A stretch of DNA of 64,000 nucleotides. Source: Terriglobia bacterium (lineage in GTDB: Bacteria; Acidobacteriota; Terriglobia; Bryobacterales; Bryobacteraceae). The stretch lies in the NCBI GenBank assembly GCA_020073445.1, contig JAIQFE010000010.1:1-64000 (forward strand). Reading direction: 5' to 3'. Under the pieces are notes generated by a model. It was not told where the DNA came from, did no database searches, and saw nothing but the letters and a program-made list of their open reading frames with translations. Positions 1 through 64,000 of this stretch are shown one piece after another (position 1 is the stretch's first letter; each line of letters starts with the position of its first letter). The position numbers and the translations under genes are program-made.

Positions 1-14
1 CCCTTGAGGCTCGG

Positions 15-191
15 ATGACCCACGCACAACTTGGTGTCTGGATCCTCGCTTATTTAACCTGTCCAGTTACACTTGCCGTATGTTATTTCCGATTCCATTT
101 CTATCAGGCTTTTCTCGCCAACGCAGCTACGTATGCAATCGTCGGTTTGATCGTAGAAACACTACGTCGAAACTTCAGGCCTGCAAAATAG
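15..191 (+). CDS. Small two-helix membrane protein, possibly the 3' end of a longer gene
   Basis: This is a 58-codon reading frame from an ATG at 15 to a TAG at 189-191. It encodes two hydrophobic stretches, roughly residues 8-24 and 32-48, joined by a short aromatic and basic loop, and it ends in a basic tail (LRRNFRPAK). That pattern fits a small inner-membrane hairpin protein. The frame is still open upstream to the window edge, so the ATG may be internal and the gene may begin outside the window. No family was recognised. It converges on rarA, with 14 bp between the two stops. Confidence 0.4.
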   Translation: MTHAQLGVWILAYLTCPVTLAVCYFRFHFYQAFLANAATYAIVGLIVETLRRNFRPAK

Positions 192-205
192 TTTCAAACG
201 GCCCA

Positions 206-1576
206 CTAGTGATTCGGCATTCGCTTTGATGCCGGCTGCTTCAGGCGTTTGATTTCTTCCAGGCGCTCGCGAATCCGCTTTTCAATCCCTTCGTTGGTCG
301 GGTGGTAATACACGCGGTCGCGCAGGCTGTCGGGCAGGCATTGCATGTCGGCGACTTTGTTTTCGCTGTCGTGGGCGTATTGATAGTCCTTGCCGTAGCC
401 GAGGCCTTTCATCAGGCCGGTGGGAGCATTGCGCAGGTGCAGCGGGACGGGTTCGGCGGCGGTCTGCTCCACGTCTTGCTGAACCGCGCCGTACGCGGTA
501 TAAAGCGCGTTCGATTTTGGCGCTACCGAAAGATAGACGACGGCTTGTGCCAGGGCGAGATTGCCTTCGGGCATACCGATGAAATCGACGGCGTCGCGAG
601 CGGCCATGCACAACGCGAGTGCGCTCGGTTCGGCGAGGCCGATGTCTTCAACGGCCATGCGCACCACGCGGCGGGCGATGTACAGCGGATCTTCTCCCGC
701 TTCGAGCATGCGAGCGAGCCAGTAGAGGGCAGCGTCGGGATCGCTGTTGCGCACGGACTTGTGCAGCGCGGAGATGATGTTGTAATGCTCTTCGCCGCCT
801 TTGTCGTAGAGCAAGACCCGCTTCTGGACAGCCTCCTGGATGGTTTGCTCGGTGATCGTTGTGGCTTCAGACGGAGACGCGGCAAGCCGCGTCTCTACAG
901 AGAGGGAGGCGGCTACTTCCAAAACGTTGTAGGCGCTGCGGGCGTCTCCGCTCGAATAGGCGGCAATTTTGCGCAATGCTTCTTCGCTGGCTTCGAGATG
1001 CAACTGGCCGAGACCGCGCTCGCTATCGCTGAGCGCGCGTTGCAGAAGGACGACAATCTCATCTTCGGTCAGCGGCTTGAGCACATAGACGCGGCAGCGC
1101 GAAAGGAGTGCGCCATTGATTTCGAAGGACGGATTTTCAGTGGTGGCGCCGATCAGGCGAATGCTGCCTTTCTCGACGTGCGGAAGGAAGGCGTCCTGCT
1201 GCGCTTTGTTGAAGCGGTGAATTTCGTCGACGAAGACGATGGTGCGGGTGCCGTACTGGCGAGCGCGATCGGCATCGCTCATGACTTGCTTGATTTCCTT
1301 GATGCCGGCAAGCACGGCGGAAAACTCGATGAAGTCGGCCTTGGTGATGCGGGCAATAATCTTGGCGAGGGTCGTCTTACCCGTGCCCGGAGGTCCCCAG
1401 AAAATCATCGATGTCGGGTCATCGCGTTCGATCTGCACGCGCAGCGGCTTGCCCGGCCCGACCAGGTGTTCCTGCCCGACAAATTCGTCGAGCGTTCGCG
1501 GACGCATGCGGTCAGCGAGCGGGCGCGCGCCTTGGGGCGTGGAATCTTCTGGCGGGATGGCTTGAAACAAGCTCAC
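206..1576 (-). CDS. rarA: Replication-associated recombination protein A (RarA/MgsA AAA+ ATPase)
   Basis: RarA is a clamp-loader-like AAA+ ATPase that acts at stalled replication forks with SSB. The sequence shows Walker A (GPPGTGKTT), Walker B (FVDEIHRF), sensor 1 (GATTENPSF), an SRC arginine-finger region and the C-terminal MgsA tetramerisation segment ending in [12 protein letters not shown] at 1576 is chosen as start because it gives the family-typical beginning [10 protein letters not shown] and lies 22 bp after the upstream trmH-like gene; the frame extends further back to 1645 but would then overlap that gene. The protein is about 456 residues, normal for the family. A REP-like palindrome (874-898) is read in frame and adds the stretch [10 protein letters not shown] in the region between the ATPase and C-terminal domains. 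It is probably co-transcribed with the methyltransferase upstream. Confidence 0.92.
874..898. repeat. REP-like palindrome inside rarA
   Basis: GAGACGCGGC (874-883) and GCCGCGTCTC (886-895) form a perfect 10-bp inverted repeat, followed by TAC. The same palindrome occurs in intergenic copies at about 3957-4017, 9456-9516, 10933-10993 and 11676-11700. Here it lies inside the rarA coding frame without breaking it. Confidence 0.85.
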
Positions 1577-1579
1577 AAA

Positions 1580-1610
1580 AGTTCTCAGTTCCCAGTTCTC
1601 AGTTCTCAGT
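1580..1610. repeat. Heptamer repeat tract (AGTTCTC units)
   Basis: Four tandem, slightly varied 7-bp units of the type AGTTCTC span the junction between the trmH-like stop and the rarA start. The same unit recurs as a hairpin at 12595-12647. Confidence 0.7.
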
Positions 1611-2447
1611 AAAGTGTATCTCTCTTGCAATCTCATACAGCACAATGCTGGCGGCCACTCCGGCGTTGAGCGACTCTACCTTGGCGGTTTGTGGAATCAC
1701 GATGGTCTCATCCATCTGATGCATGATCTCGTGGGGCAGGCCAGCGCCTTCGTTGCCGATGAAGATCGCGAGCGGCAGAGTCCATGAGACCTGCGGCAGC
1801 GGAGTTCCCTGGTGCGACGAAGTTGCCAGCAGGCGAACGCCGCGCGCGCGCAGAAGCGGAACGAGTTCCGCGGAAGGGATGCGCACCAAGGGCAAGCGGA
1901 AGATCGAACCTGCCGAACCGCGCAGAACCTTCGCGTTGTAGGGACTGACCGTTCCCTCAGTCAGAAAAATTCCGGCCGCGCCGAAGGCTTCGGCGGAGCG
2001 CAGGATCGTACCCAGGTTGCCGGGATCCTGCAGGCCAGCGGCTACGACCAGCGGCCCGTTGTTCGATCGGTCGAGCAATTGTTCGGGAGAAAAAACCGGC
2101 AACTTGAGCAGGGCCGCCACGCCCTGAGGCGCCTCGCTGGGCACGATCGAATTGAAAAGTGCATTCGGCAAAACGACCGTTTCAGTCCGAGCATTGATTT
2201 GGGGTAGAAGTTTTTCGGCGAGCGGGCGGGCCGATTCGCTGAAGAAAACGCTCTGCAAGTGCTGGCCACTGCGCAATGCTTCCTCGATCAGTTTGACGCC
2301 TTCGATGGCGCACTCACCCTGAGGAGTCAATTCGGCGCGGCGGAATGCCAGTCGCAATTCCTTCAATCTCTGGTTGTGGCGGCCAGTGACGAGGCGCAGA
2401 CGGTCCGCTTGATTGCGGGGTCGCGCGGCCTTCGCGTCCTGCTTCAT
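1599..2447 (-). CDS. TrmH/SpoU family RNA 2'-O-methyltransferase
   Basis: SPOUT-class enzymes of this type transfer methyl from SAM to a ribose 2'-OH in rRNA or tRNA. The N-terminal part (ITS/L7Ae-like substrate-binding domain) contains HNQRLKELRLAF and EGVKLIEEAL. The C-terminal knot domain shows the usual motifs: motif 1 QDPGNLGTILRSAEAFG, motif 2 IFIGNEGAGLP and motif 3 VESLNAGVAASIVLYE. Starting at MKQDAK (2447) gives 282 residues, normal for the family; longer starts at 2480 or 2603 are open but add an untypical leader, and 2603 would run into divergent tsaC. It most resembles the RlmB/TsnR-like group, but the exact target nucleotide cannot be told from sequence alone. It is followed by rarA after 22 bp. 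Confidence 0.88.
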   Translation of the reverse strand: MKQDAKAARPRNQADRLRLVTGRHNQRLKELRLAFRRAELTPQGECAIEGVKLIEEALRSGQHLQSVFFSESARPLAEKLLPQINARTETVVLPNALFNSIVPSEAPQGVAALLKLPVFSPEQLLDRSNNGPLVVAAGLQDPGNLGTILRSAEAFGAAGIFLTEGTVSPYNAKVLRGSAGSIFRLPLVRIPSAELVPLLRARGVRLLATSSHQGTPLPQVSWTLPLAIFIGNEGAGLPHEIMHQMDETIVIPQTAKVESLNAGVAASIVLYEIAREIHFTEN

Positions 2448-2531
2448 GGGTTGGTTCCAGGAACAGGATGTATGGTACATTTCATTGTTTAAGCCGACAA
2501 CGTTTAAGCCGACCATCAGGAAGGGATCATA

Positions 2532-3170
2532 GTGCGCGCGGAAATCCTTAAAATTCATGCCGTAACGCCCGAAGCTTCGCTGATCAAGTACGCCGCCGAG
2601 CAAATTCAGGCTGGGCAGGTGCTGGGCATGCCGACCGACACGTTTTATGGATTGGCGGCCGACCCTTTCAACCTGCGCGCGGTGGAGCGCGTTTATGAGA
2701 TCAAATCACGTCTACGGCACAAGCCGCTGTCACTGTTGATCGAGAACGTGGACCAAGCGGAAGAATTTGCGCGTCCGCTACCGGATGATTTCCAGTTGCT
2801 GGCGCGCCGTTTCTGGCCGGGGCCTTTGACCATGATTGTGCCGGCAGCATCGCATCTGCCGCTGAAAGTCACTGCCAATACAGGGAATGTAGCGCTGCGT
2901 GTGCCGGCGGCCGAAATCCCGCTGGCGGTGGTGCGGGCGGCGAAGATTCCGATTACGGCGACGTCCGCCAACCTGAGTGGCGCCGCGGAATGCACTACCG
3001 CGGAGCAGGTGCGGGACCAGTTGCAAGACCGCATCTCGATGATCGTCGATGGCGGAAAGTCTCCGCGGACCATGTCATCGACCATCGTGCACTTCCGGGA
3101 AGATGGAACGTGGCAGATTCTGCGCGAAGGCGCGATTCCCGCCAAAGATATTGTCGAAGCCTTGTCTTGA
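2532..3170 (+). CDS. tsaC: L-threonylcarbamoyladenylate synthase (TsaC/YrdC/Sua5 family)
   Basis: This enzyme makes threonylcarbamoyl-AMP from threonine, bicarbonate and ATP, the first step of the tRNA t6A37 modification. The 212-residue protein carries family signatures: MPTDTFYGLAADPFN near residue 35, the KSRLRHKPLSLLI segment, RRFWPGPLTMI, and the PITATSANLSG motif. The start is a GTG at 2532 preceded by a good ribosome-binding site (AGGAAGG at 2517-2523). The protein is the single-domain YrdC form without the C-terminal Sua5 domain. It is divergent from the trmH-like gene, and both genes serve RNA modification, although no shared regulation is visible. Confidence 0.93.
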   Translation: MRAEILKIHAVTPEASLIKYAAEQIQAGQVLGMPTDTFYGLAADPFNLRAVERVYEIKSRLRHKPLSLLIENVDQAEEFARPLPDDFQLLARRFWPGPLTMIVPAASHLPLKVTANTGNVALRVPAAEIPLAVVRAAKIPITATSANLSGAAECTTAEQVRDQLQDRISMIVDGGKSPRTMSSTIVHFREDGTWQILREGAIPAKDIVEALS

Positions 3171-3175
3171 GAGTC

Positions 3176-3251
3176 AGGTTTCAAGGTTTCAGAGTTTCAA
3201 GGTTTCAAAGAGTCTCAGCCGGGACGTTGATCGAACATTGAAACTTTGAAG
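3176..3251. repeat. Short tandem and inverted GTTTCAA repeats
   Basis: Units of the type GGTTTCAA are repeated four times between 3176 and 3210, with an inverted TTGAAACTTTGAAG at 3238-3251. The two parts could pair in RNA. The tract fills most of the spacer between tsaC and the YdcF-type gene and resembles the other short-period spacers in this window in organisation, though not in sequence. Confidence 0.55.
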
Positions 3252-3259
3252 TCTGATCT

Positions 3260-3889
3260 ATGGTCGAAGATCACAATCCATCTCCTCCCCAAAAACCTTT
3301 CTGGATGCATCCCTGGCCGTTGTTATTGATGGCGGTGGTGGGAGCGCTGTTGCTGTTTTTCGGTATTACCGGGTCGCGAATCGCGCGTGCCGCCGCCGCA
3401 GTACCCACAAGGAAAGCGGATGTGATCGTTATCTTCGGAGCGGCTGAGTATGCGGGACGCCCTTCGCCGGTGTACCGCGCGAGACTGGATCACGGGTACG
3501 AATTGTTTCAGAAGGGACTGGCGCCGGTGGTGATCACGACCGGCGGATCGGGACAGGATCCGGATTTCAGCGAGGGCGGAGTTGGCAGAAGTTATCTCTT
3601 GCGGCGCGGTGTCCCGGAGCAAGCTCTGATCGAGGAAACACAAGGCTCCGATACAGCGCAGTCCGCGGCGCGCGTCGCCAACATTATGCGCGCAAACGGC
3701 ATGCACAGGTGCATTGCTGTGAGCGATGCGTATCACGTATTCCGCATTCGCGCCCTCCTAGAGCACGAAGGGGTGCAGGTGGAGTTGGCACCCCGGCCAG
3801 AGTCGCGTCCGCACCCACGGTGGGAGCGGTTTGAAGCCGTGATGCGCGAGGCGGCAAGTTACCTGGTCTGGAAAGCGGGGATGACATAG
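3260..3889 (+). CDS. YdcF/DUF218 family membrane-anchored protein
   Basis: The 209-residue protein has one N-terminal transmembrane segment (about residues 20-40) and then a DUF218 domain. Hallmarks of that family are ADVIVIFGAAEY near residue 53, the YRARLDHGYELF helix, VITTGGSG, the serine/threonine-rich GSDTAQSAARV segment and VSDAYHVFRIRALLEHEG. DUF218 proteins are linked to envelope processes: SanA and ElyC, for example, affect peptidoglycan or enterobacterial common antigen. The family is proposed to bind nucleotides or sugars, but the reaction is unknown. The anchor predicts a periplasmic domain. It has its own spacer on each side, so it is probably expressed alone. Confidence 0.85.
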   Translation: MVEDHNPSPPQKPFWMHPWPLLLMAVVGALLLFFGITGSRIARAAAAVPTRKADVIVIFGAAEYAGRPSPVYRARLDHGYELFQKGLAPVVITTGGSGQDPDFSEGGVGRSYLLRRGVPEQALIEETQGSDTAQSAARVANIMRANGMHRCIAVSDAYHVFRIRALLEHEGVQVELAPRPESRPHPRWERFEAVMREAASYLVWKAGMT

Positions 3890-3956
3890 GAGGCGCTGCC
3901 AGCTATGGGCTCCAAGCTTTGCGGGCAGGTTCTCTCTGACGGCGGCAAACCGTAGT

Positions 3957-4017
3957 GTAGAGACGCGGCTTGCCGCGTCTTCTCCAGCGGCTGAGACGAG
4001 GCAAGCCGCGTCTCTAC
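3957..4017. repeat. REP-like doublet between convergent genes
   Basis: One palindromic half (3957-3980, GTAGAGACGCGGC followed by TTGCCGCGTCT) and a second in opposite orientation (3993-4017, ending GCGTCTCTAC) form a REPIN-like doublet between the convergent YdcF-type and DinB-like genes. The inner arm of the second copy has one change (GAGACGAGGC). Confidence 0.85.
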
Positions 4018-4053
4018 GGAAGAATCGGATTGCTCGCGGCTCGAAGCCGGCTT

Positions 4054-4578
4054 CTACCACCCCATCTTTTCTCGCAATCCCGTGACGTGGGCCACGTGAT
4101 GGCGTCCGTGCCAAGAGTACAGCGCCAGAGTTTTCTCGAGCGACATCGGGCCGAGGTCAGGATGGCGGAAGGTACGTTGCCATTCTGTGTCGGTGAACTC
4201 GCGGAGCATCAACATCCAGCGCTGGTGCAGGGAATCGAGCAAGGCCAGCGACACTTCGATGGGGGCGTGTTTGGCCTCGGGCAACTCCGCCCACAGATTT
4301 TCCATGTATGGCTTGATGGTGGGCTCCTCTTCGGTGAGCGCCAGCTTGAAACGAATGTAGGAGTTCATATGGCTGTCGGCAACGTGGTGAGCCACCTGGC
4401 GCGGCGTCCAACCGCCATCGCGGTATGGCGTGTCCAGTTGCTGGTCCGAAAGTCCAAGGAGCGCGGCGCGCAAACGGGTGGGAGTCTGCTCGATGTCGGT
4501 CAGGTACTGCTGTTTCTGTTCTGCGGTGAGCGGGCCGGTGTAGGAAAATTTTCCTATCGGGTAACGCGGGTCAGACAT
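4054..4578 (-). CDS. DinB/YfiT-like metal-dependent protein (BstA-like)
   Basis: This 174-residue four-helix protein matches the DinB superfamily, closest in my judgement to YfiT/BstA proteins described as putative metal-dependent hydrolases or bacillithiol S-transferases. Possible metal ligands are histidines in QVAHHVADSHMN (about residue 64) and in YSWHGRHHVAHV near the C-terminus, the family's usual His triad. The segment YRDGGWTPRQVAHH is characteristic. The thiol used in this organism is not known, so transferase activity is only an inference. The gene is transcribed away from the REP-like doublet, in the same direction as the cyclase-like gene upstream and 59 bp after it. Confidence 0.8.
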   Translation of the reverse strand: MSDPRYPIGKFSYTGPLTAEQKQQYLTDIEQTPTRLRAALLGLSDQQLDTPYRDGGWTPRQVAHHVADSHMNSYIRFKLALTEEEPTIKPYMENLWAELPEAKHAPIEVSLALLDSLHQRWMLMLREFTDTEWQRTFRHPDLGPMSLEKTLALYSWHGRHHVAHVTGLREKMGW

Positions 4579-4637
4579 GAAGTTTCCTCCGAAAAAGTAG
4601 ATGACTTCGGAGCGAAATGTGGTGCAGAAAATAAGGA

Positions 4638-5321
4638 CTAACGAACCATGGCGAGAATGCGAACCGGAGCCTCGCCAGGCTTCCTATTTTTCGCCGGGGC
4701 GACGATGACGAGCGAACCGGTCGCGGGCAGGGAAGTGAAGCGTGCGGCTCCTTCCACTACATAGGCGCCGCGCAGGGCAAGTTGCCGCGCCAGCGTGCGG
4801 TCGGAAGTAAAGTCCACGGGCGTCTCGACGGCAAAGCCGATGGTGTAACGAGCATCGATGAGGAATTGTGCCGCGCCGCGGGTGATGGGAAACGGCGTGG
4901 CTGACATACCACTCATTGACAGGTTGTCTGTCGACGGATTGGTCGTCGCGCCGGTCCGGCGGATGGCAACGACAGCTCCTTGCGGGATCATGCCGTTGTG
5001 CGATTCCCATGCGGCGATATCGTCGAGCGAAATCTGGTGACCTTCATTCGCGGCCTTCAAGTCCATCACAATCAGCGGAGCCACGAGACGTTCCGCCGGA
5101 ATCTGGCCAGCCGCCCAAGTTCCGGGAATGAGTGCATCGGGAGCAATGATATGCGTTCTCGATTCCCTGGCTATGGCTCGCGGTGACGCCGCGTTATCTC
5201 CATCAGTTAAGTCCACGACGTGCGAATAGTGGTCCTGCTGCGTGGAGCCGGGCCGGCGGTCAGCGAACAGTAGAATGGCGAGTACGAGAGCGTAGGCGAT
5301 GATGAAACTGCGAATCCGCAT
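4638..5321 (-). CDS. Exported cyclase-family (kynurenine formamidase-like) protein with a degenerate metal site
   Basis: The 227-residue protein starts with a signal peptide or anchor (residues 5-20). The rest follows the cyclase/KynB fold pattern: VVDLTDG at the start, a THIIAP strand, the QIPAERLVAPLIVMDL segment, SLDDIAAWESHNG, GAVVAIRRTGA, and a late RGAYVVEGAARF. Active members carry a HxGTHxDxPxH metal motif. Here the matching stretch is ESRTHIIAPDA, so only one of the usual ligands is present. I therefore infer that it is not a normal metal-dependent amidohydrolase, although the fold assignment is fairly secure. It is divergent from mrdA across a 347-bp spacer. Confidence 0.65.
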   Translation of the reverse strand: MRIRSFIIAYALVLAILLFADRRPGSTQQDHYSHVVDLTDGDNAASPRAIARESRTHIIAPDALIPGTWAAGQIPAERLVAPLIVMDLKAANEGHQISLDDIAAWESHNGMIPQGAVVAIRRTGATTNPSTDNLSMSGMSATPFPITRGAAQFLIDARYTIGFAVETPVDFTSDRTLARQLALRGAYVVEGAARFTSLPATGSLVIVAPAKNRKPGEAPVRILAMVR

Positions 5322-5668
5322 AGAATTCCTGGTCGAAAATCAGTAAGACGGCAAGTCCTGCTGTTATTGTTGCCTTAAGGGGTGACAAGTTCAATCCCCG
5401 GTCGGACATGGCCCCCAGATTCGCTCCAACTGCTTGAGACGACGGTCCCCGTTTACTAGTCGTCGCGTCCCCGTCCGGCCTTTCCACTCGCTTTGTTCGA
5501 CTAGCAAACTTTCGTTTTCGGTTCAGTATTTCAGGCAGGATGGGCGCGGGGTTAGAATAGATTCAACTTCCCAGTAGCTTTCCAGGCCCATCGCCATCGC
5601 CGATTTCGGTTCCGGCTGAGCCGCTCGGGCTTGGGTTGCGAACGCTGGATTGCAGGAATTGAGGATTG
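5322..5668. other. Intergenic spacer upstream of mrdA
   Basis: No convincing gene is present between the cyclase-like gene and mrdA. A TAGAAT hexamer at 5553-5558 is a possible -10 for mrdA but has a poor -35. The ribosome-binding site GAGG at 5661-5664 precedes the mrdA ATG. Confidence 0.4.
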
Positions 5669-7630
5669 ATGTTCGGCCGCGAAGAAAAAGTTTCCGCGCT
5701 CCGGCTCACCGCCGTGCAGTACATCGTACTGTTCATATTCCTGGTGCTGGCATATGGGCTGTGGAAGCTGCAGGTAATGCAAAGCGGCAAGTACGCGCAA
5801 CTGGCGGAGCAGAACCGGGTTCGCAATGTGCCGATCCTGGCGCCGCGCGGCAAAATCCTGGATCGCGAAGGCCGCATCATTGTCGATAACTACCCTTCGT
5901 TTTCCGCACTCCTGCTGCGCGATTCTTCCCGCGATCTTAACGCGGACGCTGACACCATCGCCAAGGGGCTGCACCTGAATCCCGAAGAAGTGCGGCTGCG
6001 CATCAAGCGTTTTTCGTCGATGCCGCAGTACCAGCCGATTTTTCTGAAGGAAGATATCACTCCCGACGAACTGGCTTTTATCGAGGCGCACAAGAACGAG
6101 CTTCCGGAACTGGAAACCATCATGGCGCATAGACGCCTGTATCCGCGCAACGGTTTCATGGCGCACCTGATCGGCTACGTGGGCGAAGTGACCGAGGACA
6201 TGCTCAACCAGCCGCAATTCGAACTCTATACTCCCGGCGATGTGGTCGGAGTGAGCGGAGTCGAGAAGCAGTACAACACCCTCCTGATGGGCAAGAATGG
6301 ATTTCGGCGCGCAATCGTCAATAGCCGTGGGCGTGAAGTGAGCCGGCTGGATGAGACTCCGGCTGAGCCGGGCAAGCAGTTGAAGCTGACCGTGGACCTG
6401 GATTTGCAGATCGCGGCGGAGCAAGCCATTGAAGGTAAGAACGGCGCGATCGTGGCCATGGATCCGCACACTGGCGAAGTCCTGGCCATGGTGAGCCGGC
6501 CGACTTTTGATCCCAACGATTTCGCAGTGAAGATCTCCCGCGACGAGTGGAACAAACTCGTCACCGATCCCGACAAGCCGCTGCTGAATAAAGCGATTCA
6601 GGCGCAGCTCGCGCCTGGCTCCACGTTCAAGGTCATTATGGCGACTGCGGGATGGCAGGAAGGAATTGCCCAGACCCTCCACGTAAATTGCGGTGGGGGC
6701 GCCACGTTCTATGGCCGGCGTTTTGGATGCTGGGTGAAAAGCGGCCACGGCGGGGTCGATTTACCGAAAGCGATCTATCAGTCCTGCGACGTTTTCTTTT
6801 ACACCCTGGCAGAAAGACTGGGCATTGATCGCATCGCAAAATACGCGACCGCCTTTGGGTTGGGTCAGAAAACCGGCATCGACCTTCCCAATGAAGTGAG
6901 CGGCGTGATGCCATCGGAAGAATGGAAAATCCGCAATTTCAAGCAGAAGTGGTTTGCGGGGGAAACGATCTCGGTTGGTATCGGTCAGGGCGCGGTGGCG
7001 ATCACTCCAGTGCAACTGATGCGCGCCGTTGGGGCCATTTCGATGGATGGGCGCATGGTCGTTCCACACGTGATCAATCCTACAAACTTGCCGTCCGGCT
7101 TTGTTGAGACTACGCACTACACGGAAGTGAAATACATTCCGATTGACCCCACGGGATGGAACACCATCACCGACGCGCTGAGCCGGGTTCTGTTGCCGGG
7201 AGGCACCGCTCCTTCGGCGTACATTCCGGGAATCGACATTGCCGGCAAGACCGGGTCGGCACAGATCGTCTCGCTGGCCATGCGTGCGAAGCATCAGAAC
7301 AACGCCGATTTCGCTCAGAACGGGTGGTTTGTCGGATTCACGCCCCGGCGCAATCCCGACATTATTGTGTGTGTGCTGTTCGAAGGCGGTGAGCATGGCA
7401 GGTTAGCCGCGCGTTTGGCGACCCAGGTGATCAAAGCATACGTTGATAAACAGCGGCGCCAGCCCACCAAGATGGCGGCGGCCTCGGGCAAGGTGGAAGT
7501 GAGCAGCCTGTGGACCGATCCTGCCGGCGCAGACGGCTCGGACAGAGATCATCTGCAGTCGGGGAGTTTCCTGATCGATGTTGCGCGCAAGAAAGCCCCG
7601 CTGGCAGCGGCGGCGCCCGGCCTGCACTGA
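5669..7630 (+). CDS. mrdA: Penicillin-binding protein 2 (elongasome transpeptidase)
   Basis: PBP2 is the class B D,D-transpeptidase that cross-links peptidoglycan during side-wall growth with RodA. The 653-residue protein has one N-terminal membrane helix (residues 17-33), a PBP-dimer/pedestal region with the signature NRVRNVPILAPRG, and a transpeptidase domain. The catalytic motifs are STFK (Ser318), SCD (Ser372) and KTG (527-529). The order and spacing fit MrdA/PBP2 rather than FtsI. The ATG at 5669 is preferred over an in-frame TTG at 5666 because of GAGG just upstream. No mreBCD or rodA lies next to it here, unlike the usual cluster. The last 50 residues, after the KTG domain, are low in complexity and rich in Ala. 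Confidence 0.93.
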   Translation: MFGREEKVSALRLTAVQYIVLFIFLVLAYGLWKLQVMQSGKYAQLAEQNRVRNVPILAPRGKILDREGRIIVDNYPSFSALLLRDSSRDLNADADTIAKGLHLNPEEVRLRIKRFSSMPQYQPIFLKEDITPDELAFIEAHKNELPELETIMAHRRLYPRNGFMAHLIGYVGEVTEDMLNQPQFELYTPGDVVGVSGVEKQYNTLLMGKNGFRRAIVNSRGREVSRLDETPAEPGKQLKLTVDLDLQIAAEQAIEGKNGAIVAMDPHTGEVLAMVSRPTFDPNDFAVKISRDEWNKLVTDPDKPLLNKAIQAQLAPGSTFKVIMATAGWQEGIAQTLHVNCGGGATFYGRRFGCWVKSGHGGVDLPKAIYQSCDVFFYTLAERLGIDRIAKYATAFGLGQKTGIDLPNEVSGVMPSEEWKIRNFKQKWFAGETISVGIGQGAVAITPVQLMRAVGAISMDGRMVVPHVINPTNLPSGFVETTHYTEVKYIPIDPTGWNTITDALSRVLLPGGTAPSAYIPGIDIAGKTGSAQIVSLAMRAKHQNNADFAQNGWFVGFTPRRNPDIIVCVLFEGGEHGRLAARLATQVIKAYVDKQRRQPTKMAAASGKVEVSSLWTDPAGADGSDRDHLQSGSFLIDVARKKAPLAAAAPGLH

Positions 7631-7709
7631 TCTGAGATGCTCCTGCAATCGCAGACGGATGAGCTGTAGCGCTGGCATCTTGTCGGCTGGGGTGTCTCGT
7701 CCTGGGCTC

Positions 7710-7751
7710 GGCGGGCGGGACGCCCGCCGGACAGCCGCCGAGGACGGCGGC
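7710..7751. repeat. Second REP family: GC-rich hairpin pair after mrdA
   Basis: GGCGGGCG (7710-7717) pairs with CGCCCGCC (7721-7728), and GCCGCCG (7734-7740) pairs with CGGCGGC (7745-7751). The two hairpins lie in a 359-bp gene-free spacer after mrdA. There is no T-run, so they are better called repeats than an intrinsic terminator. The motif GGGCG..CGCCC recurs inside the tldE gene at 9852-9870. Confidence 0.7.
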
Positions 7752-7876
7752 GATACGATCACCAAACTCCTGCCAGGAAGTGGCAAGGACCACCCGGTCA
7801 GCGGACTAGCGGTTTACTGAAAAAGTTGAAATTCAAAACCCAGCCCCTAAAGATGCTTTTGGTTTCTAAGGACTTG

Positions 7877-7898
7877 CGGTATCGCTAAAGCGATACCG
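7877..7898. repeat. Perfect palindrome CGGTATCGCT/AGCGATACCG
   Basis: Ten-base arms at 7877-7886 and 7889-7898 are separated by AA. It lies in the spacer between mrdA and tldD, unrelated in sequence to the REP copies. It may be a regulatory site or another interspersed palindrome; there is no T-run for a terminator. Confidence 0.6.
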
Positions 7899-7948
7899 TG
7901 ATACAAAACCGGGGCTTTCAGCAAACTGCTCGTGGATCGCCACTCCTG

Positions 7949-7977
7949 ACAGCTGAGAGCTGAGAGCTGAGAGCTGT
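7949..7977. repeat. Heptamer repeat tract (GAGAGCT units) before tldD
   Basis: Four tandem copies of a GAGAGCT-type heptamer end 13 bp before the tldD start. AGCT is self-complementary, so the tract can fold on itself. The period equals that of the AGTTCTC tracts at 1580 and 12595. Confidence 0.65.
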
Positions 7978-7989
7978 TCGTGTTACGTT

Positions 7990-9459
7990 ATGTCTGCAAT
8001 GAAAACTGCCGTTCGACTGGCTCTGGATGCTGCATCCGTGCGCGGAGTGACTTATGCCGACGCGCGTGGGGTCGCGATCCGCAATCGCTCGCTGACCACC
8101 AAGAATGGACGCGTGGGGCATGCCTCGGAGTCGGAATCGCTCGGCATCGGCGTACGCGTGATCGCAGAAGGCGCATGGGGCTTTGCCGCGTCTGCCGATT
8201 TGAGCCGCGCCGCGGGGGAAGCGGCGGCTGCGCGGGCGGTCGATATTGCGAAAGCCTCGGCGCGTGTGAAAAGGGAAGATGTGCGGCTGGTTCCCGAACC
8301 TGCGGCTGTGGCCGAGTGGACGACACCTTACAAGATCGATCCGTTCACCACGTCGGTGGAGCAGAATCTCGATCTCTTGCTCAAGGTTGACGGGGAGGTG
8401 CGCGCCATCGCCGGGGTCACGCTTGCCGAGGCCGGCATGAATTTCCAGCGGGAAGAATCGTGGTTTCTTTCTTCCGAGGGCTCCGACATCCACCAGACAA
8501 AATATTCGACCGGTGCGGGATACACAGCGTATGCATTCGCTGGTTCCGAGATTCAGAAGCGGTCGTATCCAAACTCATTCGGCGGGCAGTGGCAGAACCG
8601 CGGCTACGAACTGATCGAAGAAATGAAGTTGGTGGAGAATGCCCGGCGCGTGGCGGAAGAAGCCGTCGCATTGCATCATGCCGACCAGTGCCCGGAAGGT
8701 ACGGCCACAATTATTCTGGATAGCTCGCAACTTGGCTTGCAGATTCACGAGTCCATCGGGCATCCGATTGAACTGGATCGGGTGCTGGGCATGGAAGCGA
8801 ATTTCGCGGGCACCTCATTTCTTACTCTCGAGAAACTGGGAAATTTGCGCTACGGCAGCGACCTGGTCAACGTTGTGGCTGACGCACGGCAGGAACATGG
8901 GCCGGGCCTCGGGACGTTCGCTTACGACGACGAAGGCGTGGCCGCACAATGCACGCCAATTATCACGAATGGACGCTTCACCGGGTATCTGAGTTCGCGC
9001 GAAACCGCTCACACGATCGGCGCCACCCGGTCCGGCGGCACACTGCGCGCGGAATGTTGGAACCGGCTGCCCATGATTCGCATGACTAACGTCAGCATTC
9101 TGCCTGGGGAGAAGCCGCTGAGCCTGGAACAGCTGATTGCAGCGACCGACGCCGGCATCTACATGCAGACCAATAAATCCTGGTCCATCGACGACAAGCG
9201 CTACAACTTTCAGTTTGGATGCGAGATTGGTTGGGAGATCAAGAATGGTAAACGGGTGCGGATGCTGAAGAATCCCTCGTATTCGGGTATCACCACGGAG
9301 TTCTGGAATTCGATGGACGCGATCTGCTCGCGCGACGAGTGGACGCTGTGGGGCACTCCGAATTGCGGCAAAGGCCAGCCCCAGCAGGTCGTGGGCACGG
9401 GACATGGGGCGAGCCCGGCTCGGTTTAGAAATATTCGCGTCGGCTCCGCTTATTCGTAG
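7990..9459 (+). CDS. tldD: TldD-type metalloprotease subunit
   Basis: TldD and TldE (PmbA) form a heterodimeric zinc protease that degrades unfolded or unstructured peptides and matures microcin-like peptides and CcdA. This 489-residue protein has the zinc-binding HExxxH motif as HESIGH at residues 253-258, followed by PIELDRVLG, and the family's C-terminal segment with GTPNCGKGQPQQ near the end. It is paired with tldE downstream, 69 bp away, so an operon is likely. Its stop codon TAG lies within the first bases of a REP-like repeat, and the last residues (SAYS) may therefore be shaped by the repeat insertion. A heptamer tract lies directly upstream. Confidence 0.93.
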   Translation: MSAMKTAVRLALDAASVRGVTYADARGVAIRNRSLTTKNGRVGHASESESLGIGVRVIAEGAWGFAASADLSRAAGEAAAARAVDIAKASARVKREDVRLVPEPAAVAEWTTPYKIDPFTTSVEQNLDLLLKVDGEVRAIAGVTLAEAGMNFQREESWFLSSEGSDIHQTKYSTGAGYTAYAFAGSEIQKRSYPNSFGGQWQNRGYELIEEMKLVENARRVAEEAVALHHADQCPEGTATIILDSSQLGLQIHESIGHPIELDRVLGMEANFAGTSFLTLEKLGNLRYGSDLVNVVADARQEHGPGLGTFAYDDEGVAAQCTPIITNGRFTGYLSSRETAHTIGATRSGGTLRAECWNRLPMIRMTNVSILPGEKPLSLEQLIAATDAGIYMQTNKSWSIDDKRYNFQFGCEIGWEIKNGKRVRMLKNPSYSGITTEFWNSMDAICSRDEWTLWGTPNCGKGQPQQVVGTGHGASPARFRNIRVGSAYS

Positions 9460-9516
9460 AGACGGGGATTGCCCCGCCGCACGCGGCAAAGGAGACGCGG
9501 CAAGCCGCGTCTCTAC
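9456..9516. repeat. REP-like doublet between tldD and tldE, supplying the tldD stop
   Basis: GTAGAGACGGGG at 9456 begins a palindromic half ending in CCCCG (about 9476), and a full GAGACGCGGC/GCCGCGTCTC copy follows at 9492-9516. The TAG at 9457-9459 within the repeat is the tldD stop codon. The doublet ends 12 bp before the tldE start. Confidence 0.85.
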
Positions 9517-9528
9517 GGGAAATTAGAG

Positions 9529-10926
9529 ATGATGACCAAGGATCAAGCCGCTGACATCTTCGACCGAATTCGCCGCTTCTCGTCTGCCGACGAGGTCGAG
9601 GCCATCTTCACCGGATCACACTTCGCCCTGACCCGATTTGCCAACAACACCATTCATCAGAATGTGGAGGAAGAGAACTCCATCGTTTCGATCCGCACGA
9701 ATTTTTCCGGACGGACGGCGCGCTCCACCGCCAACCAGTTTGACGACGAGAGTTTGCGGCGGGCCGTGGCTGCTTCGGAGAATCTCGCGCGAGTACAGGA
9801 GCCTGATCCGGACTTGCTGCCGATGCCGGATGCGCAAGAAGCCGGCGGAAGGACGGGCGAGGCGCCCGTCGCTCCATTGTCGAGGTTCTTCGAGCAGACG
9901 GCCGCGATTACTCCGTCCGATCGAGCCGAGGTGGTCAAGAGCATCGTGTCGGTTGCGGGTAAACATAACTTGACGACGGCGGGCATCTACTCGACCTCGG
10001 AATCGCGGGAAGGAATTTTCAACTCGCGCGGACTGGCGAATTGGCATCACCAGACGTTGGCTGAAGTTTCCATCACCATGCTGGCCGACGACTCTTCGGG
10101 CTGGCAGAAATTGAATTCGCCCGATGTCAGGAAGCTCGATCCCGTGCGACTGGCGGAAACGGCTGCGCGTAAGGCGGTCGAGTCGACCCATCCGCGCGAG
10201 ATTGCGCCAGGGAAGTACACGGTAATTCTTGAACCGGCGGCGGTGCTCGACATTGTTGGCTTCATGTTCTGGGACTACAGCGGCGTGGCGATTCTCGACC
10301 AACGCTCGTTTCTCAACGACCGGATCGGCACAAAACTGTTTGGGGAGAACATCAATATTTGTGATGACGCCCAGCATCCGCTGCAGGCGGGCTCGCCGTT
10401 TGATGGCGAGGGCATGCGCCGCCATCACGTGCCGCTGGTGGAGAGCGGCGTCGTGAAGCGTGTAGTCTATGCGCGCGCGACCGCGCAGAAGATGAAGAAT
10501 TCAGAGTACGCGGCCAAGGTCGGCCCCATCGAACCCACCGGCCACGGATTTCCGTTGCCGAACGAAGTGGGGGAGATGCCGATGAACATTGTTTTTGGCG
10601 CGCCAGAAAAGCCGCGAAGCGTTGCAGAGATGATCGCCTCGACCGAGCGCGGAGTGCTCGTCACGCGCCTGTGGTACATCCGGGAAGTCGATCCTTACGA
10701 GAAGATTGTGACCGGCATGACGCGCGACGGAACCTTCTTAGTCGAGAACGGCAAGGTCCAGTGTGGCCTGCGCAATTTCCGCTTTAACCAGAGCCTGATC
10801 TCGATGCTGTCAAACGTGGAAGCGATGAGCGTCCCAGTTCGCGCCTGCGGAGAGGAATCCTTTGACATGGTGGTTCCAGCCATGAAGGTGCGGGAGTTTA
10901 ACTTCACAGAAGTAACGAAGTTCTGA
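9529..10926 (+). CDS. pmbA: TldE/PmbA-type subunit
   Basis: TldE is the partner subunit of the TldD protease; it shares the fold but lacks the zinc motif, and none is seen here. Family signatures include HFALTRFANNTIHQNVEEEN near residue 25, the Asp/Glu-rich central region, and the C-terminal GTFLVENGKVQCGLRNFRFN. The ATG at 9529 is chosen because longer reading starts inside the upstream repeat. The protein is about 465 residues, normal for the family. Between residues 103 and 120 a short palindromic repeat is read through, adding GGRTGEAPVAP in a loop before FFEQTA. Another REP-like doublet follows the stop. Confidence 0.92.
   Translation: MMTKDQAADIFDRIRRFSSADEVEAIFTGSHFALTRFANNTIHQNVEEENSIVSIRTNFSGRTARSTANQFDDESLRRAVAASENLARVQEPDPDLLPMPDAQEAGGRTGEAPVAPLSRFFEQTAAITPSDRAEVVKSIVSVAGKHNLTTAGIYSTSESREGIFNSRGLANWHHQTLAEVSITMLADDSSGWQKLNSPDVRKLDPVRLAETAARKAVESTHPREIAPGKYTVILEPAAVLDIVGFMFWDYSGVAILDQRSFLNDRIGTKLFGENINICDDAQHPLQAGSPFDGEGMRRHHVPLVESGVVKRVVYARATAQKMKNSEYAAKVGPIEPTGHGFPLPNEVGEMPMNIVFGAPEKPRSVAEMIASTERGVLVTRLWYIREVDPYEKIVTGMTRDGTFLVENGKVQCGLRNFRFNQSLISMLSNVEAMSVPVRACGEESFDMVVPAMKVREFNFTEVTKF
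9852..9870. repeat. REP-like palindrome inside the tldE gene
   Basis: GACGGGCG (9852-9859) and CGCCCGTC (9863-9870) form a perfect 8-bp inverted repeat inside the coding frame. It encodes the peptide GGRTGEAPVAP and preserves the frame. It belongs to the GGGCG/CGCCC type also seen after mrdA. Confidence 0.7.
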
Positions 10927-10932
10927 GCCACA

Positions 10933-10993
10933 GTAGAGACGGGGCTTGCCCCGTCTTTGACGGCGAAGAAGACGCGGCAAGCCGCGTCTCTAC
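10933..10993. repeat. REP-like doublet after tldE
   Basis: A GTAGAGACGGGGC/TTGCCCCGTCTTT half at 10933-10957 is followed by an AGACGCGGC/GCCGCGTCT copy ending in CTAC at 10993. Its layout matches the doublets at 3957 and 9456: two palindromes in head-to-head order 10-15 bp apart. Confidence 0.85.
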
Positions 10994-11285
10994 GGAAAAT
11001 CAGTTGCAGCTCCTGCAGGCTGGAATCCATTTTTTCCACAACCTGGCGCACTTCAAGCCAAAAGCTAACAGCTAAGAGCCAAAAGCCTCGTCTACAGAGC
11101 GTCGAGCAATTGCATAATCCTCCCCTACGCCCCTAAGTCCCTGTACCACCGGCACTTCGCCGCTCTTGTTCCATGACTTCCGTAACTTTGCGTTGCCGAT
11201 GCCGGGGTGTAATCTCGCCCTGAAATGTGCACATGCTCAATAGGAGTGGTGCACGGCACGAACCGGAAGGAAGGTCGTCGCGAAC
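10994..11285. other. Intergenic spacer before the PilZ gene
   Basis: No gene is supported here. At about 11055-11087 there are short repeated units of the type AGCCAAAAGCTAA. A purine-rich GGAAGGAAGG at 11265-11274 may serve as a distant ribosome-binding site for the PilZ gene. Confidence 0.4.
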
Positions 11286-11669
11286 GTGTCTGAAGCCACC
11301 AAGGGAACTGTTGAAGTCAGCAAGAATCGGAAAGGTTATGCCGACGTGCAAGGCGCGCCTCGTTTTCCCATCAAACTGCCGGTGGCACTGAAGTCGACTG
11401 TGAATCAGGATGGAGTTGCGGGCCAGGGCTTCACAGGGAAGACGGTCGAGATGGAAAACATTTCCGCCAATGGCGTACTGTTCCGCATGGATGCCGATGT
11501 GCCCGTAGGTTCGGCGGTTGATTTTACGATTTCACTTCCCGCCGATGTTGTGGGCGCCGAGGCCGACGTCCAAGTGGACTGCCGCGGAAGAGTGGTGCGC
11601 AGTTTTGCGGATGGCAGCCGGCGTGGAGTCGGTGTAGTGATTGACGAGTACCGGTTCGAGCGTAAGTAA
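11286..11669 (+). CDS. PilZ domain protein
   Basis: PilZ domains bind cyclic di-GMP and relay it to a partner. The 127-residue protein has an unstructured N-terminus and then a single PilZ barrel with the NxSxxG signature as NISANG near residue 60. The usual upstream RxxxR motif is only partly kept: the matching stretch is RFPIK, with lysine in place of the second arginine. Binding of c-di-GMP is therefore uncertain. The start is a GTG at 11286. It lies 65 bp before the LuxR-type regulator on the same strand, with a REP half-copy between them. Confidence 0.8.
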   Translation: MSEATKGTVEVSKNRKGYADVQGAPRFPIKLPVALKSTVNQDGVAGQGFTGKTVEMENISANGVLFRMDADVPVGSAVDFTISLPADVVGAEADVQVDCRGRVVRSFADGSRRGVGVVIDEYRFERK

Positions 11670-11675
11670 GTTGGA

Positions 11676-11700
11676 GTAGAGACGCGGCGTGCCGTGTCTC
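11676..11700. repeat. Single REP-like half-copy
   Basis: GTAGAGACGCGGC with the variant arm GTGCCGTGTCTC forms one imperfect palindrome, just after the PilZ stop and 34 bp before the response-regulator start. It is a lone copy, unlike the doublets elsewhere. Confidence 0.7.
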
Positions 11701-11734
11701 AGGCCGCGCTTGGTAGGGCGCGAAAAGAGGACGG

Positions 11735-12550
11735 ATGGGCAGCACTTCGGTCAACATCGAGCCAGGCGACGGTTTTCAGCCTGAGGATGGTAAAGGCACG
11801 ATCCGCGTCATTGTGGCGGATACCCAAGCCATTTTCCGCGCCGGCCTGCGCAAGATCTTTGCGCTCGAGGACGACATACGGGTGGTTGGCCAGTCCGAGA
11901 GCCTCGATCAGACCGTCACCGCCATTCAGAAGTTTTCCGCGGACATTGTTATTTTCGAGGCGGCTCTCGCTCCGAATCCGGCCGACACCGTTTCCGATCT
12001 TCTCCGCCAAAATGCAAACTGCCGTTTGGTCGTCGTGCTGCAGGAACCCGATCAGGAGATGACGCTGGAATTGTTCCGGCGCGGTGCGCATGGCATCGTG
12101 TCGCGCGAAATTGAGCCGGAAATGCTGGTGGAATGCCTGCGCAAAGTCGCGCTGGGTGAACCCTGGCTCGAAAGCCACGCGGTCGCCTGGGTGATGCAGG
12201 CTTATCGCACGCAAGGCATGCGTCCCACCGGGTCGCGTCCCAAAGTTTCGCTCACCCCCAAGGAGTCGCTCATCGTTTCCTGTGTCACACAGGGAATGAA
12301 GAACAAAGAGATTGCCCTGCGGGTGGGCACCACCGAGCAGGTGGTCAAGAACTATCTTCGCAAGGTTTACGACAAGCTCGGAGTGGCTGACCGTCTGGAA
12401 CTCGCCCTGTATTGCTTGAATCACCGGGTAGTGGAAGGCGCGCTCCAGGCCAAGCCTGCCCAATCCACACAACCAACCGATGGACACGCTCCGGAAGCGC
12501 AGCCAACGCCCAACGCAGCGGCCGCCGCAGCTTCGGGATCTCACTCCTGA
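11735..12550 (+). CDS. LuxR/NarL-type regulator with a degenerate receiver domain
   Basis: The 271-residue protein has a receiver-like domain (residues 22-135) and a LuxR-type helix-turn-helix (about 180-235, with LTPKESLIVSCVTQGM, KNKEIALRVGTTEQVVKNYL and RKVYDKLGV). A low-complexity Ala/Pro/Gln tail follows. The receiver lacks the normal phosphorylation set: the phospho-acceptor position is Glu75 (IVIFEAAL), one acidic residue of the usual pair is Thr30 (VADTQ), and the conserved lysine is Arg124 (GIVSR). I infer that it works without phosphorylation, perhaps locked active by the Glu or controlled by a ligand. The ATG at 11735 has AGAGG 5 bp upstream. Confidence 0.85.
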   Translation: MGSTSVNIEPGDGFQPEDGKGTIRVIVADTQAIFRAGLRKIFALEDDIRVVGQSESLDQTVTAIQKFSADIVIFEAALAPNPADTVSDLLRQNANCRLVVVLQEPDQEMTLELFRRGAHGIVSREIEPEMLVECLRKVALGEPWLESHAVAWVMQAYRTQGMRPTGSRPKVSLTPKESLIVSCVTQGMKNKEIALRVGTTEQVVKNYLRKVYDKLGVADRLELALYCLNHRVVEGALQAKPAQSTQPTDGHAPEAQPTPNAAAAAASGSHS

Positions 12551-12594
12551 TTCTTCTCCATCTAGTACAATTCTTTGGCTAGTTCTCAGTTCCC

Positions 12595-12647
12595 GGTTCT
12601 CAGTTCTCAGCGAGGAGCCATGCGGGTTTTACTGAGAACTGAGAACT
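12595..12647. repeat. Heptamer-repeat hairpin upstream of bacterioferritin
   Basis: GGTTCTCAGTTCTCAG (12595-12610) pairs with CTGAGAACTGAGAACT (12632-12647) over about 15 bp with a 21-base loop. Both arms are tandem 7-bp units, the same unit as at 1580-1610. In RNA it would form a hairpin ending 27 nt before the bfr start. Confidence 0.7.
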
Positions 12648-12674
12648 GTTCCCATCCCCAGAGAGAGGCGACCC

Positions 12675-13157
12675 ATGAAAGGCGACGCAACCGTCATTGC
12701 CATCCTGAACGAGGTGCTCAAAGCCGAACTCACGGCGATCAACCAGTATTTCCTGCACGCCGAGATGTGCGAGAACTGGGGCTATGAACGCATGGCCAAG
12801 CAGGTTCGCAAGGAATCGATCGAAGAAATGCAGCACGCGGAAATTCTGATGGAGCGCATTTTGTACCTCGATGGCGCTCCCAACATGACCGACTATTTCA
12901 AGATTAACGTCGGGCAAACCCTGAAGCAGCAATTGGAGAACGACCTGCAACTCGAATACACGGCCGTGAAGCGCCTGAACGACGGCATCAAGGCCGCCGT
13001 GGCCGTCGGCGACAATGGTTCCCGCGAACTGATGGAGAAGATCCTGAAGGACGAAGAACACCACATCGACTGGCTGGAGGCGCAACTGCATGCGATCGAA
13101 GAGATGACGTACGAGAACTACCTCGCCCAGCAACTGCACAAGCCCGAGGAAAGCTAA
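12675..13157 (+). CDS. bfr: Bacterioferritin
   Basis: Bacterioferritin is a 24-mer iron store that oxidises Fe(II) at a di-iron centre. The 160-residue protein keeps the complete ferroxidase site: Glu in KAELTAINQY (position 18), Glu and His in EEMQHAE (51 and 54), Glu in LQLEYTA (94), and Glu and His in KDEEHHIDW (127 and 130). The methionine in EEMQH sits at the position of the haem ligand Met52, so it is a haem-binding Bfr rather than a ferritin. No -associated ferredoxin (bfd) is adjacent. A heptamer-repeat hairpin lies upstream; no Fur box was recognised. Confidence 0.95.
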   Translation: MKGDATVIAILNEVLKAELTAINQYFLHAEMCENWGYERMAKQVRKESIEEMQHAEILMERILYLDGAPNMTDYFKINVGQTLKQQLENDLQLEYTAVKRLNDGIKAAVAVGDNGSRELMEKILKDEEHHIDWLEAQLHAIEEMTYENYLAQQLHKPEES

Positions 13158-13180
13158 ACGCGAGGGTTAATCCTGTCAGT

Positions 13181-13217
13181 TGTCATCCCGGAGCGAAGTC
13201 GAAGAGAAGGAATCTGC
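13181..13217. repeat. Interspersed intergenic repeat (TGTCATCCCGGAGCGAAG type)
   Basis: The stretch beginning TGTCATCCCGGAGCGAAG and ending GGAATCTGC matches, from memory, a repeat that is abundant between genes in several bacterial phyla. Only one copy is seen in this window, so the assignment rests on recognition, not on repetition here. Confidence 0.45.
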
Positions 13218-13275
13218 AATTTCGCTGGCGGTCCTTGGCACTGTTAGAATCAAACCAATCGCTTCGCAGGGCGCC

Positions 13276-13365
13276 GGAGAGATGGCCGAGTGGCTGAAGG
13301 CGCACGCTTGGAAAGCGTGTTTACTCGAAAGGGTAACGTGGGTTCGAATCCCACTCTCTCCGCCA
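13276..13365 (+). tRNA. tRNA-Ser (anticodon GGA)
   Basis: Acceptor arms GGAGAGA (13276-13282) and TCTCTCC (13355-13361) pair fully, followed by discriminator G and encoded CCA (13363-13365). The anticodon stem CACGC/GCGTG holds the loop TTGGAAA, giving anticodon GGA at 13310-13312. The T arm is GTGGG/CCCAC with loop TTCGAAT. A long variable arm, as in all tRNA-Ser, lies between. It reads UCC and UCU codons. An integrase remnant lies 100 bp downstream, consistent with use as an integration site. Confidence 0.97.
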
Positions 13366-13465
13366 GACTTTTTGTTTTCAATAGCTTAAGTGCTTTGGTG
13401 TCGGTTCTGGTGTCTGTAATCCGTGGGATTTGACCGAAAGGCGATCTCAGGAGACAACAGCATCC

Positions 13466-13534
13466 ATGAAACGGCACGCCTCGAACCCTCAAACCCCTCG
13501 CGTCAACATTCTCAAGAAAATTAAGGTCGATGGC
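13466..13534 (+). pseudogene. Remnant of a site-specific integrase N-terminus
   Basis: A short frame starts at ATG 13466 with AGGAG 12 bp upstream and encodes 23 residues, including VNILKKIKVDG. This resembles, from memory, the extreme N-terminus of tyrosine recombinase/integrase proteins in acidobacteria. Coding sense ends abruptly at 13534, where the sequence switches to the antisense of a truncated acetyltransferase gene. Its position just after tRNA-Ser supports an integrase origin; the family call itself rests on only 11 informative residues. Confidence 0.4.
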
Positions 13535-13644
13535 ACGAAGAAGCGCACCGGCAACAGTTCCAGGTCGGGGAAACCCCAGATCACTTTTTGCAGGCGGACG
13601 GCTTCGGCGAATTCGGCATGCCCGGAAAGAGCGCGGACGTTCAT
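13535..13644 (-). pseudogene. Truncated GNAT acetyltransferase (COG3375-like) fragment
   Basis: The ATG at 13644 overlaps the mazG stop as ATGA, the usual sign of a coupled operon gene. It encodes about 37 family-like residues, including FAEAVRLQKVIWGF and LELLPVRFFV, which match the start of COG3375-type GNAT acetyltransferases. Family resemblance ends at about 13535, exactly where the integrase remnant begins on the other strand; the frame continues only to a stop at 13489. I read this as a gene cut by integration or imprecise excision at the neighbouring tRNA. Confidence 0.6.
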
Positions 13645-14465
13645 ACGCTCTCGCGCTTGGACTCCTGCCCCTTCGCCTCTTGCCAAAGCCGTTCCATTTC
13701 TTCGATGGTGGCTTCCTTTGGCGATTTACCCTGCGCCTCCAAGCCCTGTTCGACGTGGGCAAAGCGGCGGCGGAACTTCGCGTTGGTCCCACGCAAAGCC
13801 TGCTCCGGATCCACTTTGAGAAACCGTGCGATGTTCACAATCACGAACAGCAGGTCGCCAATTTCGTCTTGTAGAGCCTCCGGCGACCCGGCTTTTCGCG
13901 CTCCGTCTAATTCGACCAGCTCCTCGCGGAGTTTTTCGAGAACCTCATCGACGTTGTTCCAGTCGAAGCCGGCTCTGGCCGCGCGGCTGGCGATCTTGCC
14001 GGCTTCCATGAGGGCAGGGAGGCTGCGCGGGACACCTGCGAGCAGGCCTTTCGGCTTCGCGCGAGCCGCCTTCTCGCCAGCCTTGATCTCGTCCCACTTC
14101 CGCAGGACTTCGTCCGAGGTTTTGGCGTCGCCATCGGCGAACACGTGCGGATGGCGCCGGATCAGCTTGCTGTTGATGGCCTCGATCGCGTCGGTGACGT
14201 CAAAATGACCGGCTTCTTTCGCCATTTGCGAGAAGAACACCACTTGCAGCAGCAGGTCGCCGAGCTCGTCTGCCAAGCCGTCCCAATCGCGCGCGTCGAT
14301 CGAGTCCATGACCTCGTAGGTCTCTTCCAGCAGGTACGGCTTGATGGTGTCGAAGGTCTGTTCGCGATCCCAAGGGCAGCCTTCGGGTGAGCGCAGGCGG
14401 GCCATGATTTCTACCAGCCGCGCGAAGCCGGCCGCGGCGGAAGGCTTGGGCTCGGTGGGGGGCAC
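13641..14465 (-). CDS. mazG: Nucleoside triphosphate pyrophosphohydrolase MazG
   Basis: MazG hydrolyses NTPs and dNTPs to monophosphates and pyrophosphate, cleaning the pool and lowering ppGpp under stress. The 274-residue protein has two MazG domains, each with the Mg-binding ExxE..ExxD pattern: EETYEVMD..ADELGD around residue 47 in the first and EELVEL..QDEIGD around residue 190 in the second. The signature CPWDREQTFDTIKPYLLEE is present. The start is a GTG at 14465 without a strong ribosome-binding site, so a slightly later start is possible. Its stop overlaps the ATG of the truncated acetyltransferase fragment. Confidence 0.93.
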   Translation of the reverse strand: MPPTEPKPSAAAGFARLVEIMARLRSPEGCPWDREQTFDTIKPYLLEETYEVMDSIDARDWDGLADELGDLLLQVVFFSQMAKEAGHFDVTDAIEAINSKLIRRHPHVFADGDAKTSDEVLRKWDEIKAGEKAARAKPKGLLAGVPRSLPALMEAGKIASRAARAGFDWNNVDEVLEKLREELVELDGARKAGSPEALQDEIGDLLFVIVNIARFLKVDPEQALRGTNAKFRRRFAHVEQGLEAQGKSPKEATIEEMERLWQEAKGQESKRESV

Positions 14466-14503
14466 GGGAATCTTCAGCGTACCACCTCAATGCGGGGCAG
14501 CGG

Positions 14504-14806
14504 CTACTTCTTGTCGGCAGTCTTGTCCGCCACTTTGTCCGCGGTGTTGCTGACTGCATCGGCGGACTTGTGGACCACCTTCTTGGTCGCCTTCTTGGTG
14601 ACACTTCCCGTCTTCTTGGCAACCTTAACGGTGCCTTTTTCGGTGGCCTCTCCAGCCTTAACCGTCGCTTTCCCGGTGGCTTGTCCGGCCTTCTTTACAT
14701 CCGTTCCAGCATCCTTGATGTCGTCTTTGGCGCCCTGTGGCAGCGCGAAGGCTGTCATAGCGAACGAAGCGATCAAAACCGCGAAAGACATCGAAATGCG
14801 TTTCAT
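14504..14806 (-). CDS. Exported Lys/Ala/Thr-rich repeat protein
   Basis: This 100-residue protein has a clear signal peptide (residues 1-21, cut near AFA-LPQ) and then only Lys, Ala, Thr, Val, Asp and Gly in loosely repeated 7- to 11-residue units such as KATVKAGEATEKGTVKVAKK. It would form one long amphipathic helix or remain disordered, like LEA-type and histone H1-like proteins. A role in desiccation tolerance or envelope binding is speculation. It is upstream of mazG on the same strand, 38 bp away. The opposite strand is also open but less protein-like. Confidence 0.65.
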   Translation of the reverse strand: MKRISMSFAVLIASFAMTAFALPQGAKDDIKDAGTDVKKAGQATGKATVKAGEATEKGTVKVAKKTGSVTKKATKKVVHKSADAVSNTADKVADKTADKK

Positions 14807-14930
14807 GGCAAAAGTCTATCATGATCGAGAAGCGGCACCGATAAGGGTACTGCTAGTTCCCCCTTGATCCAAGCCGACCTGGGCCTTAGAATTGTTCTCC
14901 ATTCATCGAATGAGTTTTGGAGGAGGACCG

Positions 14931-15536
14931 ATGAGGTTACGTTTGCCGATTGTTCTTTTAGGGTTAGCCAGCGCCGTTTTAGTCCGCGCCGGCACCGTCA
15001 CCATCAACTTCGATGATGGGACCGCGGGTAATGCTATCGGATCGTTTTATGCAGCCCAGGGGCTGACGTTTTCGAACGCCGGCTGGACGGGCCTTGCGGT
15101 GACTGGCATCACTGGCCTCGGTCTTGTGGACATCACCGACGATGGGGCTAATCCCCCCTTCACCCCAACTCCCACGACGCCCATCGTGGGCGTCTTCAGT
15201 TCCGCGCAGTCCTTTGTTTCCATTCTTGCGGGGGACGTTGGGATCGCTGGAGCGAAGATCGACGTCTATGACGCTGTCACCGGCGGGAATCTTATCGGCA
15301 GCGATAGCTTCTTTGGCACCGGCACGGGCGCCGGGCAAACCGCAACGCTTTCCGTCTCGGGTTCCGGCATTCTGCGTTTCGAACTCTATCGGCCGGCTGC
15401 TGCTGACGAGGGTCTGGCGTTTGATAACCTCACCTTCTCGGCCGGCAGCGCGCCGGTTCCGGAACCGTCTACGCTTTTGATGATCGCCCCGGGCGGGGCA
15501 TTGCTGGCTCTGCTCAGGGTTAGGAAGCGCTCCTGA
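14931..15536 (+). CDS. PEP-CTERM sorting-domain protein
   Basis: The 201-residue protein has a signal peptide (residues 1-20), a beta-rich Gly/Thr/Asp body of about 150 residues, and a C-terminal sorting signal: VPEPS, a hydrophobic helix and a basic tail (RVRKRS). Such proteins are exported and handled by an exosortase, usually with exopolysaccharide secretion. The start ATG at 14931 is preceded by a strong GGAGGAGG. The cognate PEP-type exosortase is not in this window; the exosortase at 53900 is a different type with its own PEIS signal. It lies directly upstream of the rplA operon with 111 bp between, an odd neighbour for ribosomal genes. Confidence 0.88.
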   Translation: MRLRLPIVLLGLASAVLVRAGTVTINFDDGTAGNAIGSFYAAQGLTFSNAGWTGLAVTGITGLGLVDITDDGANPPFTPTPTTPIVGVFSSAQSFVSILAGDVGIAGAKIDVYDAVTGGNLIGSDSFFGTGTGAGQTATLSVSGSGILRFELYRPAAADEGLAFDNLTFSAGSAPVPEPSTLLMIAPGGALLALLRVRKRS

Positions 15537-15647
15537 CGCTGGCTCCGGCCCTGAGTTGCGCACGTTCCACACGTTTGCTACTCTGGTGTTTCCACTTTGG
15601 GAGGCTGAGGCGGATGTCTCGCGCTTGGCCGTTTGGACCAATCAACT

Positions 15648-16355
15648 ATGAGCCGCAAAACAGGCAAAAAGTATACCGCTGCGTTCCAGCAAGTCGAACT
15701 CAAGCCCTATTCCGTAGAAGAAGCCGTTCCGCTGGTCAAGAAGGTCAAATTCGCCAAATTTGACGAGACCGTGGAGCTTCATCTGCGCCTGGGCGTAGAC
15801 GGCAAGCACGCCGACCAGATGGTCCGCGGGACCATCGTTCTTCCTAACGGACTCGGGAAATCGAAAAAAGTGCTGGTGATCGCCTCGGGCGACAAACAGC
15901 GCGAAGCCACCGAAGCCGGCGCCGATTACGTGGGCGGCGACGACATGGTCAACAAGATCCAGAACGAGAACTGGACCGATTTCGATGCTGTGATCGCCAC
16001 GCCGGATATGATGCGCGGCGTAGGGCGGCTGGGTAAAGTGCTCGGCCCTCGCGGGCTGATGCCGAATCCCAAGACCGGCACTGTGACCAACGACATCGCG
16101 CAAGCCGTCAAAGAAGTGAAGGCCGGCAAGGTGGAGTTCCGGCTCGATAAGACCAACTGCATCCATTGCCCGGTTGGCAAGGTAAGCTTTGATGCGAATG
16201 CCTTGGTCGAAAACGCCAACATGCTGCTGCAGGCGGTGGTCAAGGCCAAGCCGGCCGCGGCCAAAGGCAAATACGTTCGTAGCGCGACGATCTGTTCCAC
16301 CATGGGACCCGGCGTTCACCTTGATGTAACGCCTTACAACTTGAAGGCGGTCTAG
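15648..16355 (+). CDS. rplA: Ribosomal protein L1
   Basis: L1 binds 23S rRNA at the L1 stalk and commonly represses its own operon by binding an mRNA leader. The 235-residue protein has the signatures [62 protein letters not shown] and [10 protein letters not shown]. The ATG at 15648 (SRKTGKKY) is chosen over an upstream TTG at 15633. It heads rplA-rplJ-rplL. The usual partner rplK and nusG/secE are not in front of it; a PEP-CTERM gene is. No clear promoter was identified. Confidence 0.97.
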
Positions 16356-16359
16356 CCCA

Positions 16360-16887
16360 ATGAAGAAGAAACCGGAAAAACAGAAAGACATGGACGCGTT
16401 GAAGGCTGAGCTGAAGGACGCTCAGAACGTGTTCCTCACCGGCTACGAGAAGCTGACCGTGCAGCAGGATTTCGAGCTGCGCAAGACGGTCCGCGGCGCT
16501 GGCGCGAGCTACAAGGTCGTCAAGAACAATATTGCCTCGAAGGCCTCTGAGGGCACCAAATCCGAAGAGCTTCTGAAGGAACTGAAGGGCATGTGCTCCA
16601 TCGCCTACACTTCGGGCGATCCAGTGGCGCTGGCCAAGGCCCTGACGGTGTACGCCAAGGCGAACCCGACGTTCACGTTCAAGGCGGGCATGGTCGAAGG
16701 CCGGGTGATCGACGTCTCCGGGATTACTGCCCTGGCGACGCTGCCGTCCAAAGAAGAGATTTACGCGAAGTTGCTGTGGCTGATCAACGCACCGGCTCAA
16801 CGGCTGGTGACGGCGATGAACGGTGTAGGCCGGAACCTGGCTGTGGTTGTGGATCAAGGCGTTAAAGAAAACAAGTTTTCCGCGTAA
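16360..16887 (+). CDS. rplJ: Ribosomal protein L10
   Basis: L10 anchors the L7/L12 dimers on the ribosome and helps recruit translation factors. The 175-residue protein begins [19 protein letters not shown] and contains the family core [20 protein letters not shown] and [12 protein letters not shown]. It starts 4 bp after the rplA stop, so translation is likely to be coupled. The C-terminal helices that bind L12 follow [19 protein letters not shown]. Confidence 0.96.
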
Positions 16888-16913
16888 GCGGGCGAAAAGG
16901 GCGAAGGAACAAA

Positions 16914-17294
16914 ATGGCTGATATCAATGCGATTGCGGAACAGATTCAAGGGCTGACGCTGCTCGAAGCGTCCCAGCTCGTCAAAATGCTAGAGGAAAAG
17001 CTGGGCGTCTCCGCTGCGGCGGCTGCCGTCGCGGCAGCGCCGGCAGGCGGCGGTGCAGCGGCTGCGGCTCCGGCCGAAGAAAAGACCGAATTTACGGTTG
17101 TTCTCACGGCTGCCGGCGCCAACAAGATTAACGTGATCAAAGCTGTCCGCGAAGTCACCAGCCTGGGCCTCAAAGAAGCCAAGGACCTGGTTGACGGAGC
17201 TCCCAAGCCCATCAAAGAGGGCGTGAACAAGGAAGAAGCCGAGACCATCAAGAAGAAATTCACTGAAGCCGGCGCGACCGTAGAAGTAAAGTAA
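16914..17294 (+). CDS. rplL: Ribosomal protein L7/L12
   Basis: This 126-residue acidic stalk protein has an N-terminal dimerisation helix ([22 protein letters not shown]), an Ala/Gly-rich hinge (residues 36-58) and the globular C-terminal domain with [20 protein letters not shown]. It contacts elongation factors on the ribosome. It lies 26 bp after rplJ with GAAGGA as ribosome-binding site. A spacer of 316 bp with two hairpins separates it from rpoB. Confidence 0.97.
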
Positions 17295-17348
17295 ACTAGT
17301 TGTAAGTGATTGGCAGGGCAGGTAATCCTGGCCTAGGGGTGCTTGCCT

Positions 17349-17385
17349 GCCGGCGGATGAAGGTGAGGATTGTCTGTCCGCCGGC
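17349..17385 (+). promoter_or_regulatory. Hairpin in the rplL-rpoB spacer
   Basis: GCCGGCGGA (17349-17357) and TCCGCCGGC (17377-17385) form a perfect 9-bp stem with a 19-base loop. It could be an RNA processing site between the ribosomal and polymerase parts of the operon, like the RNase III site in enterobacteria, but no processing is shown here. Confidence 0.5.
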
Positions 17386-17516
17386 GACGCCGTTTGACGA
17401 GTGGCACGGCGTTTGCTAGGATTAAGACAACCGGAAAGAGCGCCCGGACCTGGTCACAGTGAATTTGGCATCCCGCGATCTGCTTGGCGGTTCGTCTGCC
17501 CTGCGAATAAGTAGCC

Positions 17517-17548
17517 AGCCCGAGGTGTGTCCACACCATCGGGCTTTT
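17517..17548 (+). terminator. Intrinsic terminator-like attenuator before rpoB
   Basis: AGCCCGA and TCGGGCT enclose a second GGTGT/ACACC stem, with a mismatch and a bulge, and the structure ends in TTTT followed by GCGTTTTG. It lies 62 bp before the rpoB start. As rplL and rpoB are normally co-transcribed, partial termination (attenuation) is the simplest reading. Confidence 0.6.
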
Positions 17549-17610
17549 GCGTTTTGATTGTCCGGCGGAACGATGTCTGCCGGCGTCGCTCTTGAATAGA
17601 GGATTTAAGC

Positions 17611-21906
<4,296 letters not shown>

Positions 21907-21947
21907 TGGCCGCAAATGAACGGGAATAGGCGCAAATAGGAGATTTT

Positions 21948-26177
<4,230 letters not shown>

Positions 26178-26189
26178 GCCGAATAACCG

Positions 26190-26243
26190 CTCCATCACTG
26201 TCGCGGCTCGGAATCTGCTTTCAGAGCCGCGACAGCAATGGAG
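26190..26243. terminator. Long hairpin, likely bidirectional terminator of rpoC and the DUF72 gene
   Basis: CTCCAT, CA and CTGTCGCGGCTC (26190-26209) pair with GAGCCGCGACAG, CA and ATGGAG (26224-26243), giving an 18-bp stem with one small internal loop. It lies between convergent stops at 26177 and 26249. It lacks a long T-run, so efficiency is uncertain. Confidence 0.65.
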
Positions 26244-26248
26244 TGGTG

Positions 26249-27166
26249 TTACGCAGCCGTAAACAACGACTGCTGCTCGGCGTAGCGGGGGCCGAAATGC
26301 TCCAGCTCCACCGGGTAGCGTCGCCGCAAGTCCTTTGGGGCGTTCCCATGGACGCCCCGAATCAGCGCTCGCGTCTGTAGCGCGTTCACGAAACTCTTTC
26401 CCCCGGCATCGTTGTTAAACACCACAAAGGTCCGGTCGGCGAACCGGCTGGTGTGCTCGATGCGGTGGGTCCACTCGTCGAGTTCCACCTGCGAGTACAG
26501 GTAATCGTGCTGCCGTCTCCGCAAAGCTGTGGGCTCAAACGCGGCTTTATCGAATAAGCCCAGTGAGTTTTGCGGATTCCTCCCATGCAGCCGCACGTAA
26601 CCTACATCCGAAGTGAGGATCGCCGACGGCGGCATGGCCCTAGTGTACTGGGGCTGATCGATATTGCAGAACCCCACCCGGTAGTCAAGGAAGGTGCCGA
26701 TGGCCTCCTCCGCCATCCAGCTGCTGTGGCGCATTTCTGCTACCAGCGGAAACTCGTGGAAGGCCCTGCGGAGGTCGATGAAGAACTCCCGATTCTCTGC
26801 CGTGAACCGGAACGACCAGGGAAATTGCATCAGCAGTGCGCCAAGTTTCTTGGCTCGCAACAGCGGCCACAACCCTTCCTTGAAAAACGCGATGCTAGCT
26901 TGGTCCAGCACCCGTTTATGCGTGAAATCCTGATGGAGCTTGGCCGTGAACGTGAAGTCCGGATAGGCCTCGACCTTCTTGATCCATAACTTCACCACTT
27001 CCGGCTTGAGTGGTTGATAAAATGAGCTGTTAATCTCCACGCAGTCGAGCTGTTTTGCGATCAGCTCCAGCGGGTGGAACCCGGGCGCATGCGCCTTGGG
27101 GTAGACTAACCCGTTCCAATGGGGATACGACCAACCTGCAGTTCCGACTTTGACGGAGGGTGACAT
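26249..27166 (-). CDS. DUF72 family TIM-barrel protein
   Basis: The 305-residue protein matches DUF72 (YecE-like), a TIM-barrel family of unknown reaction, with signatures VGTAGWSYPHW, CVEINSSFYQPLK, FTFTAKLHQDFTH, LGALLMQFPWSF, AEMRHSSW, YVRLHGRN and VVFNNDAGG near the C-terminus. Family proteins are widespread and have been linked loosely to DNA or nucleotide metabolism in some genomes; nothing here tests that. It converges on rpoC and shares its terminator hairpin. Upstream is a 164-bp spacer to the divergent peptidase gene. Confidence 0.9.
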   Translation of the reverse strand: MSPSVKVGTAGWSYPHWNGLVYPKAHAPGFHPLELIAKQLDCVEINSSFYQPLKPEVVKLWIKKVEAYPDFTFTAKLHQDFTHKRVLDQASIAFFKEGLWPLLRAKKLGALLMQFPWSFRFTAENREFFIDLRRAFHEFPLVAEMRHSSWMAEEAIGTFLDYRVGFCNIDQPQYTRAMPPSAILTSDVGYVRLHGRNPQNSLGLFDKAAFEPTALRRRQHDYLYSQVELDEWTHRIEHTSRFADRTFVVFNNDAGGKSFVNALQTRALIRGVHGNAPKDLRRRYPVELEHFGPRYAEQQSLFTAA

Positions 27167-27330
27167 GGATGCATCCTGTATTCGTCTTATATTCGCCTAT
27201 GGCAAGGATAGCGAAGAAGTGGCGAAAATGTCAACAGGAATCTTTGGCTGCGCGGTGACGATGCTAAAATAGCTGGTTTGCGAAATCATACTCGAACCTG
27301 CATCTGAAGTCACAAGTGGGGTCAAATTCC

Positions 27331-30300
27331 ATGGAGTTTCGCGCGGCTCGCATTGTCGGAATATTGGCCCTCCTTTCACTCTCATCTGCCACTCTTTTGG
27401 CGCAGCGAGACCGCATCGCCGGCCCTGTGGATCGTTTCCGGAGAGTGGCGCTCAGAGGGAACGTCCATCCCAATGCGAATCCGCTGTTCGACGCCGGTCC
27501 GGTCGATCCGCTCATGAAACTGGACCATGTCCTGGTCATGCTCAAGCCGTCTGCTGCTCAGCAGGCCGACTTGGACCAGTTACTCGCGGAACAACAGGAT
27601 CGGTCGTCGCGAAACTATCACGCTTGGCTGACTCCGGAACAGTTTGGGGACCGCTTCGGCGCAAGCCCGAACGATGTCGGCCAGGTCGTGTCGTGGCTGC
27701 AATCGGAGGGACTTGCGGTCGATGAAGTGTCACGGGCACGGACCTGGATCTGGTTCAGCGGCACAGCGGGCCAGATGCGAGCAGCCCTACGGACGGAAAT
27801 ACGCCGCTACAACGTGGCTGGAGAGCTGCATTTCGCTAACTCGACGGAACCGTCAGTGCCCGCGGCGATCGAACCCTTCGTAATCGGAATTCAGGGACTG
27901 GACGACTTTCTGCCGCGATCCAGACAATCGGTGCGGGCTCTAAACTCCGTAGCTCCTCAGTTCACTAGTTCACTGGGAAATCACTTCCTGGCGCCGGACG
28001 ACTTTGCGACCATTTACAACCTGAAGCCGCTTTACGCCGCTGGTTACGACGGTTCAGGCCAGAGGATTGTCGTGGCTGGACAGTCGACTGTGGACCTGGC
28101 GGATATTCGGACATTTCGCAATCTGTACGGCTTGCCTCAGAATGACCCCCAGATCGTGCTCGTGCCCGGCTCTGTCGATCCCGGTAAGACTTCCGCGATG
28201 GGTGAAGCAGCTCTCGATATCGAATGGGCCGGTGCGGTGGCTCGCAAGGCCAGCATTATTTATGTCTATTCAACCGATGTTCTAAGGATCTCGGTGCCCT
28301 ATGCGATCAATCACAACCTCGCATCCATCATCACCTACAGCTTCGGTTTGTGCGAGCAACTGAATAGCTCGGCCACGTTATCCAGTACGCGAGCCTTGGC
28401 CCAGCAGGCCAACGCACAGGGAATTACTTGGGTGGCCTCGTCCGGGGATTCGGGCGCCGCGGGCTGCGATCCGCACGCGGACTCAACGAACCCTATCAAG
28501 ACTACGAAGGCGTCTTTTGGATTGGGTGTATCGCTTCCGGCGAGTCTTCCGGAAGTGACTGCGGTCGGTGGAACCCAGTTCGACGATGCCGGCGGCGCCT
28601 ACTGGGCCACGTTGAATTCAACCACTCTCGCATCGGCTCTCTCCTATATACCGGAGAAGGGCTGGAACGAATCCGACGCGTCGGGCCTGTCGTCGAGCGG
28701 CGGTGGCTTAAGCGTCACGTTTCCCAAGCCATGGTGGCAAGCCGGGCCAGGTGTGCCGGACGCAAATTTCCGCGCTGTACCGGATGTCTCGCTATCCGCG
28801 GCGGGCCACGACGGATATCGGGTAATAAGCGAAGGCCTGTTCTTCGTAGACAGCGGAACATCGGCTGCGGCCCCTTCCTTTGCCGGAATTCTGGCACTGG
28901 TCAATCAATACCAGGAACTCAACTTCGCGCAAACCGGTTCCGGTCAAGGCAACATCAATCCTAACCTCTATAGCCTCGCCCGAAACACATCCGGCGTCTT
29001 TCACGACGTCATCAATGGGGACAACATCGTTCCATGTATAGCGAGCTCGCCTGACTGTATGGGTGGGACGCTGGGTTACACCGCCGGGCCCGGATACGAT
29101 CTGGTCACGGGCCTAGGCTCGGTGGACGGATTCAATCTTGCTGTCGCGCTGACGACCCAATGGAACACGCCCGCCATCTCCCATCTGAGTCCCGAATCCG
29201 TTATCGCCGGAGGTGCGAACTTTACACTGGCGGTGAACGGATCCGGCTTCGATGCCGGAAGTGTAGTCCTGTGGCTGGGAACACCACTGCCAACTACGTT
29301 TGTGAATCGGACGCAATTGCTCGCTACGGTTAGTTCCGTATTGTTCGCAACGCCAGGTACTGCCGCCATTACGGTCCAAGCCAGCGGAGGAATCTCGGCT
29401 CCAATAACGCTCGCGATTGTCCCTTCCTTCGGCGCCACTTTCGGTGTCCAAAGAGTTACCACAACCGCGCCGCCAGCGTCCGGTTGTGTGCTGCCCCCTG
29501 CAGTTAGCTCTTTTGGAGCCACTGACACTGTATTCCTCTATTTCACAGCCGTTGTCACCTCGAACGATCTACTAACCCGCGAATGGATTGCGCCGAATGG
29601 GGTAGTGGCGGCCAGCGGCAGTTATGGCCCACAATCCGGCAACATTTGCTTCGTAAGCGCGAGTCTGAACTTAGGCGTTATTCAAATCAACCCGGTAGGG
29701 GTTTGGCAAGTTCGTGTCTACGACCATGGCAGCCTGCTCTTTTCCGTCCCGTTTACCGTGACTGTCGCCGGGAACCAAACTACCCCCCTAGCCCACGCGG
29801 CTGACGGGAATGCATTCAAGACCACGGTCCTTCTTACCAACGCAGGTTCGACCCCGGCGCCTTATACCTTGCGCTTCAATGACGACAATGGCAACCTGCC
29901 TTCCACAAGATTTGAATTGGAAACGGGTTCGCTGACCGGTATTATTCCGGCGGGCGGATCGGCAACGATTCGCACCGCAGGGCTGGGCCCCGCGACGGTC
30001 AATGGCTGGGCGGAATTGACTGCTCCAGCGTCCGTGGGAGGCAGCGTTATCTATAGTCAGAAGAATCCGAAATTGCCGTCGGTTCAAGAAGGGACGGCGA
30101 CCATTGGGACCTCAGCAAGCCAGCACTTCTTTTTGCCGTTCGACAACACAAATAAGGCAGCCACCGGCGTTGCGTTTACCAATCCAGGCGCCACTGCGGC
30201 GAATAACATTCACGTCACATTCCACTACAGCGACGGCACCACGGACGTAACTACCCTGCAGCCCCTAGCTGGCCGCAACCATCGGGCGTTTGCGCTTTCC

Positions 30301-31071
30301 GTTCCTGACAAAAAAGGCGTAGCCGAAGTGACCTCCGACGCGGCCCTTCTCACCGTGGTGTTCCGCGCCAATTCGACAGGAGCGTTCACCGCTTTGGATG
30401 CCGTCACCGCCGGGACGGTACCCATCACCCGCACACTAGCTCACGCCGCTGACGGGAATGCATTCAAGACCACGGTTCTTCTGACCAACGCAGGCTCGGT
30501 ACCAGCAACCTATACGCTGCGCTTCAACGACGACCAGGGCCACATACCGGCTACGCGTTTCGAATTGGACACGGGATCGGACCCGCTTACGGGCGCCATT
30601 CCGGCAGGCGGATCGGTGACCATTCGCACCGCAGGATTCGGGCCTGAAACCGTATTCGGCTGGGCGGAGTTGACGGCTCCGGCCTCGGTGGGAGGGAGCG
30701 TCATCTACAGCCAGCAGGTTTCTAGACTGCCGACGCTGCAAGAGGGAACGGCAACTATCGTTGCGTCGGGAAGCAATCACTTCTTCCTCCCGTTTGACAA
30801 TACGGCTGGCGGGGCTACAGGCGTGGCCATTACGAATCCGGACCCGAGCCTGGCAAGTAACATCAGCATCACGTTCCGTTATAGCGACGGAACCACTTCG
30901 GTGAGTTCTCTAAACCCACTGGCCAGCCGCAATCATACGGCGTTCGCGCTGTCCGCTCCAGGCAAACAAGGTGTCGCGGAACTCACATCGAACACACCAC
31001 TCTACACGGTGGTATTTCGAGCCAATTCCACGGGCGCGCTTACATCGTTGGGAGTGGTTGCAGCACCGTGA
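27331..31071 (+). CDS. Secreted sedolisin (S53) peptidase with prodomain, TIG-like domain and C-terminal repeats
   Basis: Sedolisins are acid-active serine-carboxyl peptidases. The 1246-residue protein has a signal peptide (residues 1-25), a pro-kumamolisin domain (about 50-205), and the S53 catalytic domain (about 220-605). The catalytic set is present: Glu292 and Asp296 (EAALDIE), oxyanion Asp373 (SSGDSGA) and Ser511 (SGTSAAAPSFAG). The calcium-site region HDVINGDN..GPGYDLVTGLGS follows. An IPT/TIG-like domain lies at about 610-700. From residue 821 two tandem 216-residue repeats run to the end. The ATG at 27331 is preferred to an upstream GTG. It probably digests extracellular protein, with the C-terminal domains binding a surface or substrate. 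Confidence 0.9.
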   Translation: MEFRAARIVGILALLSLSSATLLAQRDRIAGPVDRFRRVALRGNVHPNANPLFDAGPVDPLMKLDHVLVMLKPSAAQQADLDQLLAEQQDRSSRNYHAWLTPEQFGDRFGASPNDVGQVVSWLQSEGLAVDEVSRARTWIWFSGTAGQMRAALRTEIRRYNVAGELHFANSTEPSVPAAIEPFVIGIQGLDDFLPRSRQSVRALNSVAPQFTSSLGNHFLAPDDFATIYNLKPLYAAGYDGSGQRIVVAGQSTVDLADIRTFRNLYGLPQNDPQIVLVPGSVDPGKTSAMGEAALDIEWAGAVARKASIIYVYSTDVLRISVPYAINHNLASIITYSFGLCEQLNSSATLSSTRALAQQANAQGITWVASSGDSGAAGCDPHADSTNPIKTTKASFGLGVSLPASLPEVTAVGGTQFDDAGGAYWATLNSTTLASALSYIPEKGWNESDASGLSSSGGGLSVTFPKPWWQAGPGVPDANFRAVPDVSLSAAGHDGYRVISEGLFFVDSGTSAAAPSFAGILALVNQYQELNFAQTGSGQGNINPNLYSLARNTSGVFHDVINGDNIVPCIASSPDCMGGTLGYTAGPGYDLVTGLGSVDGFNLAVALTTQWNTPAISHLSPESVIAGGANFTLAVNGSGFDAGSVVLWLGTPLPTTFVNRTQLLATVSSVLFATPGTAAITVQASGGISAPITLAIVPSFGATFGVQRVTTTAPPASGCVLPPAVSSFGATDTVFLYFTAVVTSNDLLTREWIAPNGVVAASGSYGPQSGNICFVSASLNLGVIQINPVGVWQVRVYDHGSLLFSVPFTVTVAGNQTTPLAHAADGNAFKTTVLLTNAGSTPAPYTLRFNDDNGNLPSTRFELETGSLTGIIPAGGSATIRTAGLGPATVNGWAELTAPASVGGSVIYSQKNPKLPSVQEGTATIGTSASQHFFLPFDNTNKAATGVAFTNPGATAANNIHVTFHYSDGTTDVTTLQPLAGRNHRAFALSVPDKKGVAEVTSDAALLTVVFRANSTGAFTALDAVTAGTVPITRTLAHAADGNAFKTTVLLTNAGSVPATYTLRFNDDQGHIPATRFELDTGSDPLTGAIPAGGSVTIRTAGFGPETVFGWAELTAPASVGGSVIYSQQVSRLPTLQEGTATIVASGSNHFFLPFDNTAGGATGVAITNPDPSLASNISITFRYSDGTTSVSSLNPLASRNHTAFALSAPGKQGVAELTSNTPLYTVVFRANSTGALTSLGVVAAP
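29791..31071 (+). repeat. Tandem 216-codon duplication within the S53 peptidase gene
   Basis: Both copies begin AHAADGNAFKTTVLLTNAGS (codons 821 and 1037) and share YTLRFNDD, AGGS.TIRTAG, WAELTAPASVGGSVIYSQ, QEGTATI, HFFLPFDNT and VVFRANSTGA. The match is close along the whole unit. Similar modules occur at the ends of other acidobacterial secreted proteins, by recall. Confidence 0.9.
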
Positions 31072-31099
31072 GAACGGGCGGCAGTTAGGGAAACGTAGG

Positions 31100-33700
31100 T
31101 TACTGAACGAAGGTAGTCTTCAGGTCGCGCGCCCAAACGCGCGATTGTGACGCGCGGCTACTCTTGCGTGCCCGCTTCTGCTGATACATCAGGCGGTCGG
31201 CTTCCGCCAGGAGCCGTTCCGCGTCGGCGCCGTCCGCGGGGAAGTGCGCCACTCCGACACTGGCCGAGAGAGGCTTGTCGAAGGACTGAATTCCGATGCC
31301 GGCTACCACACGCCGGAATTCCTCCACGCGCTGTTCCGCATCGGCCTGTTTGACTCCGGCGATCAGGACCACAAACTCGTCGCCGCCCATGCGCGCCACG
31401 TAATCGTATTCGCGGCAGTTCGACTTGAGCCCGGCCGCGACTTCCCGCAACAGTCGGTTGCCTTCCAGATGTCCGTAGCGGTCGTTGATCGCCTTGAGTT
31501 CGTCCAGGTCCAGCACCACCACGGTCAGCGACTGATTCGTGCGGCGCGCCCGCGATACTTCCGCGTCCAATTGCAGGAACAGGGACCGGGCGTTGGGCAG
31601 CGAGGTTAGGAAATCCGTGGTTGCCGAAGATTCCGCCTGCTGGAACCGGAGTGCGTTTTCGATGGACATGCCGATCTTGGGGGCGATCGCCATCAGAAGC
31701 CGCAGATGATCCTTGGTGAAAGCGTCCCGCTCCATGTGATACAGCGTCAGGACGCCAATCGTTCCGTTTGCGCCCTCAAGCGGCAGTGCAACCGCCGAGC
31801 GGAGCGCCGACGTCAACGTTTTGTCGTTAAGGTACGATGGCTCCACCGAAGGATTCCCGTTTACGATCGGCTTCCCGTTCTCCGCCACCCATCCGGAAAG
31901 GCCCTGACCCATCGGAATCTGGAGGGAAGAGAAGAGGCGGCAGTCTTCGCCGTTGACATATTCCGGAGTCAGCTCGTCGCCGCGCACCATCCACACCGCT
32001 AGGGAATGGTGCGGAATGATGCGCCGCAGACGAACGTCGAGGACCGAGAGAGTCTCGTCCAGGCTCAGCGAATTTCCCAGGTCCTGGGAGATTTCGAATA
32101 AGGCCTGGACTTCCTGGCGGGCCCCGGCAATCAGATTCAGGAAGTTCACCGGTTCGGCCTTGGCTATCACTGCGGCCGACCCGTTGGACGCTTCAAAGCC
32201 CGCTGCCGGCGCCAGACCGCGTTCGATTTTCACGTCTTTCGACAGGCTCGCCGACTTGGGCGCCGGGAGCTTCGCTTTGCGCTCCCACTCCACGTAGCCG
32301 TGCTCTAAAGCGTCCACCACGCGCGGATCGAATGCATGGCCGGCTTCCGACCGGACTACCTTCATGGCGTCTTCGAGGGGCATCGCACGCCGGTACTGGC
32401 GGTCCGAAGCGAGAGCATCCAGGCAGTCCACCGCCGCCAGGATGCGCGCCCCAATGGGAATCTCTTCGCCTCGGAGTCCGTTTGGGTATCCCGTGCCGTC
32501 CCATTTCTCGTGATGCGCCCGGACGATGGGAGCCACCGGATAGGGGAAGCGCACCCGCTCCAGGATCTCGGCTCCCACGATCGGGTGAATCTTCATCTTC
32601 TCGAACTCTTCCGGCGTCAGCTTGCCGGGCTTCGAGATAATGTGCTCCGGCACCGCCAGCTTTCCGATGTCGTGCAGCAGGGCGGCCGCCTGCAAAGCTT
32701 GCAGTTCGGCTTCGGTGAGGTCGAGTGAGGCAGCCAGTTCCCGAGCGTATATTTGGACCCGCTTCAGGTGGTCGTGCGTGGTGTGATCCTTGGCTTCGAT
32801 GGCCAGGGCCAGCGCTTCGATTGTCCTGAGGTGCAGGGACGCGACTTCCTCGGCGTGTTTCGTTTCCGCCTCCAGGCGATTCAAGTACAGCCGGTAGGAT
32901 CGGTAGATCAGGTAGACCACCGGGCCCGTCAACAGCATGGTGGGCCAGCCGACATAGCGTGCGGCCGTACTGACAGCCATGGCGATTCCGGCTCCGGCCA
33001 TGTAATGCGGCAAGGACCAGAAGGACGTGCATAGCCATACAGCTGCAAAGTCTCGACGCTCGGCAATCGCCGTCCACTTGGCGATCGGAGCCGTATTCAG
33101 GAGGAACAGCGCCAGTGTAGCTATCGCCAGGCGATAGGATGTGTCGATGTCGGAGAACTGGAACCACGCGGAATGGTAAACCCGTTCGGCTGCCCCGGCC
33201 GCTACGATCATCAGCGCCACCTGGAATAAGACGAACGCTGCGGGAGGCCTCTGGGGTTGATTCCAGTAGCACTGGATCAGGGCTACGCCGCAAGCCAGCA
33301 GTATGGTCTCCGAAGGTGTGAGCTCCACCAGGCCGAGCAGCACGAACAGAAACCCGAGAGGCAGCGGCTCGGTCATCCCGGGAACTCGCAGGCGTGCTCC
33401 CGCCGAGATGAGGGAGATCGAGAGGAACGCTCCAAATTTGATCAGATCCGGGGAATGCCAGTATACAGCTGAATTCGCTAATACTGCGGCCGCAACGGTC
33501 ATGACCACGGCCAGCAGGAGCCGGGCCCCGAAGGTCAGGGGACCCTGAACTGTGGTGTTCTCTGGCAGATCCGCAGCTTTGGACTCAGCACGAGAAGGTA
33601 CCTGCGACTCCTCAAGAGGCGCCTGATGGTCCTCCGGCATAGCCTGCGGTGCTAGGAACACGTCCGACACGCGCTGTCCTGAATGCAAGCTTGCGGCCAC
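31100..33700 (-). CDS. Membrane c-di-GMP enzyme with HD-GYP, GAF and GGDEF domains
   Basis: The 866-residue protein has a cytoplasmic tail, a membrane domain of about seven helices (residues 60-270), an HD-GYP phosphodiesterase (about 290-470), a GAF sensor (about 525-690) and a GGDEF diguanylate cyclase (about 695-845). Both catalytic sites look complete: HDIGK (343-347) and HHEKWDGTGYP (396-406) in HD-GYP; GGDEF (772-776) in the cyclase, with an intact inhibitory site RxxD at 763-766. It could therefore both make and break c-di-GMP, with GAF or membrane input deciding which. It is divergent from the sigma-54 activator/PilZ pair. Confidence 0.92.
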   Translation of the reverse strand: MAASLHSGQRVSDVFLAPQAMPEDHQAPLEESQVPSRAESKAADLPENTTVQGPLTFGARLLLAVVMTVAAAVLANSAVYWHSPDLIKFGAFLSISLISAGARLRVPGMTEPLPLGFLFVLLGLVELTPSETILLACGVALIQCYWNQPQRPPAAFVLFQVALMIVAAGAAERVYHSAWFQFSDIDTSYRLAIATLALFLLNTAPIAKWTAIAERRDFAAVWLCTSFWSLPHYMAGAGIAMAVSTAARYVGWPTMLLTGPVVYLIYRSYRLYLNRLEAETKHAEEVASLHLRTIEALALAIEAKDHTTHDHLKRVQIYARELAASLDLTEAELQALQAAALLHDIGKLAVPEHIISKPGKLTPEEFEKMKIHPIVGAEILERVRFPYPVAPIVRAHHEKWDGTGYPNGLRGEEIPIGARILAAVDCLDALASDRQYRRAMPLEDAMKVVRSEAGHAFDPRVVDALEHGYVEWERKAKLPAPKSASLSKDVKIERGLAPAAGFEASNGSAAVIAKAEPVNFLNLIAGARQEVQALFEISQDLGNSLSLDETLSVLDVRLRRIIPHHSLAVWMVRGDELTPEYVNGEDCRLFSSLQIPMGQGLSGWVAENGKPIVNGNPSVEPSYLNDKTLTSALRSAVALPLEGANGTIGVLTLYHMERDAFTKDHLRLLMAIAPKIGMSIENALRFQQAESSATTDFLTSLPNARSLFLQLDAEVSRARRTNQSLTVVVLDLDELKAINDRYGHLEGNRLLREVAAGLKSNCREYDYVARMGGDEFVVLIAGVKQADAEQRVEEFRRVVAGIGIQSFDKPLSASVGVAHFPADGADAERLLAEADRLMYQQKRARKSSRASQSRVWARDLKTTFVQ

Positions 33701-33857
33701 TACTTTTGCCCTTCAGTTTCTTCAAGATGGCCGGGTTGGGGCATTAGTCCGGCGACAGTATGGCACTTTCTGGCCCCCAGTTTTGCGACAAACTGACGCA
33801 GTCTTCCGGGACAATTCCGAGAGTGGGTAAGGTGTTCCGCGGAGGGCCAATGTCAGC

Positions 33858-34916
33858 GTGATTCGGCAAGATGGAAGAGACACGAACCCAATGATCACCG
33901 AAGCCCCACGATTGCCGACAGTACGAGTGCCTACGGCCGAAGCTCCCTCACAGGTGTTTCTCGGGATGACCGCGATCATCGTGAGCGAGCCGATGCAGCG
34001 GCTCATGGAACTAGTCCAGCGCGTGGCCCGATCGAGCGCCACCACGCTGGTAACCGGTGAGAGCGGTGTGGGCAAGGAGCTGGTGGCGCGGGCGGTCCAC
34101 TATCATTCGGGCCGGGCCGGCAAGCCTTGGGTCGATTTCAACTGCGCGGCGCTGCCCGAACAGCTTCTGGAGAGCGAACTATTCGGCCACGAGCGGGGCG
34201 CGTTTAGCGGAGCCGATTCCGCCAAACCGGGATTGTTCGAGCTGGCGCACCAGGGCACCATTTTCCTGGACGAAGTGGGAGAGCTGGACGCCCGGCTTCA
34301 AGTGAAGTTGCTGCGCGTGCTGGATGGCGCGCCGTACTACCGGCTGGGCGGCGTCCGGAAAGTTTCTGTGGACGTGCGCGTGGTGGCGGCCACCAACCGG
34401 GATCTGGAGCGAGCTGTGGCGCAAGGCCGCTTTCGCAGCGACTTGTTCCACCGGCTCAGCCAGTTCACGCTGCACGTGCCTCCGCTGCGGTCGCGCCCGG
34501 CCGATATCGAGCCGCTGGCGCGCCACTTTCTGGCCGAGCATTTTCCGGGGCTGGAACTGGGCCACTCGGCTGTGGGCGCGCTTCGGAATTATTCCTGGCC
34601 GGGGAACATCCGGGAATTGCGAAACGCTGTAATTCAGGCCGGCGTCATGAGCCAGGGTGGCGAGATCACAGCGCAGGATTTCCGCCTGCGGCCGTTGCCT
34701 TCGCCGATGAGCGATGCCAGCGACTACGACGATGATTCCGACGGCCTCGAAGAGGACTCGGGAAGCCTGGAAACGATGGAGCGCCGCATGATCGAGGAAG
34801 CGCTGGCAGCCACCGGCGGGCATCAGCAGAAGGCGGCTGCGCGTCTGGGAATCTCGCGGCGGACCCTCAGCCGCAAGCTCAAACTGTATGAATCCGAGCA
34901 GCGGGTGGCCCTATGA
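33858..34916 (+). CDS. Sigma-54-dependent activator without a receiver domain
   Basis: This AAA+ protein (352 residues) activates sigma-54 RNA polymerase. Walker A is GESGVGKE (67-74), Walker B IFLDE (135-139) and the sigma-54 contact loop GAFSGA (114-119), where most family members have GAFTGA. The arginine-finger and R3 segment is FRSDLFHRL. A Fis-type helix-turn-helix ends the protein (GHQQKAAARLGISRRTLSRKL). Only about 35 residues precede the AAA+ domain, so there is no input domain and control must come from elsewhere. GTG 33858 is taken as start; ATG 33891 is an alternative. Its stop overlaps the PilZ start (ATGA). Confidence 0.9.
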   Translation: MIRQDGRDTNPMITEAPRLPTVRVPTAEAPSQVFLGMTAIIVSEPMQRLMELVQRVARSSATTLVTGESGVGKELVARAVHYHSGRAGKPWVDFNCAALPEQLLESELFGHERGAFSGADSAKPGLFELAHQGTIFLDEVGELDARLQVKLLRVLDGAPYYRLGGVRKVSVDVRVVAATNRDLERAVAQGRFRSDLFHRLSQFTLHVPPLRSRPADIEPLARHFLAEHFPGLELGHSAVGALRNYSWPGNIRELRNAVIQAGVMSQGGEITAQDFRLRPLPSPMSDASDYDDDSDGLEEDSGSLETMERRMIEEALAATGGHQQKAAARLGISRRTLSRKLKLYESEQRVAL

Positions 34917-35191
34917 ACATAGCGATTCACGAGAAGCGCCGGGAGACTCGCCAGCCGGCCGAAGGGCCGGTTCTCGTGAACTTCTCCAATCCCCAGCCGA
35001 TGGAGATCCTGGGCGAACTGGTGGATGTGAGCCCCAGCGGATTCCGCATGGCCCACGCCAATCAATCGCTGCACTCCGGACAACTGGTCGGATTTTCTCA
35101 CGGCTTCGCCATCGGCACGGCCCGCGTGATGTGGAACCGCATCATGGATCACCGCGTCGAGACCGGCTTCCGCATCGTCACCACCAGATAA
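34913..35191 (+). CDS. PilZ domain protein coupled to the sigma-54 activator
   Basis: This 92-residue protein is a stand-alone PilZ domain with both c-di-GMP signatures: RRETR (RxxxR) at residues 9-13 and DVSPSGF (DxSxxG) at about 39-45. It should bind c-di-GMP. Its ATG overlaps the activator stop by 4 bp (ATGA), so the two are probably made in fixed ratio. As the activator has no input domain, the PilZ protein is a good candidate for supplying one, an inference from gene order. The divergent HD-GYP/GGDEF gene could supply the signal. Confidence 0.87.
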   Translation: MNIAIHEKRRETRQPAEGPVLVNFSNPQPMEILGELVDVSPSGFRMAHANQSLHSGQLVGFSHGFAIGTARVMWNRIMDHRVETGFRIVTTR

Positions 35192-35235
35192 CATAATAAC
35201 TGCCAGATCCACGCTTGATCCGCTAAAATTAGTGC

Positions 35236-36588
35236 GTGCCGAATCTTGAAGTGAAATGCTCGAAGGAGCTGGAGCACCTTTTCCTTGAGAACGACGGGGA
35301 GCTGCTCCGGAAACTGCATGCTCTGCTCCAGGGCCACCAATCCCTCGACCCCGTAACAGAAGAGCCCAAGAATACGATGCTGCGAAACCGCGTCGCGACC
35401 ACGCTGACGCCTTGGACGTTCTGCATCGTCGGTGACGAACCCGGCCCCAGCAAACGTGTTTCCGTCAACTTTGCGCTAGGCGACAAGCCCGATCGCAAGG
35501 GCCCCCTTGGCGATCGCTTGCGAAAAGATCTGGGGCTCGATCTCGAGGACATCATCGTCAACCATCTGTCCGAGAAATACAAGATGGAAGAGGGCCGGGA
35601 ATACACGATGGTCTCGGAGACGCGCGAGGTCAACCGGCATCACTATAACGACAAGCCTCGCAAGAAAGCGCCGGTTCGTGCGAAGAATATCGAACCCAAT
35701 CCCAAGCCCGACAAGCCTGCCTTTGAAATGCCGCCGGGGGCGATCAACACCCATTGCCACGTGAACAGCAATGGGATGACGCCTTTTCCCTGGTCGGACG
35801 ATCGAAAATACGATCCCGCGTTCGCTCCCTGGAGGAAACTGGAAGAACTCGATACGTTTCTGGGTTTCTCGGGCGAGGTGATTGTCGCAGCCACCTGCCA
35901 TGGCACTGACAACAGTTTCATGCTCAACGCTCTGAAGAAGTCGAAGGGCAGGGCATTAGGTGTTGCGTTCGTGGAGAAAACCATATCGGACCAGGAACTC
36001 ACGGATCTCGACAGAGCCGGCGTGCGCGGCGTGCGCTACAGCTACGTCAAGCGTCTGACGAATCCGCCTCCTCCCGAGGAGATGGTCGCGATGGCGAACC
36101 GGATCAAACGTCTAAAGGACGAAGGTCCGTTAAAGAATGTTTGGCATATCGATCTGTACTGTGAAGCGGCCGATCTCAAAGATCTGGAGTCACACGTCAA
36201 GGCCATTCCAGTCCCTGTCGTCTTCGATCACATGGCAGTGCCCAACATCGATAAAGGCGTCAGCGATCCCGAGTTTCAGCGCTATCTGCAGCTCTTTCGC
36301 GATAAGAAAGACTGTTATGCGAAGGTCACGTGTCCTGAACGCCTCACCGGATCGGGCAAGCCGGAGGACTGGAGTAAGGTTCTGCCGTTCGCGCGCGCCC
36401 TGGCGGAAGAATTCCCGGACCGCGTGATCACTGGCACCGATTGGCCCCATCCCAACATGAAAGAGGGACAGATGCCCAACGATGGCGAATTGCTGAATCG
36501 TTGGATCTGGGAAGTCGCAGGCAAGAACAGCGGTACGCTGAAGCGCATTGTGGTCGACAACCCGCGAAGACTTTTCAACTTCTCCTGA
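35236..36588 (+). CDS. Amidohydrolase (PDC-hydrolase-like) fused to an unknown N-terminal domain
   Basis: The C-terminal 285 residues form an amidohydrolase-2 TIM barrel like 2-pyrone-4,6-dicarboxylate hydrolase: the metal-binding THCHV (His173, His175), the strand VFDHMAVP, and the catalytic-Asp motif GTDWPHPN. The first 140 residues (LEVKCSKELEHLFLENDGELL.., with TLTPWTFCIVGDEPG and LEDIIVNHLSEKYKMEEGREY) match no family I recognise. A Lys/Pro-rich linker (about 141-165) joins them. The GTG start at 35236 lies 6 nt after TAAAAT (35224-35229), suggesting a leaderless mRNA. The substrate is unknown. Confidence 0.8.
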   Translation: MPNLEVKCSKELEHLFLENDGELLRKLHALLQGHQSLDPVTEEPKNTMLRNRVATTLTPWTFCIVGDEPGPSKRVSVNFALGDKPDRKGPLGDRLRKDLGLDLEDIIVNHLSEKYKMEEGREYTMVSETREVNRHHYNDKPRKKAPVRAKNIEPNPKPDKPAFEMPPGAINTHCHVNSNGMTPFPWSDDRKYDPAFAPWRKLEELDTFLGFSGEVIVAATCHGTDNSFMLNALKKSKGRALGVAFVEKTISDQELTDLDRAGVRGVRYSYVKRLTNPPPPEEMVAMANRIKRLKDEGPLKNVWHIDLYCEAADLKDLESHVKAIPVPVVFDHMAVPNIDKGVSDPEFQRYLQLFRDKKDCYAKVTCPERLTGSGKPEDWSKVLPFARALAEEFPDRVITGTDWPHPNMKEGQMPNDGELLNRWIWEVAGKNSGTLKRIVVDNPRRLFNFS

Positions 36589-36618
36589 CCTGCAGCATCC
36601 TGATCGATGGCGCAGCGG

Positions 36619-36664
36619 TTGACACCGCCGGCGTGGCTTCCTATACTACATTCGTAATCGAATG
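36619..36664 (+). promoter_or_regulatory. Sigma-70 promoter and overlapping operator of the PadR gene
   Basis: TTGACA (36619-36624) and TATACT (36642-36647) are 17 bp apart, close to consensus. A perfect inverted repeat CATTCG-TAAT-CGAATG (36649-36664) follows at once and includes the ATG of the PadR gene (36662-36664). The leader would be about 8 nt. The palindrome is well placed for the PadR protein to shut off its own operon. Confidence 0.85.
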
Positions 36665-37000
36665 CCGAGAACGAAAACCGATCAGGAACTTATCGACGCC
36701 GACCGGGATCTCTACTCGGGACTCATCCGGCTGCACGTGATGCATCATGCGAGCGAGGAGCCGATCTTCGGGCTCGGCATGATGGAGGAACTCGGGCGCC
36801 ACGGGTATCGGATTAGCCCGGGCAGCCTGTATCCGCTGCTACACGGCCTCGAGAAAAAAGGTTATCTGACTTCGCGCGAGAAGCGAAACGGAAAGTCCCT
36901 GCGTAAGGAGTACCGGGCGACGCCGCTGGGACGGAAAGCACTCAAGGCCGCGCGAAGCAAAGTGCTGGAGCTGCTTCGAGAATTGATCGAGGGCGAATGA
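36662..37000 (+). CDS. PadR family transcriptional regulator of the efflux operon
   Basis: PadR proteins are winged-helix repressors that often sense phenolic or drug-like ligands. The 112-residue protein has the family winged helix: ISPGSLYPLLHGLEKKGYL then KSLRKEYRATPLGRKAL. It belongs to the short form (PadR-s1), with a single C-terminal dimerisation helix. The ATG is inside the palindromic operator at 36649-36664. Its stop overlaps the TolC-like start (ATGA), and the efflux genes follow, so it very likely regulates that operon and itself. Confidence 0.92.
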   Translation: MPRTKTDQELIDADRDLYSGLIRLHVMHHASEEPIFGLGMMEELGRHGYRISPGSLYPLLHGLEKKGYLTSREKRNGKSLRKEYRATPLGRKALKAARSKVLELLRELIEGE

Positions 37001-37935
37001 CGAGGCTTCTGGCGGTACTGATGACGGCGGCGGGCCTGTCCGCGCAGGCCCAAATGACACTGTCGGAAGCGGTAGATAGCGCGGTGCGCAATTATCCTTC
37101 CGTGCGCGTGTCGCGGGAACAAATCAACGCCGCTGCGGCCGGGATTCAGCTAGCGCGAACGGCTTACCTTCCGAGAGTGGACGCGATCGCGCAAGTGAAT
37201 CGGGCCACGCGAAACAACGTCTTTGGCATGCTGCTGCCGCAGAGCGTGATCCCGTCGATCTCAGGTCCGGTGCTTGGTTCGAATAACTTCGGGACGGCCT
37301 GGGGCAGCGCGATGGGGGTGCTGGTGACCTGGGAGCCTTTCGATTTCGGTTTGCGAAAGGCGAGCGTGGATGCGAGTGCGGCGGCGCGCGCCGAGTCGGA
37401 AGCCGCCCTCAAGAAGACACAATTCGACGTGTCCGTGGCGGCCGCCGATGCTTACGTCACGCTGGTCGCGGCGCAGGAGACAGTGCGGGCCGCGCAAGCC
37501 GGATTGGATCGAGCCGAAGCCATTTCGCGGACCATTCATGCGCTGGTGCAGTTTTCGGCCTTCGACCGGGCGGCGATTCGCGCCAAGGAAGCAGGGCAAT
37601 CGGCGACGATCAGGGCGGAAACGGCTCGCTACCAGCAGATCGCGACGGATCTGACGGCTGCGTGGAATCGAGCGGTCGCGATGCTGGGAGGCGCCAGAAA
37701 CGTAGCCGCAAACACTCCGGTCCAGGTTGCTGCCGCGCGCGCGGCCACGGATCAGGCCACGGCTCGGTATCAATCGGGTCTTGGGAATATCGACGAAGTG
37801 GCGGAAGCGCAGCGGCTGCTCACGCAGTCGGAGATCGACGACGCGCTGGCCCGTCTGGGCGTGTGGCGCGGATTACTAGGAGTCGCGACGGCCGCGGGCG
37901 ACATCGGTCCATTTGTCGCGGAGGCGAGCCAGTGA
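36997..37935 (+). CDS. Shortened TolC-type outer-membrane efflux protein
   Basis: TolC-family proteins form the outer-membrane duct of tripartite pumps. This one has a signal peptide (residues 1-18) and typical segments MTLSEAVDSAVRNYPSVR, a beta-strand region with VLVTWEPFDFGLRKASVD, and coiled coils with AADAYVTLVAAQETVRAAQ and YQSGLGNIDEVAEAQRLLTQSEID. At 312 residues it is much shorter than the usual 420-480. The second half lacks the second strand region: MLGGARNVAANTPVQ runs straight into VAAARAATDQATARYQSG. An internal in-frame deletion of roughly 110 residues is likely. Whether a channel still forms is doubtful. Confidence 0.8.
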   Translation: MTRLLAVLMTAAGLSAQAQMTLSEAVDSAVRNYPSVRVSREQINAAAAGIQLARTAYLPRVDAIAQVNRATRNNVFGMLLPQSVIPSISGPVLGSNNFGTAWGSAMGVLVTWEPFDFGLRKASVDASAAARAESEAALKKTQFDVSVAAADAYVTLVAAQETVRAAQAGLDRAEAISRTIHALVQFSAFDRAAIRAKEAGQSATIRAETARYQQIATDLTAAWNRAVAMLGGARNVAANTPVQVAAARAATDQATARYQSGLGNIDEVAEAQRLLTQSEIDDALARLGVWRGLLGVATAAGDIGPFVAEASQ

Positions 37936-37948
37936 GGAGGCACAGACA

Positions 37949-40900
37949 ATGCGCCTGGTATTAGCCGCTCTCAGCAGGCCGATCACGATCGTTGTGGCTC
38001 TGGTCGCCATCGCGCTCGGAGCTTTCCTCGCGCTGCAGCGGATGGCCGTCGACATTTTTCCGAAGGGCGGCGATCCGGCGATTTACGTCGCGCAGCCCTA
38101 CGGCGGAATGGATCCCGCACAGATGGAAGGATACCTGACGTACTACTACGAGTATCACTTTCTCTACATCACCGGAATCGATCACGTCGAGAGCAAGAGT
38201 ATCCAGGGCGCGGCGCTGATGAAGCTGACGTTCTACGAAGGTACCGACATGAACCAGGCTATGTCGGAAACCATCAGCTATGTGAACCGCGCACGCGCGT
38301 TCATGCCTCCCGGAACCGTGCCGCCGTTTGTCACGCGCTTCGATGCCGGAAGCGTGCCCGTGGGACAGCTGGTTTTCAGCAGCGAGTCGCACACGCAAGG
38401 CGAGTTGCAGGATTACGCGCTGAATCGGGTTCGTCCGCTGTTTGCGACGCTACCAGGTGTGTCCGCTCCACCGCCGTTCGGCGGGAACCAGCGGACCATC
38501 GTCATCACACTCGATCCGGACAAGCTTCATCAGTATCAAATCTCACCGGATGAGGCGATCGCAGCGGTCAGTAAGGGCAGCCTTGTGATGCCGTCGGGCA
38601 ATATGTGGACCGGAACGCTCAATCGCATCGCCCGGACCAATGCCGCGCTGGGCGGCAATCTGGCCGACCTGTTGAGCATGCCCATCCGTCCCAAAGCAGG
38701 GGCCACGGTATATCTGCGTGATATCGGGACCATCGAGAACGGTACGGATTTGATCACCGCGTATGCGCACGTCAACGGAAAACGGACCGTATATATCCCC
38801 GTAACGAAGCGCTCCGATGCATCGACGTTAGCGGTCATCAACGCTGTGAAGGACGCACTCCCGAAGTTCAGGAATGCAGTGCCGCAAGACGTGGATGTGA
38901 GCCTGCAATTCGACCAGTCTCCTACGGTCACCAGCTCGATCAGCAATCTGGCAAGTGAAGGAGTGCTGGGCGCAATTCTCACCGGGCTGATGGTGTTGAT
39001 CTTTCTGCGGGACTGGCGCAGCGCCCTGGTCGTGGTCCTGAACATTCCGTTCGCGCTGCTCGCGGCCGTGATTCTTTTGTGGTTCACCGGCCAGACCATC
39101 AACATGATGACGCTGGGAGGCCTGGCGCTGGCGGTCGGAATCCTGGTGGATGAGGCGACGGTCTCGATCGAGAACATTCACACGCAGATGCGCCCCGGTA
39201 TGTCGAAGGCCCGTGCGGTTCTGGAAGCCTCGCGCCAGACCGCCGTTGCGCGTCTCCTGGCGATGCTCTGCGTTCTTGCCGTATTCGTTCCGTCGTTCTT
39301 TATGACCGGTGTGAGCCGGCAGCTCTTCGTTCCGCTCTCGCTGGCCGTTGCGTTCTCGATGATCGCGTCATACGTGCTGTCCAGCACTCTGGTTCCCGTG
39401 TTTTCCACATGGCTCCTGAAAGAAGCTCGTAGTGACCACAGAGAAGGCGCATTTGACCGCCTGCGTTCGGTCTATTCGAAGTACCTGGGCTTTGTGTTGC
39501 GATTCCGGTGGCCGGTGGCGCTCGTCTATCTTGCGGCGTCCGTCGGATTCATCTACATCATGGGGCCGCGCATGGGGACCGAGATCTTCCCGAAATCCAA
39601 GGCGTCGATCTTCAAAGTCCGGCTGCGCGCGCCTTCGGGGACCCGGGTTGAGGAAACCGAACGCATCGTACTGCGGGCGCTCAACGTGATCCAGCGCGAG
39701 GCGGGCGCGGATAAAGTGGAGATCACCAGCGATTTTGTGGGCGTCGTGCCGTCCAGTTATCCGGTCGACTTGATCCACTTATTCACCAGCGGTCCGCAGG
39801 AAGCCGTGATTCAGGTCGCGCTCAATTCCAAGGCCGGGAAAGACGAAATCAGAGGCGATCTGCTGCCGGAGCGACTACGAAAGAGCCTGCGAAGTGAGCT
39901 GCCCGCATGTCAGTTCTCGTTTGAGCCGGGCGATATCGTCGGACAGGTGATGAGCTTCGGATCCGCCACGCCGGTCGAGATCGCGGTTCTTGGGAACAGC
40001 CTGCCGGACACCAGCGCTTTCGCGCAGAAGATCCAGGCGCAGCTTGCGCCGCTGCCGTTCCTGCGTGATCTTCAGTTCGCACAGGAGCTCAGCTACCCCA
40101 CGCTCGATATCAACATCAGCCGGGAGAGGGCGGGGCAGTTCGGCCTGACGATGGCCGACGTGGTCCGCTCGGTGGTCCCGGCGACGTCATCGTCGCGATT
40201 CACGCAGCCGAACTACTGGCGCGATCCAAATTCCGGCAACGCATTCCAGATTCAGGTGGAGCTGCCGCAGTCGCGGATGCAAGGGATCGACGAAGTGGGA
40301 GACATTCCGGTGATGCAAAACGGCCGCTCCGAGCCCAGGCTGACCGACGTTGCGGTTCTCAGTCCCGGAACCATGCCGGGGTTGATCGAACGTTACAACG
40401 GCCAGCGCGTCGTCAGTCTGACGGCGAACATTCACGGGATCACCCTCGGCGAAGCGGCGACCGAGCTAAACGCGGCCGTCGCCAAAGCGGGAACTCCGCC
40501 GCGCGGGGTGACGGTGAGCTTCCGGGGCCAAATTCCGCCGCTGGCGCAAACCATCTCCGGCCTGCGAACCGGCTTGCTGCTGGCGATTCTAGTAATCTTC
40601 CTCTTGCTGGCTGCGAATTTTCAGTCAATCCGGTTGTCGCTGGCCATTATCCTGACGATTCCCGCGGCGCTCTGCGGAGTCTTGCTTATCCTCCGATTAA
40701 CGGGTACAACGTTGAACATTCAGTCGTTCATGGGCGCGATCATGGCGATCGGAATTGCCGTCGCAAACTCCATTCTGCTGGTCTCGTTCGCCGAGCGGTT
40801 CCGCCACGACGGCAGGCCGCTTCTCGAAGCCGCCCGGGAGGGTGCCACCAGCCGATTGCGCGCCATCCTGATGACGGCCGCGGCTATGGTGATTGGAATG

Positions 40901-41104
40901 GTGCCCATGGCGATCGGACTCGGCGAGGGCGTGTCACCGTCAGAACCGCTGGGCCGCGCGGTCATTGGCGGGCTGATCGTGTCGACCTTCGCGACGCTGA
41001 CCATCCTGCCTTCGATCTACGCGATTCTACAAACCAGAGCGTCGGTGGCATCCGCGTCGCTCAATCCACTGGATCCCGAGAGCCGATACTATGAGCAGAA
41101 TTAA
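37949..41104 (+). CDS. RND efflux permease (AcrB/MdtB-like)
   Basis: The inner-membrane RND pump exports drugs or other small molecules using the proton gradient. The 1051-residue protein has 12 expected membrane helices and two large periplasmic loops. Signatures are ALSRPITIVVALVAIALGAF at the N-terminus, VGILVDEATVSIENI in the first half, and MGAIMAIGIAVANSILLVSFAERFRHDG in the second. The first half carries the Asp expected in TM4 (VGILVDEA). Start ATG 37949, with GAGGAGG 9 bp upstream, is taken rather than the longer frame at 37913. The adaptor gene overlaps its end by 14 bp. Confidence 0.93.
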   Translation: MRLVLAALSRPITIVVALVAIALGAFLALQRMAVDIFPKGGDPAIYVAQPYGGMDPAQMEGYLTYYYEYHFLYITGIDHVESKSIQGAALMKLTFYEGTDMNQAMSETISYVNRARAFMPPGTVPPFVTRFDAGSVPVGQLVFSSESHTQGELQDYALNRVRPLFATLPGVSAPPPFGGNQRTIVITLDPDKLHQYQISPDEAIAAVSKGSLVMPSGNMWTGTLNRIARTNAALGGNLADLLSMPIRPKAGATVYLRDIGTIENGTDLITAYAHVNGKRTVYIPVTKRSDASTLAVINAVKDALPKFRNAVPQDVDVSLQFDQSPTVTSSISNLASEGVLGAILTGLMVLIFLRDWRSALVVVLNIPFALLAAVILLWFTGQTINMMTLGGLALAVGILVDEATVSIENIHTQMRPGMSKARAVLEASRQTAVARLLAMLCVLAVFVPSFFMTGVSRQLFVPLSLAVAFSMIASYVLSSTLVPVFSTWLLKEARSDHREGAFDRLRSVYSKYLGFVLRFRWPVALVYLAASVGFIYIMGPRMGTEIFPKSKASIFKVRLRAPSGTRVEETERIVLRALNVIQREAGADKVEITSDFVGVVPSSYPVDLIHLFTSGPQEAVIQVALNSKAGKDEIRGDLLPERLRKSLRSELPACQFSFEPGDIVGQVMSFGSATPVEIAVLGNSLPDTSAFAQKIQAQLAPLPFLRDLQFAQELSYPTLDINISRERAGQFGLTMADVVRSVVPATSSSRFTQPNYWRDPNSGNAFQIQVELPQSRMQGIDEVGDIPVMQNGRSEPRLTDVAVLSPGTMPGLIERYNGQRVVSLTANIHGITLGEAATELNAAVAKAGTPPRGVTVSFRGQIPPLAQTISGLRTGLLLAILVIFLLLAANFQSIRLSLAIILTIPAALCGVLLILRLTGTTLNIQSFMGAIMAIGIAVANSILLVSFAERFRHDGRPLLEAAREGATSRLRAILMTAAAMVIGMVPMAIGLGEGVSPSEPLGRAVIGGLIVSTFATLTILPSIYAILQTRASVASASLNPLDPESRYYEQN

Positions 41105-42188
41105 CTCCCTGTCGATTTCTGTCGCGGCGGCGCTCGCCCTGGCACCGTTGGCCTTCTCGCAGGTCCACGATTCTGTTCCCGTCATTTCGAAACCGGTATC
41201 CCGAATGGCGGATTTGCCGGGCGAGTTTCTGCCGTTCCTGAGTGTCTCTTTGCACGCCAAGGTGCCAGGTTATGTCGAGCGAATCCTGGTGGACCGGGGA
41301 AGCCGAGTCGATGGCGGGCAGCTTCTAGCGGAGCTGAGCGCGCCAGAAATGGCCGCCCAGATTGCCGAAGCCGAGTCCAAGGTACAGGCGATTGAATCGG
41401 ATCGGCTCCAGGCTGAAGCGCAGCTCGCCGCGGCGCAAAGCACCTATGACCGGCTGAAGAAGGCCGCGGAGACGCCCGGGGCGATCGCCGGCAATGAACT
41501 TATTCAGATGGAAAAGCAAGTGGAAGCGGCGCAAGCTCTGGTCCATTCGCGCGAGCAAGCCAAGCGTGCCGCGGAATCGGCCGTCAAAAGCGAAAAAGAG
41601 ATGCAAGCTTATCTGCGGATTACGGCGCCATTTGACGGTGTGGTAACCGAACGCCTGGTCCATCCGGGCGCGCTGGTTGGACCGGGGGCCGATCCGGTGC
41701 TGGTCACCATCCAGCAGATCTCGCGATTGAGGCTGGTGGTGGCGGTGCCGGAAGAGTACGTCGGCGGCATTACGGAAGGGGCGAAGCTCGCGTTTCAGGT
41801 CCCCGCCTATCCCGAGCGGACGTTTTCGGGAACACTTGCGCGAGTCTCCCACGCGCTCGATAAAGGAACCAGGACCATGGCGGTCGAATTGGACGTTGCG
41901 AATCGCGACGGATTGCTGGCGCCGGGAATGTATCCGAGCGTCAAATGGCCGATCCGGCGGTCCCGCCCCGCGTTATTTGTCCCGAAGACCAGCGTAGTAA
42001 CTACTACCGAGCGGACCTTCGTCGTGCGGAATCAAAATGGCCGTGCGGAATGGGTGGATGTTCGAAAGGGTGCTGCCGAGGGCGACTTAATGGAGGTGCT
42101 CGGCGATCTGAAGGCGGGCGACCTGGTCGTGCGTGTCGCCACCGACGAGATTCGCGAGGGGTCGGCTATTCAGAGCGGCCGCAAGTAA
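41091..42188 (+). CDS. RND periplasmic adaptor (membrane-fusion protein)
   Basis: The adaptor links the RND pump to the outer-membrane channel. The 365-residue protein has a signal peptide (to about residue 23), a lipoyl-like half-motif [26 protein letters not shown], a coiled-coil hairpin (about residues 85-165), the second lipoyl half with [26 protein letters not shown], and beta-barrel and membrane-proximal domains. Gene order is outer-membrane protein, pump, adaptor, which is unusual only in the adaptor being last. It overlaps the permease by 14 bp, so translation is coupled. Confidence 0.9.
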
Positions 42189-42374
42189 GAATTTAGCGGT
42201 CTTGCCGGGTATTTCTTTCCACGCTAGTAAGACCTGCCAGATCGAATTTATACTGCCTCGGCGTGATAGACCCTATTTCTATGATTCGAGTAAGTCGTTG
42301 AAGTTGGCCAATTGCGTGCCTAGTTTAGCGCCAGTCTGGCTTTGGTCAATTTCGAAAAAAGGACACACACCAAG

Positions 42375-42713
42375 ATGACTGATTCGATACTCAAGATGGC
42401 ATTTGGCAGTCTGATCGTCGCCGGAACGATGGCCTACGGACAGCAGCCGCAGGACACTCCTCGGCCTGTGCAACAGCAGGAGAAACAAACTCAACCCCCA
42501 ACGCCTGCCGGGGCGCCAAAAGCGCAGTCTGCCGATCAGGTATTCGCGGCACTGGATACCAATAAAGACGGTAAGCTCAGCCCGGAGGAATTCGGGAAGC
42601 TATTCCGGGACGCCAAAGTGTCCGACGTTCAGGCGGAGTTCGCCAAGTGGGACAAGAACGGCGACAAGAATATTTCGATGGAGGAGTTTAAGGCGAACTT
42701 TCCGCAGCAGTAG
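42375..42713 (+). CDS. Exported EF-hand protein
   Basis: The 112-residue protein has a signal peptide (to about residue 23, MAYGQQ), a Pro/Gln-rich linker, and a pair of EF-hands: DTNKDGKLSPEE (about residues 61-72) and DKNGDKNISMEE (about 93-104). Both have the acidic residues and the glutamate at position 12 needed for calcium. It probably binds calcium outside the inner membrane. ATG 42375 is chosen; an upstream TTG at 42342 would add 11 residues before the signal peptide. It is downstream of the efflux operon but separated by 186 bp. Confidence 0.78.
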   Translation: MTDSILKMAFGSLIVAGTMAYGQQPQDTPRPVQQQEKQTQPPTPAGAPKAQSADQVFAALDTNKDGKLSPEEFGKLFRDAKVSDVQAEFAKWDKNGDKNISMEEFKANFPQQ

Positions 42714-42762
42714 AGAGACGTGAGGATAGGGCAGGCCGGGCGGCCTGCCCTCAAAAAGTTGA

Positions 42763-43107
42763 TTACCAGCGGGGCTCGCGCCGGCGGCCACCACCACCGC
42801 CACCGCCGTATCCGCCGCCACCGCCACGGTTGCCACCGCCGCCACCGAAACCGCCGCGCTCGGGGCGGGGGCGCGCTTCGTTCACGTTCAACGCGCGGCC
42901 GTTCAGTTCCTGACCGTTCAGGGCTTCGATGGCTTTCATCGCTTCGGCTTGATTGGTCATTTCGACAAAGGCGAAGCCGCGGGGCTGCCCGGTGTCGCGG
43001 TCGCGGACGACGCTGGTTTTTTCAACAGCGCCATACGCGGCGAAAGCGGCCTCGAGCTCCGACTCCGTGGTCTGATAAGCAAGGTTTCCAACAAAGATAT
43101 TCGTCAC
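42763..43107 (-). CDS. RNA-binding protein with one RRM and a glycine-rich tail
   Basis: Bacterial RRM proteins (Rbp type) bind single-stranded RNA and are often cold- or stress-induced. The 114-residue protein has RNP2 as IFVGNL (residues 3-8), RNP1 as RGFAFVEM, and a tail of glycine with arginine (RGGFGGGGGNRGGGG..RRREPRW), like plant and cyanobacterial Gly-rich RNA-binding proteins. The start is a GTG at 43107 with GGAG 7 nt upstream; a TTG at 43119 is less likely. No partner gene is obvious. Confidence 0.92.
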   Translation of the reverse strand: MTNIFVGNLAYQTTESELEAAFAAYGAVEKTSVVRDRDTGQPRGFAFVEMTNQAEAMKAIEALNGQELNGRALNVNEARPRPERGGFGGGGGNRGGGGGYGGGGGGGRRREPRW

Positions 43108-43228
43108 TGATTTCTCCAATTAAGTTCAATTGACCAGGCGGGCTCGTTCCAAGTAGGTAACTGGCGGGCTAGGCACGTTCAAAAGTGTATCACAAGCGGT
43201 TAGATGCAGGCAGTTGGCGATGTGTTAC

Positions 43229-43468
43229 TTAGATCAGGGCGCGCTCCACGAACTCGCCCCGCTCATTGATCCAGCAGCAGTATCGGGTGCGGACCTGGTT
43301 TTGATTTCTAGAACATACGTCGGCTTGGAGCATCACGGACGGGTCGGAAGATTGGACCAATTGCTTGGCCGCGTCTTTGGCGCTTCCCAGAGCCGGACAG
43401 GGCAGTTCCGGGCTAAATACTCGGGTACTGGCCTTATGCTTCTCCATGGTTCGAACAAAGTATTGCAT
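43229..43468 (-). CDS. Small hypothetical protein
   Basis: This 79-residue frame has an ATG at 43468 and no recognisable family. Composition is balanced, with a Cys-rich patch (RTRYCCWINERGEFVERALI) at the end. The opposite strand is open over the same stretch (43214-43519), so the strand is uncertain; the minus frame looks more protein-like. Confidence 0.4.
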   Translation of the reverse strand: MQYFVRTMEKHKASTRVFSPELPCPALGSAKDAAKQLVQSSDPSVMLQADVCSRNQNQVRTRYCCWINERGEFVERALI

Positions 43469-43528
43469 GCTTTACCTATGTTACCACCTCCCTCTTTTCA
43501 GCAGTATGTCAACTGCTAAACTTGGCTC

Positions 43529-44344
43529 ATGAGACTGCTTTTTAGCATCGTTCTCGCCCTTCCCCTCTCGGGCCCGATCCACGGGGCGGTGGTGGACGGG
43601 GCGAAGGTCCATTGGACCAGCCAGGGCTCTGCGAAACAAGCGGTCATCCTGGTGCACGGCTGGACCTGCGACGAATCGTCGTGGGATGCCCAGGTGCCGG
43701 TGCTGAGCCTGAAATATCGGGTCATTGCCTTGGATCTGCCGGGGCACGGCCAGAGCGATCCTCCCAAAGACGGGAAGTTTTCAATGACCGTATTCGCTCG
43801 AGCCGTGGAGGCGGTACGGGCGGAAGCGAAGGTCGATAGAGTCGTCCTGGTTGGGCATAGCATGGGAACGCCGGTCATCCGCGAGTATGCTCGCCTGTAT
43901 CCGAAGCACGTGGCCGGGCTGGTGCCGGTGGATGGCTTAATCATCTTGTCGGGAGGTCGGGGCGCTCCGAATCCGGCGGCCATGACCGGACCCGACGGCA
44001 TCAAGGCTCGGGACGCGATGATCCGCGGGATGTTTACTCCCGCGACGCCGGCCGCGGTCCAACAGCACGTGCTAAAGATGATGCTGGCTCCGCCGGAAGC
44101 CACGGCATCGGGAGCCATGATCGCGACGTTTGACACGTCGAGCCTGAACGATGAAGTCTCGACGGTGCCGGTACTGGGAATCTACGCCGGGAATGCGCCG
44201 ATGGCGAATCGCGAGTCTTTGAAGAGAGTCTTTCCGAATTCGGAGTATGTGCAGGTGGCTGGAACCGGGCATTTCGTAATGATGGAGCGGCCTGAAGAGT
44301 TCAACCGGTTGCTGCTCGCATTTCTTGGAAAGGTCAAGTACTAG
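43529..44344 (+). CDS. Alpha/beta-hydrolase, exported
   Basis: The 271-residue protein has a signal peptide (1-19) and an alpha/beta-hydrolase fold. The oxyanion-hole segment is ILVHGWT, the nucleophile elbow is GHSMG and the catalytic His is in AGTGHFVMME near the end. ALDLPGHGQSDPP is typical of the epoxide-hydrolase/haloalkane-dehalogenase branch, but the cap region is short, so substrate cannot be predicted. TAAACT (43517-43522) lies 6 nt before the ATG, suggesting a leaderless mRNA. Confidence 0.88.
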   Translation: MRLLFSIVLALPLSGPIHGAVVDGAKVHWTSQGSAKQAVILVHGWTCDESSWDAQVPVLSLKYRVIALDLPGHGQSDPPKDGKFSMTVFARAVEAVRAEAKVDRVVLVGHSMGTPVIREYARLYPKHVAGLVPVDGLIILSGGRGAPNPAAMTGPDGIKARDAMIRGMFTPATPAAVQQHVLKMMLAPPEATASGAMIATFDTSSLNDEVSTVPVLGIYAGNAPMANRESLKRVFPNSEYVQVAGTGHFVMMERPEEFNRLLLAFLGKVKY

Positions 44345-44350
44345 AAACAA

Positions 44351-45412
44351 GTGGGTCCGGTGCCGGTTCGCAGTCGCATTGTGTTCCTGGATTGGTTGCG
44401 GGGGTTGGCGGCGATCGTCATGCTCCAGGGGCACGCCTTTGATTCTTTCCTCAGGCCGGAATTGCGCACGCAGCCGGCGTTCATCTTCTCGCAATTTTTC
44501 GGCGGGCAGGCGGCCGCGATTTTTCTGTTCCTGACCGGGATTACGTTCGGCTTGGGCATGAACCGGCGGGACGAGCTACCGGCATGGGAGCGAATCACCG
44601 GCGCGCTGCGGCGGGCGCGGTATCTGTTCCTGTTGGCAATCGCGTTCCGGCTGCAGATGTGGGCTTTCGCCGGGCCCCATCAGCCCTGGACCGATCTGCT
44701 TCACGTAGACGTGCTGAACCTGATGGGCGCCACGGCAGCGCTATTGTCGATCACGGCGCTGGCCCAGGGGATGCAGCGCGTCCGGTGGGCGGTGTCCGCT
44801 GGCATCGCGCTTGCGGCACTGGCGCCGATCATGTCGGGGCTGGATACGGGTAGGCTGGTTGGCCCGGCACGCGACTATTTCGTGCCGAGCGGAGCATCCT
44901 TCAGCATGTTCCCGTGGGGATCGTATCTGGCGTTCGGACTGGCGGCGGGAAGCGCGATTCCGCTGCTGCGGCATTCGGAGTGGTCCCGGGTGATGCAGTG
45001 GGCGGCGTTGTGCGGGTTCGGGCTTCTCCTGGGCGGCCAGTATTTTTCGAACCTGCCGTTTTCGATTTATTCCAACTCGAATTTCTGGCTAAACAGCCCC
45101 GCGCTGGTAGCGTGCAAGCTGGGGATCACGCTGCTGCTGGGCTCGGGCGCCTTCCTGTGGACCGAATATTTCAGCAAAGGATGGAGCTGGGTACGGCTGC
45201 TCGGCACGACCTCGCTGGCAGTTTACTGGGTTCACGTGGAACTGCTTTATGGACGGTGGCTTTCCTCTTATAAGGCAAGCCTCACAATTGGGGAATGTTT
45301 GACTGTGGCGGCGATGCTGGTACTAGCGATGGTGGGGATGAGCGCGGCCATCCGGCGTTTCCGGCGGAAAATGTCGGGCGAAGTCTCGCAGGCCAAGCGT
45401 GTGGCGGCCTAG
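44351..45412 (+). CDS. HGSNAT-type (DUF1624) membrane acyltransferase
   Basis: This 353-residue integral membrane protein has about eight to ten helices and starts with the family signature RIVFLDWLRGLAAIVMLQGHAFDSF, whose His is the likely catalytic residue in heparan-alpha-glucosaminide N-acetyltransferase homologues. FLFLTGITFGLGMNRR and the HQPWTDLLHVDVLNLMG loop support the call. Such proteins move acyl groups across the membrane onto sugars. It starts with a GTG at 44351, 6 bp after the hydrolase stop, so the two are probably an operon. Confidence 0.75.
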   Translation: MGPVPVRSRIVFLDWLRGLAAIVMLQGHAFDSFLRPELRTQPAFIFSQFFGGQAAAIFLFLTGITFGLGMNRRDELPAWERITGALRRARYLFLLAIAFRLQMWAFAGPHQPWTDLLHVDVLNLMGATAALLSITALAQGMQRVRWAVSAGIALAALAPIMSGLDTGRLVGPARDYFVPSGASFSMFPWGSYLAFGLAAGSAIPLLRHSEWSRVMQWAALCGFGLLLGGQYFSNLPFSIYSNSNFWLNSPALVACKLGITLLLGSGAFLWTEYFSKGWSWVRLLGTTSLAVYWVHVELLYGRWLSSYKASLTIGECLTVAAMLVLAMVGMSAAIRRFRRKMSGEVSQAKRVAA

Positions 45413-45416
45413 CCGT

Positions 45417-48054
45417 TTATTCGTGACGAAGGGCGATTATCGGATCCAGCCGCGCTGCGCGCCGTGCTGGAACATAAGAGGCCAAAATGGCTGCGCCGAT
45501 GAGCACCAGCGAGACGGCGATGAGCGTTGACGGATCGCTCCCCCGAACTCCATATAACAAATGTGAGAAACTCGACAATGCTTTCGTCAGTATCAAAGCA
45601 GCCGCCGCTCCGATCGTGACGCCGGCAACAGCAAGCCTAAGACCTTGCCAAAGTACCATTCGCAGAACGTCCCACTGCATCGCACCGAGCGCCATACGAA
45701 TTCCAAATTCTTGAACACGCTGGGTCATCGAGTAGGAAATCACACCGTATATTCCGACCGAAGCGAGCAGCAATGCCAGGACTGCAAATGCGCTCAGGAG
45801 GATCATCGGAAAACGCTGCGTTGCCATTGATGCCGACACAAGCTCCTGCATCGTGTGGACATTGTACACCGGCTGGTCTCCGGACGCTCCGTAAACCGCG
45901 CTCTTAATCGCGGGGATGATGGTTGAGATATCGAGGGAAGTGCGTACGGTGATCGTCAGGTCACTGCGGAACGTGGGCACCCATTGATCCAGGAGCTGGT
46001 AAAAAGAAGCGTAAATCTGTGGCTTGTCGTGTAGCGGGTCAGAGCTGTCGAGCCCCCAATGTCGAACGTGGCCAACCACTCCGATTACGCGGGCTGTGCC
46101 CCAGTGCGGGATCGTTACGGTTTGACCCACGGCGTCCCGGTCTGGAAAATAGCTGGCCGCCAGCATGCTGTCGATTACGATGACCTGCTCGGCTTGAACG
46201 TCGTCCGCTCGGGTCAGAAAGCGCCCGCGCAGGAGCGGTATTTCCATTGTGCTGACGTAGTCCGGACCAGTCCAATAGAAGAGCGCTCGCGGCATCTCTG
46301 CCGTGGATGGCGGCTGGCTCGAGCCAACCCAAAACGGCCCGGAGTTGTCATGCTGACTCAGCGGAACCAGCGCCGTGAAATCCGCTGCCTCGATGCCCGG
46401 AATTTGGCGGATGCGATCCATCAGCTGTTGATACGCAATTCGAATCCCGGCCGCCGTCTGGGCTACGGTTGGCGAAAGTCCCGCCTGGAAGGTAATGACG
46501 TGCCGTGTGTCGAAACCAGGATTGACGGCCCACTATTGTGCGTAAAAGCAAGCTGCCGCCCGTTAGCAGCACCAGAGCCAACGCGATTTGTACGACTACG
46601 AGAACACCTTGAGTGCGATGATGGCCGCCCGCGGAACCGCGGCCTCCTTCCTTTAAGCCCGATTGCAGGTCAAAATTCGAGCTCCTTAGCGCGGGCAAGA
46701 GGCCAAACACGATTCCCACTGTTATTGAAACGCCAAACGCAAATAAGAGGACTGAAGTATTGACTCCAATGTTCTCGATGCGCGGCAAGCTTCCGGGCAT
46801 CGCTTCCAGCAACAAATTAAGTCCCCACTTTGCAATGGCCAGCCCCAGAGCACCCCCGATGAGCGAGAGAGCTACGCTTTCGGTGATCAACTGCCGTACG
46901 ATTTGCATGCGTGTCGCCCCCAGCGCTCGTCGAACGGCGAATTCGCGTGTGCGCCCCGCTGAGCGCGCGAGCAACAGATTGGCGACGTTGGCACAGGCGA
47001 TCAGCAAGACTAATCCGACCGCGCCCAGCAGCAGGATCAGCGTCTCGCCTACATCTCCAACGAGGAATGGCTTCAGAGGCTCGACAGAGGTTCCCAGGCC
47101 TCGTTCCGTGGCCAAGTTGAGTTGATCGATGTGCTCCTGCACGGTATTCATCTCTGCCTGAGCCTCGCCGATGCTCACCTTCGGCCCGAGGCGCGCGATG
47201 CAAAGTATATTGTGAACCGTGCGATCGTTGCGCTGCGCCGGATCTCCCTGGCCGATCGGAGTATAAATATCGGCCCGCTGGTTTCCAAAACGAAATCCTC
47301 GCTGGAGAACGCCCACAATCGTATAGTCGACGCCGTTCAACGTGATGAGCCGGCCGATGGCCGCAGGGTTGCCGGCGAACCGGTCTTGCCACAGACGATT
47401 GCTGATGACGACCTCCGGCATGCCCCCGGTTCGGTCGTCTTCAGGCGAAAGATCCCGCCCGGCAGCCAGATTCACGCCAAGAGTGCGGAAGAAGCTCCAT
47501 GAGACTTCCGTTCCCGCAAGATGCTCAGGAGTGCCGGTATTGGTTAGATCGAACCCTTGCGGGGTAAACGCTGCGATCCGCTCGAATGAGCGAGCATCCC
47601 GCTGCCAATCGAGAAAGTCAAGATAAGAAAGGTCCGTAGCGTATTTGAGAGTTGGATTGTAGAGCATCACTACGGCCAACCGATCCGGCTCTCGATAAGG
47701 TAGAGGCGATAACAGAACGCCGTCCAACACGCTGAAGATGGCGGTGTTCGCCCCGATGCCCAGCGCAAGAGTCAGGATCGCTGCTGTGGTAAATCCCCGG
47801 CTCTTGCGCAACGAACGAAAGGCGTAGCGCACATCCCGGAGGAAGTGGTCCACCCATTCCAGAGGTCTTTCGTCGCGGCACTCCTCTTTCGCGAGATCCA
47901 CCGATCCGAGCTCGCGTCGAGCGCGCGCTTCCGCCTCCTCCCGGCTGAGTCCTTGACGTACATAGTCGCGGGCCTGGCTTTCCAAGTGAAACTGAAACTC
48001 GGCATGCATCTGCCGTTCCCAACGACGTCGCCTTAGCCAGGAATCCCATTTCAT
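45417..48054 (-). pseudogene. ADOP-type ABC-like permease, frameshifted
   Basis: ADOP proteins (about 800-880 residues) are acidobacterial MacB-like permeases without an ATPase. The first frame (48054 down to about 46528) has the N-terminal ADOP helix-rich segment, DVRYAFRSLRKSRGFTTAAILTLALGIGANTAIFSVLDGVLL, a MacB periplasmic domain and the first helix block. The rest (45417-46526) continues in another frame with VNPGFDTRHV, a second MacB domain and the final RRAARLDPIIALRHE. One frame change near 46527 (next to GGCCC) joins them to a normal-length protein of about 878 residues. It is either a true mutation or a sequencing error. Confidence 0.85.
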
Positions 48055-48066
48055 TGTTTTGACTCC

Positions 48067-48420
48067 TCAGTCTCCGGTCTCCAGCACCAACGCAATCGCA
48101 TCACAAAGACGCTTCCAACCGGCGGTCTCGGCGCCGAGTTGCTGCCGGCCTGTTTTCGTCAGGCTGTAGTATTTCGCCCTGCGGCCCTCTTCGGAGGTCT
48201 TCCACTCGGACTTGAGCCAGCCTCGATTCTCCAGCCTGTAAAGCGCGGGATACAAAGAGCCCTGCCGGATCTGGAGCGCGTCTTTTGAAATCTGTTGGAT
48301 TCGCTGGACGATGGCATATCCGTGGATCGGTCGAAGCGCAGCGACTTTCAGGATCAACATGTCAAGGGTTCCCTGAAGAAGCTCGGCATTGCTGGCCGCG
48401 CCATCGACTTGCCTAGACAT
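48067..48420 (-). CDS. PadR family regulator paired with the ADOP permease
   Basis: The 117-residue protein has the PadR winged helix with LLQGTLDMLILKVAALRPIHGYAIVQRI, QIRQGSLYPALYRLENRGWL and GRRAKYYSLTKTGRQQL. PadR genes placed directly before ADOP permeases, as here (12 bp), are a common acidobacterial pair, and the regulator presumably controls the permease. Its start codon lies within a palindrome (see the operator at 48413-48425). Confidence 0.92.
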   Translation of the reverse strand: MSRQVDGAASNAELLQGTLDMLILKVAALRPIHGYAIVQRIQQISKDALQIRQGSLYPALYRLENRGWLKSEWKTSEEGRRAKYYSLTKTGRQQLGAETAGWKRLCDAIALVLETGD

Positions 48421-48425
48421 TCTAG
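48413..48425 (-). promoter_or_regulatory. Palindromic site on the PadR start codon
   Basis: CTAGA (48413-48417) and TCTAG (48421-48425) flank the complement of the ATG (48418-48420). A TTGACA lies upstream at 48455-48460, but the spacing to any -10 is not canonical. The layout mirrors the operator of the other PadR gene at 36649, with a different sequence. Confidence 0.55.
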
Positions 48426-48500
48426 ATATGAGGTTAAGAGACGAATGCCCAGGATGTCAAGGCATCCCGTTTGTGGACGATCTGATATTCTGTTCTCACT

Positions 48501-49400
48501 ATGCGAATCGAAAAACTCGCTGGATTTCTTCTGCCCGGGCTGATTCTCGCCGGTTGCGGCGCGGCGGCCCTGATGGCGCAGGCCGGCAAAGTCTGGACGG
48601 CGGCTGAGCTGTTCACGCGCAACATCGGCACCAAAGAAGACCAGGACACGGCGTTTCCCCCGCACAAGATCATCGGGAACCTGTACTACGTCGGTACTCG
48701 CAGCCTGGGGACGTTCTTGATCGTGACGCCGCAGGGCAACATCCTGATCAACAGCGACTATGAACGCACGGTGCCGGTGATCAAAGCGTCGGTAGAAAAA
48801 TTGGGGTTTAAGTTCACCGACATCAAGATCCTGCTCGGCAGCCACGCGCATGGGGATCATATGGAAGGCGATGCGCTGGCACAGGAGCTAAGCGGTGCGC
48901 AAGCCATGGCGATGGCCGAAGACATTCCGGCGCTTCAGGCCATGCGGACTCCCAGCGGGAAGGCCAGGCCGCAGTACAAAGTGATCCATGATGGCGATAA
49001 AGTCTCGCTGGGCGGCACGACGTTGGTGGCGCATCTCACCCCCGGGCACACCCGCGGGTGCACGACGTGGACGGCCACGATCGAAGAAGGCGGCAAGTCA
49101 TACGATGTGGTGATCATCGGAAGCGTGGGCGTGAACCAGGGAACCAAACTGGTGAATAACACGCAGGTGCCGCAGATCGCCGAGGAGTATCAGCGCAGCT
49201 TCCGGATCCTGCGCGGCCTCAAGTGCGATGTCCCGTTGGGTTCGCATCCGGCGATGTACAACCTGGCGGAAAAGTACCCGAAGCTGGGCAAAGGACCGAA
49301 TCCGTTCATCGATCCGCAAGGGTACAAGACCGAACTGGACATCCAGGAAACGGCGTTCAACGCCGTGCTGGACGATCAGAAGAAAGCCGCTGCGAAGTAA
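48501..49400 (+). CDS. Subclass B3-like metallo-beta-lactamase fold protein, possible lipoprotein
   Basis: The 299-residue protein keeps the six zinc ligands of B3 enzymes: HAHGDH (His115, His117, Asp119, His120), PGHTRG and GSHPAMY. The N-terminus (LILAGCGAA, Cys19) fits a lipobox, so the protein may be lipid-anchored rather than soluble periplasmic. B3 enzymes include true carbapenemases and many environmental relatives of unknown substrate; the sequence alone cannot separate these. It is followed after 7 bp by a secreted protein typical of acidobacteria. Confidence 0.85.
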   Translation: MRIEKLAGFLLPGLILAGCGAAALMAQAGKVWTAAELFTRNIGTKEDQDTAFPPHKIIGNLYYVGTRSLGTFLIVTPQGNILINSDYERTVPVIKASVEKLGFKFTDIKILLGSHAHGDHMEGDALAQELSGAQAMAMAEDIPALQAMRTPSGKARPQYKVIHDGDKVSLGGTTLVAHLTPGHTRGCTTWTATIEEGGKSYDVVIIGSVGVNQGTKLVNNTQVPQIAEEYQRSFRILRGLKCDVPLGSHPAMYNLAEKYPKLGKGPNPFIDPQGYKTELDIQETAFNAVLDDQKKAAAK

Positions 49401-49407
49401 GCCCCGA

Positions 49408-50271
49408 ATGAACTCAAATAAACGGAAATTTCTTGTTCTGCTGATCGCCTTTGCGGGCAGCAGCGCGTACGCACAATGGGTGAACTATCCCTCGCCCGGG
49501 ACGCCCCGGACGCGCGACGGCAAGCCGAATCTGACCGCTCACGCGCCGCGCGCATCCAACGGGAAGCCGGATCTTTCCGGACTCTGGCACGTCCAGCCGA
49601 CGGGTGTTGAAGAAATGAAGCGTCTCTTCGGCGCCGATCTGATCAAGGCCGCCGACGCGACCAGCGTCCCCGGCATGGAACTCGACACCATTTCGAAGTA
49701 CGCCCTTAACATTCTCGCGGACTTCAAACCCGAAGAGACGCCGATGCGGCCGGAAGCGGCGAAACTGTTCGGGCAGCGCGCTCAAGGAGCCGTAAGGGAT
49801 CCTGGAGTCGATTGCCTGCCGCTCGGAATCCCGATCTCCTCGCTCGTTTCGGAAGTGCATAAAGTCGTCCAGACTCCGGGTTTGATTGTGATTCTGCTCG
49901 AAGTGGACAACGCGCATCGCCAGATCTACACGGACGGGCGCAGACTACCCGTGGATCCGCAGCCGTCGTGGCTGGGCTATTCCGTCGGCAAATGGGAAGG
50001 GGACACGCTGGCGGTGGACACTATCGGATTCAACGACAAGGCGTGGCTGGATGTACTGGGCCACCCGCGCAGCGAATCGATGCACATGGTGGAGCGCTAT
50101 CACCGTCGCGATTTCGGCCATATGGATGTGGAGATGACGTTCGACGATCCCAAGATGTACACCAAGCCGTTCACCATCAAAGTTACGCACCAGCTGATTC
50201 CCGATTCCGACATTCTGGAGTATTTCTGCGCCGAGAATGAAAAGGATCGCGCCCACCAGGGGGCGCACTAA
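49408..50271 (+). CDS. Secreted acidobacterial-type protein of unknown function
   Basis: The 287-residue protein has a signal peptide (cut near AYA-QWVN) and the pattern NGKPDLSGLWHVQP near residue 50, DCLPLGIP, PQPSWLGYSVGKWEGDTLAVDTIGFND, and DFGHMDVEMTFDDPKMYTKPF. This set marks a large paralogous family in Solibacter-like genomes, recalled rather than searched, with no known function. The ATG at 49408 is chosen; the frame extends upstream only into the preceding gene. It is very probably in an operon with the B3-like gene. The stop is 1 bp from the stop of the convergent gene. Confidence 0.8.
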   Translation: MNSNKRKFLVLLIAFAGSSAYAQWVNYPSPGTPRTRDGKPNLTAHAPRASNGKPDLSGLWHVQPTGVEEMKRLFGADLIKAADATSVPGMELDTISKYALNILADFKPEETPMRPEAAKLFGQRAQGAVRDPGVDCLPLGIPISSLVSEVHKVVQTPGLIVILLEVDNAHRQIYTDGRRLPVDPQPSWLGYSVGKWEGDTLAVDTIGFNDKAWLDVLGHPRSESMHMVERYHRRDFGHMDVEMTFDDPKMYTKPFTIKVTHQLIPDSDILEYFCAENEKDRAHQGAH

Positions 50272-50272
50272 G

Positions 50273-50899
50273 TCAGTTGTGCCGGCCACGCAACCGGTCT
50301 ACGAAACGGTGCCCAATGCGTTTCAGGTCGGGCTCGAATTCAGTCCACAGGGCGTCCTGAAAATAGGAAGTCGCCGTAAAGCCGAAACCTCTGGCTAAGT
50401 GCCCGGCGGTGAGGGGCCTCCCCTCCCAGGCCGAAGTGACGGCTACTGCGCCCAGGGTTCCGGCAAAGCGGCTGTAGGCGGGCTGCCATTCGCCATCCCG
50501 TCCGCGAGCCAGCGGCGCATGCAACAGGGCGTAAGACACGCGCTGCCGAAAGCCCGAAAGATTCGACGGCTGACGCCGCAGGTCCTCATGGAGCAGGGCG
50601 CCCGCCGCCAGTTCCATGGTCGTGCGGGCAGTACGGCGCGTCAGGGCTCCACCGATCTCGTGCGGAAAGCAATATGGCGGTCTTCCACATTTACTGAGCT
50701 GGAATGTCTGTTCGAACGCAGTTTCTGCCGCAACCGAGCTGATTCGTTTCCAGCTAAACGTCTTCTGGACGTAGCTATCCCAACGCTCATGCAGATTCTG
50801 CGGGTCCAGGATCGGTGAAGATACGTCCTGCGAATCGGGGCTCACATCCTGTGCACACAGTAATCCACAGGTAAAGAGCAAAGGGAGCACGCGCATCAT
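50273..50899 (-). CDS. Secreted hypothetical protein
   Basis: The 208-residue protein has a signal peptide (1-16, cut after LLCA) and no known domain. Recognisable stretches are ILDPQNLHERWDSYVQKTFSWKR, FQLSKCGRPPYC with two cysteines, and a C-terminal amphipathic region with ARGFGFTATSYFQDALWTEF. It may associate with the outer membrane, but this is a guess. The start overlaps the stop of the Gfo/Idh/MocA gene (ATGA), so it follows that gene in an operon. Confidence 0.65.
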   Translation of the reverse strand: MMRVLPLLFTCGLLCAQDVSPDSQDVSSPILDPQNLHERWDSYVQKTFSWKRISSVAAETAFEQTFQLSKCGRPPYCFPHEIGGALTRRTARTTMELAAGALLHEDLRRQPSNLSGFRQRVSYALLHAPLARGRDGEWQPAYSRFAGTLGAVAVTSAWEGRPLTAGHLARGFGFTATSYFQDALWTEFEPDLKRIGHRFVDRLRGRHN

Positions 50900-52296
50900 G
50901 CACCCACTGGATGATCGACGATCTGCTCGTTATCGCGATCCCAGTAGAGTTTCTTGCCTTCGCGCTGGGCTTGTGCGGCCATGATCACGGCAACCGAGTG
51001 CGCGAAGCCGTGCTCAATCGTGGCATTGGTCTGATTGCGGCTGCGGATGCACTCGAACCAGTTCTTCATGTGGGAAGGATTGGCGTCGGAGATGAAGGGA
51101 AGGGGTCCGTAGGTCTTCTCGACAGCACCGGTCACTAGGCGCTGCGTCAACGGCAAGGAATGGAGCTTATCCCCCAGCTTGATGGTTTTCTGGGAGCGAT
51201 GGACGAACGGATTGTCCTCGTGATTCCCCTTTTCCTCCACCATCTTCCAGCGCTGACTGCCCTCTCCTCCGATGTTGATGAGGGTAGCCTTCGTCCCCAT
51301 GATGCGCGTGGAGCTATCGGAATCGTTGCCGAAGCTGGTGGCGTAACTCACCAGGAAGCCTTTCGGATACTCCAGAAGCGCGTGGAAGGTGTCCGGATTT
51401 TCTCGGCCGTCGTGCCAGGCATACACGCCGCCCATGGCGACGACCGACTTGGGGAAGGGGTCTTCCAGGAAGTAGTTGACCAGGTCGATGCCATGGCTCA
51501 TCCATTGATCGGGGATTCCGCTGGAGAAATCCTTGTAGAGCCGGAACTCGAAGTAAGCTCGCGGATCGAACGGCCTGTAAGGCTTGTTGAGCAGCCACTT
51601 TTTCCAATCCGTGTCCTGCTCACGGATCTGGTCCACCTCGTCGCGACCCCGCCAGCGGGGACCGTGATAGTTCCACACCATCTCGACCTTGCTGACGTCC
51701 CCGAGCTCGCCATGCTGGATGGCTTCCTTGGCCGCGATCTGATACGGCTCGCTGCGGTGCTGGGTACCGATCTGCACGACCTGCTTTCGCGAGCGGACGG
51801 CATCGCGGACGGCTTTCGCCTCGTCCAGCACATTCGCCATGGGCTTCTCGCAATAGGCGTCCTTGCCGGCTTCGACGGCCATCTTGAGCATCGGCGCATG
51901 TTGGAAGTCGGCGGTGGCGATAATGACCGCGTCGACATCCTTCTGCCCGAGCAGATCTTCCATCTGCATGAAAGAGCGGGGCGCACGACCATAAACCTGG
52001 GTCGCCGTTTTCGCGGCTTTCTCGCGGTTCACGGTCCAAAGGTCGCAGACCGCGGTCATTTCGGCGTTGTAGCTGCCTTTGACGTCCGCGACGACCGATG
52101 CCAGTTCCCGCCCTCGCCGGCCCGCGCCAATCAGGCCGAGGGAGATGCGATCATTCGCACCAATAATCCGGCCGTAGGATAGAGCGCTGGTGCCGACAAT
52201 GGCCGCACCGGCAAGGAGAAACGATCTGCGCCCGATCTCGGTGGATTCTCCGCGATCGAGCGGCTGCGGAGCCATGGAATTGCTGTCCCCGTTCAC
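50896..52296 (-). CDS. Tat-exported Gfo/Idh/MocA family oxidoreductase
   Basis: The 466-residue protein has a twin-arginine signal (GRRSFLLAGAAIVG, about residues 22-35), an NAD(P)-binding Rossmann motif GLIGAGRRGRE, the dinucleotide-domain strand DAVIIATADFQHAPM, and the family motif DAYCEKPMAN. The C-terminal alpha/beta domain has PDQWMSHGIDLVNYFLEDPFP. Exported members in acidobacteria and planctomycetes often act on glycosidic bonds of surface or plant sugars through redox chemistry. GTG 52296 is the start because GGAGG lies 8 bp upstream; the frame runs open beyond it to 52395. Confidence 0.88.
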   Translation of the reverse strand: MNGDSNSMAPQPLDRGESTEIGRRSFLLAGAAIVGTSALSYGRIIGANDRISLGLIGAGRRGRELASVVADVKGSYNAEMTAVCDLWTVNREKAAKTATQVYGRAPRSFMQMEDLLGQKDVDAVIIATADFQHAPMLKMAVEAGKDAYCEKPMANVLDEAKAVRDAVRSRKQVVQIGTQHRSEPYQIAAKEAIQHGELGDVSKVEMVWNYHGPRWRGRDEVDQIREQDTDWKKWLLNKPYRPFDPRAYFEFRLYKDFSSGIPDQWMSHGIDLVNYFLEDPFPKSVVAMGGVYAWHDGRENPDTFHALLEYPKGFLVSYATSFGNDSDSSTRIMGTKATLINIGGEGSQRWKMVEEKGNHEDNPFVHRSQKTIKLGDKLHSLPLTQRLVTGAVEKTYGPLPFISDANPSHMKNWFECIRSRNQTNATIEHGFAHSVAVIMAAQAQREGKKLYWDRDNEQIVDHPVGA

Positions 52297-52561
52297 TGCG
52301 ATACCTCCAGCCGGGCACACGTCACCTGTCTTGAGTCGAAAGCCAAGCGAGTCAGCCGTGTTCCGCTTCACCCGAGACGAACACACCGCCACCATCGGTT
52401 TCTGAGTCCTGCCGACGCCCCCGTTAAAAGCGTCTGATACTCAGTCCGAGTGTGACCGGATATTTCTTAGCAGAAGAAGTGTACACCAGTCTTGGCCAGA
52501 TTGCACGCAGAAAATTCCGTTTGGGTGAAAACATTTTCACCCCATCAAGGCTGCACTCAAC

Positions 52562-53281
52562 TTAGCGTGCGTACCAGTCACGGAAGCGGACTTCGATGCC
52601 GCTTCCGTTCAGTGCCGTCTCGAAAACCTTCAGGTCCGAACCCATGTAGTGATACGGGTAGACGATCTTGGGTTTGAACGCTTTAACCGCAGCGGCTGCT
52701 TCTTCCGGCGTCATCGTATACGGCAGATTCATCGGGATGAAGGCCACATCAATGTTCTTGAGTGCGCGCATCTCCGGGATGTTCTCCGTATCGCCGGCAA
52801 CATACATACGCAGGCCGCCGTAGGTGATCACGTAGCCGTTCCCGCGTCCTTTATCGTGGTAGAGCTGCCCAGCGGATGGACCGCGCGTCAGGTTGTACAT
52901 CGGAATGGCTTCGATGCTCCAGGCACCGAAGCTCTTGGTGTCGCCATTTTTCAGAATGGTCGTGCCGGTTACCGACTTGGCGACAGCTTCGGGCGCGACG
53001 ATTACGGTAGATGCTTTCTTCAGTTTGGCAATGGTCGGCGCCGACAGGTGATCGCCGTGAATATCCGTGATCAGGATGAGGTCGGCGGCGGGGAACCCGT
53101 CATAGCTGCCTTGCGCCGGATCGATTTGCACTACCTGGCCTCCAGCCTGAAGCATCAGACCGGCGTGCTGGATCGGCGTCATGGTGAGGGTGCCGGCGGA
53201 TGTCTTGAATTCTTCGGGCTTGCCGGCCGCGCGGGCGGCGATTGCCAGCGAGAGGGCGCATAAGATATGTGCGATTTTCAT
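52562..53281 (-). CDS. MBL-fold hydrolase, UPF0173-like, exported
   Basis: The 239-residue protein has a signal peptide (1-18) and the metallo-beta-lactamase fold without the beta-lactam signature. The metal motif is ITDIHGDHL, where Asp replaces the first His of HxHxDH; other ligands may be AGDTEN and PYHYMGSD. It resembles UPF0173/L-ascorbate-6-phosphate lactonase-type proteins, and a zinc or iron site is likely. The ATG at 53281 is chosen; an upstream frame to 53434 lacks a signal-like start. The substrate is unknown. Confidence 0.8.
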   Translation of the reverse strand: MKIAHILCALSLAIAARAAGKPEEFKTSAGTLTMTPIQHAGLMLQAGGQVVQIDPAQGSYDGFPAADLILITDIHGDHLSAPTIAKLKKASTVIVAPEAVAKSVTGTTILKNGDTKSFGAWSIEAIPMYNLTRGPSAGQLYHDKGRGNGYVITYGGLRMYVAGDTENIPEMRALKNIDVAFIPMNLPYTMTPEEAAAAVKAFKPKIVYPYHYMGSDLKVFETALNGSGIEVRFRDWYAR

Positions 53282-53449
53282 GCAGACATTGTATTGCATC
53301 CTTCGCCGGAGGGCTCGCACCGAACCTAGGCGTACTAGAACAAAACTTGAAATTTTAGTACTTTCATTATCGGACCTTGGTACTTCATACTTCTTCAGGC
53401 GGTTGTTCCAACAACGCGGCCATCCAACCGTCAAAAAGGAGACGCTTCA

Positions 53450-53608
53450 GTGAAACTAGCGGGAGTCGTGTTACTGTGCTTTGGCTTAGGAAGCGTCGCG
53501 GTTGCCGGGCCCCTCGGTGCGCCGGAGATTAGTCCGGCTTCCGCTGGCAGCGCCCTGGCCTTGATTTCTGGAGTTGTGCTGGTGATGAACGGGCGGCGTC
53601 GGAATTAG
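53450..53608 (+). CDS. 52-residue exported protein with a PEISP C-terminal sorting signal (copy 1)
   Basis: This tiny protein has a signal peptide (residues 1-20, cut near VAVAG), the motif APEISP at 24-29, a hydrophobic helix (31-46) and a basic end (GRRRN). That layout is the tripartite sorting signal of VPEID/PEP-CTERM proteins, with Ser in place of the Asp. Start GTG 53450 has AGGAG 8 bp upstream. After signal-peptide removal and cleavage near PEIS, only a few residues would remain. A second copy of the same length follows, and the exosortase comes next. The short length makes it easy to miss in gene calling. Confidence 0.8.
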   Translation: MKLAGVVLLCFGLGSVAVAGPLGAPEISPASAGSALALISGVVLVMNGRRRN

Positions 53609-53675
53609 CGTCCCAACGATCGCGGACGTGGCAGATGCCGCGTCCGTGATTCGACATCCGTCCAAAAAGAGACTT

Positions 53676-53834
53676 ATGGTGAAACTGATAGGAAGCCTGT
53701 TGCTGCTGATGGGTATGGCAGGCTTCGCTTTCGCTCCTGTCCCCGCTCCGGAAATTAGCCCGGATTCCGCGACTACTGCGCTCGCCCTGATTTCCGGTGC
53801 GTTGCTCGTGATGCGCGGACGGCAGAAGAAGTAG
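53676..53834 (+). CDS. 52-residue exported protein with a PEISP C-terminal sorting signal (copy 2)
   Basis: The second copy has the same 52 residues in length, with PEISP at the same position (25-29), a hydrophobic segment TTALALISGALLVM and a basic end GRQKK. The signal peptide ends near AFA (residues 18-20). The two copies share the ALALISG segment and the whole plan but differ in most of the signal peptide, so the duplication is old. A small terminator follows at 53864-53885 and separates it from the exosortase gene. Confidence 0.8.
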   Translation: MVKLIGSLLLLMGMAGFAFAPVPAPEISPDSATTALALISGALLVMRGRQKK

Positions 53835-53863
53835 CTAGTCGAATCACAGGTCTGGCGGACGTA

Positions 53864-53885
53864 GCCCGGCTGTGTCCGGGTTTTT
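53864..53885 (+). terminator. Small intrinsic terminator between the PEISP genes and the exosortase
   Basis: GCCCGG (53864-53869) pairs with CCGGGT (53876-53881) around CTGTGT, and TTTTT (53881-53885) follows. The stem is short, so leakage into the exosortase gene is possible. Confidence 0.6.
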
Positions 53886-53888
53886 CGC

Positions 53889-53894
53889 TAAACT
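53889..53894 (+). promoter_or_regulatory. Probable -10 element of the exosortase gene
   Basis: TAAACT lies 5 nt before the TTG start at 53900, preceded by GC. The same GCTAAACT occurs 6 nt before the ATG at 43529. The -35 region has no clear match. If used, the mRNA would be leaderless. Confidence 0.45.
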
Positions 53895-53899
53895 ATCTC

Positions 53900-55588
53900 T
53901 TGCCCGACCTTACTCTAGGACTTACGGTTGACCTGCGGACGCCCGGGAAAGCATCCGGCCTACCCGCCGATTTCCAGCGTTTTGGTATTTTCGTCCGCCT
54001 GCTTATCCTGGCGGTTCTCTTTGCTGCGGAACTGTTGGCCATCTCGGTCGTAGCCGATGGAGCCGAACTCGCGAATCGGGGCGGCTTGTTACGATTTCTC
54101 GCCGCCTGGGGACCCTGGATCCTGAGATGCATCGTAGGTTTCGCCGCGCTCTTCATGACCTTCGGGTATCTGAAGAGCAAGGCTACGTTCGACCGAATCT
54201 CTGAGGGACTGGCCTCCAGTCCGGTCAGCAAGGGATTTCTCGCGGCCCACTTTGCCGCCATCGTTCTGGCCGGCGCTCTCACGCTCGCTCTTTACAAGAC
54301 CAGCGTTTTCGGCCTCCAGGCGGATCTGATCGCGGGAGGCTGGCTGCTCGCGGGTCTTAGCGCGATCGTCTTCGCGTCCATTGCGGTTCTTCCCCCAGCC
54401 GCATGGATTCAGATGGTGCGGGGCACCGGATATCTGTGGCTCTATACCTCGGCCGCGGTTGCCGCGGCCTGCGTGGCTGGAAATGCCAGCCGGTCGCTAT
54501 GGCAGCCGATGGCCCGTCTCACGTTCAGCCTTGTGGAGGGTTTGCTCCGATTGGTGGCTTCCGGCGTGACAGCCGATCCGGCCAAGATGATCATCGGGAC
54601 CGGCAACTTCAGGGTAGAGATCGCGGACCAGTGCTCGGGTTTCGAAGGCGTTGGGCTGATGCTGGCATTCAGCGTGGTCTGGCTCGGTCTGTTTCGGAAG
54701 GAATGCCGCTTCCCCCAGGCGTTACTTCTGATTCCGGTTGGAGTGATCGTTATCTATCTGCTGAACGCCGTGCGCATTGCCGCGCTGGTTCTGATCGGTA
54801 GCGCCGGCGCGCGTGAGATCGCCGTGGGCGGGTTTCACTCGCAGGCGGGTTGGATCGCATTTAACGTGGTTGCGCTGGGCTTCTCCGTGGCCGCGCGGCG
54901 TGTGCCGTACTTCACTCTGAATCCGCCTCCCGCGCACTCTACGGCTCAATCTACCGAGAATCCCACGACCGCGTATCTGATTCCCTTCTTGATGATCCTG
55001 GGTGCGGGGATGGTATCGGGTGCGATGAGCGGGAAGTTCGAATGGTTCTATGGCCTGCGATTCTTTGCCGCGGCGGGGGCATTAGCGGTGTTCCGCAACA
55101 CCTATTCGAAACTGGACTGGAGGGTGGGATGGCTGGGACCGTCGATAGGGGCCGCCGTTTTTTTTCTCTGGATCGGTATTGACCGAATGATGGGGCATCC
55201 GGTGACGACGGCTATGCCGGGTGCGCTCGCCGGGGCTTCGTCGGCTGCGAGGATCACGTGGCTCACATTTCGCGTCCTGGCAGCGACCATCACTGTCCCG
55301 ATCGCCGAGGAACTGGCGTTTCGCGGATTCCTTTTGCGCCGTCTGGTTTCCGCAGACTTCGAGTCCGTCCCTTTTACGCGGTTCACCTGGCTCGCACTTC
55401 TGGTTTCATCGGCGCTGTTCGGCGCCCTGCATGGCAGTCTGTGGTTCCCGGGGATCTTGGCCGGGCTTCTGTACGCCTTCGCGGTTATCCGGCGCGGCAG
55501 AATCGGGGAAGCGGTGGCCGCTCATGCGACCACAAACGCGCTTCTGGCTGGATACGTCCTGCTGTACGGTGCCTGGCACCTTTGGTAG
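53900..55588 (+). CDS. xrtE: Exosortase fused to a CPBP intramembrane protease (exosortase E/protease type)
   Basis: Exosortases are multi-pass membrane transpeptidase-like enzymes that process C-terminal sorting signals. The 562-residue protein has an exosortase part with catalytic Cys245 (DQCSGFEG), Arg292 (NAVRIAA) and His313 (GFHSQAG), and a C-terminal CPBP (CAAX-like) protease part with EELAFRG (Glu470, Glu471, Arg475), FGALH (His511) and HATTN (His542, Asn546). This architecture is the exosortase E/protease of VPEID-CTERM systems, recalled from family descriptions. The two tiny PEISP proteins upstream are the obvious substrates. TTG 53900 is the start because a -10 sits 5 nt before it. 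Confidence 0.88.
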   Translation: MPDLTLGLTVDLRTPGKASGLPADFQRFGIFVRLLILAVLFAAELLAISVVADGAELANRGGLLRFLAAWGPWILRCIVGFAALFMTFGYLKSKATFDRISEGLASSPVSKGFLAAHFAAIVLAGALTLALYKTSVFGLQADLIAGGWLLAGLSAIVFASIAVLPPAAWIQMVRGTGYLWLYTSAAVAAACVAGNASRSLWQPMARLTFSLVEGLLRLVASGVTADPAKMIIGTGNFRVEIADQCSGFEGVGLMLAFSVVWLGLFRKECRFPQALLLIPVGVIVIYLLNAVRIAALVLIGSAGAREIAVGGFHSQAGWIAFNVVALGFSVAARRVPYFTLNPPPAHSTAQSTENPTTAYLIPFLMILGAGMVSGAMSGKFEWFYGLRFFAAAGALAVFRNTYSKLDWRVGWLGPSIGAAVFFLWIGIDRMMGHPVTTAMPGALAGASSAARITWLTFRVLAATITVPIAEELAFRGFLLRRLVSADFESVPFTRFTWLALLVSSALFGALHGSLWFPGILAGLLYAFAVIRRGRIGEAVAAHATTNALLAGYVLLYGAWHLW

Positions 55589-55617
55589 GAGCTATTCCTT
55601 ACGACTGGGCTTGCCGG

Positions 55618-56553
55618 TCATTCTTTATGACTGGGCTTGCCGCCCCAGCCGGTCGGCATGCCGTAGGGCACCGGCGTGACCAGAGCTTCGATCCGCAGCA
55701 ACTTTCCGTTGCGAACTTTGAATAGCTCGCAAATCTGGAACGAGAACGGCTCATCGAAGGGTGTGTTCACGGGGTGCACGGAGCCGTCATTGTAGGTGAT
55801 GGTTTTATCCTTCCCGGCGTGATCGAAGCGGATGAACGCCCACACCGGGCCGCGCTCTTCATCGACCACCGGGTAGCGGCGCTCCTGCACTTTGGTGATG
55901 ACCTTGGTGAAGCCGGTCGCGAACTGGGCGCCGCAGGGGATCCGGCTGATCTGCTTGGCATTGCCGGGATCGTTCGCGGTCACCACGCCGTTCTCGATGC
56001 GCTTGCAGTCCGGATCGAACGGAGTGACCTTGTCGGTGCCTTTCTCCATGCCTTCGAAATAGGCGTCCGAAGCGGTGATCAGCTCATCGCGAGTGCGCTT
56101 CTCGGAGGGCGCGAGCGGCTTGGTCATGATGGGATCGACCTTGAGCGCTTTCACGTCGGAAAATACTCCGCGCCCTGTGGAGCGCAAAACGATCGCTTCG
56201 ATTTCGCTAATCTTGCGGTCCTCGATTTTGAGCCGCAGGCCAAGAATGGCAGGATGGCCGTGCTCTTCAAGCGATCCGTAGAATCCGACCTGGCCGGCTT
56301 TGGGATCGGCGAAGTAGAGTTTGTAATCGGTCATCTTCACGACCGGTCCCCACATCCCATCGCCTAACTTCAGTGGCACCCCGTTCTCGGTGTACCTGGC
56401 GTTCTTGGCCAGAGGGAGCTTCGATGTATCGCGGGCCTCGAGCGCGGCGAGGTACTGGTTGACGAATCCTTCCAGGCACGCGCGGTCACAGGCGCCGTTT
56501 TGGGCTTGTGCGAACGCCGCGAAAGCGGCCATCGCAAATAGTTTTTTGTGCAT
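55618..56553 (-). CDS. Exported NTF2/SnoaL-like protein of unknown function
   Basis: The 311-residue protein has a signal peptide (cut near AQA-QNG) and a repeated NTF2-like pattern: LEGFVNQYLAALEARDTSKLPLAKNARYTENGVPL near residue 30, and RYPVVDEERGPVWAFIRFDHAG with PFSFQICELFKVRNGKLLRIEAL near the end. Cysteines C21 and C25 (NGACDRACLEG) lie in its first part. NTF2 folds bind small hydrophobic ligands or form enzymes; the role here is unknown. The start is ATG 56553. It is convergent with the exosortase gene, 29 bp apart. Confidence 0.75.
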   Translation of the reverse strand: MHKKLFAMAAFAAFAQAQNGACDRACLEGFVNQYLAALEARDTSKLPLAKNARYTENGVPLKLGDGMWGPVVKMTDYKLYFADPKAGQVGFYGSLEEHGHPAILGLRLKIEDRKISEIEAIVLRSTGRGVFSDVKALKVDPIMTKPLAPSEKRTRDELITASDAYFEGMEKGTDKVTPFDPDCKRIENGVVTANDPGNAKQISRIPCGAQFATGFTKVITKVQERRYPVVDEERGPVWAFIRFDHAGKDKTITYNDGSVHPVNTPFDEPFSFQICELFKVRNGKLLRIEALVTPVPYGMPTGWGGKPSHKE

Positions 56554-56612
56554 GTTCTGGGTCACATTACTTGGCAGCGCTCGACGCACGCCAGTATACA
56601 CCCCTGGTGTGG

Positions 56613-57764
56613 TCAGTGCGACGCTTGCGCGTCAAGGAATGCTTTGCCCGGAGCGGTCAGTTTCCCCTGGTCGTCGTAGAGCCCGTACAGCCCTTTGTCG
56701 TTGAGGCCCGCCAGCGGCGGCTGATCGAAGATCTGCCACCAGATCGAGTAGTTCACGCGAGCTCGGCGCATGGCGCTGATCGCGCTCACGGTGCGTTCCA
56801 CGGCCGACTGGTCCAGGCCGCGGTCGAATCCAAACTCACCTACCATCGCGTGGCCCTGGAATCGTTTCTGCAGATCGTCGAGATCCCGGAAGAGTTGCTC
56901 GGCCGGCAATCCGATGCTTTCCCAGGCAGAATAGCTGACGTAGTCGGGCATGGTGACCGAGGGAATCACGTCCTCCAGCATGCTCGGCAGGTGAGCTTCC
57001 TTGAGGAAGCGGAGCGCGCTCACTTCAATCACCGACACTACAGAGACGCCCTTGAGCCCTTCACGCAGTGCTCGCGCCCTGCCCGTATCGATCCCTTGTT
57101 GGCGAAGCTCGAAAAACTGACGGTATGCAGTCAGGACGTCCATTGTGTTGCGCTTGGCTTCGCAAGACGATCGAAAGGCCGGGTTGTTGGCGAAGTAATA
57201 CGCCGAATCGCAGTACAGCTCGTTGTCGCCTTCCCAGTTGGCGATTCCGAAAACCTTCCCGCTGCCGCGATACGTTTTGTAAATGCGATACGTCAGGTCG
57301 GCATATTCGCTGCGCGTACGGTCGCGATTGGCCGCGATCGAATAGAACGCCTTGTCGAGATAGCGTTTGTGCGGGTGCTGATCGGTGCGGGGATCTCTCG
57401 CGTCACAGGCGTCGTAGGAGTTAGAATCTCCCCAAACGGTCAGGAAGATCGTTCGAAACGCAGGATCTCGTAGAACCTGGGCGTACGCCGGGAGCGAAAC
57501 CAGAGACTCCAGCATCTGCTTTCCGTGGCACGCTGTTCCGATCCCGAAATCGGCTTCGACGCTGGCTACCAATGGCACTCTGATCGTTTGAAAGCCCGAC
57601 CGTTTCGCCAGGCGCGCGCCCTCCTGCAAGCGATTGCCCGGGTAGGTTCCGACCCATCCAAGATACACGCCCAATTGCCGTGAAGGTGGTTGCTGTGAAC
57701 CTGCGTTCACGGCGAGCGCCAACAGAATGCAGAGGCTATTTCTTATCCGAGGGAAATGCCGCAT
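56613..57764 (-). CDS. Secreted TIM-barrel-like protein, possible glycoside hydrolase
   Basis: The 383-residue protein has a signal peptide (cut near NAG-SQQ) and segments that fit a glycosidase barrel: GVYLGWVGTYPGNRL at the start, IFLTVWGDSN, FGIANWEGDNEL with a possible acid Glu, MPDYVSYSAWESIG, and MVGEFGFDRG with a possible nucleophile Glu, then WQIFDQPP. I could not assign it to a numbered family. The gene overlaps the MBL-fold gene upstream by 29 bp, so the pair is probably co-transcribed. Confidence 0.7.
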   Translation of the reverse strand: MRHFPRIRNSLCILLALAVNAGSQQPPSRQLGVYLGWVGTYPGNRLQEGARLAKRSGFQTIRVPLVASVEADFGIGTACHGKQMLESLVSLPAYAQVLRDPAFRTIFLTVWGDSNSYDACDARDPRTDQHPHKRYLDKAFYSIAANRDRTRSEYADLTYRIYKTYRGSGKVFGIANWEGDNELYCDSAYYFANNPAFRSSCEAKRNTMDVLTAYRQFFELRQQGIDTGRARALREGLKGVSVVSVIEVSALRFLKEAHLPSMLEDVIPSVTMPDYVSYSAWESIGLPAEQLFRDLDDLQKRFQGHAMVGEFGFDRGLDQSAVERTVSAISAMRRARVNYSIWWQIFDQPPLAGLNDKGLYGLYDDQGKLTAPGKAFLDAQASH

Positions 57765-58587
57765 CTGCTGCCGATACGATCAGGCGCTCCAGCGCGAAAT
57801 TCGGATACTTCTTGGTGAGTTTGGACCGGAACTCCGCGGCGGTCTTGGAAGAATTGAGATCCTCGTTGTAGTCCTTGATGTACGTCTTCATGACCGCCAG
57901 GATCGAGGCGTCGTGCCGCGCATTGGCCGATTGATGGCCCGGAATCACGGTGACAGGTTTCAACGCGGCGATCTGGTCCAGAGTCTTGAGCCAATCCTCA
58001 GGCATCTTGGGCGGAGTGAAATAGGATCCGCTGAACACGATGTCGCCGGCGATCACGGCGCGCAGCGAAGGGATCCACACGTACGAGTTATTGGGCCCGT
58101 CCCCGGTCACGCCGCCGACCACTTGCAGCGCCTCGCCTTCCAGATTGATCGCGTTCCCCTGGAGCTCGTCCGGCAGGATCGGGCCGGTCGTAGGAAGATT
58201 AAAGCCGAATTCGGGCGTCCAGTTCTTGAGGCGTCCGTCCCAACCGTTGCGGATCGCGGCGACGGTCGCCGGCAGCGCCACGAACTTGGCCTTGGGAAAC
58301 GCTTGCTTCAGCGCCGCGATGCCGAAATAGTGATCCGGGTGGCCGTGCGTAATGTAGACCGTGGTGAGGTTCTTCTTGCTTTCGAGGATCATGGCCGCCA
58401 CGCGATACGCTTCGCTCATGACAAATTGCGTGTCGACCAGGATCGCGTCTCTGTCGCCGTAGACCAGCGTCGAGTTGACCGAGAAGCCATTGGGTCCGGA
58501 CGTGAAGACCCGGAGATGGAGTTTCGATTGCGCGGACACCGCGGAAGCGGCGGCCAATACCAGGGCGAACAAGTTCCGGATTTTCAC
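57736..58587 (-). CDS. Exported MBL-fold metallohydrolase
   Basis: The 283-residue protein has a signal peptide (1-19, cut after VSA) and a clear metallo-beta-lactamase fold. The metal motif is ITHGHPDH, with AGDIVFSG and PGHQ as later ligands. It is near the glyoxalase-II-like/quinoprotein-relay group rather than B1-B3 lactamases. The substrate is unknown. Its stop lies inside the TIM-barrel gene (29 bp overlap). Confidence 0.82.
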   Translation of the reverse strand: MKIRNLFALVLAAASAVSAQSKLHLRVFTSGPNGFSVNSTLVYGDRDAILVDTQFVMSEAYRVAAMILESKKNLTTVYITHGHPDHYFGIAALKQAFPKAKFVALPATVAAIRNGWDGRLKNWTPEFGFNLPTTGPILPDELQGNAINLEGEALQVVGGVTGDGPNNSYVWIPSLRAVIAGDIVFSGSYFTPPKMPEDWLKTLDQIAALKPVTVIPGHQSANARHDASILAVMKTYIKDYNEDLNSSKTAAEFRSKLTKKYPNFALERLIVSAADAAFPSDKK

Positions 58588-58704
58588 GTACCTAGTGTAC
58601 GCGACGGCCCGCGTGCGTAGGGACGAGGGGTAGTGTCTTAAATCTGCGTTGATGGAAAACGCTGATCGATTGCTTTCGTGCCCTGGCCGCCGTACCGTTG
58701 AAGT

Positions 58705-59004
58705 ATGGCATCCGACCGCAGTTCGCTCCGGGCTCTACGCAGCCTGATCTCTGACGCGGACTTGATCCTCGAAACCACGCCCGCTTTACCGCAGAACCGT
58801 ACCGCTGCCTGCCGGGAGAACCTACGCGCCGCCCTGGCACTCACCGATGACCTGCTCAAGCAGGCCAAGATGACGCCCGCCGCTGCCTTGGGGCACAAGG
58901 GCGGGACCAGCACCTCACGGAAGCTCGGCGCGGACCACTACCGGCGCATGGCCGCTGCACGCAAGACGCGGGGTGGTGGCAGACCGCGCAAGCAAGCCGA
59001 CTGA
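58705..59004 (+). CDS. Small basic protein with an AT-hook-like tail
   Basis: The 99-residue protein has two helices (SLRALRSLISDADLI and AACRENLRAALALTDDLLKQAK) and a basic C-terminus GGGRPRKQ, which contains the AT-hook core GRPRK. It could bind DNA through the minor groove. No family was recognised. It opens the accessory block that runs to about 61950, and a terminator-like hairpin follows. Confidence 0.6.
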   Translation: MASDRSSLRALRSLISDADLILETTPALPQNRTAACRENLRAALALTDDLLKQAKMTPAAALGHKGGTSTSRKLGADHYRRMAAARKTRGGGRPRKQAD

Positions 59005-59037
59005 TCCAACCGATAGAATAGTCCCATAAAACGAAAA

Positions 59038-59060
59038 GCCCGGCGCGAACGCCGGGGCTT
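59038..59060. terminator. Terminator-like hairpin between two unknown genes
   Basis: GCCCGGCG (59038-59045) and CGCCGGGGC (50-58) form a strong stem with loop CGAA and one extra G. On the plus strand it is followed by TTCTC; on the minus strand by TTTTCGTTTT, which is the better tail. It lies 34 bp after the AT-hook-like gene and 5 bp before the next start. Confidence 0.55.
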
Positions 59061-59064
59061 CTCG

Positions 59065-60402
59065 ATGCGGACTTTAGACACCCCCATCGTAAGCCTCTTG
59101 TCGCGTCGGACGCAAGAGATACCCTTGGCTGATCTTCCCAACCTGCCGCTCGAAAGCAAGGCGTTGATTGAACACGCGCGCGTAAATGTAATCAGGACGA
59201 GAGAGGTATGCTATCCGCTCTGCTTTGAGAGCCCAATCGGTTCGATCCTCAAAGGACTACAGACTTCCGTCCTAACCTATTCCCCGAAGATGCCCTCAAC
59301 CCTGATGGTTCAGTTGAAAAACTATGCGACTGAATTGTTCGACGCCGAGGCTGGGGTCTACATCAAGCATGCAGGGAGCGATTTCGAATTAAGAATATGG
59401 CTTAGCTCGTTGGCTTTACGGATTGAGGCAGAAGTCACCAAGGAAACAGAGGTAAGATCCCGGAGCCATGATTACCATTGCACGTTGACTGAGCGAATAA
59501 GCGCGATACGAGAAGGGCTTCAGCGGATTGATCATTGGTGCGAAGTCGCCAAGAATGACTATGAAGCCACTCTAACTCGTGGATATGCGGCCCTGGCACG
59601 ATCACAAGCCGCGCGAACTGAGAGCGCTTTAGCAATCCAGGCTCCAGGGTCTACGCCGGTATCAGAGCCAAAAACTGAAATCATCGTATTGCCTAACCCA
59701 TGGGCGGTCTGGGAGACGAATCGTAATCTCCCCGATACCACCGCTACTCTCAGGCTCTACAACGCCTGCAAAACGTTTCGAGAAAAAACTGACAGCCACA
59801 TTTTGAACAATAAGGAACTCTGGAGGACCGTCGAGAAAACACTCACGCCCGGCCAAAAGATGAGCCATGGAGAACCAGATCCAGAAGCTATGCTGTCCGC
59901 GTTCTGCAAGCACTGCACATGGTTCCTGAGCGAGGTCAGCGAAACGTTCATTGACCACATTTCCCGTCGCGGACTAAGCGGCAAAATCGGAATTGAAGCC
60001 TTCAAAAACTATGCTCAGGGCTTCACTGCCCAGGCTTTCGAGAACAACTGGAAATGGGGGCTAGATCATCTTAGGTTGAAACCGCACGATGAATTCTACC
60101 GGTCGCTTGCAACCGAGGTCACCGAAGGCAAGGTCCAGCAGCTCACCTTGCTTTGGTCGGAAGGGAGCGGCCCGTCTTCCGAGCTTACAACCGCTCATCG
60201 CCCTACTAATATCAGCGATCAGCTTGACGAGGCCTGTTTAAAAGCAGACATCTCCCACGAAGAGCAGGCAGATCGCATTGGAATCTCCCGCACCACCTAC
60301 TTCGAGGTGAAGGCTGGACGAGGTGGCCGAAAGGCCCGACGGAAAGTTTCTATCTACATAACTAGCATAGCCTCAGAAACTTCCAGCACGAAACCGGACT
60401 AA
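59065..60402 (+). CDS. Unknown 445-residue protein with a C-terminal helix-turn-helix
   Basis: No family was recognised. The first 370 residues are mostly helical (YATELFDAEAGVYIKHAGSDFELRIW, TERISAIREGLQRIDHWCEVAKNDY, SAFCKHCTWFLSEVSETFIDHI), with a Pro/Ser-rich linker near 190-210. The last 60 residues look like an Xre-type helix-turn-helix: LDEACLKADISHEEQADRIGISRTTYFEVKAG. Codon use is less GC-rich than its neighbours, suggesting transfer. Repeats of CGGACTAA begin at its stop codon and may be its binding sites. It lies between the AT-hook-like gene and the IS1-like pseudogene. Function is unknown. Confidence 0.7.
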   Translation: MRTLDTPIVSLLSRRTQEIPLADLPNLPLESKALIEHARVNVIRTREVCYPLCFESPIGSILKGLQTSVLTYSPKMPSTLMVQLKNYATELFDAEAGVYIKHAGSDFELRIWLSSLALRIEAEVTKETEVRSRSHDYHCTLTERISAIREGLQRIDHWCEVAKNDYEATLTRGYAALARSQAARTESALAIQAPGSTPVSEPKTEIIVLPNPWAVWETNRNLPDTTATLRLYNACKTFREKTDSHILNNKELWRTVEKTLTPGQKMSHGEPDPEAMLSAFCKHCTWFLSEVSETFIDHISRRGLSGKIGIEAFKNYAQGFTAQAFENNWKWGLDHLRLKPHDEFYRSLATEVTEGKVQQLTLLWSEGSGPSSELTTAHRPTNISDQLDEACLKADISHEEQADRIGISRTTYFEVKAGRGGRKARRKVSIYITSIASETSSTKPD

Positions 60403-60475
60403 TCCGGACTAAAACGGACCCAAAACCGTACTCGCCCGTATTCCTCCGGAACAAAAACAGACTACTTCGGACTAA
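60395..60475 (+). repeat. CGGACTAA iteron-like repeats
   Basis: CGGACTAA occurs at 60395-60402 (covering the stop codon), 60405-60412 and 60468-60475; the last two extend to CGGACTAAAACG. Related CGTACT and CGGACC words lie between. They could be binding sites for the neighbouring helix-turn-helix protein. The rest of the 344-bp spacer holds the hairpin at 60523 and the IS1-like promoter, with no gene. Confidence 0.6.
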
Positions 60476-60522
60476 AACGCGTACTGACAACAAGATACGT
60501 CGGAGGTAACCTACAAACACAA

Positions 60523-60549
60523 ACGCCTCACGCGGTCAACGTGAGGCGT
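60523..60549. terminator. Hairpin, possible terminator
   Basis: ACGCCTCACG (60523-60532) and CGTGAGGCGT (60540-60549) form a perfect 10-bp stem with a 7-base loop. On the minus strand it runs into TTTGTGTTTGT. On the plus strand it has no T-run. Confidence 0.5.
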
Positions 60550-60686
60550 CGAGACAGGAGGCCGAACTTATGCAGCCACCGTAGTTAACTGAAGTATCCA
60601 AGTCGCCGGGCAACGGGCTTGCGACCGTCCCGGCTGCGCATCCAAATCTTAACCCTACAACCCATTCAAAGTAAAGCAAAAAGAGC

Positions 60687-60739
60687 CAGCTACCGGAAGC
60701 TGATTTGCGTTGACAAACAGCTACCGAAAGCTGTATTAT
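60687..60739 (+). promoter_or_regulatory. Promoter with two operator-like repeats before the IS1-like gene
   Basis: TTGACA (60710-60715) and TATTAT (60734-60739) are 18 bp apart. The ATG of the transposase frame is 7 nt after the -10, so the mRNA would be leaderless. Two near-identical imperfect palindromes, CAGCTACCGGAAGCTG (60687-60702) and CAGCTACCGAAAGCTG (60718-60733), lie before the -35 and inside the spacer, the position of a repressor site. Confidence 0.8.
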
Positions 60740-60746
60740 TATAAGT

Positions 60747-61708
60747 ATGAAGACCGAAGCAAAAGCCAGCCTAACAATGACTTGCAAGTCATGTGCCGTG
60801 CTTTGCCAACGCTTCGGCAAACACCGCAATGGACTCTGTAGATTCCGCTGCCCCGGCTGCAAGAAGACGTTCACGGAAGCCCATAAGCCCGCCCTGGCCG
60901 GAAGCTATCTCTCCCAGGATCGGATCATCCTCGCGTTACGGCTGCTGCTGGAAGGCAACAGCATCCGTTCTACGGAACGCATCGCGGAGACTGACCGGAA
61001 TACCATCATGCGGCTGTTGACCCTGGCCGGTGAAAAAGCCGAGAAGCTGATGGCGCGGATGATCGTCAATATCCCGGTGCGCGACGTTGAATGCGATGAG
61101 CTTTGGGCGTTCGTCGGGAAAAAAGAAAAGCGTGTTCGGCCCGAGGACGATCCGAACTTCGGTGATGCCTATTGTTTCGTTGCCATCGAACGGCATACAA
61201 AGTTGGTTCTCAACTTCGCTCTTGGAAAACGTAACCAGCGCACGACGGACACCTTCATCGAAGGTTTGCGGCATGCCACGGCGCGATCACGATTCCAAAT
61301 CACGACGGATGGATTCGCGCCCTACAAATCCGCGATCAGCAACACGTTGCACGACCGCTGCGACTTCGCCCAGCTCATCAAGGTTTACCGCGCTGCCAGC
61401 GAGGGAGAAGGCCGGTACAGCCCCGCTGAAGTCCAATCCGTGGAGGTGGTCCCAGTCATGGGCCAACCTGATCCTGACCGTATCTGCACCTCGATTGTGG
61501 AGCGCCAGAACTTGACGATCCGCATGCACATGCGCCGCTTAACCCGACTCACGAATGCTCTAAGAAGTGGGAGAGCTTGTGGTCCGCGTACTGCCTGTAT
61601 TTCGCTTTCTACAATTTCTGCCGCGTTCACAGTTCAATCCGCGTGACTCCTGCGATAGAAGCGGGCATCACCGATCACGTGTGGGAACTGGCCGAACTGC
61701 TTGCTTAG
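60747..61708 (+). pseudogene. IS1-like transposase, frameshifted
   Basis: The frame from ATG 60747 encodes a zinc-finger-like N-terminus (CKSCAVLCQRFGKHRNGLCRF, CPGCKKTF) and a DDE core: first Asp in VECDELWAFVG, second in TTDGFAPY, and Glu in VERQNLTIRMHMRRLTRL. Coding sense then continues in another frame, with KKWESLWSAYCLYFAFYNFCR and VTPAIEAGITDHVWELAELLA to a stop at 61708. The shift lies near 61560 (a -1 change) and is not at an A-rich slippery site. So the copy is probably inactive. Terminal inverted repeats were not identified, so the exact ends of the element are unknown. Confidence 0.85.
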
Positions 61709-61953
61709 TCCGGCAGATCTAGCAGCGGTCCGTGGTCCCGCCAGCCTGGATTGATAACCACGCCGATGCTTTTCATCGCATCTTTCTTGGCCGCGTCCAA
61801 CGTGCTGGCGCGGCCGTAAAATTCTGGAAGCCCCGCGCCCGGATTAATCGCTCTGGCCCACCACTCCCATTCCTTGCCGTCTTCAAAATGAGAATAGACA
61901 GTCTCCAAAGAATATTTTCCCGCCGTAGCGATTTGAGCGAAGCCCTTGGCCAT
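61705..61953 (-). CDS. Small hypothetical protein
   Basis: The 82-residue protein has an ATG at 61953 and no known family. It has aromatic and charged residues in the middle (EDGKEWEWWARAINPG) and ends with GPLLDLPD. Its stop overlaps the transposase pseudogene by 4 bp on the other strand. It may belong to the accessory block or be the first native gene after it. Confidence 0.5.
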   Translation of the reverse strand: MAKGFAQIATAGKYSLETVYSHFEDGKEWEWWARAINPGAGLPEFYGRASTLDAAKKDAMKSIGVVINPGWRDHGPLLDLPD

Positions 61954-62021
61954 TTAGAAAGTTTACCGCTTGCCAACGCAGATTTCAGACACTACCGGAC
62001 GAGGCCTGCTTCGCGCAAGTT

Positions 62022-62378
62022 TCAGTGGGAGCTGAGAGCGACTTTGCTGGCGTAGCCGAATCGTGAGCCATCGCGGGCGGGATACGCCGTGACCATCACG
62101 TGATCGCCCCGCCGGAAGGTATCCAGTTTCCAGCCGTTCTGAATCTGCAGGTTCGGGCTACCCAACTCGAATTCCCAGCCTGTATCCGGCCCGGCTTTGT
62201 TGTCGGCTTGAAGATACAAATGGACGTGGGGATTCTCCCAGCTGATCTTCGTGACCGTACCTTTCAGCAGGATGGACTGATGGGTGTCGTACTTGGCTGC
62301 CATGGAATGATGCGCCAGGATCGGCGCTGACGCCATGAGTATGCCGATCCCCGCGATCAGCAAGAACTTAAATTTCAT
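62022..62378 (-). CDS. Exported DUF6152-like protein
   Basis: The 118-residue protein has a signal peptide (cut near ILA-HHSMA) and the pattern AHHSMAAKYD, LLKGTVTKISWENPHVHLYL, with WEFELGSPNLQIQNGW and GDHVMVTAYPARDGS. This matches DUF6152, small exported beta proteins common in acidobacteria and proteobacteria, with the His-rich start a possible metal site. No function is established. Confidence 0.8.
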   Translation of the reverse strand: MKFKFLLIAGIGILMASAPILAHHSMAAKYDTHQSILLKGTVTKISWENPHVHLYLQADNKAGPDTGWEFELGSPNLQIQNGWKLDTFRRGDHVMVTAYPARDGSRFGYASKVALSSH

Positions 62379-62476
62379 CGTGCTACCTCCCGATGACTGT
62401 ATCTAGCTATACCTAATCGGATTGGCGCAGTCAAGGTAGTCGTCTCGATCCTCCGGGCTGGTAAAATTCTTCTGAC

Positions 62477-63808
62477 ATGACAAGGAAGTGCGCAGGGAAG
62501 CTTGCGGCCACCGGGATCTGCTTTGCGATGGTTCTGGGGGCTGCTGCCGGGCGGTACTTGGCGTCCTTTAACGACGTTAGGCCGGTGCTGGAGGCCATGC
62601 GCGATCAGCTTCCCCCGGAGCTAAGGAATGCCAGCGAGGCCGCGTGGAATTCGTGGAGCCGCCGGCAAGACAGCGAAATCCGGGCGCGCCTGGAGCAGGG
62701 AGAAGTGGATTCCATGATTAACCTGCTCATGTTCGGGACTTCCTTCACCAAACGCCCGCGCATCCAATTTGAGTCGCTGGCCGAGGACACCAAGAGCGGC
62801 CTACTTCGATCGCGAGTAGAGGATTTAGTGCAAGGCCTCCGGTCGCCCGGCGACAATGAGCGCCTGACTTTCCTGCGGAATCTGGTCCGTCGGCAAGGCT
62901 TGGACCCGGATAGCAACGACGGTAAGACCGGACTTTTCGTGTTTCAGAACCTGCAACGCGTGCTTCTGGAAAATGCCAAGTTCGGGCAGCGGATCGCGCC
63001 CGGCTCACAGGACCAGGCGGCGGCCTTCCGCGACCGGGGTGTGTCGCTCGATGCCACCATCTTCCCGAATTTCAGCGTCGAAAAAGCTCTTCGCGATTTG
63101 AAATCTCGCGGGCTGCTCAAGGAAGGGAGCGTGGTCAGGGCGGCGGTGATCGGACCTGGCCTGGATTTTGCGGACAAGCAGTCGGGCTACGACTACTACC
63201 CGCAGCAGACCCTCCAGCCCTTTGCTGTGTACGATTCGCTGGCGCGGGTAGGATTGGCCAAACCGGCGGGTCTCACCATTACGGCATTCGATATCAGCAG
63301 CCGGGTTCTGGAGCATCTTCAGCATGCGCGCGAACGGGCGCAAAAGGGACGGACCTACACCATTCAGCTTCCCCGAGACCCCAACGCTTCCTGGAAGCCG
63401 GAAGCAGTCGAATACTGGCGCACATTCGGTGACCACGCAGGGAAGTCTGTCGCCCCGATCCGGCCGCCCGCGGAACTGAGCCTGATAACGAGGGCGGTCG
63501 AGATCCGGCCCGCCGTGGTGCTTTCGAGCGAGCCGGTTGATCTGAATATCGTGCTGGGCCGGATGAATCTGCCGGCAGGAGAGCATTTCGACCTGATCGT
63601 CGCGACCAACGTGTTCGTGTACTACGGCCCGCTGGAGCAATCGCTGGCGCTCCAGAACGTAAGCACGCTGCTGAAGCCGGGAGGGATCTTGCTCTCTAAT
63701 GACGAGCTGCGAGAAATCCCCGGAATCCCGATGCGCAGGGTAGGAGTCACGGACGTGTTCTACACCGACAAGTTGGGAACTTCGGTGATCTGGTATCGCA
63801 GGGAATAA
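62477..63808 (+). CDS. Membrane-anchored SAM-methyltransferase-like protein
   Basis: The 443-residue protein starts with an N-terminal hydrophobic segment (residues 7-25, anchor or signal). The middle holds a glycine motif, VIGPGLDFADK, and the end a methyltransferase-like strand: DLIVATNVFVYYG, LQNVSTLLKPGGILLSNDE and RRVGVTDVFYTDKLG. The Rossmann motif I is not the usual DxGxGxG but GPGLD, so SAM binding is probable, not certain. The N-terminal 200 residues are unfamiliar. TAAAAT (62462-62467) is 9 nt before the ATG. Confidence 0.6.
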   Translation: MTRKCAGKLAATGICFAMVLGAAAGRYLASFNDVRPVLEAMRDQLPPELRNASEAAWNSWSRRQDSEIRARLEQGEVDSMINLLMFGTSFTKRPRIQFESLAEDTKSGLLRSRVEDLVQGLRSPGDNERLTFLRNLVRRQGLDPDSNDGKTGLFVFQNLQRVLLENAKFGQRIAPGSQDQAAAFRDRGVSLDATIFPNFSVEKALRDLKSRGLLKEGSVVRAAVIGPGLDFADKQSGYDYYPQQTLQPFAVYDSLARVGLAKPAGLTITAFDISSRVLEHLQHARERAQKGRTYTIQLPRDPNASWKPEAVEYWRTFGDHAGKSVAPIRPPAELSLITRAVEIRPAVVLSSEPVDLNIVLGRMNLPAGEHFDLIVATNVFVYYGPLEQSLALQNVSTLLKPGGILLSNDELREIPGIPMRRVGVTDVFYTDKLGTSVIWYRRE

Positions 63809-63851
63809 GACCAGGGAATAAGACCCGAGAACAAGACCAGGAAATAGAAAA

Positions 63852-63875
63852 AGGGCCGGGCTTTCGCCCGGCCCT
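63852..63875. terminator. Intrinsic terminator of the minus-strand outer-membrane gene
   Basis: AGGGCCGGGC (63852-63861) and GCCCGGCCCT (63866-63875) form a perfect 10-bp stem with loop TTTC. On the minus strand it is followed by TTTTTC, a good terminator for the gene ending at 63897. It may also serve the plus-strand gene ending at 63808. Confidence 0.8.
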
Positions 63876-63896
63876 CGATGAACTTCTAGACTGCCT

Positions 63897-64000
63897 CTAG
63901 AACTGCAGGCGTCCGACGAACAGACCCGTGCGGGAATTGGCCGTACCGCTGATAGGAACAACGGAGCCGAAGCCGCCGTTAATCACACCCTTGTACGGTC
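63897..64000 (-). CDS. C-terminal end of an outer-membrane protein (partial)
   Basis: The frame runs from the right window edge to TAG at 63897-63899 and encodes about 33 residues ending in SRTGLFVGRLQF. Alternating polar and hydrophobic residues and the final Phe fit the last beta-strand of an outer-membrane barrel, such as the TonB-dependent-receptor-like proteins frequent in acidobacteria. The rest lies beyond the window, so the family is only inferred. Confidence 0.5.
   Translation of the reverse strand, partial: PYKGVINGGFGSVVPISGTANSRTGLFVGRLQF

Follow-up and report, generated by a model that had tools for sequence, protein, structure and literature searches.

Organization of the exosortase E locus

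The locus lies in a 64,000-nucleotide stretch of DNA from a Terriglobia bacterium, analyzed as a whole and referred to here as the window. Two tandem genes for very small proteins (mini-proteins) with the motif PEISP are found upstream of a gene for a fusion of an exosortase with a CPBP protease, all three open reading frames being on the + strand. Mini-protein 1 (53450..53608) has 52 amino acids and a GTG start preceded by AAGGAG, and contains a predicted signal peptide, a 5-residue spacer, PEISP, a C-terminal helix, and the ending GRRRN. Mini-protein 2 (53676..53834) contains the same series of elements and ends in RGRQKK. It is 52 amino acids long from the ATG at 53676 and 51 from the GTG at 53679, the latter being homologous to the start of mini-protein 1 (GTG AAA CT in both). 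An earlier note on this DNA had described the two proteins as exactly alike in length and in the position of PEISP; this is true from the ATG, and fails from the homologous GTG, which gives lengths of 52 and 51 and places PEISP one residue earlier.

We searched the window with a profile built from 25 mini-proteins of other genomes, the source genome being excluded. The profile recovered mini-protein 1 (E 1.3e-17), which is also supported by the family alignment, and mini-protein 2 (E 3.4e-20), with the next match at 0.061. The best control matches were 0.13 for the reversed window and 0.014 for three block-shuffled windows, indicating that the two matches are not due to chance. The mini-proteins and the fusion gene are present where the earlier note had placed them.

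Two RNA hairpins were found on the + strand between the genes. The stem located between the two mini genes (53619..53650, ends taken from the dot-bracket structure) lacks a T run and is strong, the fold of 53590-53680 having a z of −3.71 with 0 of 200 shuffles equally stable. A terminator-like hairpin with a T run (53856..53888) is located between mini gene 2 and the enzyme gene, and was identified by a consensus scan, which gave 3 such sites in the region against 0.8 expected, and by folding, where it was weak (z −1.48, 18 of 200 shuffles equally stable). We tentatively suggest that this hairpin could let the mini-proteins exceed the enzyme in abundance.

The enzyme gene, xrtE (53900..55588, + strand), has a TTG start, for which GTG is found at the related locus L004 when starts are compared by eye, and encodes 562 amino acids. 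Its product scored 210.5 bits on the exosortase E/protease model TIGR04162 (cut-off 150, residues 91-561) and 140.2 bits on TIGR03008 (cut-off 81.05), and both PF09721 and PF02517 matched above cut-off. The exosortase domain (PF09721, residues 106-330, 54215..54889, + strand) contains Cys245, Arg292, and His313, and the CPBP/Rce1-like protease domain (PF02517, residues 454-548, 55259..55543, + strand) contains E470, E471, R475, H511, H542, and N546, all of which we take to be catalytic residues. The full set is present in the window enzyme, bearing out the view that both active sites of the fusion are complete. In an alignment of 28 XrtE homologues, Cys245, Arg292, His313, E471, R475, H542, and N546 were invariant, and E470 and H511 were kept in at least 90% (E470 being replaced in L031 and L038, and H511 in L024 and L034). 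No solved structure matched the XrtE profile at E 1. We assign the window enzyme to exosortase E/protease, a type of membrane enzyme believed to trim exported proteins and anchor them, with a predicted cleavage or transfer activity.

Anatomy and conservation of the mini-proteins

A total of 44 mini-protein candidates were considered, of which 27 entered the alignment; two from L005 were added, giving 29 aligned proteins, short ones only. Those left out were ten proteobacterial proteins, the longer proteins of L010, L016, L020, and L021, the second copy of L008, and L018 and L042, which have truncated starts. Among the 34 non-proteobacterial candidates, 28 are 49-58 amino acids long, four are longer (L020, 60; L010, 69; L016, 76; L021, 94), and in two (29 and 35) the predicted start is truncated. 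The ten proteobacterial mini-proteins have 70-124 amino acids and contain a spacer.

The signal-peptidase site was predicted by the simple −3/−1 rule of thumb rather than by a trained predictor. Such a site was found in 34 of 36 short mini-proteins, with a median of 5 residues (range 2-11) between it and PEI. The window mini-proteins have 5 and 6 residues there, in agreement with the proposal that almost nothing would be left after the two predicted cuts. We assume that the Pro at +1 disfavors cleavage after the AFA of mini-protein 2, so its signal peptide may be cut elsewhere or kept.

Across 37 mini-proteins, near-fixed residues were A at +10 (35/37), R at +22 (36/37), and R at +24 (37/37), and G at +16 was also conserved within the helix and tail; the invariance of PEI says little, as it was the criterion by which these proteins were selected. 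The signal peptide and spacer are conserved in character only, with 18-19% identity (18% for the spacer over all pairs). Pooled over all pairs, pN/pS was 0.87 for the signal peptide, 0.81 for the spacer, 0.14 for PEIx, and 0.44-0.45 for the helix and tail. Of the 25 closest pairs listed, 21 had a dN/dS of 0.10-0.51; one of the others gave 1.12 on the basis of 7 changes, and three were saturated and not computable. Sequence comparison as a whole shows that the mini genes are real and conserved as proteins, that they mostly adjoin the enzyme gene on its strand, being tandemly amplified and also scattered, and that they occur almost only where the enzyme does.

Pairing of the enzyme with the mini-proteins

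A search with the enzyme yielded 38 related loci (labelled L). An uncontrolled scan of the complete loci with a simple motif detected a PEI-type tail at 29 of these loci, and a laxer motif added L005 (PEIP). By the mini-protein profile, to which many of the Acidobacteriota loci had themselves contributed, a mini-protein lies within 1.5 kb at 30 of the 38 loci. The earlier note had set beforehand, as the result that would speak against it, homologous loci devoid of small PEI proteins, and this outcome is in its favor. None of the 13 loci classed as proteobacterial from their record titles was part of the profile, and 10 of these have a match. Five of the eight loci without a near mini-protein miss one flank (upstream in L009 and L029, downstream in L022, L028, and L041), three of them nevertheless holding 5 kb of upstream sequence that is mini-free. 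For the remainder, the nearest mini-protein is 4.0 kb from the enzyme in L017, just the final codons of the adjacent mini gene are retained in L004, and no mini-protein was found by the profile in L038, where both flanks are present. At the other extreme, L013 contains five tandem copies.

To place the pairing in the context of the class, one draw of 299 genomes (labelled G) was analyzed, counting the enzyme when over the TIGR04162 cut-off and mini-proteins at E 1e-5 or better. The enzyme was found in 24 genomes, mini-proteins in 27, and both in 23 (Fisher p 3e-29, an optimistic value given that the genomes are related). The co-occurrence and adjacency characteristic of the VPEID-CTERM type were thus found here, 23 of the 27 mini-protein genomes having the enzyme over cut-off and 37 of the 59 mini genes being adjacent to it, within 1.1 kb (counting the split enzyme of G283). 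All 37 are on the strand of the enzyme, 30 upstream and 7 downstream, and the other 22 lie elsewhere. Viewed from the enzyme, 23 of 28 places have a profile-detected mini-protein nearby and 5 do not. The sole enzyme genome without a mini-protein at threshold, G163, has a diverged one just upstream of the enzyme (SPEVSSS, 101-codon frame, E 4.6e-5). Four genomes have mini-proteins and no enzyme over cut-off: G283, where a split enzyme adjoins the mini gene; G052, which has enzyme fragments; and G004 and G101, which are 99% and 96% complete. Exosortase E and small PEI[D/S/N/P] proteins are genuinely paired.

The source genome contains one XrtE over cut-off and seven mini genes at four loci: two at the window locus, one on contig C65 (PEINP), one on C9, and three on C63, of which one has no clear N-terminus and one a divergent tail. 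Five of the seven are therefore far from the enzyme, which argues against a cis-acting guide, one of the roles proposed in the earlier note. A second case is provided by G085, whose enzyme at L004 is the closest to the window XrtE (75% identical). There the mini gene neighboring the enzyme has been lost, with only GALLVMRGRHKK left, and two tandem PEISP mini genes are found on another contig (L082); G085 also has a second enzyme, on its own contig C63, with its own mini gene nearby. Both the dispersed copies and the situation in G085 favor substrates that act in trans over a cis-acting guide. Besides xrtE, the source genome contains two exosortase-family genes, and 21 PEP-CTERM (TIGR02595) matches exceed the cut-off, so the mini-proteins coexist with a conventional system. 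In the mini-profile search of this genome we saw no larger cargo bearing the mini-protein signal; the match below the seven mini-proteins (C44, E 1.6e-4, 496-codon frame) was rejected as a large cargo, being a membrane protein that lacks the tail of PEI, helix, and basic residues.

Relationship to known sorting systems

The 29 aligned mini-proteins were scanned singly against NCBIfam. On the VPEID-CTERM model TIGR04161 (cut-off 33), mini-protein 1 of the window was not listed and mini-protein 2 scored 15.4 bits; 24 of the 29 matched at E 10 or better, and one was over cut-off (L011:6614-6772, 34.2 bits, the runner-up having 31.4), so that the present model misses 28 of the 29. Neither window mini-protein was listed for the PEP-CTERM model TIGR02595 (PEP motif, cut-off 16 bits), which 3 of the 29 touched with a best E of 3.1. 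Cross-matches occurred to the MYXO-CTERM model (L015:4474-4626, 21.0 bits, cut-off 20) and to LPXTG_anchor (L007, 17.3 bits, cut-off 15.9). NCBIfam models do not readily distinguish sorting tails as short as these.

VPEID-CTERM has Asp after PEI, and both window mini-proteins have Ser there. The earlier note had treated this as a distinction. Among 37 mini-proteins the residue is D in 25, S in 6, N in 4, and P in 2, and a VPEIS protein lies directly upstream of an annotated Rhodobacter xrtE; on these observations we reject the idea of Ser as a specificity switch that marks a difference of kind, and regard Ser in place of Asp as a minor variant. All six Ser proteins come from the source genome and G085, which belong to one genus. 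It is possible, from few cases, that PEIS goes with an enzyme subtype, given the 75% identical enzyme of G085 with its PEISP mini-proteins elsewhere and the second enzyme with a mini-protein of its own.

Six of 16 annotated plasmid records with a match were examined. Three contain a "hypothetical" protein of 64, 71, or 75 amino acids directly upstream of xrtE (Rhodobacteraceae), one of these having VPEIS. An unannotated VPEIG frame lies upstream of the Salipiger xrtE, a PEID tail is found downstream in a 205-codon frame in the Novosphingobium stretch, and a PEI-type frame was looked for in the Rhodovulum stretch and not found. The window locus thus resembles the exosortase E/VPEID-CTERM system (TIGR04162/TIGR04161, Rhodobacteraceae xrtE) in its fusion enzyme and in the small PEI-type protein directly upstream, as in three of the six records. 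It differs in that the window mini-proteins are about 12-23 residues shorter than the three plasmid proteins and essentially without a spacer, and in that their family has S, N, or P besides D after PEI and several tandem and scattered copies. The enzyme type and its pairing with small PEI proteins are known; what is unusual is the absence of cargo.

The mini-proteins share the tripartite C-terminal signal of the PEP-CTERM/exosortase system (TIGR02595), but have PEI rather than PEP, and the PEP-CTERM matches of the source genome are in frames of 196-369 codons. In most single-target genomes with dedicated systems such as rhombosortase/GlyGly-CTERM, the enzyme and target are side by side (PMC3237569); compared with these systems, the mini-protein targets are often several and lack cargo. 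The myxosortase MrtX, a sorting protease of the CPBP family, takes off a C-terminal sorting tail (PMC11980579). In XrtE, by contrast, the CPBP domain forms part of a fusion with an exosortase, and the Cys that is invariant in the MYXO-CTERM motif is absent from the mini-proteins. In the literature searched, the coverage of which excludes the main J Bacteriol exosortase papers, "exosortase E" does not occur, and among the matches listed we found neither VPEID-CTERM nor an account of exosortase substrates devoid of cargo or of a partner hydroxylase.

Proposed processing of the mini-proteins

We consider it fairly probable that the locus encodes a dedicated exosortase E/protease module, the cargo-less substrates of which would be reduced to a peptide that is very short and probably linked to the membrane. 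Each mini-protein appears to consist of a signal peptide at the N terminus, followed with hardly any intervening sequence by a C-terminal sorting signal of the PEI type. Sec would export it as a hairpin, signal peptidase would cut after AxA, and XrtE would cut within PEI or behind it, with Cys245 probably mediating an acyl transfer. About 5 residues and the motif would then remain outside as a peptide. This peptide would most likely be transferred to a molecule of the membrane or envelope, much as has been proposed for archaeosortase with a lipid, because a peptide so short would otherwise diffuse away.

Alternatively, the mini-proteins may never be cut free, the N-terminal helix staying in place so that a two-helix membrane hairpin regulates, guides, or stabilizes XrtE as a pseudo-substrate or subunit. 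The two hydrophobic helices, the unconserved spacer too short for cargo, and the frequent position of the gene beside that of the enzyme are all consistent with such a hairpin. It would, however, be untypical of a subunit that 22 of 59 genes are not beside the enzyme and that up to seven occur in a genome, and the −3/−1 type box before PEI in 34 of 36 mini-proteins and the longer, varied spacers of the proteobacterial relatives also argue against it; we regard this alternative as unlikely, though the least so of those considered here. Another question is whether shortness has any significance, since the mini-proteins might be just the short end of the substrate family of an ordinary VPEID-CTERM system. 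The matches of 24 of the 29 to TIGR04161, one of them over cut-off, point in this direction, as do the 64-75 amino acid proteins in the same place at three Rhodobacteraceae xrtE genes and the non-proteobacterial mini-proteins of 60, 69, 76, and 94 amino acids. On the other hand, 28 of the 29 fall below the cut-off, and with 28 of the 34 non-proteobacterial proteins at 49-58 amino acids the absence of cargo seems to be the norm in that group, leaving this explanation improbable, and more so than the hairpin.

Lower still we place the possibility that XrtE releases a signal of 5-9 residues, such as a peptide pheromone or other secreted peptide. The predicted remainder of the mini-protein matches that size, a sensor-kinase-like gene is present at 4 of 58 loci, and the mini genes occur in tandem copies, as do the genes of some peptide-precursor families. 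The spacers nevertheless differ within one genome (GPLGA, FAPVPA, SAV, GGGIA, GVTVV) and have 18% identity over all pairs, making this a poor candidate.

To our knowledge, the chemistry of exosortases and the acceptor molecule are poorly known. A mini-protein of about 50 residues, consisting of little more than two signals and encoded beside its enzyme, is a near-minimal test substrate, suited to co-expression and mass spectrometry.

A hydroxylase-type gene near the mini genes

On contig C63 of the source genome, a PF04116 gene (108 bits, cut-off 31) lies about 10 bases from the mini genes, tail-to-tail, and is the sole homologue in the genome at E 1e-10. The nearest NCBIfam model for its product, the ornithine lipid hydroxylase OlsE (NF052566), gave 78.2 bits against a cut-off of 475. 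When the neighbors of 58 loci were clustered, the PF04116 family was present at 9 loci, making it the most recurrent after the enzyme, the next family being at 6 loci. A sensor-kinase-like gene recurred at 4 of the 58 loci in this clustering.

In the 299-genome draw, 11 of 15 PF04116-type matches of at least 160 bits were within 250 bases of a mini gene or the enzyme, 9 of the 11 being tail-to-tail; this mostly tail-to-tail orientation indicates that the link is not an operon. The four non-adjacent strong matches were in G006 (PEP-type mini-proteins as neighbors), in G209 (nothing found nearby), and at contig ends (G052 C189 and G004 C6). Only 1 of 12 weaker matches in the class was adjacent, and this is a fragment at the same G188 locus. 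The histidine motifs are conserved in 12 aligned hydroxylase-type proteins. In the phylum outside the class, none of 28 PF04116-type matches (27 genomes, 125-209 bits) had a mini-protein in the flanking sequence, which extended no further than about 1.5 kb; a lax motif match in L124 was by eye a proline-rich frame, and a profile match of 0.33 in L105 was not a mini-protein. The synteny of hydroxylase and mini genes is class-limited and may be due to shared ancestry, and we treat it as a lead. A link of the hydroxylase to ornithine lipids found no support, PF13444, which we take to be of the OlsB/OlsF type, being present in 12 of 17 genomes searched and absent from the hydroxylase genomes G188, G183, and G006.

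Speculatively, the hydroxylase-type product may modify the partner of the peptide in part of the class. The fuller proposal, that XrtE makes lipopeptides by joining short peptides to a membrane (amino)lipid that the PF04116 hydroxylase modifies, we hold to be unlikely. A precedent for lipid transfer is archaeosortase A, for which artA-pssA-pssD synteny in some genomes and ArtA-dependent lipid anchoring are described (PMC7157517). The likeness is in an enzyme of the exosortase superfamily that, in certain genomes, has genes of lipid metabolism close by; the difference is that the neighbor here is a PF04116 hydroxylase-type gene and that lipid transfer is speculative. The reference list of PMC11631085 includes a title that connects N-acyl amino acid synthases with PEP-CTERM/exosortase. 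If true, the hydroxylase link would point to the acceptor class, as the artA-pssA-pssD neighborhood did for archaeosortase.

The same hydroxylase type is found in G006, a genome without a TIGR04162 match, where it closely follows a tandem pair of PEP-CTERM mini-proteins (58 and 57 amino acids). Both score above the cut-off of 16 on the PEP-CTERM model (20.9 and 25.7 bits), as though precursors of this kind could be handled by an exosortase of another type.

The alignment of 28 homologues of XrtE, the exosortase E/CPBP protease fusion, revealed losses confined to the protease half. The homologues at loci L031 and L038 lack the protease motif's first Glu and those at L024 and L034 lack H511 (numbering of the window protein); all four keep the exosortase residues. 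Judged from sequence, some XrtE homologues may be able to do without their protease half. The homologue most similar to the window enzyme, at L004, adjoins a mini gene remnant (4886-4921); this gene has been deleted down to its last codons, which are preceded by a ribosome-binding-like AAGGAGG.

Minis were also found away from the enzyme. No XrtE over the cut-off was detected in the genomes carrying the orphan minis L073 (G004:C32) and L074 (G101:C39), for which an assembly gap, loss of the enzyme, or its replacement are the options. In the window's own genome (G000), the frame immediately upstream of a PEISP mini on contig C9 (L087, 4607-4765, minus strand) is 714 aa long and matches VWA weakly, below cut-off. 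On contig C63 of this genome, three mini genes adjoin a PF04116 hydroxylase gene (L042, 3630-4469, plus strand) tail-to-tail, approximately 10 bases apart; this hydroxylase is the sole homologue in G000 at E 1e-10. A gene of the same PF04116 type is found in G006 (L091, contig C138, 4431-5306), preceded on the same plus strand by tandem mini PEP-CTERM proteins of 58 aa (3828-4004) and 57 aa (4031-4204); this genome contained no TIGR04162 match.

Automatic annotation may misname some minis, because one (L015, 4474-4626) exceeds the MYXO-CTERM cut-off and another (L007, 6728-6877) the LPXTG_anchor cut-off. The window with its minis also encodes an ordinary PEP-CTERM protein of 214 aa (14892-15536, plus strand; VPEPSTLL...RVRKRS).
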